Shown here: positions 1 through 34,526 of the stretch, piece by piece | Layout of the letters: every line of letters starts with the position of its first letter | How positions within the stretch are numbered: position 1 is the first letter of the stretch | Origin: Nitrospinota bacterium | Lineage (GTDB): Bacteria; Nitrospinota; Nitrospinia; Nitrospinales; VA-1 | Direction: 5' to 3' | Assembly (NCBI GenBank): GCA_009873635.1 | Contig: WAHY01000020.1 | Coordinates: 1 to 34,526, forward strand | Length of the DNA stretch: 34,526 bases | Notes under the pieces: model-generated | Seen by the model: the letters and a program-made list of their open reading frames with translations, nothing else | Databases searched by the model: none | Told to the model about the DNA's origin: nothing | Made by a program: the position numbers and the translations under genes

Positions 1-1
1 G

Positions 2-619
2 AATCAAAGCACGGTCATCCGGATCGTATCCGCTTTCGGTCAAACCTTTCTCTTCAAGCAGTCCGATGACTTGATAATAATTATTTTTCAGACGCACCAT
101 TTTTCCTATAGGATCCTTGCCTTTGAAAAGTTTTCTGGCAGGAGTCGCGCCCAGAACCACTACTCGTCTTCTACGCTCCAGGTCACTATCGGATAAAAAA
201 TCACCATCTTCCGTCTTCCATCCACGGGCTAACTGCCAATCCGGCGTCACACCATAAACACGTGTGCTGGTGAATTCCTTTTTATAGATCATCTGCATTC
301 TTGTTCTCTGACGTGGAACTACCAACCGGACTGTTGGTAAAGCAAGCAGGTCTTCAGCATCTTGAAGTGTCATACTGGTGGTGTTTTTCGAGCGTGTAAA
401 AAACATTCTTCCGGCTCCCGCGATAACCGAAAATGATTCCGGGCCAAAACCCATGTTGGTGATTCGATTGAGAACTTTTATCTTGATGCCATCCCCAATT
501 GCCACAATGACCGTCAAAGACGCGATTCCAATCATCACACCTAATGTCATGAGAACGGTATTGCCGCGGTTCAGCCTTAACCCCCGAATGGCTTGTCTCA
601 GATTTTTAAAAATTCGCAT
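2..619 (-). CDS. MacB-like ABC exporter permease, N-terminal part (cut by window edge)
   Basis: This minus-strand frame has no stop for 206 codons and runs off the left edge, so only the N-terminus is seen. It starts MRIFKNLRQAIRGLRLNRGN, then a hydrophobic helix (about residues 23-45, LMTLGVMIGIASLTVIVAIG). This is the classic opening of MacB/LolC-type permeases: a short amphipathic stretch, then TM1 leading into a large periplasmic domain. The rest (residues 50-206) is soluble and matches the MacB periplasmic core style, with VVVLGATPARKLFKGKDPIGK as the recognisable block. It begins about 20 bases after the ATPase stop, in an operon with the ATPase and adaptor. The role inferred is ATP-driven export across the outer membrane of a small molecule, peptide or lipid. 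The substrate cannot be told. Confidence 0.88.
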   Translation of the reverse strand, partial: MRIFKNLRQAIRGLRLNRGNTVLMTLGVMIGIASLTVIVAIGDGIKIKVLNRITNMGFGPESFSVIAGAGRMFFTRSKNTTSMTLQDAEDLLALPTVRLVVPRQRTRMQMIYKKEFTSTRVYGVTPDWQLARGWKTEDGDFLSDSDLERRRRVVVLGATPARKLFKGKDPIGKMVRLKNNYYQVIGLLEEKGLTESGYDPDDRALI

Positions 620-639
620 ACGCCGGCTTAAAGAGTTTT

Positions 640-1329
640 TTATTCGTGGCTCACCAGATTGTCTGAATCAATCTGCCCATCCAGGATGGATATGATACGT
701 CCGGCGTGATTTGCCACATCGGAGTCATGAGTGATGAGAACAATGGTCTTACCTTCCTTGATGAGATTGTCGAAGGTCCTCATGGTTTCGATACCGTTCT
801 TTGAGTCCAGGTTCCCTGTAGGCTCATCGGCGAGAATAATTCTGGGGTCATTGATCAGAGACCGCGCTATGGTGACCCTTTGTTGCTCCCCGCCTGATAA
901 CTGACCCGGCGTGTGGTGCAAACGGTGTTCAAGACCCACCTTGGCAAGAAGTTCACGAGCACGGTCCTTGACATTAAAGGGAGAATTCTTTGCGTAGACC
1001 ATGGGAAGAATGACATTATCCAGCGCCGTAACTCCCGGCAGCAGATGAAAGGCCTGAAACACAAAACCAATTTTTTCGTTGCGGACACGGGAAAGTTTGC
1101 GGTCGCTCAACTGACCCACCTCTTCACCATCGAGTATATACTCACCACTTGTAGGCTGAGCCAGACAACCCATGATTGCCATGAGTGTGCTTTTACCCGC
1201 TCCGGATGGACCGATTATGCTGACATAATCACCTTCTTTGATATGAAGCGTCACATCTTTAAGAACCTGGGTCTCGAAACCAATATTCCGATAGCTCTTG
1301 CAGATGGAGTTCATTTCAATTATGTTCAT
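640..1329 (-). CDS. MacB/LolD-type ABC transporter ATP-binding subunit
   Basis: A 229-residue stand-alone ATPase, the usual size for LolD/MacB-type nucleotide-binding subunits. Walker A is GPSGAGKST (near residue 40), the signature is LSGGEQQR, Walker B is [13 protein letters not shown] with the NLDS D-loop typical of this subfamily, and the switch His is in LITHDSD. It acts at the inner face of the inner membrane with the permease encoded just downstream. Its ATG overlaps the adaptor stop as ATGA (1326-1329), so the two are probably translationally coupled. The order adaptor, ATPase, permease is the common MacAB-type arrangement. Lipoprotein release (LolCDE) is less likely because an RND/MacA-type adaptor sits in the same operon. 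Confidence 0.93.
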
Positions 1330-2624
1330 CGCCGCCGCCTTCTACCTTCCCTTTTTTTCTTTAAAGGCTTATCAGGAATGCCAACCTGGTCGCCATCATT
1401 GAGTCCAGAGGTCACTTCTATTATACGACCATCTCGCCAACCCAGCTCAACAGGCATGTCTTTGAGCCCGCCATTTTTTTCCATGACAACAAAAGTTTTT
1501 TTGCCTTCACGCTTGACCGCTTCCTTCGGGATGGTCAGAACATTTTTCCGGGTCCCTGTTGTAACCACAACATTTGCCGTCATTTCCGGCCTGAGTTTCG
1601 CAATGTTCTTTTTCTCAATATCAAGAATCACTTCGTAGTTCACCACGTTATCCTTGATCACCGCTTTCGGGCGAATCTCCCTGACCTTGCCATTGAAAAA
1701 CTTATCAGCATATGTATCCACTGTGAACTTCGCCTTCTGTCCAACTTTTATGCGACCTATATCTGTTTCATCGACATATACCGTGACTTCCAGCTTACGA
1801 AGGTCAATAAGAGTAACAAATGTCGGAGCGTTGAGGCTGGCCACAACGGTTTCCCCTTCCTGGGTTGAAATAAACGCGACAATACCGTCTATAGGGGCGG
1901 TGATTGAAGCATAAGTCAGTTGAATCTCTTCTTCATCCAGGTTTGCCTGAGCCTTGTCGACCATGGCCTCAGCCAGCCGTGTATCATTTTCCAACTGGCT
2001 CCGCTTGAGTTTCAACTCTTCGTTCGCCAAATTGATCCTCGCTTTCAACACTTCCAGTCTTTCTTCCGATTCATCCAGCACAGTGGTGGAGACAAAGCCT
2101 TTCGTATTAAGCTCCTTATTCCGCTCTACCATTTTCTGCGCCAGCTTGATCTGGACTTGCAGCTCTTCACGCTCCGCAACAGCCTTATTGATTTCCAGGG
2201 GACCCTCTGCGCGAATTTTTTCCAGCCGGGCTTGTTCAGCATCCAGGTCAGCCTGAAAACGTGCCACTCTTGAAAGCAGGTCTTCATGTTCAATAACTGC
2301 GATGATTTCTCCCGCGCGAATGAAATCACCAATTTTCACAAGCAGACTTTTCACCTGCCCGGAAATACGTGCGCCAATTTTAACTTCAGCACCCGTCTTC
2401 AGGGTCACGGTTCCTGTAGCCAGAACTTTCTGGCGTACATCCTGACGGGTAACCGGTTTAAATTTGAAATCCTTCGCCGTGGGTTTTTTAGGAGGCTTTC
2501 CGAAAATTATTTCCCGACCGGTTTTTATAACCGGATCCAGCTTCCCTTCCTGCCAGGCCCAAATCAAACCACCGGCAAAAATCACCAACAACAAAAGACT
2601 CCGGAGTCTTTCCGAAATCTTCAT
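1326..2624 (-). CDS. MacA/HlyD-type periplasmic adaptor of a tripartite exporter
   Basis: 432 residues. A single N-terminal membrane anchor (about residues 8-25, LRSLLLLVIFAGGLIWAW) precedes the periplasmic adaptor fold. A first lipoyl half (GAEVKIGARISGQVKSLLVK, about 77-96) is followed by a long charged coiled-coil hairpin (about 125-220). The second lipoyl half (ITAPIDGIVAFISTQEGETV), then beta-barrel and membrane-proximal domains (VYVDETDIGRIKVGQKAKFT; LTIPKEAVKREGKKTFVVM) complete it. It should link the inner-membrane ABC permease to an outer-membrane channel, which is not encoded here. The protein ends in a strongly basic tail ([14 protein letters not shown]), unusual for the periplasmic end of an adaptor. 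It is the first gene of the minus-strand operon. Confidence 0.92.
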   Translation of the reverse strand: MKISERLRSLLLLVIFAGGLIWAWQEGKLDPVIKTGREIIFGKPPKKPTAKDFKFKPVTRQDVRQKVLATGTVTLKTGAEVKIGARISGQVKSLLVKIGDFIRAGEIIAVIEHEDLLSRVARFQADLDAEQARLEKIRAEGPLEINKAVAEREELQVQIKLAQKMVERNKELNTKGFVSTTVLDESEERLEVLKARINLANEELKLKRSQLENDTRLAEAMVDKAQANLDEEEIQLTYASITAPIDGIVAFISTQEGETVVASLNAPTFVTLIDLRKLEVTVYVDETDIGRIKVGQKAKFTVDTYADKFFNGKVREIRPKAVIKDNVVNYEVILDIEKKNIAKLRPEMTANVVVTTGTRKNVLTIPKEAVKREGKKTFVVMEKNGGLKDMPVELGWRDGRIIEVTSGLNDGDQVGIPDKPLKKKREGRRRRR

Positions 2625-2757
2625 AATTGAACCATCGAGTTACGTTTCATTAATTTTATCATTTCCAACCAACCAGGCTTCGAACCAAGTGACGGTGTAG
2701 CCTCCGCAGCAACTATTAATACCTTTTTCAGCCAAGAAAAAAAACTTATAGCCAATT

Positions 2758-2801
2758 AAAGCTATTGCTCGTTGGTCCCACGCCCCTTGGCAGGGGAGGC
2801 A
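2758..2801. repeat. Intergenic hairpin repeat, copy A
   Basis: The segment starts AAAGCTATT, runs through CCCACGCC and ends in the stem-loop CCCCT-TGGC-AGGGG (2783-2796). A diverged second copy with the same order of blocks lies at 2848-2900. Seen directly; function unknown. Confidence 0.5.
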
Positions 2802-2847
2802 GTTTGCTATAGTTTTTTTAAGCCGATACAATTATTTGTTTCCAGGT

Positions 2848-2900
2848 AAAGCTATTTCCCGCTGACCCTACGCCTAGTAGCCCCTCTATCGAGGGGAGCA
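2848..2900. repeat. Intergenic hairpin repeat, copy B
   Basis: Like copy A it starts AAAGCTATT and passes through CCTACGCC. It ends in a stem-loop, CCCCTC-TATC-GAGGGG (2881-2896), followed by AGCA. About nine extra bases lie before the hairpin. There is no T-run after the stem, so it is not an obvious terminator. Confidence 0.5.
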
Positions 2901-2964
2901 ATTAACACAAGCTCTTCAAAGCCGAGTTAACTATTGTTAGCCTATTAAAGTCCTTGCATTTGTC

Positions 2965-2995
2965 ACCGGCCACTGGCCGGTAAGTGTGCTAAAAT
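2965..2995 (+). promoter_or_regulatory. Palindrome and extended -10 element upstream of asmA
   Basis: A perfect inverted repeat ACCGGCC-ACT-GGCCGGT occupies 2965-2981. Six bases further lies TGCTAAAAT (2987-2995), which matches an extended -10 promoter (TGn then TAAAAT). No good -35 hexamer sits 16-18 bases upstream, and the palindrome lies in that place. This suggests a regulator-dependent or regulator-blocked promoter for the asmA-like gene at 3053. The start codon follows about 57 bases after the -10. Confidence 0.4.
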
Positions 2996-3052
2996 AAAGG
3001 AATTATCTCTCTAACCTGAGATCGGCATATGACCCGATAACTTGAGCGTTTT

Positions 3053-6000
3053 ATGGCCCCTAACCCCGCAAAAAACAAGGAATCTGCCCCCCTAACCCGG
3101 TTTGCCCGGAAACCATGGTTCTGGGGTCCATTAGCCCTGATTCTTGTCGTTCTTATCATCCTGACACAAATTGACCTCGAAGCGGTAAAAGAAAATGTTA
3201 TCAAAAAAGTTGCCAGCGAAACCGGAATGAAGGTGGAGATCGATTCGATAGGGTTCGGGTTCTCCCATGGCCTGGGTTTACAATGCAAAGGCGTAAAAGT
3301 GAACACACCGGAAGGCAACCATTATTCCGTAGATCGACTGGATTTGCTGGCCGCATGGAGCCCACTGCTCAGTGGGGAGTTTAAAATAAAATCCGCGGCA
3401 CTGGAGCATCCAGTGATAAGGCTGGAAATCGCAAAAGCATCCGAACAACCCGCTGAACGAGAAGAGCCCAAAAAAGACACACCGTCAAAAGAACAAGGCC
3501 CCGTCAGCCCTGAAGCCATAAATTCCACTTCCCAAAAAGTAACAGAGACTCCCCTGACGATCGATAAATTTGTCATTTCCGATGGTGTAGTCACTTTGAC
3601 ACGGCCCGGAAGTTCAGAACAACTCCTATTGAACGTAGACGGAACTTTTGAACTGAACCGGAACGCAGGAATGGACATTTCAGCAAGAGAGGTGAAAGTG
3701 AAAACCGGAGCCATGATGTTAGAAGGTGACGGAAAAGTTTCAAATCTTATGGCAGATAACGCTGGAATCGCAATCAATGTAAAAACTGGTGGATTTTCAC
3801 TTAAAGACCTTCAACCCGCCCTGCAGTTTTTTGAGGTTTTGGAAGTTCCAGTTGAAAACCTTGAGGTGGACCGTCTACTTTTGAAAAACGAGTTTCCGCT
3901 CAACTCCCTCAGCAAGATTGAAAACCTGAAAAATAAAATGGCGGGCCACATTGAATTGAAAATTCGCAACGCGGATTTGAAAGACAATATTTCGATTCAA
4001 TCGTTAGAAGGTGAAGGTGAATGGGCGAAGGGACTGGTCAGCCACAACTTTTCCGGTTCCGCCCTCGGCAGTGAATTCAATCTAAATGGCAAGCTTTCTT
4101 TTTCAGGACTCGATAAAAATTCCGTTTCCAATATTGAATGGAAAAACCTCGATCTATCAAACCTTCCGCTAAAAAACGGTATGTCATGGAGACCAACCAG
4201 GGGAACAATTTCCGGCAAAGCTTCGCTAAACGGTCCGCTCCCAAAAGAAGCGCACCGGCTTAATGGCTCATTCGAGTTCAACACGACAGGGCTGGTTGTA
4301 GAGCACGATGAACAAATCATAGAATTGAGCCAATTAACAGGACGTGGCGATTTTGACAAAGGCCAACTTAAACATGCAATGCAAGGCAACGTTTGGGGAG
4401 GCAATTTTGATATTCAAGGGAAATTACCGCTCAACAAAGACAAACAAATTTTGGACGAACAGATCAAATGGTCAGGGCTGAATATAGCGCAATTGCCTTT
4501 ACCTGCCAGTGAAGGCTGGCATCCTGTAGAAGGCCTGGTCTCTGGCAATCTTACAGTGACCGGTCCGGCTCCTGACACTGGAAAAAGTTTTGCCGGACAA
4601 CTTGAAGGATCGTTCAACACACAAAACCTTAAACTGCAGAACGCGGACAAAACCCTCTCACTGAATCAGTTGGAAGGGAGTGGGGATTATAAAAATCATC
4701 AGGTAAATTATGATGTAAAGGGTGATGTGTTCAGCGGCACCATCCATTCAGATGGAAGAGTCATTCTCTCTGCTTCCGGGTCCAGTCCCCCTGTGCTAAA
4801 CAACAGAATTGAGTTCGCCAATATAGATATGAGTCAGCTCCCAATCGAAACTCGACCTGAGCAGGGTTCTGTGTCAGGAACCGTCTCACTGAAGGGTCCT
4901 CTTCCAGACGCGGAACAAGTTTTCAACAGCAACCTGAGCATTGGTACATCTTTTAAAGTAACTGACTTGAAAATTTCGGCTGGCAACCTGCCGGTGAACA
5001 TACAGCAACTGGAAGGGAAAACAAATCTACTAAAAGGAAAACTCACCCACAACCTGAATGGCAACCTGTTTGGCGGTAAAATGCTCACGAAAGGAAAGTT
5101 GGTTTTCCTTAAAAATAATATCACCGCCGACTCCGACATTGAGTTGGAACACATTAACCTGAACTGGGTTCCTCTTGTTTTTGAAAACGGTCCTTCCTCC
5201 GGGACGTTGACCGGAAAGTTAAATATAAAAGGCCCACTCCCCTCCGATGGAAAAATTTCTCCGGCACTGAAACTGAAAGGAAATTTTGAAGGAGATAAAC
5301 TGGTTCTTAATGAAAACCAGGTCGAAACATTAAAACTCGACCTCACCTCCGCCGGCTCAACCCAGGCAAAGTTCGACATGCAAGGCATCAAGCTTGATAA
5401 CAGGAACTTTAAAAAAGCCAGTGGATTGGTTAAAGTCACTGAAGGAAAAATTGATCTTACCAATGGCAAAGTATGGCCCATGAATGGACTCGTCCAGCTT
5501 GGCGGCAACTTCAAACCCGAGACCGGCAGCTACCGCATAAAGTTCAAAGGCGATAAATTAAAAGTGGAAGAACTGTTGCCACCTCACCTTGCAGGTCCAT
5601 TACAGCTTTCAGGATTCTTAACCGGCACCCTGCCTCAAGGCACCGCCACACCGGGTCTGCCTGATTATTCCAAAAACCTCTCCGGCAAAGTAAGAATAGA
5701 ACTTGTAGATGGAGCCATCCCCCAACTCGGCGCGGTAGAAGGGTTGCTCACCCTGCTCAATCCAACCACAGCCATTAACGCCAAAAAAGAAGGGTTGAGC
5801 TATGACTACATGGGGGGAGATTTTGAGATCGCAAAAGGTGTGATCCACACAGATAATTTCGAGATGAAGAGTCCGCAAGTCAACATGAATGTTGTGGGCA
5901 AGGCCAACCTGGTGGAAGACACGGTTCTGGCACAGGTCAAAGCCATGCCCCTGCAAATGCTGGACAAGACCATCAAGGCAATTCCCCTGTTAGGTCAAAT

Positions 6001-6151
6001 ACTGGGTGGTGGGAAAAAGGGTGGCGTGATCGAAACCTATTTCAAGGTCGATGGAAAACTCAGCAAACCCGACTTCATGTTGTTGCCGCATAAATCCCTG
6101 ACCGAAAAACCGGGCAGCATTTTAAAAGGTCTCATGAACCTTTCCAAATAA
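3053..6151 (+). CDS. AsmA-family envelope protein with tandem repeats of about 112 residues
   Basis: 1032 residues with an N-terminal membrane anchor (about 22-38) after a basic stretch (RFARKPW), then an extended periplasmic region. This is the layout of AsmA/TamB-like proteins, which bridge inner and outer membrane and are implicated in lipid transport. The N-terminus has the AsmA-like run IDLEAVKENVIKKVASETGMKVE. A linker rich in charged residues and Pro lies at about 125-165. Four repeat units of about 112 residues fill the middle: the L-x-G...H...G...G-x-L block recurs near residues 317, 428, 540 and 653, and the G-x-(I/V/L)-(S/T)-G...GPLP block near 376, 488, 600 and 711. The C-terminus (ETYFKVDGKLSKPDFML) matches AsmA-like C-terminal domains. 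Monocistronic, divergent from the exporter operon. Confidence 0.85.
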   Translation: MAPNPAKNKESAPLTRFARKPWFWGPLALILVVLIILTQIDLEAVKENVIKKVASETGMKVEIDSIGFGFSHGLGLQCKGVKVNTPEGNHYSVDRLDLLAAWSPLLSGEFKIKSAALEHPVIRLEIAKASEQPAEREEPKKDTPSKEQGPVSPEAINSTSQKVTETPLTIDKFVISDGVVTLTRPGSSEQLLLNVDGTFELNRNAGMDISAREVKVKTGAMMLEGDGKVSNLMADNAGIAINVKTGGFSLKDLQPALQFFEVLEVPVENLEVDRLLLKNEFPLNSLSKIENLKNKMAGHIELKIRNADLKDNISIQSLEGEGEWAKGLVSHNFSGSALGSEFNLNGKLSFSGLDKNSVSNIEWKNLDLSNLPLKNGMSWRPTRGTISGKASLNGPLPKEAHRLNGSFEFNTTGLVVEHDEQIIELSQLTGRGDFDKGQLKHAMQGNVWGGNFDIQGKLPLNKDKQILDEQIKWSGLNIAQLPLPASEGWHPVEGLVSGNLTVTGPAPDTGKSFAGQLEGSFNTQNLKLQNADKTLSLNQLEGSGDYKNHQVNYDVKGDVFSGTIHSDGRVILSASGSSPPVLNNRIEFANIDMSQLPIETRPEQGSVSGTVSLKGPLPDAEQVFNSNLSIGTSFKVTDLKISAGNLPVNIQQLEGKTNLLKGKLTHNLNGNLFGGKMLTKGKLVFLKNNITADSDIELEHINLNWVPLVFENGPSSGTLTGKLNIKGPLPSDGKISPALKLKGNFEGDKLVLNENQVETLKLDLTSAGSTQAKFDMQGIKLDNRNFKKASGLVKVTEGKIDLTNGKVWPMNGLVQLGGNFKPETGSYRIKFKGDKLKVEELLPPHLAGPLQLSGFLTGTLPQGTATPGLPDYSKNLSGKVRIELVDGAIPQLGAVEGLLTLLNPTTAINAKKEGLSYDYMGGDFEIAKGVIHTDNFEMKSPQVNMNVVGKANLVEDTVLAQVKAMPLQMLDKTIKAIPLLGQILGGGKKGGVIETYFKVDGKLSKPDFMLLPHKSLTEKPGSILKGLMNLSK

Positions 6152-6248
6152 TTTAGATGGCGATTGAGAAGACTGCTACTGACTGCTATCGGCTGCGGGT
6201 TCAATCGGTGAACGCAGACTTTCAAACAGCATGAAGATAAACCTTAGT

Positions 6249-6287
6249 GGATCGCCACGCTCCTTTTAGTCACTCGCGATGACGGGG
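6249..6287. repeat. Remnant of a dispersed palindromic intergenic repeat (GTCATCGCGAG type)
   Basis: Between the convergent asmA and nfu ends lies GGATCGCCACGCTCC followed by GTCACTCGCGATGAC and GGGG. It resembles the widespread intergenic repeats in which a GATTGCCACGCTC block is followed by CGCAATGACGGG. Similarity is by eye only, and no second full copy is in the window. Confidence 0.4.
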
Positions 6288-6315
6288 TTTTACATTGCTT
6301 CCAGCTTCACGCTGG

Positions 6316-6984
6316 TTAGACGGACTTGACGGTCAGTTTGGGGTGCAGTTGCTGGCGCAGTTGGGTCTGAATATACTGCAGGGTTCCGCTGGTGGAGGTG
6401 GGGCAACTGCCGCAGGCACCCTGATAATGGATGCTGACTTCATCACCTTTGATGCCTTTGAGTTCCACACCGCCGCCATCCGCCGCCAGGTTGGAGCGGA
6501 TCGAACGGTTGAGCACCATTTCTATACCTTGAAGTTTTTTCTCGTCATTGAGTTTTTCGAAGTTGACGACATCGACATCGCTCAACTGCACTTTGCCTTC
6601 GGCCTGGTAGACGGTCACGTTTTCTTCGATAGACTTCCAAACCCGGTCTTTAAGAGGAACCCAGCTTGTCTTGTCGTCTTTGGTCACGGTGACGAAATTG
6701 TCCATGACGAACACACTGATCACCCCGGGTTTTTCGAAAACGGCTTTGGCCATTTTGTCATTTTCAGCTTCTTTCTTGCTGGCAAACGAAATGTTGCCAT
6801 TATCAAGAATCACCGCGTTGATGACGAACTGCAGCGCATTAGGGTTCGGTGTCTCTTTCGTGCGGACAACTTTTAAGGCCTTCTTGAGATTGGGGTTGGC
6901 CTTCGGTTTAGGCTTCGGCTTATTTGCCGTCTGGTTTTTTTCTTTCAATTTTTCCTGGATAGCCAGGATCTCGCTGATCTTCAC
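6316..6984 (-). CDS. Nfu/NifU-like iron-sulfur scaffold protein with two Nfu domains
   Basis: 222 residues. A Lys/Pro-rich N-terminal tail (about 1-38, KPKPKPKANPN) leads into a Nfu N-terminal domain (about 40-105, starting RTKETPNPNALQFVI, with the TPNPN motif of that family). A C-terminal NifU domain follows (about 140-215) carrying GACGSCPTS with Cys191 and Cys194, the pair that holds an Fe-S cluster in a homodimer. The predicted job is transfer of [4Fe-4S] or [2Fe-2S] clusters to apoproteins in the cytosol. The start is GTG with no strong ribosome-binding site in front, and no ATG is available. It lies 78 bases downstream of cstA on the same strand and could be cotranscribed. Confidence 0.9.
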   Translation of the reverse strand: MKISEILAIQEKLKEKNQTANKPKPKPKANPNLKKALKVVRTKETPNPNALQFVINAVILDNGNISFASKKEAENDKMAKAVFEKPGVISVFVMDNFVTVTKDDKTSWVPLKDRVWKSIEENVTVYQAEGKVQLSDVDVVNFEKLNDEKKLQGIEMVLNRSIRSNLAADGGGVELKGIKGDEVSIHYQGACGSCPTSTSGTLQYIQTQLRQQLHPKLTVKSV

Positions 6985-7062
6985 AACTATGGGACTTTCA
7001 ATATTTAATGGATGGCAACTATCTTAAACCATTCAAACGTGGGAACCAAACACTATCTCAAC

Positions 7063-8781
7063 TCATTCGGCGTTGGAAGGAACATCGGCGATCGAACCCA
7101 CCGCCACCCGGCGTCCTTTAAGGGACTGCATGGCCTCGTAAGCGACAAACACCGCCAACCCGACAAGCACCACTGCTGTTGTTCCCAGGAACATATTAGG
7201 CTCCGGAGCACTGAAGAACTGCCAGGCCTGCCAGCTTAACGCCGCGATGGTGGTCACCACCATGAACAAAGCCGGATAAAGCACATATTGAGTAGGACGT
7301 TTGACCGCCATCAACCAGGTCGCCACCACAAACAGAGCCACTGCCGCGATGAGCTGGTTGGTCGCGCCAAAAATGGGCCAGATTTTCTGCCAGCCATCGG
7401 TCGCCCCGATCAGGTATGCGGCAAACACCACGGTGACCGTCACAATATATTTATCGCGGAACACCGGCAAGTGCTGTCCCAAAGCTTCCTGAACCAGGAA
7501 TCGTGTGATGCGCACCGCCGTGTCTAAAGTGGTCAGTACAAATGTGTTCAGTGCCAGCACCGCGATCATGGACGCGAACGTAAAACCCAAAACCGGCAGC
7601 ATATGATGCACCACGTTGCCGTATCCATTACCAAAAGCCAGGATCCATCCGCCCGATTGCAGGGTTTCACGGAACCCAAGTTTTGCCATATCGATTCCCC
7701 CACCTTCGGGAGCTACCCAATAGAGCCCACCTCCGACCATGAGGACAGTGACAACCGCGACCACCCCTTCGGTGAGCATGCCGCCGTAGGCAATGACTCT
7801 GCCCTGGGTTTCATCCGCCAGTTGTTTTGAGGTGGTGCCGCCCGCGACCAGAGAATGGAAACCGGATATCGCGCCACAGGCAACCAGCACAAACAACATC
7901 GGCCAGACGGGACCCTGCGCATCAGACATCGCACCTCTCCATGCCGGGGTGTTTAATCCCGGTGCCACCCAAAGTAACGCAATAATGCCCAGTGTCATGG
8001 AACCAAACAGGATAAAGGTTGACAGGTAGTCACGGGGTTGCAGCAGAGTTTGCACAGGCATGATCGAGGCCACACCGGCATAAACCATCAACACAACAAA
8101 CCAGAACATCAGTGGGGAAAGTCCCATCACCCCTCCATCCGGTAGAGGGAGTGGGATTTTAAATCCAATATAAATATTCACAATGACCGCAAGAACCGCA
8201 ACGGCGGAAGCGATCTTGAGACTGAAATTCTTTTTATAAATGCACCAGCCGAGTATCATCGAAACGGGAATGATCGCAAACGTGGGGAAAACCATCTCCG
8301 GTTGCGCGATGAGTGTTTTCGCCGCCACCACACCAAAGACAGCTATGACCAGCAACATTGCCAGTATGAGAAAAATGGCGAACACCGCTTTGGCCCGGTA
8401 TCCCATAGTGGTTTCAGCGATATCGGCGATAGAGCTTCCGCGGTTGCGCACCGAGACCATGAGTGTCAGGTAGTCATGAACCGCACCGATGAAAACACTG
8501 CCCAGTACTATCCAGACCAGAGTTATTGCCCAGCCAAAATGGTGCATGGCGATGATGGGACCAATAACCGGGCCTGCACCAGCGATAGACGCGAAATTAT
8601 GCCCGAACAATACCAGTGGTTTGCTTGGCACATAATCCACTCCATCGTTTTGTTTTACTGCGGGGGTTTCACGTGCTGATTCCGGGCGAACGAGTTCCTG
8701 GTCAAGCCGTTGAGCATAACCCCGGAAACCCACGAAATAAAAAAACAGGCAGGCTGAAACCAGTATGACAATGGTCAACAT
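7063..8781 (-). CDS. cstA: CstA-family carbon starvation protein (peptide/pyruvate transporter)
   Basis: 572 residues from the ATG at 8781. A GTG two codons upstream is too close to the ribosome-binding site AGGA, while the ATG sits 7 bases from it. The protein is almost wholly hydrophobic with about 15 membrane segments. Family hallmarks are KPLVLFGHNFASIAGAGPVI (about residues 53-72), DYLTLMVSVRNRG, AGGTTSKQLADE and LDTAVRITRFL. CstA proteins import peptides or pyruvate under carbon limitation. This is shorter than the roughly 700-residue E. coli protein and belongs with the compact class. A TATAAT box (minus strand, 8817-8822) with only a weak -35 lies upstream. It follows purA in the same direction after a gap of about 85 bases. 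Confidence 0.93.
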   Translation of the reverse strand: MLTIVILVSACLFFYFVGFRGYAQRLDQELVRPESARETPAVKQNDGVDYVPSKPLVLFGHNFASIAGAGPVIGPIIAMHHFGWAITLVWIVLGSVFIGAVHDYLTLMVSVRNRGSSIADIAETTMGYRAKAVFAIFLILAMLLVIAVFGVVAAKTLIAQPEMVFPTFAIIPVSMILGWCIYKKNFSLKIASAVAVLAVIVNIYIGFKIPLPLPDGGVMGLSPLMFWFVVLMVYAGVASIMPVQTLLQPRDYLSTFILFGSMTLGIIALLWVAPGLNTPAWRGAMSDAQGPVWPMLFVLVACGAISGFHSLVAGGTTSKQLADETQGRVIAYGGMLTEGVVAVVTVLMVGGGLYWVAPEGGGIDMAKLGFRETLQSGGWILAFGNGYGNVVHHMLPVLGFTFASMIAVLALNTFVLTTLDTAVRITRFLVQEALGQHLPVFRDKYIVTVTVVFAAYLIGATDGWQKIWPIFGATNQLIAAVALFVVATWLMAVKRPTQYVLYPALFMVVTTIAALSWQAWQFFSAPEPNMFLGTTAVVLVGLAVFVAYEAMQSLKGRRVAVGSIADVPSNAE

Positions 8782-8868
8782 GGACACATCCTGAAAAAGT
8801 TAGACTATTCCTTAATATTATATCAAAGAGTGGATGAGAGGATAAGAAGGTTTTATCCCGGTATAAAA

Positions 8869-10209
<1,341 letters not shown>

Positions 10210-10211
10210 CT

Positions 10212-10240
10212 ATTATCCTCACCCACCCCCATCTTGTCAA
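10212..10240 (-). promoter_or_regulatory. Sigma-70-type promoter of purA
   Basis: On the minus strand a perfect -35 TTGACA (10240-10235) is followed by a 17-base spacer and the -10 GATAAT (10217-10212). Transcription should begin near 10205, giving a leader of about 50 bases before the purA ATG at 10155. The spacer is G-rich. Confidence 0.8.
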
Positions 10241-10340
10241 CCATTAGGCATGGAGCCAACTAGCAATGGCTAATTCTGGATGAAAACAGGTTTCTCGGCT
10301 AATAAAGATATTGATAATTGCCACCGGCGGCTCTCCGGGG

Positions 10341-10751
10341 CTAGTGGCGGAATTTTTTCAGGAAGGATTTGATGGTTTCCAAAGGAACCATTGGACCAAT
10401 ATCGATACCGGGACAAAACCCACCAACGAGTCTCCACATGAGCTTGGAGTCCATATTTTCTCGCCAGAACGGATAGGTGGAGCATTGTTTTGGCTTGCCT
10501 TCATGGATGCCGCATCCCTGGTCAGTCAAAAACGTGCAGGGTTCACCCACTTCCCCGACTTCAAGAACCCACTCGCCGTCATCACGGGTGAGGTAGGATT
10601 TCTTAAATTCTGCCGGAGAGATTTCAAGAATGTTGGCGGCATTGCGGATGTCTTCACGGTCAAAATGCACGATTCCCGGTTTTATACAACATTTGAAACA
10701 ATCAGGCTGACATTCAAAACGCAGCGGTTCTTTTTCCCACCACTTAGCCAT
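10341..10751 (-). CDS. YkgJ-family cysteine-cluster protein
   Basis: 136 residues, complete. The family signature is near the N-terminus: FECQPDCFKCCIKPG, with Cys14, Cys18, Cys21 and Cys22. Further cysteines follow in GEPCTFLTDQGCGIHEGKPK and QCSTYP. This set is the UPF0153/YkgJ zinc- or iron-chelating pattern (CxxxCxxCC plus C...C...C). The cluster type and biochemical role are not known for the family in general. The ATG has a GGGGGA ribosome-binding site 8 bases upstream. It sits 97 bases after proB on the same strand and may be its operon partner, though no functional link is obvious. Confidence 0.88.
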   Translation of the reverse strand: MAKWWEKEPLRFECQPDCFKCCIKPGIVHFDREDIRNAANILEISPAEFKKSYLTRDDGEWVLEVGEVGEPCTFLTDQGCGIHEGKPKQCSTYPFWRENMDSKLMWRLVGGFCPGIDIGPMVPLETIKSFLKKFRH

Positions 10752-10848
10752 GTGGAAATCCCCCGCTGGATACTTGCGATACAGTTAATCGATGGTAAAA
10801 ATATTCCAGGGTCAACATGCTTCTGCACATTGCCTCCACGTCAGTCGT

Positions 10849-12012
10849 TTAGAAAACCACCATATCGTCACGATGGATCACTTCTTCGTAATAGGAGTCT
10901 CCCATCATATTCCGCACAGCAGAAGTTTTCATGCCTTTGATCTGTTCCAGGTCACGGGAGTTATAATTGACCAGTCCACGTCCGATTTCTTGCCCGGCCT
11001 CATCGATGAGGGTCAGGGCGCTACCAAACTCAAACTTTCCTTTCACCTTCACCAGTCCTGCAGGGAGCAGACTTTTCCCCCTTTCTACCAGAGCTTTTCG
11101 TGCACCCTCATCGACCGTTAATGTTCCTGCAGGTTTCAGTGTATGGGCGATCCAATGTTTTCGGTCGCGGATCTTTCCTTTACCTGACCAAAATAATGTT
11201 CCCACTTCTTTACCGGAAAAAATATTCTCGATGACTTTATCATCGAGGCCATTAACAACCAGGGCAGGAATTCCAAAGCTCATGGTTTTTTTTGCGGCCA
11301 GAACCTTGGTGAGCATACCCCCAACGGTTAAACGGTTATTGCTTTTTCCTGCTATTTGCTCAATGCCTTCATTCACTCTGGAAATATGAGAAATCAATTG
11401 TGCTTTTTCTCCTCCCGGGCCCACTTTTTTGGATGGGTCTTTGTCAAACAAACCTTCTACATCCGAAAGAATTATCAGTAGTTGCGCGTCAACCAGACAG
11501 GCCACCGTTGCTGAAAGGGTATCGTTGTCACCAATTTTAATCTCCTCAACAGTTACCGAATCATTTTCATTGATGATGGGAACAACGCCCTTTTCCAGAA
11601 GTGCTTCTATAGTGTGTTTGGCATTCAGGTAACGTGTGCGGTTTTTAAGGTCTTCGTGACTCAAAAGAATCTGGGCCACTTTCAGTTCTTTTCTTTCGAA
11701 AGCCTTCTCATAGGTATGCATCAGGAAGCTCTGACCGATTGCGGCGCAGGCCTGTTTTTCAGGCACCGTCAAATCAGCACGACCAAATTCCAAACGCTCC
11801 CTTCCTGCCATGATGGCGCCAGATGAGACCAGTACAACATTGTAGCCTTTGTCACGAATGAACTTTATTTTGCGGGCATAATGACGCACCCAGTCCTTAC
11901 TCAGTCCGCATTCCAGCGATGATCGACCCTTATCACGATTGGAAATGACACTGCTTCCAATCTTGACGACAACGGTTTTTATATTATTTATAATTTCTTT
12001 ACGTACATTCAT
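10849..12012 (-). CDS. proB: Glutamate 5-kinase with C-terminal PUA domain
   Basis: 387 residues, matching the long form of ProB. It phosphorylates glutamate to glutamyl-5-phosphate, the first step of proline synthesis. The amino-acid kinase domain (about 1-265) has VVKIGSSVIS near residue 15, LVSSGAIMAGRERL, the substrate-binding PIINENDSV and LSDVEGLFDKDP. The C-terminal PUA domain (about 285-375) includes DEGARKALVERGKSLLPAGL and FEFGSALTLIDEAGQEIGRG. ProA is not in the window, so the pathway is split. No strong promoter or ribosome-binding site is visible before the ATG. Confidence 0.95.
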   Translation of the reverse strand: MNVRKEIINNIKTVVVKIGSSVISNRDKGRSSLECGLSKDWVRHYARKIKFIRDKGYNVVLVSSGAIMAGRERLEFGRADLTVPEKQACAAIGQSFLMHTYEKAFERKELKVAQILLSHEDLKNRTRYLNAKHTIEALLEKGVVPIINENDSVTVEEIKIGDNDTLSATVACLVDAQLLIILSDVEGLFDKDPSKKVGPGGEKAQLISHISRVNEGIEQIAGKSNNRLTVGGMLTKVLAAKKTMSFGIPALVVNGLDDKVIENIFSGKEVGTLFWSGKGKIRDRKHWIAHTLKPAGTLTVDEGARKALVERGKSLLPAGLVKVKGKFEFGSALTLIDEAGQEIGRGLVNYNSRDLEQIKGMKTSAVRNMMGDSYYEEVIHRDDMVVF

Positions 12013-12086
12013 ATATTCGGGATATTACTGAGTATTATCTGATAAAAAATCCGCAGGGGAAAATGTAACCTAAAATTTCAGCGGTG

Positions 12087-12926
12087 TCATGGCCTATTCT
12101 TGGAGTTTTTCAGGGTTTCATTGATAAACCGGTTTATAGCATTAAAATAGCCTGTTCCACCCATTATATACGTGTCATTATGTTCGGCCCCTTCAATCGG
12201 GTAAAAGGATTTAGGTTCAGCAGCCTGTTCAAATAGTTTTCGCCCCAGGTCATAAGGGACGATTTCATCGCGCGTTCCATGCAAAAACAACTTTGCAAGT
12301 TTCAGGTGCGGAACTTTCGAAACAGCATCCAATTTAGATCGAATTGCCCAACCAAGAGGAATAAGCGGAACGACTTGTCGGGACATATCCGCAGAATTCG
12401 TGAAAACCGATTCGAGAATCAATCCTCTGGCAGGATGGTTCATCGCCGTCTCAACGGCACAAATGCCGCCTAAAGAACGGCCAAAAAGAAACAGGGAGTC
12501 AACAGACACGCCTTCCATTTCAAGAGCTTTCTTATAAGCCGCCCGTGAATCCTTATAAATACCTTCTTCGTCAGGGGTTCCTTCACTTTTTCCATAACCG
12601 CGATAATCGAAGATAAAAATATTCAGTTTGAGTGGCTTCAGGCGGTGGATGTTATCCAGCCGGTGGCTGAGGTTCCCGGCATTACCGTGAAACCATAGCA
12701 AGGTGGCAATTGCATTGGGAGCAGGAATAAACCAGCCGTGCAGTTTTACTCCATCTTCTGCATGAAAAAAAATGTCCTGTGCAGGAACGCCAGTAGAAAC
12801 CGGGTCCCAGAATCCTTCCGGATAACGTGAAGGATGATAAATGATTTTGTTTTCAAAAAGGAGCAGAATTGCCAGGTAAATCAGAACGCCAAAAATCAGC
12901 AGCCCGGCAGACTGAATCCAGGTCAC
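12087..12926 (-). CDS. Membrane-anchored alpha/beta hydrolase (Bem46/YfhR-like)
   Basis: About 279 residues from the GTG at 12926. An N-terminal signal anchor (SAGLLIFGVLIYLAILLLF) is followed by ENKIIYHPSRYPEGFW, a run typical of Bem46/YfhR hydrolases. The nucleophile elbow is LFGRSLGGI, the acid is in LHGTRDEIVPY and the catalytic His in EGAEHNDTY. WFHGNAGNLSHRL supplies the oxyanion region, so the catalytic triad is intact. The substrate is unknown; an esterase or thioesterase is plausible. The frame stays open upstream to a TTG at 12971. A strong GGAGGT (12962-12957) inside that extension faces an ATT codon 9 bases later, so the true start is uncertain. Confidence 0.85.
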   Translation of the reverse strand: MTWIQSAGLLIFGVLIYLAILLLFENKIIYHPSRYPEGFWDPVSTGVPAQDIFFHAEDGVKLHGWFIPAPNAIATLLWFHGNAGNLSHRLDNIHRLKPLKLNIFIFDYRGYGKSEGTPDEEGIYKDSRAAYKKALEMEGVSVDSLFLFGRSLGGICAVETAMNHPARGLILESVFTNSADMSRQVVPLIPLGWAIRSKLDAVSKVPHLKLAKLFLHGTRDEIVPYDLGRKLFEQAAEPKSFYPIEGAEHNDTYIMGGTGYFNAINRFINETLKNSKNRP

Positions 12927-13034
12927 CTTATTTGTCCGGAGAAAAATGAGTGCAGTACCTCCAGCTTGCAATAACTTAATAATGATGACATTTGTTTACC
13001 ATGCATAACGAACCAGTACTGATATTCCCCACGG

Positions 13035-14327
13035 CTATTTGTCAACTTTAGAGACTTTTATTTTCAGGCCTTCTATAGAATCAACCCGAACCATTTCTCC
13101 CTCGTTTACCTGGGTATCAGATTCTGCTTCCCACAACTCACCGTGAACCAGAACACTGCCATGCAGATTCAGGGATTCCTTAACCAGGCCTGTTTCACCT
13201 ATCATTCCTTCCATACCCCCCAATTTCCTGAGATTCCTTGTACGAGTAGCAAGAACAATAATGCCAATCGACAGAACTATTGTCAGTCCCAATGTAGGAT
13301 ATAAAATTGCCCGTGAAATTTGCATAGCAGGGTCTTCGCTGTCTATCAGCATGGTGGACCCAAGAAAAATAGATATCACCCCGGACACAGATAACAGCCC
13401 GTAACTCATAATGCTGATTTCAGCGATGAATAAAATGGCTCCGAGAAGAATCAGCAAAAGGCCCGCATAGTTGATGGGCAAAGTCTGCATTGCATAGAGG
13501 GCAAGAATGAGGCTGATGGCACCGATCACCCCGGGAAGAATCAATCCCGGATTGGACAACTCAAAATACAGACCAACCATTCCAACCATCATGAGTATAT
13601 ATGCTACGTTCGGGTTGGAAATGATATCCAGCATTTTCTGCCTTGGGTTCATCTCATGGTAAATGATTTCCAGGTTTTCAGTTTTGAGCGTGACGTCCCC
13701 GGTGACAACCTGCACTTTTCTTCCATTAACAGCCAGCACCAATGCTTTCACATCATTGGCAACAAGATCGATGACGTTTAACTTAAGAGCCTCTTCCGCC
13801 GAAATCGATACGCTATTGACCACAGCCAGTTCAGCCCAATGAGCGTTGCGTTTTCTATGCTCCGCCAGAGAGCGGATGTAGGCAGCCGCATCGTTAACAA
13901 CCTTCTTCTCCATAGTTTTAGCCTGTTCACTGTCACCTCCCCCACCCATCATATTCACTGGATGCGCAGCGCCAATATTGGTCCCCGGTGCCATGGCGGC
14001 AATATGTGACGCTATGGTGATAAACGTTCCCGCTGAAGCAGCTCGGGATCCGCTCGGCGCTACAAATGAAGCGACAGGCACCTCAGACTTTTGAATTTTT
14101 TTGATAATCTGCCGCATCGAAGTGTCGAGGCCTCCGGGTGTGTCCATGTGCAGAACAATCAACGCATCCATTTCAGTGTTGGCCTGGCTGATTTCATGGG
14201 AAACATATTCAGCGACTGCAGGATTGATAGCCCCTGATATTTTGACAACAACCACACGGTCTTTTGAGTATGCGGGAGGAACAACCAGAAACAAAATCAG
14301 CAATAGAAAACCAATTTGTTTATTCAT
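13035..14327 (-). CDS. NfeD-family membrane-bound serine protease (ClpP class)
   Basis: 430 residues. A signal peptide (MNKQIGFLLLILFLVVPPAYS) precedes a ClpP-like periplasmic domain (about 25-210). That domain has DALIVLHMDTPGGLDTSMR, the nucleophile region APSGSRAASAGTFI with Ser before AGT, and GTNIGAAHPV. Four to five membrane helices follow (about 235-355), then a C-terminal OB-fold NfeD domain (ETGLVKESLNLHGSVLVHGE). This long NfeD1b-like form usually partners a SPFH/stomatin protein in membrane quality control, but none is adjacent here. It is transcribed away from the kdsA operon, and the two share a divergent gap of about 165 bases. Confidence 0.92.
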   Translation of the reverse strand: MNKQIGFLLLILFLVVPPAYSKDRVVVVKISGAINPAVAEYVSHEISQANTEMDALIVLHMDTPGGLDTSMRQIIKKIQKSEVPVASFVAPSGSRAASAGTFITIASHIAAMAPGTNIGAAHPVNMMGGGGDSEQAKTMEKKVVNDAAAYIRSLAEHRKRNAHWAELAVVNSVSISAEEALKLNVIDLVANDVKALVLAVNGRKVQVVTGDVTLKTENLEIIYHEMNPRQKMLDIISNPNVAYILMMVGMVGLYFELSNPGLILPGVIGAISLILALYAMQTLPINYAGLLLILLGAILFIAEISIMSYGLLSVSGVISIFLGSTMLIDSEDPAMQISRAILYPTLGLTIVLSIGIIVLATRTRNLRKLGGMEGMIGETGLVKESLNLHGSVLVHGELWEAESDTQVNEGEMVRVDSIEGLKIKVSKVDK

Positions 14328-14492
14328 CGGGATGACCAGAGAGTTTTCCGTTCATATCGTTATAATATTGTTCCATAAGGAAATGAATAAAGCAAACCAT
14401 GCATTTCAACAGCTTCTGATTTTATGGTACCAGCGCTATATTTAATGTTAAACTTGGTGAATAGGATTTGATTTCAATTTCAGGACGGATTT

Positions 14493-14939
14493 ATGGATTA
14501 CAAGACGATCTTCATCGTTGACCCGGTCAGAAGTGAACGCATACAAATGGCAAAATTTCTCAGCGAAGAAATTTTCACCATCATTACATTTGTTTCCCCG
14601 AACGATTGTTTTAAAAAAAATGATCTTCTTCGTTGCGACCTGATGGTATTTGTCCCACGTAAGGAAAAAAACGAAATCAAACATCTGGTGAATATAAAAA
14701 AGAAGTACCGGATCACTCCTGTAATTTTTCTTCTGACTAATGATTTCCCAGATATCAATCTTGCTCAAATTAAAGAATATGGATTTCCCAACGTATACAA
14801 AGCCAGCAACAATGAGAAGGTTCGCGAAATTATGCTGGGTCTGCTTGCTGAAGAAGGGCTGCCGCCCCGGACTGAAGTTCCGCATCCCGTCCCTATTTCT
14901 AAAGAAGTGCAAAACGCCCTTTCTACGAGGCCTGAATGA
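14493..14939 (+). CDS. Degenerate receiver-domain protein coupled to kdsA
   Basis: 148 residues with the beta/alpha rhythm of a response-regulator receiver domain. Beta-1 is KTIFIVDP with one acidic residue (Asp10) of the usual pair. Beta-3 is CDLMVFVP, where the phospho-accepting Asp is replaced by Val54. Beta-4 is [10 protein letters not shown] with the switch Thr82, and beta-5 is NVYKAS with the conserved Lys103. A Pro-rich tail follows (about 125-148). It therefore looks like a pseudo-receiver that cannot be phosphorylated in the usual way and more likely binds a partner. Its stop overlaps the kdsA start (ATGA, 14936-14939). The family assignment is by pattern only. Confidence 0.7.
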
Positions 14940-15802
14940 GCAATACACCTAAAACCACCAACCCTGTTACTACAGGCCCCTTCAAAATAGGAGGTGGGAA
15001 TCCTTTAGCTCTGATAGCCGGGCCTTGTGTGATTGAGTCCGAAAAAGGCGCAATGGGCATTGCTGAGAAACTGAAGCGTATTACCGAAGAATTGAACGTC
15101 CCTTTTATTTTTAAAGCTTCCTACGATAAAGCCAACCGTTCTTCCATCAAGTCGTTCCGCGGTCCGGGATTGATAGAAGGATTGAAAATACTTAAAAAGA
15201 TCAAGTCCGATCTGGGCATTCCAGTTTTATCTGATGTTCATAAGGAAGAAGAAGTCGAGCCTGCAGCAGAAGTGCTTGATGTTTTGCAGATCCCGGCTTT
15301 TCTTTGCAGACAAACTGACCTTCTGGTGAAAGCTTCTGAAACAGGTAAACCGGTCAATGTTAAAAAGGGACAGTTCATGGCTCCATGGGATATGAAGAAT
15401 GTAGTGGACAAGCTTGAAGCAAGCGGCAACACGAATATCCTGCTTACAGAACGGGGGGCAACATTTGGCTATAATAACCTGGTGGTGGATATGCGTTCCC
15501 TGGTTTTAATGCGGGAATATGGATATCCCGTCGTGTTCGACTCCACCCATAGCTTGCAGCAACCAGGAGGCCAGGGCACTCGTAGTGGAGGGCAAAGGGA
15601 AATGATTCCCGACCTGGCCCGTGGAGCAGTAGGTGTGGGGTGCGATGCCCTGTTCATGGAAACCCATCCGGACCCCGATCAGGCATTATCTGATGGACCT
15701 AATATGCTGAAACTGGAATTGCTTCCTGAACTTTTGGAACAATTGATCGCACTGGACCAGGTGGTACGAGAACATATGCCTCTTGGCAGAGGTACCAGTT
15801 AG
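14936..15802 (+). CDS. kdsA: 3-deoxy-8-phosphooctulonate synthase (KDO-8-phosphate synthase)
   Basis: 288 residues. It condenses phosphoenolpyruvate with arabinose-5-phosphate to KDO-8-P for the LPS inner core, in the cytosol. The conserved barrel motifs are [11 protein letters not shown] (near 25), [72 protein letters not shown] and [19 protein letters not shown]. The Cys in AGPC (residue 31) is the residue known for the metal-dependent class; metal-independent enzymes have Asn there. The ATG overlaps the stop of the pseudo-receiver gene. A Kelch gene follows 15 bases later. The roughly 20-residue Thr/Pro-rich N-terminus before the core is slightly long. Confidence 0.96.
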
Positions 15803-15817
15803 TGTGAAGGAAGAATA

Positions 15818-16771
15818 ATGAAAATAAAATTTTTCATCTCTCTCCTTATAGGATTTCTGATTTTTCCCCTTGTACCCGAGGCTGGGCCCAGTGGCTCATG
15901 GATTGAGCTTTCTCCCGCACCAATTAAAAGAACAGAATCTTCTGCCGCACTCGTTGATGGTAATTTTTATTTACTAGGAGGATTCACACCAAAAGGAATC
16001 TCTAACAAGGTAGATGTCTGGAATCCTGTTTCCGGAACCTGGAGTCGGATCGTTCCCATTCCCCGCAAACTTCACCATACAACAGCTTCAGTAGTAGACG
16101 GCAAACTATATATCATCGGAGGATTTGGTTCAGCAACGTGGAAGCCTTCAAATGTTAACTTTGAGTATGATCCTCAAACCCACCGCTGGACCGCCAAAGC
16201 TCCTATGCCAACGGCGCGGGGAGCCCATGCCGCAGGAGTCATAAACGGGAAAATACATATAGTTGGAGGCGCGCATCGTGAGTTATTCAATCTGGTCAAT
16301 ACTCCTGCACATGAAGTTTACGACCCGGAAACAGATAGCTGGAAAACCCTCGCCCCAATGCTTACCCCTAGAGACCATCTTGCAGTTTCAGTAACTGGCT
16401 CCAAATTGTACGCCATTGGGGGACGAGTCGATGTCAATTTCAACAATAACGTGGATACTAATGAATCCTATGATTCCTCAACAGGAAAATGGAGTCGCCA
16501 TACCCCAATGCCCACAGCACGTAGTGGCATCACTTCCCAGGTACTCAACGGATTAATACATATCTTTGGAGGTGAATCAGGCAAAGGTACCTTCATTAAC
16601 AATGAAGCCTATGACCCCTCAACAAATAAATGGAAAACTTTTGCCCCGATGCCATCTGGAAGACATGGACTGGCTTCTGTTTTATGGAACGATGAAATAC
16701 ATCTGCTGACTGGAGGTCCTAAACCAGGTGGAAACGGAAGCGATACCCATACTGTATTCAAACTCAAATAA
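15818..16771 (+). CDS. Secreted Kelch-repeat beta-propeller protein
   Basis: 317 residues starting with a signal peptide (MKIKFFISLLIGFLIFPLVPEA, cleavage probably near 22-24). About six Kelch repeats follow, each with the pattern hydrophobic-GG-hydrophobic ... Y/W-D/N-P-x-T-x-x-W. Examples are FYLLGGFTPKG, VWNPVSGTWSRI, LYIIGGFG, YDPQTHRWTAKAPM, IHIVGGA, YDPETDSWKTLAPM, IHIFGGE and YDPSTNKWKTFAPM. The protein should fold as one beta-propeller in the periplasm or outside the cell, with no catalytic signature visible. Ligand and role are unknown. A good ribosome-binding site (AAGGAAG) precedes the ATG. It is the third gene of the pseudo-receiver/kdsA operon, which hints at an envelope role. 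Confidence 0.88.
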   Translation: MKIKFFISLLIGFLIFPLVPEAGPSGSWIELSPAPIKRTESSAALVDGNFYLLGGFTPKGISNKVDVWNPVSGTWSRIVPIPRKLHHTTASVVDGKLYIIGGFGSATWKPSNVNFEYDPQTHRWTAKAPMPTARGAHAAGVINGKIHIVGGAHRELFNLVNTPAHEVYDPETDSWKTLAPMLTPRDHLAVSVTGSKLYAIGGRVDVNFNNNVDTNESYDSSTGKWSRHTPMPTARSGITSQVLNGLIHIFGGESGKGTFINNEAYDPSTNKWKTFAPMPSGRHGLASVLWNDEIHLLTGGPKPGGNGSDTHTVFKLK

Positions 16772-17206
16772 TTCGAAGTTACTTTGAATGGAGGGAGGGC
16801 GGCTCCCTTGTCAGGGAGCCGGAGAGAAAAGCTTGTTAGCCATCGATTTTGGCACGCCACGGATTGGGCCACTTGGAGGTCAACCCAATCCGTTGGAGGT
16901 GGCAGTGCCAGTTCGAATCTTCAATACTTAATAAAGCAATCCTCATGCCGTTTTAGAGCCAGGCAGACAAAAACATAGCAACCTACCACAAAATAAAGAG
17001 TTACCTTGACTCCCCCACAATCATACCTCTGCCAAAAAATTGTTCTATCAGTGAAATTTTGCTCCGTTCCTCGTCAATTTTTTCCCTTTAATTAGTTATA
17101 ACTATTATAACGTGCGGATTAGTTTGGGGTTTTTCTGTGGAAAGGCCCGGAACGGGCAACTCCTGAGGGATTCTTGAATTTAAACGCAGGAGAGCTGTGG
17201 AAAAAA
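16772..17206. other. Gene-free convergent intergenic region
   Basis: This 435-base gap between the 3' ends of the Kelch gene (plus) and the nucleosidase gene (minus) has no credible coding frame. It holds three structures. A GC-rich hairpin lies at 16800-16821, and an inverted repeat GGATTGGG ... CCCAATCC at 16861-16891. A perfect 7-3-7 AT palindrome (GTTATAA-CTA-TTATAAC) lies at 17095-17111. A weak GC hairpin (GCCCG-TTC-CGGGC on minus) with a short T-tract near 17145-17160 could end the minus-strand gene. Confidence 0.5.
16800..16821 (+). terminator. GC-rich hairpin downstream of the Kelch gene
   Basis: CGGCTCCC-TTGTCA-GGGAGCCG gives an 8-bp perfect stem with a 6-base loop, 28 bases after the Kelch stop. 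No T-tract follows (GAGAGAAAA), so it may protect the 3' end or be a repeat element rather than a classic terminator. Its core CCCTTGTCAGGG resembles cores near 2783 and 25535. Confidence 0.4.
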
Positions 17207-17938
17207 TTAACGTAGCAGACCTGTGAGGAAGTTTGTCATGACCTGAGTTGCAAACCGGGTTTGCGTACGAAGTGACAGGGCATTTTTGATTGTGCCGGGA
17301 TGTGTCAAAACATACCAGCCGGCTTTGAGGCTGGAAATCTCTCCATCACTGCCTAAAAACGAAGAACTGTCCAGAAGTTCCTGATCCAGCCTGTCAGAAA
17401 TCCCCCGCAAGGACAATAATGGGCAACTTTTGATTTTAGCAGCTTTTGCAATTGCAGCGGTTTCCATTTCCACCGCCTGGACATCAAAGTTTTTTCCCAA
17501 TTCCCCCTTCGCAGCCGGGTCATGAATAACTTTGTTAACGGTTATTAATCTACCTTCAACCTTTCTGACACCCTCCGGGCAAGAGAGACTTCTGGTTCGA
17601 TCCAGCCAGTCGGGGTTGGGGAAATATTCACCTCCCTCTTCATCTATAATCGTGTCAGCAATCACCAGGTCACCAACATTCAGTCCGGGCTGTACTGCCC
17701 CTGCATAACCAATACTGATAAGAGCAGCGGGCTGAAAACGGTCAATAGTCTGAACGGCAGCATCCTCAGCCCTTTGCCTGCCTACTCCCGTCCGAACAAG
17801 GACTATGTTTTGCTGCCCCAATATTCCTGACCAGGCCGAACTTTTCCCCAAACTCTCATGATCTGAAATCTTCATGACTTGTTTGATTCCGGCAATTTCT
17901 TCTTTCAACGCTCCCAATATGGCAATACAATCGTTCAT
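17207..17938 (-). CDS. Purine nucleoside phosphorylase/MTA-SAH nucleosidase family protein
   Basis: 243 residues from the ATG at 17938. The frame continues upstream to a TTG at 17977, but a TATACT box (minus strand, 17952-17947) overlaps that extension, so the ATG is preferred. Phosphorylase-superfamily blocks are present: IAILGALKEEIAGI at the start, LVRTGVGRQRAEDAA, ALISIGYAGAVQPGLNVGDLVIAD, VQAVEMETAAIAKAA (the substrate-binding Met-Glu) and SLRGISDRLDQ. It should cleave or phosphorolyse the glycosidic bond of a purine or modified nucleoside. Candidates are methylthioadenosine/adenosylhomocysteine nucleosidase, futalosine hydrolase, or the hopanoid-associated nucleosidase HpnG. I cannot separate these. 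It is divergent from rlmD. Confidence 0.8.
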   Translation of the reverse strand: MNDCIAILGALKEEIAGIKQVMKISDHESLGKSSAWSGILGQQNIVLVRTGVGRQRAEDAAVQTIDRFQPAALISIGYAGAVQPGLNVGDLVIADTIIDEEGGEYFPNPDWLDRTRSLSCPEGVRKVEGRLITVNKVIHDPAAKGELGKNFDVQAVEMETAAIAKAAKIKSCPLLSLRGISDRLDQELLDSSSFLGSDGEISSLKAGWYVLTHPGTIKNALSLRTQTRFATQVMTNFLTGLLR

Positions 17939-18000
17939 GGTGTAAGAGTATACCACCCTGAAGAAATGAATAAACAATCAGAGCCAAGAAGTACCTCTTT

Positions 18001-18029
18001 TTGCCAGGATTGATAAATGAATTTATAAT
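18001..18029 (+). promoter_or_regulatory. Sigma-70-type promoter of rlmD
   Basis: TTGCCA (18001-18006), a 17-base spacer, then a perfect TATAAT (18024-18029). Transcription should start near 18036, giving a leader of about 100 bases before the ATG at 18139. This supports 18139 rather than the upstream in-frame TTG at 18046. Confidence 0.75.
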
Positions 18030-18138
18030 AAACCTGCTTTGAATTTTGCTTGCAAAGCTTAATAGATTGGGCACCGGCTATACCTCTATACAAACATTAT
18101 TCTTCCACAATTTCCTTCTCAGGAGAAACCTTCTAATC

Positions 18139-19509
18139 ATGGCAAAACTGAAACTGAATATACCGGTAAAAAGAGGCGACCGGCTTGAACTAGATGTCGA
18201 GACAATGGCTTCCAGCGGAGACGGGATATGCCGGCACGAAGGTTATACCCTGTTTGCTCCTGGAGGATTGACGGGAGACCGTATCCTTGGGAAAGTGATC
18301 AAACTCACTCCACGTTTTGGAGTGCTGGACATATTAAAAAGAATTGATTCATCCCAGGACCGCATTGAACCACCCTGCCCGGTTTTTCACAAATGTGGTG
18401 GCTGTAAATTCCAGGACCTGAGCTACGAAAAACAATTAGAATTTAAAGTTCGAGTTGTTCAGGACAGTTTGCAGCGCATTGCCCATATTGAAACTCCAGA
18501 AAAGATAGAAATCATCCCTGCCGACAATCAATACCAATACCGCAACAAAGGCAGCTTCGCGATTCAGGGAAAAGGTGGAAAACCTAATATTGGATTTTAC
18601 GCAGAGGGGACTCACGATATAGCCGATTCGTCTACCTGCGATATTCTCTTGCCCAAAATTAATGAGACGAAAGAATGGTTGCGCAGGCTTGTGACCAAAC
18701 ACGATATTTCTATCTACAACGAACTCCATGGCCGGGGACTGCTGCGCGGATTGGTCATTCGGCATTCCTCCGCAACCGGGGAAACTTTAGTCGGACTCGT
18801 CACTTATAAAAACAGGTTTCCAAGAAGTTTTCTCTCTGACTTAACAAACAAAGATAAGTTGAAAAAGCTGGGTGTTGTAGGAATAATTCAAAACGTCAAC
18901 ACACAAAATACAAACGTGATCATGGGTCCGGTGAACAGGATTTTATGGGGCAGAGAACGTTATATAGAAAGCCTGTCTGGATTAACCTTTCACCTTTCTC
19001 TTGGTTCTTTTTTTCAGGTCCACTCAAGTCAAGCCGAAAAACTTTATACCCTGATTAGCGAGTGGACGGAGACAGATCAACCTATAATCGATGCTTACAG
19101 CGGCTCTGGTGGAATATCACTCTGGCTGGCAAAGCAGGGTAGAACAGTTACCGGCATAGAAAAGTTTGCGCCGGCGATGGAAGACGCAAGATTGAGCGCT
19201 GAAAGGAATGGACTGTCAAATTGCCGCTTTTTGACCGGAACTATTGAAGAACATATTGGAGTCTTGGATAAATCCATCCATACCTTCATCGTAGATCCTC
19301 CCCGTAAAGGTTGTTCTGAAGAATTGATCAAAGCTTTACAGACTTCAAAACCTCAACAGATTATCTATGTATCGTGTAATCCGTCTACACTTGCCCGAGA
19401 CCTGGAGCGTTTAGAGGATTATCAAATCCAGAACATCCGTTTGATAGACATGTTTCCCCAAACCCAGCATGTTGAAATCGCAGTCCGCCTTGCAAGAAAT
19501 TCTTCATAA
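18139..19509 (+). CDS. rlmD: 23S rRNA (uracil-5-)-methyltransferase, RumA/RlmD family
   Basis: 456 residues from the ATG at 18139 (ribosome-binding site AGGAGA upstream). A TRAM domain (about 10-68) precedes an Fe-S cluster motif with Cys80, Cys86, Cys89 (CPVFHKCGGC) and Cys167 (SSTCDIL), as in RumA. The SAM-binding block is DAYSGSGGISLWLA (near 318) and PPRKGCSEE is the family motif. The catalytic nucleophile is Cys413 in YVSCNPSTLARDL. The enzyme makes m5U in 23S rRNA (U1939-type), though TrmA/RlmCD-like specificity (747 or both) cannot be excluded. Its promoter lies at 18001-18029. The histidine-kinase gene follows after 58 bases. Confidence 0.9.
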   Translation: MAKLKLNIPVKRGDRLELDVETMASSGDGICRHEGYTLFAPGGLTGDRILGKVIKLTPRFGVLDILKRIDSSQDRIEPPCPVFHKCGGCKFQDLSYEKQLEFKVRVVQDSLQRIAHIETPEKIEIIPADNQYQYRNKGSFAIQGKGGKPNIGFYAEGTHDIADSSTCDILLPKINETKEWLRRLVTKHDISIYNELHGRGLLRGLVIRHSSATGETLVGLVTYKNRFPRSFLSDLTNKDKLKKLGVVGIIQNVNTQNTNVIMGPVNRILWGRERYIESLSGLTFHLSLGSFFQVHSSQAEKLYTLISEWTETDQPIIDAYSGSGGISLWLAKQGRTVTGIEKFAPAMEDARLSAERNGLSNCRFLTGTIEEHIGVLDKSIHTFIVDPPRKGCSEELIKALQTSKPQQIIYVSCNPSTLARDLERLEDYQIQNIRLIDMFPQTQHVEIAVRLARNSS

Positions 19510-19567
19510 AGACCTGGGCAAAGCCTGGTTAGTTGCCTAGCCTGGCAATTGGTGGTATATCTAGAGC

Positions 19568-20674
19568 ATGGAAAACAGCCGTAAAATCCGACTGTTAAAG
19601 CAAACTGACCTGCTCAGTTTTTTCGATGAATCGACCCTGGCAAAGCTGGTTGAACATTGCCGGGAAATTTCTCTTGAGCCAAAAGAAGTTCTCTTTCATG
19701 AAGATGACCTTGAAAATGCCATGTATCTGATTCTCGAAGGAGAGATCGAAGTTTTTAAAGGTCCCAAACAAATAGCGGTTTTAACTCCGGGAAACTATCT
19801 GGGAGAAATGTCACTGATTGAATCCAAAGCCCGTTCCGCCTCGGCCCGGGCTGAGCAGAAAGCCTTGCTCATGGAAATCAATGAGGAACATTTTCATACC
19901 TATTTGGCGTCAGAGCCACAGGCTCTTCTTTCCATCATGCGTACTTTATCAGGCCGTGTACGCAGTGATCTTGAAACGATGATGAAAGATATGCGGAAAC
20001 TGAGTATCTTCACCCACGATATCAGGAATTACCTGAGCACCCTGGGGCTGGCGGAACTGTCCCTCGAGGACACTATTGAGCTATTGGGAGGCACCAACCC
20101 TGATCATAAAAAAAGAGAAGGACTGGAAGACATGGAGAAATGTCAACATGTTGTCAAAACAGTTCGAACCAACCTGATGGAGCTTCTCGATACCAGTTTA
20201 AATCATATTAAGAAAGTTAAAACCGAGTATAAAAAATCAAAATATTCTCTTTTACCCGTTATCGAAGAAACTGCGGCTGGGCTTGCCACACATCCACAAT
20301 TAAAAAATAAAAAAATCAATATCCTCCCTCAAGGGGATTCATTCGAAGCAGTTTTTAATCCATTAGATATCCAGCGTGTCCTGCAAAACCTGATTATCAA
20401 TGCCGGATATGTTACTGAAAACGGCGGCAAGGTAGACGTAGGGATCAATAAAACAGACAGGGCCTTAAAGGTCAGTATAACGGATAAAGGCTGTGGCATT
20501 CCTGAGGAAGTTCAAGAATATCTTTTCAAAGATTCCTTAACAACAAAAAGTGATGGGAATGGACTCGGCTTGCTTTCCTGCAAGGGAATCATCGAGGAAA
20601 ACCACCAGGGTAAACTCTGGTTTGAGACCGAAACCGGGAAAGGAACCACTTTCCACTTCACCCTCCCCGCATAA
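19568..20674 (+). CDS. Soluble histidine kinase with N-terminal cyclic-nucleotide-binding domain
   Basis: 368 residues with no membrane segment. Residues about 10-125 form a cNMP-binding (CAP_ED) domain: LLSFFDESTLAKLVEHC, VLFHEDDLENAMYLILEGEIEVFKG, LTPGNYLGEMSLIESKARSASARA. A coiled linker (about 125-145) leads to a dimerisation helix with His150 in FTHDIRNYLS, the phospho-acceptor. The ATPase domain has the N box LQNLIINAGY, G1 ITDKGCGIPEE and G2 KSDGNGLGLLSCKGI, and ends TETGKGTTFHFTL. All kinase boxes look intact. Sensing is thus probably of a cytosolic nucleotide or partner. No response regulator is adjacent, so it is an orphan kinase here. The start has only a weak ribosome-binding site. 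Confidence 0.88.
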   Translation: MENSRKIRLLKQTDLLSFFDESTLAKLVEHCREISLEPKEVLFHEDDLENAMYLILEGEIEVFKGPKQIAVLTPGNYLGEMSLIESKARSASARAEQKALLMEINEEHFHTYLASEPQALLSIMRTLSGRVRSDLETMMKDMRKLSIFTHDIRNYLSTLGLAELSLEDTIELLGGTNPDHKKREGLEDMEKCQHVVKTVRTNLMELLDTSLNHIKKVKTEYKKSKYSLLPVIEETAAGLATHPQLKNKKINILPQGDSFEAVFNPLDIQRVLQNLIINAGYVTENGGKVDVGINKTDRALKVSITDKGCGIPEEVQEYLFKDSLTTKSDGNGLGLLSCKGIIEENHQGKLWFETETGKGTTFHFTLPA

Positions 20675-20758
20675 TCGAGCCAAGGCAGTTACCCAAGTCG
20701 GGCTAAATTGTTGCTTGCCTGCCAATGCTGTTGCAATTTACCACCGGCAGCACACTGG

Positions 20759-22144
20759 TTAGAACTTGCAGTGTTTGGGAGTTCGCGGGAAAGGGATTAC
20801 ATCTCGAATATTTTCCATACCCGTGACAAACTGGACAAGTCTTTCGAAACCCAGCCCAAAGCCCGAATGAGGTGCAGAGCCAAATTTTCTAAGGTCGAGA
20901 TACCACCAGTATTGTTCCGGATCTAGATCTTTGCTCCGCATTCTCTCTATCAACACATCATAATTTTCTTCTCTCTGGCTGCCACCAATTATCTCCCCAA
21001 GATTGGGTAAAAGGACATCCATTGCCCGCACTGTTTCACCGCCCTCATTGAGCTTCATATAAAAGGATTTGATCTGCTCCGGGTAATTGAAAACTATGAT
21101 TGGTTTTTTAAAAACTTTCTCACTGAGATAACGTTCATGTTCTGCCTGCAATGCAAAACCCCATTCTACCGGATACGTAAAAGTTTCGGATGATTTTTGC
21201 AGTTGATGAATGGCATCGCTATATGTCAATCTCTCAAACTGGTTATCTATAATATTCTTCAGGGTATTTATAATAGTTTTATCAATACGTTTGTTAAAAA
21301 ATTCCATGTCATCCGTGCAGTGTTCCATCACATCTGACAATAGGCATTTAATGAATTCCTCTGCCAGATCCATATTATCGTCGAGGTCATAAAAGGCCAT
21401 TTCGGGCTCCACCATCCAGAATTCGGCAAGATGCCTGCTGGTATTGGAGTTCTCAGCACGAAATGTTGGACCAAACGTATAAACTTCGGAAAGGGCCAGC
21501 GCATAAATTTCACCTTCCAATTGACCGCTGACTGTGAGGGATGTTTTCTCACCAAAGAAATCCTTTGAATAGTCAACTTTCCCATCCATCATCGGAGGAT
21601 TGGAAAGATCAAGAGTCGTTACCTGGAACATTTCGCCCGCACCTTCACAATCACTTGTCGTCACTATAGGTGTATTCAGGTATAAAAATCCCTTGTCCTG
21701 AAAAAATTTGTGGATGGAAAAAGCCAAACGGTTGCGAACCCTCATGACAGCACCAAAAGTATTTGTACGCGGACGAAGGTGGGCAATTTCACGCAAAAAC
21801 TCAAAGGAGTGCCGCTTCTTTTGCAATGGGTAAGTCTCTACAGGCGCAGGCCCATAAACAATGATTTTTGTCGCTTGAATTTCTTTTGCCTGCCCCTTAC
21901 CTTGCGACGAAACCAATTTACCGCATACCGAGACACAACTGCCTGTTGTCATCTGACTTTCTATCGAAGAAAACTCCGGAAGTGAATGTTCAGCCACCAC
22001 CTGAATATTTGCCACACAGGAACCATCATTGATTTCCAAAAACGAAAACCCACCCTTGGAATCCCGGCGGGTTCGCACCCACCCCATGACCAATACTTCT
22101 CTCTCATCACCTGTCAGGAGATCTTTTACTTTTGTACGCTTCAT
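20759..22144 (-). CDS. asnS: Asparaginyl-tRNA synthetase
   Basis: 461 residues, the usual bacterial length. It is a class IIb synthetase charging tRNA-Asn. The N-terminal OB anticodon-binding domain (about 1-105) has [20 protein letters not shown]. The catalytic domain has motif 1 around the [23 protein letters not shown] block, motif 2 [20 protein letters not shown] and motif 3 [30 protein letters not shown] is typical of AsnS rather than AspS. The ATG faces a divergent gap shared with yggT; a minus-strand TTGACA (22181-22176) there has only a poor -10. It is convergent with the histidine kinase. Confidence 0.96.
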
Positions 22145-22192
22145 AAACCTTGCTCATCCCTGTTAAAGCCAGCTTTGTCAATGCTCTTCTCG

Positions 22193-22221
22193 TTGACAAT
22201 AAAGGAGTTTTCAGATATTTT
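22193..22221 (+). promoter_or_regulatory. Putative promoter of the yggT-divIVA-mtnA operon
   Basis: TTGACA (22193-22198), a 17-base spacer and TATTTT (22216-22221), with a start expected near 22228. The same TTGACAA with its inverted copy TTGTCAA (22176-22182) places a second -35-like hexamer on the minus strand toward asnS. Confidence 0.55.
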
Positions 22222-22303
22222 AAGGAGTGAGTTAGCAGTTAGCAATGATTTTTCCCGGCGTTTCCAAAGAAATTTGCCGAGGAAAACCTTCACCCCAATT
22301 CTT

Positions 22304-22603
22304 GTGTTTATTCTAGGAAATTTACTGAGCGCAACCGCCCAGGTTCTAAGTATTGTATTAAAACTTTATATGTGGATCATTATTATCCGCGCCTTGTTAT
22401 CCTGGGTGAATCCGGACCCATATAACCCTATTGTTCAGTTTTTATACAGTATCACAGAACCAGTTTTGCTTCGAGTGAGACAACTCATTCCCATGTCTGG
22501 AATAGGAATCGACTTTTCACCCATCATTGTCCTTCTGGCAATAATTTTCCTTGAGGAGTTTTTGGTTAATTCGCTCGCAACCATGGCAATGCAATTACAG
22601 TAA
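22304..22603 (+). CDS. YggT-family integral membrane protein
   Basis: 99 residues from a GTG at 22304, which gives MFILGNLLSATAQVLSIVLK, the N-terminus expected for this family. The frame is open far upstream, but that part lies opposite asnS or precedes the likely transcription start. An alternative TTG is at 22274. Two hydrophobic regions flank the YggT signature: LYMWIIIIRALLSWVNPDPY, NPIVQFLYSITEPVLLRVR and the GIDFSPIIVLL block. YggT proteins are found beside cell-division and polar-growth genes. Here a DivIVA-like gene follows after 6 bases, matching the ylmG-divIVA order of Gram-positives. The exact biochemical role is not settled. Confidence 0.85.
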   Translation: MFILGNLLSATAQVLSIVLKLYMWIIIIRALLSWVNPDPYNPIVQFLYSITEPVLLRVRQLIPMSGIGIDFSPIIVLLAIIFLEEFLVNSLATMAMQLQ

Positions 22604-22609
22604 TCGATC

Positions 22610-23191
22610 ATGCGCCTGACATATCTTGATATCTTAGAGCAATGCTTCCACGATAAATTTCGTGGCTATAACAAGCAGGAAGTTGACACATTCCTGCACC
22701 TGGTTGCCGATGATTTCAAGTCCATGGCAGAAGACCTTAAGGAAAAAGACCGGCAGATCGATATCAAAAATGAAGAGATTAAAGAGTTCAAACAAAATCA
22801 AGATCAGCAGGAACTGGAAAGTAAAAACCTGGCAGAGATGGAGGGAAAAATACAAACCCTGCAAAATGAATTAACTGAAAAAGACCAGCTAATCCAGGAG
22901 TTGCAAAAAGAAAAACAAGCTTCGTCAAATGGGAATGGCGCTTTCTCGAATTTAACACCGGAAATGCTGAAAGAGAAAGCAAAAGCTATCATCAATACCG
23001 CTAAACAGCACGCCGAACAACATAAAGCAAACGCCACGAAAGAGTTGAACTCCATACAAGAAGATATCCTGAAACTGCAACAACAGAAGCAGCAACTTAT
23101 GGATAATATCAGGGCCACGGCAGTGGATCATTTAAACAAATTCAAAGCAGATACCCATAGCGGCAATGCCGGAAACTCAGTTCAGGATTAA
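22610..23191 (+). CDS. DivIVA-domain coiled-coil protein
   Basis: 193 residues. The N-terminus matches the DivIVA lipid-binding domain: RLTYLDILEQCFHDKFRGYN, then KQEVDTFLHLVADDFK, where GYNKQEVDTFL is the diagnostic FRGYxxxEVDxFL run. A long coiled coil follows (about 40-105 and 125-180), rich in Glu, Lys and Gln. A short low-complexity break (SSNGNGAFSNLTPEM) interrupts it. It is expected to bind curved membrane at septa or poles and act as a scaffold. Placement between yggT and yggU agrees. Its last 26 bases overlap the start of the yggU frame. Confidence 0.88.
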   Translation: MRLTYLDILEQCFHDKFRGYNKQEVDTFLHLVADDFKSMAEDLKEKDRQIDIKNEEIKEFKQNQDQQELESKNLAEMEGKIQTLQNELTEKDQLIQELQKEKQASSNGNGAFSNLTPEMLKEKAKAIINTAKQHAEQHKANATKELNSIQEDILKLQQQKQQLMDNIRATAVDHLNKFKADTHSGNAGNSVQD

Positions 23192-23498
23192 TCCTTGCGA
23201 AACTGGAATCAGGTTCTCAGCGGTTATCCAGCCCCGGTCATCCCAAAATGAGATTTCAGGGATTCATAATAATTCCTTAAAGATTCGGTTGACCTCTCCA
23301 CCGGTAGACGGAGCTGCCAATAAAACATGTACCAAATTCCTTGCAAAGTGGCTGGAGGTGAGCCCCTCCAGGGTACGTATCGTTGCAGGGCTCAGCAGTA
23401 AAAATAAGATTATTGAAATTGAAGGAATGGACGAAATTATTTTACGAAACAAGTTAACGGCTAAAACCCCCAACCTCTTTAAAGAAGATAATTCATGA
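23166..23498 (+). CDS. YggU-family (DUF167) small protein
   Basis: 110 residues. The DUF167 core is clear: FSAVIQPRSSQNEISGIHNN, LKIRLTSPPVDGAANKTCTK and VRIVAGLSSKNKIIEI. The PVDGKAN-like motif (here PVDGAANK) and GxxSxxK are the family hallmarks. Function is unknown; the gene commonly follows yggT. The ATG used overlaps divIVA by 26 bases, and no later Met gives a complete domain. Its stop overlaps the mtnA start (ATGA, 23495-23498). Confidence 0.9.
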   Translation: MPETQFRINPCETGIRFSAVIQPRSSQNEISGIHNNSLKIRLTSPPVDGAANKTCTKFLAKWLEVSPSRVRIVAGLSSKNKIIEIEGMDEIILRNKLTAKTPNLFKEDNS

Positions 23499-24535
23499 TT
23501 AAAACCATAGAGTATGTAGATGGAGTGGTGAGAATGATCGACCAGACTCGCCTTCCTTCAGAAAAAGTTTTTGTAGACTGCAAAACCATTGAGGATGTCG
23601 AGCACGCTATTAAAACCATGATCATCCGCGGAGCACCAGCGATTGGAGTCGCGGCGGCCATGGGTGTCAGTCTCGGCGCTGACACAATAAACGCATCCAG
23701 TTTTGACGAGTTCTATGCCGTGATGGAAAAACAATGCAACAAGCTTGGCAAGTCGCGCCCTACCGCTGTAAACCTTGCATGGGCAATCAAAAGGATGAAG
23801 CGGGTTGCTCAAGATTCAAAAGACCTTCCTGTCCCTGAACTCAAATCACGACTAAAAGAAGAAGCACTTACCATTCTTACCGAAGATATCAGCATTAATG
23901 AATCGATGGGAAAACACGGTCAGACTCTCGTTGAAAACGGTAATGTTATTTTAACTCATTGCAATGCCGGGGCATTGGCAACAGCGGGTTTCGGAACAGC
24001 ACTTGGGGTGATTCGAGCATCTGTCAACGCTGGTAAAAATATCAATGTGCTGGCGAACGAGACCAGGCCTTTCCTGCAAGGGGCCAGGCTGACAGCATGG
24101 GAACTCAAAGAGGATAATATTCCCGTCAAACTTATCACCGACAATATGTGCGGTTTCTTCATGAAAAACGGGGAAGTGGACCTGGTGGTAGTCGGAGCTG
24201 ACCGCATCGCCGGGAATGGTGATATCGCCAATAAAATAGGCACCTATATGGTCGCAGTGCTTGCTAAAGAAAACAATATTCCATTTTATGTTGCGGCTCC
24301 CGTTTCTACACTTGATCTTTCATTAACATCTGGCGATGAGATTCCTATTGAAGAACGGTCTGCCGAAGAAGTGGTGAACATCAATAAAAAAAGAATTGCC
24401 CCTGAAGATATTGATGTTGCGCACCCGGCGTTTGACATAACCCCGAACGAACTGGTTACAGCAATCATCACCGAGCAGGGAATCGCCCACCCACCTTTCA
24501 CCGAGTCGCTCAAGGCAATGGCGCAAAAAAAATGA
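23495..24535 (+). CDS. mtnA: Methylthioribose-1-phosphate isomerase
   Basis: 346 residues, full length. It converts methylthioribose-1-phosphate to methylthioribulose-1-phosphate in methionine salvage. Family blocks are IRGAPAIGVAAAMG (near 47), SRPTAVNLAWAI, LTHCNAGALATAGFGTALGV with the catalytic Cys, NETRPFLQGARLTAWEL and VVGADRIAGNGDIANKIGTY with the catalytic Asp. PFYVAAPVSTLD and the terminal FDITPNELVTAIITEQGI close the fold. The GADRI...NGD pattern separates it from eIF2B-like regulators. Other salvage genes are not adjacent, though the nucleosidase-family gene at 17207-17938 might supply precursors if it acts on MTA. Start and stop overlap both neighbours by 4 bases. Confidence 0.94.
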   Translation: MIKTIEYVDGVVRMIDQTRLPSEKVFVDCKTIEDVEHAIKTMIIRGAPAIGVAAAMGVSLGADTINASSFDEFYAVMEKQCNKLGKSRPTAVNLAWAIKRMKRVAQDSKDLPVPELKSRLKEEALTILTEDISINESMGKHGQTLVENGNVILTHCNAGALATAGFGTALGVIRASVNAGKNINVLANETRPFLQGARLTAWELKEDNIPVKLITDNMCGFFMKNGEVDLVVVGADRIAGNGDIANKIGTYMVAVLAKENNIPFYVAAPVSTLDLSLTSGDEIPIEERSAEEVVNINKKRIAPEDIDVAHPAFDITPNELVTAIITEQGIAHPPFTESLKAMAQKK

Positions 24536-25521
24536 GGGCAATGATTCTGGCGGCTGGATTTGGCACCCGCCTTAAACCCTTGACGCTTGAGCTTCCAAAA
24601 CCCATGTTTCCAGTATTAAATAAACCTCTACTGGAACACACACTGGACTTATTAAGCTCACAGGGCATTCAAGACATCATCGTCAACGTGCATCATTTGC
24701 CGGAAAAAATCATCGAGCACTTTAGGGATGGCTCTGACTTTGGAGTGCGTTTAAAGTTTTCCGTTGAAGAAGAAATTCTTGGAACTGCTGGTGGAATCAA
24801 AAAGGCTCAATCATTTCTTGAAAGCGGAACATTCCTGGTGATGAATAGCGATGTGCTCGCTGATATTGATATCAAAAACATCTTAACTTTTCATAATGAA
24901 AAAAAGTCCTGCCTGACACTGGTAGTTAGAAAGGATGCTGAGCCAGAAAAATACAAGCCAATCCATTTGGCGGATGGTGGGCGTATCACTCAATTTGTCG
25001 ATGCATCTATGCAGCATCCTTGCGAAAAAACTCAACGGGTCATGTTCACAGGAATCCAGATCATGGAGCCGGAAATTTTTTCCCGCATACCCCCCGACAG
25101 GTTTTACGGAACGACTGAAGATGTATTCCCATCAATGATTGAAGAGGGACTTCCGGTGCATGGATTCCTGCATGAGAAATACTGGATCGACATGGGCACA
25201 CGGGAAACTTATATCCAGGCACAAGCTGATTCACTTGAAGGAAAGTTTAAATTAAAAACATCTCGATCGAGAAATCCGGAAGAACCATTAGTTGTACCAC
25301 CTGTTCATATTGGGAAAAATTGTAAAATTTCCAACGATGCACAGGTTGGGCCTCATGCTGTTTTGGGGAACGAGTGTCGAATTCGATCAGGCGCTGTTAT
25401 AGAAAACTCAATTCTATGGGATGGGGCGACAGTCGGCTCCAGCGCCACAGTAAAAAATTCAATCATTGGCAAAGGTGTCGCTATTGAAAGTGATGCCCAG
25501 GTGATCGGCAAGTCTGTGTAG
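24532..25521 (+). CDS. Sugar-1-phosphate nucleotidyltransferase with left-handed beta-helix tail
   Basis: 329 residues. The nucleotidyltransferase fold (about 1-235) begins MILAAGFGTRLKPLTLELPK, the nucleotide-binding loop with Gly-x-Gly-Thr-Arg and the Lys of the ELPKPM motif. EEILGTAGGIKKA and FLVMNSDVLADID (metal-binding Asp) follow. The C-terminal part (about 250-329) shows hexapeptide-repeat character (VHIGKNCKISNDAQVGPHAV, then IENSILWDGATVGSSATVKN). The likely product is an NDP-sugar such as GDP-mannose or UDP-/dTDP-glucose. Substrate is not resolvable from sequence. Such enzymes feed envelope polysaccharides. It is last in the operon and overlaps mtnA by 4 bases. A second in-frame Met four codons in (AMILAAGFG) is an alternative start. 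Confidence 0.88.
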   Translation: MRAMILAAGFGTRLKPLTLELPKPMFPVLNKPLLEHTLDLLSSQGIQDIIVNVHHLPEKIIEHFRDGSDFGVRLKFSVEEEILGTAGGIKKAQSFLESGTFLVMNSDVLADIDIKNILTFHNEKKSCLTLVVRKDAEPEKYKPIHLADGGRITQFVDASMQHPCEKTQRVMFTGIQIMEPEIFSRIPPDRFYGTTEDVFPSMIEEGLPVHGFLHEKYWIDMGTRETYIQAQADSLEGKFKLKTSRSRNPEEPLVVPPVHIGKNCKISNDAQVGPHAVLGNECRIRSGAVIENSILWDGATVGSSATVKNSIIGKGVAIESDAQVIGKSV

Positions 25522-25533
25522 AAAGTTTTAACT

Positions 25534-25565
25534 TCCCCCTGCCAAGGGACTGAGGGGGATTTTTT
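25534..25565 (+). terminator. Rho-independent terminator of the yggT-mtnA operon
   Basis: Stem TCCCCCT (25534-25540) pairs with AGGGGGA (25553-25559) around a 12-base loop, and six Ts follow (25560-25565). It lies 12 bases after the nucleotidyltransferase stop. The loop side contains the CCCCTGCCAAGGG core also present, inverted, at 2783-2796. Confidence 0.85.
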
Positions 25566-25657
25566 GCTGAAGTATTAAAAGGAAGTTCAAAGTTGGCACA
25601 GGCAAGCTTCACCCATGCCGACTTATGGACACCTCTAAATATTGTCTTTAGCCATGA

Positions 25658-25683
25658 GCGACCCTTATGAAATATAGGGTCGC
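25658..25683. repeat. Perfect 8-bp stem-loop
   Basis: GCGACCCT (25658-25665) pairs with AGGGTCGC (25676-25683) across a 10-base loop. No T-tract follows on either strand. It lies beyond the 3' end of the DUF3386 gene and may mark the 3' end of that transcript. Confidence 0.4.
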
Positions 25684-25736
25684 GAGTTGCCATAAAGTAG
25701 AACCAGCAAATTATTAGAGGCCCGTTTATAGTTTGC

Positions 25737-26411
25737 TTAAAGGAGTTTGTGGTTGCTCAGCGTCATCGTGGAAACTGTGACCGCACCTTCTTCACAGTTG
25801 ATGATTCGACGCAGTTCAGGAAGGTCGGCCTCACCCACCCTGGTGTATTCATCAGTGTAGCTCTCCACATCTTTCAAACCTTTGTCCGGGTTGAAATAGA
25901 ACACGGAATACTTATGGGTCAGGAATTTTCCATCCTGGTTTTTCCGGCTCTCTTCAATATTGATAGAAAAAGAAAATCGAGGTGTCTGCCGGTTGATCTG
26001 CTGGATTCTGCCATCTTTAATGCGGTAAAAAGAACTCATACCATCCCCTCCCATGATCAGTTTTCTGCCCAGAGGATGCGTACCATCATCACCAAAATTA
26101 AGTTTGTATTTACCATCCGAGTCCTCAAAAGAACGCGGCCCCCTATGCATGGCAATAGAAGCCAGGTTTTCTGTAAGAAACCCCTTGGCGTTTTCATCAC
26201 CGATATCTGTCTCGATTTCCTTCGGACCTTTTACTGTCACAGTGCCCTTTTGTTCCACACCATTTATATTTGCCGTCACATCGGCTGTGAATCCACCAAA
26301 CCCTGCAGGCCATCTGGCAGTATTTGAAAATACTTCCTGCATCGCCTTACGTGCCTCGGCATCATCTTCCAATGTGGTTTCAACATCTTTTTCTTTCGTG
26401 TAGGTTGCCAT
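25737..26411 (-). CDS. DUF3386-family protein
   Basis: 224 residues, soluble, no signal peptide. I recognise the DUF3386 pattern known chiefly from cyanobacteria: an N-terminal AxxxxxEVFxNxxRWPxGFxGFxAD run (AMQEVFSNTARWPAGFGGFT), IAMHRGPRSFEDSDGKYKL, RKLIMGGDGMSSFYRIKDGR and IQQINRQTPRFSFSINI. The C-terminus has VSTMTLSNHKLL. The family has no settled biochemical role; cyanobacterial members are annotated only as hypothetical. A strong ribosome-binding site (GGAGAA, 7 bases) precedes the ATG. It lies 89 bases after exbD on the same strand with an intervening hairpin, so it may be its own unit. Confidence 0.75.
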   Translation of the reverse strand: MATYTKEKDVETTLEDDAEARKAMQEVFSNTARWPAGFGGFTADVTANINGVEQKGTVTVKGPKEIETDIGDENAKGFLTENLASIAMHRGPRSFEDSDGKYKLNFGDDGTHPLGRKLIMGGDGMSSFYRIKDGRIQQINRQTPRFSFSINIEESRKNQDGKFLTHKYSVFYFNPDKGLKDVESYTDEYTRVGEADLPELRRIINCEEGAVTVSTMTLSNHKLL

Positions 26412-26424
26412 GAAAAATTCTCCT

Positions 26425-26461
26425 TAAAACATAAAGAGTCCGGCTCCTAACAGAACCAGAC
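26425..26461 (-). terminator. Probable terminator between exbD and the DUF3386 gene
   Basis: On the minus strand GTCTGGTTC-TGTTAG-GAGCCGGAC (26461-26438) forms a 9-bp stem with two G-U pairs, followed by TCTTTATGTTTT. It lies about 40 bases after the exbD stop and about 25 bases before the next ATG, so it could also attenuate read-through. Confidence 0.55.
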
Positions 26462-26500
26462 GCTATTTATAAAAATACTGGATGAAGCTTAGAGTATACC

Positions 26501-26899
26501 TTATTTCACCGCCACACTGATATCCGGAATGCCCTTTTTCTGCAAAAGACCCATGACCTGAATCACATCTCCGTATGGCAAGGATTTATCAGCACGAATA
26601 ATCGCGGTTGGTTTTTTGTCCTTGAACTGCATTTTAGCGAGAGTGGTTTCAAGCCCAAGAAGCGTCAGCGGTTTGCCTCCAAGAAAAATTTTCTTATCTT
26701 TCGACATCTCGACCTCCAGGGTCTTTGCACTTTCATCGAGGACGGAAGACTTGGAAGTAGGAAGATTTATATCCATTTTCCTGCTGAAGTCAACAAAAAC
26801 TGTTGAGACCATAAAGAAAATTATGAGCAGGAACACCACATCAATCATCGGTGTCATATCCAGAGCGAAATTATCTTCCTCTTCTCTTCTGAATTGCAT
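26501..26899 (-). CDS. ExbD/TolR-family biopolymer transport protein
   Basis: 132 residues. A short acidic cytoplasmic N-terminus (QFRREEEDNF) leads into one membrane helix, DMTPMIDVVFLLIIFFMVST. Asp20 in MIDVVFLL is the channel carboxylate conserved in ExbD/TolR. The periplasmic domain (about 45-132) ends IQVMGLLQKKGIPDISVAV, as in the family. With the ExbB-like protein encoded just upstream it should form a proton-driven motor. A ribosome-binding site (GAGGA) lies before the ATG, 34 bases after exbB. No TonB or TolB/Pal is in the window, so TonB-type or Tol-type use cannot be decided. Confidence 0.92.
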   Translation of the reverse strand: MQFRREEEDNFALDMTPMIDVVFLLIIFFMVSTVFVDFSRKMDINLPTSKSSVLDESAKTLEVEMSKDKKIFLGGKPLTLLGLETTLAKMQFKDKKPTAIIRADKSLPYGDVIQVMGLLQKKGIPDISVAVK

Positions 26900-26933
26900 G
26901 AAGTATTCCTCTTAAGCCGCAGATCCCTGATGA

Positions 26934-27701
26934 TTAACTAACACTTGATGTCCTCTTTGGCTTTCCTCTCATCGTACTTGAAGACTCAGATTTAGATTTT
27001 CGAATGCCGTCATAGGAAAGTTCCTCAATAAGCTGAAAGGATATTTCTTCCATTTCAAAAACGTAACGATCAATTTTTCCTCTGAAATAATGATAAAGGG
27101 CTAAAGCCGGGATACCGACCACCATCCCAGCGGCAGTTGTTATCAATGCTTCTGAAATACCGCTGGCAACAAGTCCGGGATTCCCTGTTCCGCTTAAAGA
27201 AATTACATTGAAGGCCCGGATCATGCCAAATACAGTTCCCAAAAGGCCCATCATTGGAGTGATGTTTGCCACGGCTCCTAAAACCCTCAGGTTAGAATTC
27301 ATCAATGACGCTTCATGTTGACCAGCACCCTCAATGGCCCTCTCAATTTCATCGAGCTTACCTCCTACCCGCAATAGCCCGACTTTCAGAATCCGCGAAA
27401 GTGAATTGTCGTAAGAGTTACACAGTTGAAGGGTTTTATGAGTGTCCTTCCAATCCCATTGATCCCGTACATTCTGGAGGAAATTTGAATCAATGACATT
27501 TTTTCTTCTCAGGTTATAAAGACGTTCTATGGCAATCCCCAACATGAGCACAGAGGCAAAAAGAATGGGATACATCATAACCCCACCTTTTTCAAAAATA
27601 GAGAGCAGTTTCCACGAATCTGCAGATACAGGTTCTGCGGCAAAAGCAAACCCAGGAAAACCTAATAGACTTAACAATATAATCTTTATAATACGTTTCA
27701 T
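26934..27701 (-). CDS. ExbB/TolQ-family proton channel protein
   Basis: 255 residues. An N-terminal signal sequence (KRIIKIILLSLLGFPGFAFA) is followed by a short periplasmic stretch and the first channel helix (VMMYPILFASVLMLGIAIER). A cytoplasmic loop (about 65-140) leads to two further helices carrying the family core: NLRVLGAVANITPMMGLLGT, VFGMIRAF and EALITTAAGMVVGIPALALY. The extra signal sequence, a feature of the ExbB subtype, argues for ExbB rather than TolQ or MotA. The Ser-rich C-terminal tail is unremarkable. A weak promoter-like pair (TTGCTT and TATAAC) lies in the divergent gap shared with the BamD-like gene. Confidence 0.92.
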   Translation of the reverse strand: MKRIIKIILLSLLGFPGFAFAAEPVSADSWKLLSIFEKGGVMMYPILFASVLMLGIAIERLYNLRRKNVIDSNFLQNVRDQWDWKDTHKTLQLCNSYDNSLSRILKVGLLRVGGKLDEIERAIEGAGQHEASLMNSNLRVLGAVANITPMMGLLGTVFGMIRAFNVISLSGTGNPGLVASGISEALITTAAGMVVGIPALALYHYFRGKIDRYVFEMEEISFQLIEELSYDGIRKSKSESSSTMRGKPKRTSSVS

Positions 27702-27880
27702 GGTAAAGGTTTTTCCCTGAAGGAAGACCCCATTTTATCAATGGGTATATCGTTGAAGTTATAGCATGAAGTTTTCTGGATAAGCAAGGAGCTTTAAGGC
27801 CCTGTAAAATGATTAAGTTCTTTAAACACAAGGTTTTTTAGTATATATTTGAAAAAAGCCTGTAACCATCTATAACAACA

Positions 27881-28642
27881 ATGTCCCGATTCCGACTTTC
27901 CTTCAAAATCACACCTGTTTTTTCTTTGATTTTCCTGCTTATGATTATCGCGGGATGTTCCACAACAAAAGAGAGGAGTTATTCTGCAAAACAATTACTG
28001 CAACAAAGTAAGCGGCTGGCAAAAAATGACGAACCTGAAGAAGCCAAGGCCAAAGTAGAACAATTAATGGAAGATTATCCCGACAGCAAAGAACGGGTAG
28101 CGGCCACAATGATGCTGGCAGACATTCATTTTAAATTGGCAGAATTTGAAGAGGCCAAATTTCATTACCAGAAATTTACCGAACTTTATCCCGCTCACAG
28201 TTTTGCAGACCGGGCACATTTCTATAAAGCCATGTCCCATTTCAAGCTGACTGACCTGGCATCACGTGACTTGACTCCTGTAAACTCTGCCCTGGAAGGT
28301 TTTCAACACTTTGTTGAAGATTTTCCAGATAGCTCCTACACCAAACCGGCAAAATTAAAAATCACTCAATGCCTGGACATTCTTGCGCAAAATATCTTTG
28401 AAATAGGCAAATTTTATTTTCGCACTGGCTCTTATCAATCTGCGATCCAAAGGTTCAAACGTTTGAAGATGGAATATCCCAACCATTCTTATACTCTCGA
28501 AGCAGAGTTCCTTTTGGGTGAGTCCTACTATCGTGAACAAAATTTTTCTGAAGCATCCAATTATTATAAAAACGTTATTAGAAGCTCCCCAAGAAGCGAA
28601 TTTGCAAAAGAAGCGCGGGTTCGCCTGAAAGAACTGCGTTAA
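27881..28642 (+). CDS. bamD: BamD/YfiO-like outer-membrane assembly lipoprotein
   Basis: 253 residues with a lipoprotein signal peptide: a basic start (SRFRLSFK), a hydrophobic core and the lipobox MIIAGC with Cys26 as lipidation site. The mature part is made of TPR-like helical repeats: AKQLLQQSKRLAKNDEPEEA, VEQLMEDYPDSKERVAATM, FTELYPAHSFADRAHFYKAM, FVEDFPDSSY and FKRLKMEYPNHSYTLEAEF, matching BamD. BamD works with BamA to fold beta-barrel proteins. BamD versus other TPR lipoproteins is decided only by length and repeat style. A TTGAAA/TATAAC pair (27849-27876) sits almost on the ATG. It leads a tight operon with the sigma factor (11-base gap) and plsY. Confidence 0.85.
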   Translation: MSRFRLSFKITPVFSLIFLLMIIAGCSTTKERSYSAKQLLQQSKRLAKNDEPEEAKAKVEQLMEDYPDSKERVAATMMLADIHFKLAEFEEAKFHYQKFTELYPAHSFADRAHFYKAMSHFKLTDLASRDLTPVNSALEGFQHFVEDFPDSSYTKPAKLKITQCLDILAQNIFEIGKFYFRTGSYQSAIQRFKRLKMEYPNHSYTLEAEFLLGESYYREQNFSEASNYYKNVIRSSPRSEFAKEARVRLKELR

Positions 28643-28653
28643 CATATTGAAAT

Positions 28654-29544
28654 ATGCCTAAGACTCCTCAAAACAAATCGCGAAAAACCAAACGCTCTTC
28701 CTCAACAGAGAGTAAAGGGGCAAACCATGACCCGCTCACACAATACATGGAAGAAATTGGCAAAATTAAAGTTCTTACCCGAAATGAGGAAATCAAGCTG
28801 GCAGAATCCATTAAAGCCGGTGACCCTAAAGCCATACAGGAGATGGTACGCAGAAACTTAAAGTATGTTGTGACCGTTGCCAATAAGTACCGTGGATTAG
28901 GCATTTCCCTTCAGGATTTGATTGAAGAAGGAAACATAGGACTGATTCAAGCCGCCAAACGTTTTGATGTATCAAGAAATGTTAAATTTATCACCTATGC
29001 GGTGTGGTGGATCAAGCAGGCTATCATGCATTCTCTTGCAGAACAATCTGGCACTGTCAAACTACCGGTAAAACAGGCTGGGAAAGTGCTGAAGATCAAT
29101 CAGCGAAGCCAGGAAATGGCACAGGACCTTGAGCGGGAACCAACACAGTCTGAACTGGCTAAAAGCCTGGGATACAGGGATGATGAAGTAAATTCCATCA
29201 TGCGCGCATACCGGACTCACCTTTCACTCGATTCTCCATTAAAAGATTCTGAAGACACACCTTATCTGGATCTTCTGGAAAACCAGGATCTCATCCCCTA
29301 CGACGATCAACTTATGCAAGCATCACTCAGTGCCAAGGTTGACCAGTTATTGGAGGACCTCTCAGAAAGGGAGGCATTAATACTCAAAATGCGATTTGGT
29401 TTTGATGGAGAAGTAAAAACCTTGGAAGAGATTGGTAAAGAAATCGGCCTTTCCCGAGAACGAGTCAGGCAAGTCGAGAAAAGGGCCAAATTAAAAATAA
29501 AATTAAAACTGCAAAGCGAGTCCTGGGTGGACGAGGCAGAGTGA
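28654..29544 (+). CDS. Sigma-70 family RNA polymerase sigma factor (short RpoD/RpoS type)
   Basis: 296 residues, lacking region 1.1. A basic Ser/Lys-rich N-terminus (about 1-25) precedes region 1.2 (DPLTQYMEEIGKIKVLTRNE) and region 2 (NLKYVVTVANKYRGLGISLQ, DLIEEGNIGLIQAAKRFD). The -10 recognition helix is KFITYAVWWIKQAI. Region 3 (QAGKVLKINQRSQEMAQDLE) and region 4 with a helix-turn-helix (TLEEIGKEIGLSRERVRQVE) follow. All regions are complete, so it should be an active group 1/2 sigma factor of RpoS size. The start has little ribosome-binding site and lies 11 bases after bamD, suggesting coupling. Being between bamD and plsY ties it to envelope genes. Confidence 0.9.
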   Translation: MPKTPQNKSRKTKRSSSTESKGANHDPLTQYMEEIGKIKVLTRNEEIKLAESIKAGDPKAIQEMVRRNLKYVVTVANKYRGLGISLQDLIEEGNIGLIQAAKRFDVSRNVKFITYAVWWIKQAIMHSLAEQSGTVKLPVKQAGKVLKINQRSQEMAQDLEREPTQSELAKSLGYRDDEVNSIMRAYRTHLSLDSPLKDSEDTPYLDLLENQDLIPYDDQLMQASLSAKVDQLLEDLSEREALILKMRFGFDGEVKTLEEIGKEIGLSRERVRQVEKRAKLKIKLKLQSESWVDEAE

Positions 29545-29554
29545 ATTCTTCATC

Positions 29555-30145
29555 ATGTTGATTGAAACTATATCTCTATGTATAGTCTCATATTTAGTCG
29601 GCTCCATTCCCTTTGGAGTTGTTCTTGCGCGCACACAAAACCTGAATATCCAGGAACATGGCAGCGGAAATATTGGAGCCACTAACGTAGCCCGGGTAAT
29701 GGGTAAAAAAGCCGGAATACTGACTCTTCTGGGAGATGTATCGAAAGGACTTATTGTGGTTGTCTCTGCAGAGGCACTGTATGAGAAGCCGGAGTTGGTC
29801 GCCCTTTCCGGGTTAATGGTTTTTCTTGGGCATCTTTACTCGATTTTTTTGAAGTTTAAGGGTGGCAAAGGAGTTGCAACCAGCCTTGGACTTTTTTCAT
29901 ATATCATGCCCTGGTCAACGCTTTGTTCGATTGGCGTATTTTCTATCTGTTTGTGGATTTCGGGCTATGTTTCTATCGGATCAATCATGGCAGCAGTTTC
30001 TCTTCCCTTGTTTGCTATATTATTTAAGTTGCAACTTCCCTATATTTATCTTGCAGTAATTATTGGTTTGCTGACCATACTAAGGCATTACGGCAATATT
30101 GTAAGACTGATCGAAGGAACTGAAGCAAAGTTCATTAAAAAATAG
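29555..30145 (+). CDS. plsY: Acyl-phosphate:glycerol-3-phosphate acyltransferase
   Basis: 196 residues with about five membrane helices. Family motifs are all present: YLVGSIPFGVVLAR, HGSGNIGATNVARVMGKKAG (catalytic loop), GDVSKGLIVV, LGHLYSIFLKFKGGKGVATS and YGNIVRLIEGTEAK at the end. The enzyme uses acyl-phosphate (from PlsX, not here) to acylate glycerol-3-phosphate, starting phospholipid synthesis at the inner membrane. It starts 10 bases after the sigma-factor stop and closes that operon. The tRNA promoter begins 4 bases past its stop. Confidence 0.96.
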   Translation: MLIETISLCIVSYLVGSIPFGVVLARTQNLNIQEHGSGNIGATNVARVMGKKAGILTLLGDVSKGLIVVVSAEALYEKPELVALSGLMVFLGHLYSIFLKFKGGKGVATSLGLFSYIMPWSTLCSIGVFSICLWISGYVSIGSIMAAVSLPLFAILFKLQLPYIYLAVIIGLLTILRHYGNIVRLIEGTEAKFIKK

Positions 30146-30148
30146 AAT

Positions 30149-30176
30149 TTGACAAACTCAATTGAAGAAATATAAT
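30149..30176 (+). promoter_or_regulatory. Near-consensus promoter of the tRNA pair
   Basis: Perfect TTGACA (30149-30154), a 16-base spacer and perfect TATAAT (30171-30176). Transcription should start near 30183, about 43 bases before tRNA-Gly. Confidence 0.85.
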
Positions 30177-30225
30177 TGTTCACGGGTTTTCCATCCCAAA
30201 TAAATAGTTGCCTAGTCAAAAAGTT

Positions 30226-30300
<75 letters not shown>

Positions 30301-30325
30301 TTTTTCCATCGTGACAACCAAGCAG

Positions 30326-30399
30326 GGCGCCGTCGCCAAGTGGTAAGGCAGAGGTCTGCAAAATCTCTATCGGCGGTTCGAGTCCGCCCGGCGCCTCCA
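30326..30399 (+). tRNA. tRNA-Cys (anticodon GCA)
   Basis: A complete cloverleaf of 74 bases with encoded CCA. Acceptor GGCGCCG pairs with CGGCGCC. The anticodon arm GAGGT-CTGCAAA-ATCTC shows GCA, with one G-U pair. The T-arm GGCGG-TTCGAGT-CCGCC is perfect. No clear terminator hairpin follows, only a pyrimidine-rich stretch. Confidence 0.97.
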
Positions 30400-30938
30400 T
30401 TTTTTCCTTCCCTCCCTGAATAATTCACCGCATCGAAAATAATTGTTAGATTTGCAATTCCAGCCTTTATAATGATGCCATCATAAAAAACCTCACCTTT
30501 TGGCAAGCACTCAATACCATGATTGAAGCAGCATTTTTACACAATCCTGATGACAAGGGAATGTTTTGTCACTGAACTTCAATTTTAGAGACTCATTCTA
30601 GGACCCTGATCGTTGTCTGGTAAACTTCCCCTGAAGATGAATACATCGGACTTTTGCTAAAAAACATAAAAGAGGCAACACATGTAGTAGCGGAACATCT
30701 ATCCTGGCTAACTCAAAATATTCAGTTAGTAATCCGGTGCTGTTTTAAGAACCTGTGGGACGCATCCACCTTCTTTATGTCGTGTTAATAGGAAATCGCC
30801 GAATTATAAGGGATAAATGGCAGGCGGGACAAATTGCATCTTCTCTCGTTTTTCTTGTGTTTTGGGGTTGACAAGTCAGTCTGTCAGGGTAATATTATAG
30901 AGGTTAGGCATACAACACTCATTAAAAATCAATAGGTT
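30400..30938. other. Gene-free region between tRNA-Cys and fliG
   Basis: This 539-base stretch has no coding frame I can support, no good terminator and no repeat of note. Very short frames (for example 18 codons from an ATG near 30519) have no supporting signal. The only clear element is the fliG promoter at its right end. Confidence 0.5.
30868..30898 (+). promoter_or_regulatory. Probable promoter of fliG
   Basis: Perfect TTGACA (30868-30873) with TATTAT (30893-30898) after a 19-base spacer; TAATAT at 30890 with a 16-base spacer is the alternative. A transcript starting near 30905 would have a 34-base leader before the fliG ATG. This looks like a housekeeping sigma-70 signal rather than a sigma-54 or sigma-28 flagellar promoter. 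Confidence 0.6.
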
Positions 30939-31946
30939 ATGACATCAAAACTAACAGGCCCACAAAAAGCTGCCATCTTATTGATGACAATAGGGGAAGA
31001 AGCTGCTGCCCAAGTGCTAGCGAATATGGACGAGCGTGAAATTCAGAATATTGGTAATTACATGGCTGCTCTAGGTGATGTAGATGTTAGCGACATGGAC
31101 AGTATCAATAAAGAATTTTATAATATCGTTGAGTCCGGAACTGGAGGTTTGGGCATTGCCGGAATGGACTTTCTGAGGACGGCTCTGATGCAGGCTCTCG
31201 ACCCGGCCAAGGCAACCGAAATTTTGAATAACATAACGGCGCCGGGCGAGGAAATGGGCGGTGGGCTGGAAACGGTCCGCATGCTGGATCCGAAAGTTAT
31301 CTCATCTTTCATTGTTAACGAGCACCCTCAAACTGCGGCGATTATTCTCGCTCACCTTGAGCCACAGGTTGCCAGTCAAACTATTCGCGAAATACCAGAA
31401 GAAAAGCGCATGGAGATTCTGCATCGTCTTGCAGCACTTGAACGCGTTGCTCCGAATGTTATCCGTGAATTGGATGAAGCATTACAGGCAGAGTTCCGTT
31501 CATCGGGTGCAGTTTCAGGTAACAAATTAGGTGGTGTTGAAGCTGCTGCCGAGATCCTTGGTTCTTTAGACAGGGCCTCAGAAACATCTATACTGTCTGC
31601 TATGGATGAGGTGGATAAGGATATGGCGGACGAGATCCGTAACCTGCGCTTCACCTTCGAAGATATTAAAAAAATTGATGACGCAGGCATCCAGCTCGTC
31701 ATGAAAGAGATTAACCAGGAAGATCTACTGATTGGATTGAAAACGGCAAGTGATGAGTTGAAAGAAAAACTATTCGAAAATATGTCCGAACGTGCGTCGA
31801 TGATGTTGAAGGAAGACCTCGAGTCACTCGGGCCTATGAAAATCAGCGAAGTTGAAGCTGCCCAGCAGAAGGTTATCGCGGTTGTTAAGAAACTCGAAGA
31901 AGATGGCAAGGTTATTGTTAGTGGTGGCGGGGATGAGATGGTCTAG
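30939..31946 (+). CDS. fliG: Flagellar motor switch protein FliG
   Basis: 335 residues, the normal FliG length, all three domains present. The N-terminal domain starts LTGPQKAAILLMTIGEEAAA. The middle domain has EHPQTAAIILAHLEPQVASQ, the EHPQ motif. The C-terminal domain has FTFEDIKKIDDAGIQLVMKE and LFENMSERASMMLKEDLESL. FliG joins the MS ring to FliM and contacts MotA to make torque. At the helix normally reading D-D-R-x-I-Q, this protein has DDAGIQ, so the usual Arg is absent. The tail ends VSGGGDEMV. It is alone here, with its own promoter and a terminator about 100 bases on, instead of in a fliF-fliG-fliH cluster. The ribosome-binding site is weak. Confidence 0.93.
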   Translation: MTSKLTGPQKAAILLMTIGEEAAAQVLANMDEREIQNIGNYMAALGDVDVSDMDSINKEFYNIVESGTGGLGIAGMDFLRTALMQALDPAKATEILNNITAPGEEMGGGLETVRMLDPKVISSFIVNEHPQTAAIILAHLEPQVASQTIREIPEEKRMEILHRLAALERVAPNVIRELDEALQAEFRSSGAVSGNKLGGVEAAAEILGSLDRASETSILSAMDEVDKDMADEIRNLRFTFEDIKKIDDAGIQLVMKEINQEDLLIGLKTASDELKEKLFENMSERASMMLKEDLESLGPMKISEVEAAQQKVIAVVKKLEEDGKVIVSGGGDEMV

Positions 31947-32047
31947 TTAATCAATTTGATACAAAGAGTATTTTTATTATTCTTTGCCTAACTCATAAAA
32001 ACAAAATTTTGGTTGTATTATAAACTGTAGGTGGTTTGTGCGTTTAT

Positions 32048-32082
32048 GAGCATCAAGTGAGAATTGATGCTCTTTTCTTCTT
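32048..32082 (+). terminator. Rho-independent terminator downstream of fliG
   Basis: GAGCATCAA (32048-32056), loop GTGAGAA, TTGATGCTC (32064-32072): a perfect 9-bp stem followed by TTTTCTTCTT. It lies 101 bases after the fliG stop, leaving a long 3' untranslated stretch. The 31947-32047 interval has no coding signal. Confidence 0.8.
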
Positions 32083-32160
32083 CCAGTTTTTCCAGAATTG
32101 TGTAGAGCGCGTCTATTCGTTTTGAGACGGTACCTGCAAGATGTATGTACCAAATAATGT

Positions 32161-32530
32161 TGGCCTGCCCCATTAAGTTGTGTCACCCTTTAAGTTAGTA
32201 TTTCCACCTTTGGCGCAATCGTTTCCGTTGCTGGAGGCTGATAATTCAGTGCGCTATGGGGTCTAAACTGATTGTATTCTCTCCTCCAGTTTTCTATTAA
32301 GACCTTAGCTTCCAGTAAAGTTGTAAAGATTTCTCCATTCAACAGTTCATCTCTGAGCTTTCCATTAAAGGATTAATTGTATCCATTTTCCCAAGGCGAA
32401 CCTGGTTCAATGAATAATGTTTGAACTCCTAATCGTTCCAACCAGTTTCTGACTACTTTAGCTGTAAACTCAGGGCCGTTGTCAGAGCGAATGAAGCCTG
32501 GAAGATATCTATATGTTTTTGATAGTTGTA
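32161..32530 (-). mobile_element. Remnant of an IS3-family insertion sequence (right-end part only)
   Basis: The 3' third of an IS3-type transposase gene reads on the minus strand. After its stop a likely terminal inverted repeat starting TGGCCTGCCCC runs from 32161 into AAGTTGTGTCACCC. The left part of the element, including the helix-turn-helix OrfA and most of OrfB, is missing. The remnant abuts the motA stop at 32533. The left boundary is inferred from where transposase similarity ends. Confidence 0.7.
32190..32528 (-). pseudogene. Truncated IS3-family transposase (OrfB, DDE domain) with internal stop
   Basis: About 110 codons of the OrfB C-terminus. It reads GFIRSDNGPEFTAKVVRNWL (second catalytic Asp in SDNGPEF), IEPGSPWENGYN, a TAA stop (32374-32376) where the family has Glu, then SFNGKLRDELLNGEIF, LIENWRREYNQFRPHSALNY and a natural stop at 32190. 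The lost Glu is the last D of the DDE triad region (ESFNGK), so even a full-length version would be dead. The N-terminal two thirds are gone. A single G-to-T change in GAA would give the stop. Confidence 0.88.
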
Positions 32531-32532
32531 AG

Positions 32533-33300
32533 TTATGATTGTTGTTCATCTCTTGATAAGAAAGAATTCATTTGTTCTGTAACTAACAAATGATGCGATT
32601 TTCTTTTAATACCAATAATTCCTGCATGGATAACTTTAATCAAGTGAATTTCGCTATCTGTACGAGTTGATAGTTTCACCGCGATTGGATTAAAAACAAG
32701 ATTGGATATTAAAATACCATAAAATGTAGTATTAAGTGCTACAGCTAGTCCAGGGCCAATCATGCTGGGGTCTGATAAATTCTGCATCATTTGAATTAAA
32801 CCAATTAATGTACCCATCATTCCAAAAATTGGAGCTTGTGCACCCATAAATCGAATAATACTTTGTCCTTGCGTATGCCGTTCTTTTACAGAATTTATTG
32901 ACTTTGAAATCAAATCGTTTATATCTTCAACTTTATAATCATCTACTATCATTCTTATTCCTTGTTCAAAAAAACGATTTTCTAAAAATTCGTGGTGGTT
33001 TTCTAATCCCTTTCTTCCTTCATTTCTATATTTTTTTAAAAGAGTAATAATTAAATTAATATATTCAAGGGGGTGATGATTGTCAGGTTTAAATGCATTT
33101 ACAATAACGGGCACCAAGGCAAATATCTTTGAATAATGAAATGCAATAAAAGCTGTTGAAATAGTACCGCCAGCAACAATAAAAAAAGAGCTTAAGCTTA
33201 AAAAAACATCAATTTCGCCACCGCGAAGTATGGCGGTAACAATTAAAATAACTCCCGCCAAAACCCCTATAAAAGTACCGAAATCATATTTTTTTGTCAT
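32533..33300 (-). CDS. motA: Flagellar-type stator protein MotA
   Basis: 255 residues with four membrane helices: about 8-27 and 33-52 at the N-terminus, and the pair PIFGMMGTLIGLIQMM and MIGPGLAVALNTTFYGILIS (about 155-200). The two channel prolines (AQAPIFGMMGT and NLVFNPIA) are kept, as is the cytoplasmic charged patch (RNEGRKGLE) that touches FliG. It should form the five-fold stator ring around a MotB dimer. It is unlike ExbB in length and loop. It lies downstream of the MotB-like gene on the minus strand after 40 bases, the reverse of the common motA-motB order. It is very AT-rich. Its stop is next to the IS remnant, but the C-terminus looks complete. Confidence 0.92.
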   Translation of the reverse strand: MTKKYDFGTFIGVLAGVILIVTAILRGGEIDVFLSLSSFFIVAGGTISTAFIAFHYSKIFALVPVIVNAFKPDNHHPLEYINLIITLLKKYRNEGRKGLENHHEFLENRFFEQGIRMIVDDYKVEDINDLISKSINSVKERHTQGQSIIRFMGAQAPIFGMMGTLIGLIQMMQNLSDPSMIGPGLAVALNTTFYGILISNLVFNPIAVKLSTRTDSEIHLIKVIHAGIIGIKRKSHHLLVTEQMNSFLSRDEQQS

Positions 33301-33340
33301 ATTGATATAGCTTTAAAATGTGTCAATCAATTAAAAAAGA

Positions 33341-34525
33341 TTATGTAAATTTCTTTTTGATATTTTTATCCCTTATTATTTCAATTTCGACTCTATTGGC
33401 CATAGTTTTGTTTTTCTTAGCCATTCTTAAATTAGACTGTCTGGTCGAGTCATAACCTGTGATTACCGTTGAATTTTCTGGAAACCTGTATTTCTTATTG
33501 AATACTCTTGCTATTGTATTAGAACGTGCGACAGATAAAGTAAAATTGTTAGAATATTTTTTAGATATTTTTTGGCTATTTTTTAATTCTTTTTTATCGG
33601 TGTAGCTCTCAATTCTTATTTGCTTGATTCCTCCCAAAGAAATCATATCTTTAAATTTAGAGTTTAAGCGATTTAAGCCTTTTCTAGATAACTTAATATC
33701 CCCAGGAATAAACAAATCAGAACTCGGAAAAATCAACCTAACCTCATCAGCATCATTTCGTATTATTGTTTCAGGGTCAACTCCGGATTTTACAAGTTCT
33801 TTAACTTTGCCAATAATTTTTAATTCTTGTTCGTTAAGACTAATATTGTTTGGTCTATTTAGCTCTACTTCCTTATTGTTCCAAGTAGAAAAGAAAACTT
33901 CAAACTTTTCATAATCTTGATTGCTAATAGAAAAGAAAACAACAAAAAAACAAAGTAAAACAGATTGAACATCACAAAAAGACACAAAAAAATCTGATCC
34001 GCCAACAAATTCTCCGGAATTAGATTTGAGTTCTGCATTTGCCGAATCGATCTCGCCCTTATTTTTCTGTTCATTGGTTTTTAGTTGTTGACTTTGTAAT
34101 AATAAACCAGATTCATGTTCTAATAAGTCAGCTATTTTTTGATCATACTCGTTTTCATATTTTTTAAGCTTGATTGTGATATCATCAACGGAGGCTTTAT
34201 TTAGGTTCTGAGCTTTAATTGTCTTATCTCCTTCTAGAACATTAATATAAAACTTAATAGCCTGATTGATTTCATCCCCCTCATAATATCCACTGCTAAC
34301 TTTTATTGCCTCATTTATTAGAGTTTTGTAGCCCTGCTTTATTCTTTCCGTAGTATTTATAGGTGCACGCCCTATGTCTTCATTAATTTCATCGGACATT
34401 GATTTATTCTTTAGCTTATCATTTGATTTTATTGTACCCTCAATATTTTTTTTTAGGCTTTCATTTTCAGCCTCTAAACTTGCAAGGACACCCTTTAAAT
34501 TCAATACCTCCTCAGATTCTTTTTC
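33341..34525 (-). CDS. MotB-like OmpA-domain protein with long N-terminal coiled-coil extension (5' end open)
   Basis: At least 387 residues are readable from a TTG at 34504, and the frame continues without a stop to the edge (EKESEEV before it), so the start is probably outside. Residue numbers are from that TTG. Residues about 1-165 are hydrophilic and charged, with coiled-coil-like runs (LASLEAENESLKKNIEG; KLKKYENEYDQKIADLLEHE). A MotB-type helix follows (about 168-195): SDFFVSFCDVQSVLLCFFVV, with Asp178 at the place of the proton-binding Asp. QDYEKF follows, then the OmpA-like peptidoglycan-binding domain (about 260-380) with ESYTDKKE, TLSVARSNTIARVF and NRVEIEI. Ordinary MotB has about 25 residues before this helix. 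GGAGG lies only 2 bases from the TTG, too close to serve it. Confidence 0.85.
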   Translation of the reverse strand, partial: EKESEEVLNLKGVLASLEAENESLKKNIEGTIKSNDKLKNKSMSDEINEDIGRAPINTTERIKQGYKTLINEAIKVSSGYYEGDEINQAIKFYINVLEGDKTIKAQNLNKASVDDITIKLKKYENEYDQKIADLLEHESGLLLQSQQLKTNEQKNKGEIDSANAELKSNSGEFVGGSDFFVSFCDVQSVLLCFFVVFFSISNQDYEKFEVFFSTWNNKEVELNRPNNISLNEQELKIIGKVKELVKSGVDPETIIRNDADEVRLIFPSSDLFIPGDIKLSRKGLNRLNSKFKDMISLGGIKQIRIESYTDKKELKNSQKISKKYSNNFTLSVARSNTIARVFNKKYRFPENSTVITGYDSTRQSNLRMAKKNKTMANRVEIEIIRDKNIKKKFT

Positions 34526-34526
34526 T

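Follow-up and report, generated by a model that had tools for sequence, protein, structure and literature searches.

An extended MotB with a long N-terminal arm, genetically linked to a class-I adenylate cyclase in Nitrospinales, suggests a stator connected to second-messenger signalling

The window analysed here, a 34,526 bp stretch that makes up the whole of contig C20 in the 2.6 Mb genome (G000) of a marine, Nitrospina-like member of the Nitrospinota, ends within a gene for a true MotB carrying a long N-terminal extension. Extended MotB proteins (MotBx) recur in the Nitrospinales, where their genes are closely linked to one for a class-I adenylate cyclase (CyaA); an extended MotB beside a cAMP-making enzyme suggests a motor wired to cell signalling, beyond swimming. 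The reading that we favour, tentatively and at close to an even chance, is a flagellar-type stator whose B-subunit arm would form a cytoplasmic docking and regulatory platform for second-messenger signalling.

The readable frame runs through 394 codons without a stop, and MotA lies 40 bp downstream. Pfam MotB_plug matches residues 177-213 above its cut-off (E 2.6e-7), and the channel helix, FFVSFCDVQSVLLCFFVVFF, carries Asp185 (residue 178 when counted from the TTG at 34504), a single helix with an ion-binding Asp being a MotB feature. The OmpA-like domain is weak in this copy (Pfam OmpA, residues 273-362, E 0.005, below cut-off) and strong in canonical members (E 9e-16); the family profile matches solved MotB/PomB periplasmic domains. 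The original prediction, made from the window's letters, had recognised the helix with its Asp and the OmpA-like domain, and had placed at least 165 residues before the helix in a frame still open at the edge. Both points held, the count now being at least 173, with the contig ending at 34526. This departs from the short tail of ordinary MotB, against which the extension had been set from the start: among 78 MotB-like ORFs at loci from other taxa, a sample rather than a census because the loci were picked by channel and OmpA similarity, the median is 20 residues ahead of the helix and the maximum 100, the latter from another Nitrospinia genome.

Table 1. Coordinates of the features discussed; positions refer to the window unless a locus handle precedes them.
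Feature	Position	Strand	Remarks
Extended MotB-like stator B subunit, D-type	33341..34525	(-)	394 codons readable, 5' end cut by contig end
N-terminal extension, putatively cytoplasmic, residues 1-173 readable	34007..34525	(-)	~108 more residues expected from G010
Channel helix, residues 177-203	33917..33997	(-)	Pfam MotB_plug 177-213; 28/32 identity to G010 around helix
Channel Asp185 codon (GAT)	33971..33973	(-)	
Plug/linker region	33710..33916	(-)	Pfam; position inferred from MotB homology
OmpA-like peptidoglycan-binding domain	33356..33709	(-)	Pfam E 0.005, alignment; divergent, Asp and Arg of TD...S.AR kept
MotA, PomA-like	32533..33300	(-)	Equivalents of R88, E96, T158, T185, T186 and P151 kept; GC3 0.207
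IS3-like transposase remnant	32163..32504	(-)	83-86% like other copies in genome; sits where CyaA starts in G010 and G002
fliG	30939..31946	(+)	Neighbour beyond IS remnant; adjacency probably accidental
PilZ genes after B-type MotBx	L118:10424-10819, L121:8811-9185, L129:10243-10650, L133:9119-9508, L134:8311-8700		

The readable extension has 34% charged residues and contains no hydrophobic segment (maximum KD19 0.22). Its heptad periodicity exceeds that of shuffled sequences (z 2.2 in the partial stretch of the window; 4-5 in most full-length homologues), which agrees with the charged, heptad-like and cytoplasmic extension first described. Structural models were built from eight sequences; AlphaFold placed helices at residues 2-53, 56-80, 84-99 and 110-155 of the window extension with low-to-moderate confidence, and at 2-74, 85-174, 179-200 and 212-260 of a canonical extension (pTM 0.31, pLDDT mostly 60-83). 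A helical, coiled-coil-like extension is supported by these data, and homology to MotB would place its N-terminus on the cytoplasmic side.

The nearest full-length homologue, in genome G010, has 500 aa with 280 residues ahead of the helix. Nearly the entire readable frame aligns to it at 43% identity; the channel helix reaches 87.5% (28/32), the periplasmic part 45% and the extension 32%. A match was found in 39 of 60 relatives, in many of which the frame spans 500-580 aa. MotBs of that length, with extensions of roughly 275-290 residues, occur in about 30 Nitrospinales genomes; in most full-length relatives about 272-288 residues precede the helix. The contig end inside the gene and a sharp drop in GC near the insertion sequence (IS) remnant might point to a frameshift or an assembly error that joined two genes, an outcome that the original prediction had itself raised. 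The same layout in homologues of many genomes speaks against this, and no identical repeat spans the join, since the other IS copies of the genome are only 83-86% alike; on these grounds the join is rejected as extremely improbable and the gene taken as real. Nor did the extension turn out to be routinely a separate protein, the frame being broken only in G022 and G032 out of about 20 homologous loci. The homologue search advised at that stage found extension and MotB helix within one protein in many relatives, next to CyaA, MotA and a pentapeptide-repeat protein (Penta, 283 aa).

In the A-type line, most members of which have the channel Asp at about 284-300, the genes lie on one strand in the order MotBx-CyaA-MotA-Penta, with intergenic gaps of 0-89 bp (L037); the genomes are mostly MAGs, and operon structure was read from gene spacing. 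This cassette is present in 19 of 20 relatives' loci, the remaining one being cut by a contig end; the 19 include G010, with the order MotB-MotB-MotA-CyaA-Penta. Across the other genomes with an A- or D-type MotBx (32, two of them untestable owing to contig ends), CyaA lies within 5 kb of MotBx in all 30 that are testable. CyaA matches Pfam PF12633 and PF01295, and an NCBIfam model at E 2e-133, below the curated cut-off of that model. Upstream of the cassette lies a divergent unit with an AmpG-like transporter, UPF0227 and a response regulator. At the same place in G042, G044 and their relatives (L073, L074), CyaA-Penta is found with MotBx and its MotA cleanly missing. In the G010 locus (C44, L033:7724-10933), a single MotA is preceded by a tandem of two distinct extended MotBs, of 530 and 500 aa, which may form a heterodimeric B pair. 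Within the window, positions 19568-20674 encode a cNMP-binding domain fused to a histidine-kinase-like part; this protein, one of about 20 cNMP_binding matches in the genome, is a possible cAMP target. The cyclase does not depend on the stator, given that CyaA-Penta occurs without MotBx and MotA in a sister lineage (genus g14), G016 and G024.

The window MotA (255 aa) has PomA as its best PDB match (E 1.7e-43), and its NCBIfam matches are MotP/PomA models. The FliG-facing pair Arg90/Glu98 (PomA R88/E96) is kept, the Glu being absent from B-type relatives, and equivalents of PomA Thr158, Thr185 and Thr186 are present, residues which we take to mark Na+ use. Judged by these residues, the stator is more likely Na+-driven than H+-driven. 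Of the proton channel first proposed, then, the helix and its Asp stand, with the residues pointing more to sodium, and the description of MotA as ordinary is right overall, except that its C-terminal tail lacks about 20 aa relative to those of G010 and G002. The MotA proteins of the window and G010 are 82% identical, and the genes of both genomes look maintained, as judged by the conserved channel helix and a MotA dN of 0.12 against near-saturated dS, the channel being under the strongest constraint.

FliG and/or FliM is present in every genome having an A- or D-type MotBx, and the four genomes without FliG and FliM (G001, G004, G056, G057) are also without MotBx. Among the tether, the gate and the other task envisaged in the original prediction, gene linkage narrows the choice to a signalling connection; there is no sign of a non-flagellar task, since the FliG-facing residues of MotA are kept and FliG and/or FliM occurs in the genomes. 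MotBx-MotA could instead be a non-flagellar ion-driven machine that powers or senses something else with a cAMP output, as its tight linkage to CyaA and its position apart from the flagellar genes, in addition to ordinary MotAB, would allow; the conserved FliG-facing residues of A-type MotA and the absence of MotBx where both FliG and FliM are missing make this distinctly unlikely. The nearby fliG of the window was considered as a functional link and rejected: its adjacency is likely accidental, since fliG lies on another contig or at a distant locus in relatives and the IS remnant stands between. The tRNA-Gly and tRNA-Cys genes lie at 30226-30399, and the minus-strand ORFs overlapping them are spurious.

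The same conserved residues, and the presence of FliG/FliM, would also suit an arm that serves an ordinary flagellar stator mechanically or positionally (as a spacer, an assembly aid or a gate near MotA and FliG) and has no part in signalling, the CyaA linkage being a regulatory convenience. In Salmonella, the MotB N-terminus lies near MotA and FliG and gates the channel, a tag on it altering channel gating (PMC7564593). No ordinary MotB of about 270 aa was found in G000, where all four MotB_plug proteins are extended, a lack that is uncertain since the assembly is 95% complete, and short MotB was likewise not found in G010, so the extended MotB may drive the flagellum in these genomes. However, most relatives own a separate ordinary MotB of about 270 aa, in many of them some 25-35 kb from fliM, and three extended-MotB lines are persistently tied to CyaA, PilZ and receiver domains. 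We consider a purely mechanical arm somewhat unlikely.

The PilZ link belongs to the B-type line, with the gene order MotA-MotBx and the Asp at about 284-329, in which a PilZ-domain gene directly follows MotBx, above the Pfam cut-off in five loci (Table 1). The A and B extensions are homologous (hhalign probability 99.9, E 3.2e-31 over 232 columns); as controls, the reversed profile gave 1.3% and an unrelated coiled coil 0.2%. A conserved protein of about 210 aa comes after the PilZ gene; the one tested gave no Pfam match. In the C-type line, more than 300 residues precede a channel resembling that of E. coli (SWKVAYADFVTAMMAFF). One of its members, in the window genome itself (L116:4216-6351, G000:C32, 711 aa), and the A-like L245:1922-3745 (G030:C188, 607 aa) combine, within a single polypeptide, an N-terminal receiver domain with a long helical stretch, the channel helix and OmpA. 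Homology between the D-type extension of the window and the A/B extensions was not detectable by hhalign (probability 0.2-1.7%), so the D-type partner may differ; a motif match seen by eye between them (Y..GD...) was rejected on this ground. Nitrospinia bacterium OFTM173 encodes a MotB with a shorter helical extension of about 100 aa (L163:1092-2039), for which homology to the A/B extensions was also not detectable; a sensor kinase-like gene and several receiver-domain genes follow it.

As a member of the cassette, the window copy is atypical, both displaced and divergent. CyaA and Penta are not adjacent to it and lie on contig C2 of the same genome, and the IS3 remnant stands 29 bp from the MotA stop. 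In the MotA tree, the window and G010 form the sister group of the remaining cassette MotAs (A clade 100/99), and window MotA is 82% identical to G010 and 48% to G013, whereas for the CyaA of its own genome the figures are 84% (G013) and 76% (G010). GC3 is 0.207 in the window MotA versus 0.37-0.64 in other window genes. G002 holds a second, D-type cassette (MotA 86% like that of the window, CyaA, Penta, IS3) beside its canonical one. The canonical MotBx of the window genome is a pseudogene (L069:12273-12691, G000:C2) with stops and with arm and channel deleted, residues 1-26, 354-375 and 390-484 being left; it adjoins an IS1595-like transposase (L069:12859-13527) upstream of the intact CyaA and Penta. 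The window pair, with its kin in G010 and G002, is a divergent low-GC3 version, probably either transferred or paralogous. The simplest history has the genome acquiring a D-type cassette by transfer, or retaining it as an old paralogue, with the CyaA half then falling to IS3 and the native pair decaying. The low GC3, the IS3 remnant, the truncated MotA tail, the loss of the linked CyaA and the native pseudogene would also fit a selfish or decaying relic, in which a low-GC fragment had been transferred in among mobile elements and its extension was drifting with no function; such a relic is very unlikely in view of the absence of stops, the channel helix identical to G010 at 28 of 32 positions and the low MotA dN relative to dS. 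A viral-contig scan found no relative, and a phage or viral origin was rejected.

By homology, the complex would be of the MotA5MotB2 type and the flagellar class, probably Na+-driven. The N-termini of MotB would then lie on the cytoplasmic side, in the middle of the ring of MotA subunits, and the usual short tail would have lengthened into an arm of about 280 helical residues that projects into the cytoplasm. Because peptidoglycan anchors MotB as MotA rotates, the arm should stay still, like a shaft or mast. It would couple the state of the stator (engagement, load, ion flow) to second messengers, with the co-encoded class-I adenylate cyclase as its presumed main partner in the family; in the divergent, probably acquired window copy, an IS element would have taken the place of the linked cyclase. 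Among the roles weighed, a docking and regulatory one appears best supported because linkage to CyaA, PilZ and receiver domains joins the precedents of the MotB N-terminus and of stator-cyclase contact: in P. aeruginosa, MotC binds and stimulates the cyclase SadC, and the PilZ protein FlgZ is involved (PMC12288467). Counting against a signalling role are CyaA-Penta without a stator, the separation of the window MotB/MotA from CyaA, the unalignable D-type extension and the low-to-moderate AlphaFold confidence. A bolder form, in which the Nitrospinales PomAB-like stator controls the class-I cyclase through the MotB arm, ion flow or load setting cAMP, with parallel PilZ/c-di-GMP and receiver versions, is unlikely; if true, it would make a rotary motor a sensor with cAMP output.

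Among known systems, the pair resembles PomA/PomB and MotP/MotS (TGI4 flagellar ion transporters) in its best MotA match, PomA, and in the key Arg, Glu, Thr and Pro kept, and differs from PomB and MotB, with their short cytoplasmic tail, in the ~280 residues of extended MotB. A 2025 survey of MotAB diversity describes terminal extensions of A subunits and differences in the plug and OmpA of B subunits (PMC12505986); a search of its text, within a literature scope of open-access PMC, returned no B-subunit coiled coil and no Nitrospinota. Zorya ZorAB is likewise a 5:2-type motor whose B subunit binds peptidoglycan and which has a long helical extension in the cytoplasm (PMC11890865). The Zorya extension, however, is the C-terminus of the turning A subunit, whereas here the N-terminus of the anchored B subunit forms the long cytoplasmic appendage of what would be a 5:2 motor. 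Identity with Zorya was rejected: the 255-aa MotA is without a long C-terminal tail, there is no PADLOC match, and ZorC, ZorD and ZorE are not among the neighbours (in the window these are the IS remnant and fliG, in relatives CyaA, Penta and AmpG). Surface sensing by MotCD-SadC-FlgZ of P. aeruginosa is similar in that a stator works with a PilZ protein and with a cyclase making a nucleotide second messenger (PMC12288467). It differs in using a diguanylate cyclase and a MotC contact, with no MotB arm described, whereas the Nitrospinales link is one of gene neighbourhood, to a cAMP-making cyclase. To our knowledge, the known cases of motors reporting load or surface contact involve c-di-GMP and loose protein contacts. 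The lineage-wide operon of extended MotB and cyclase, together with the PilZ-adjacent and receiver-fused versions, offers natural linkages and fusions for testing how load or surface contact on a bacterial motor is passed on to second messengers.
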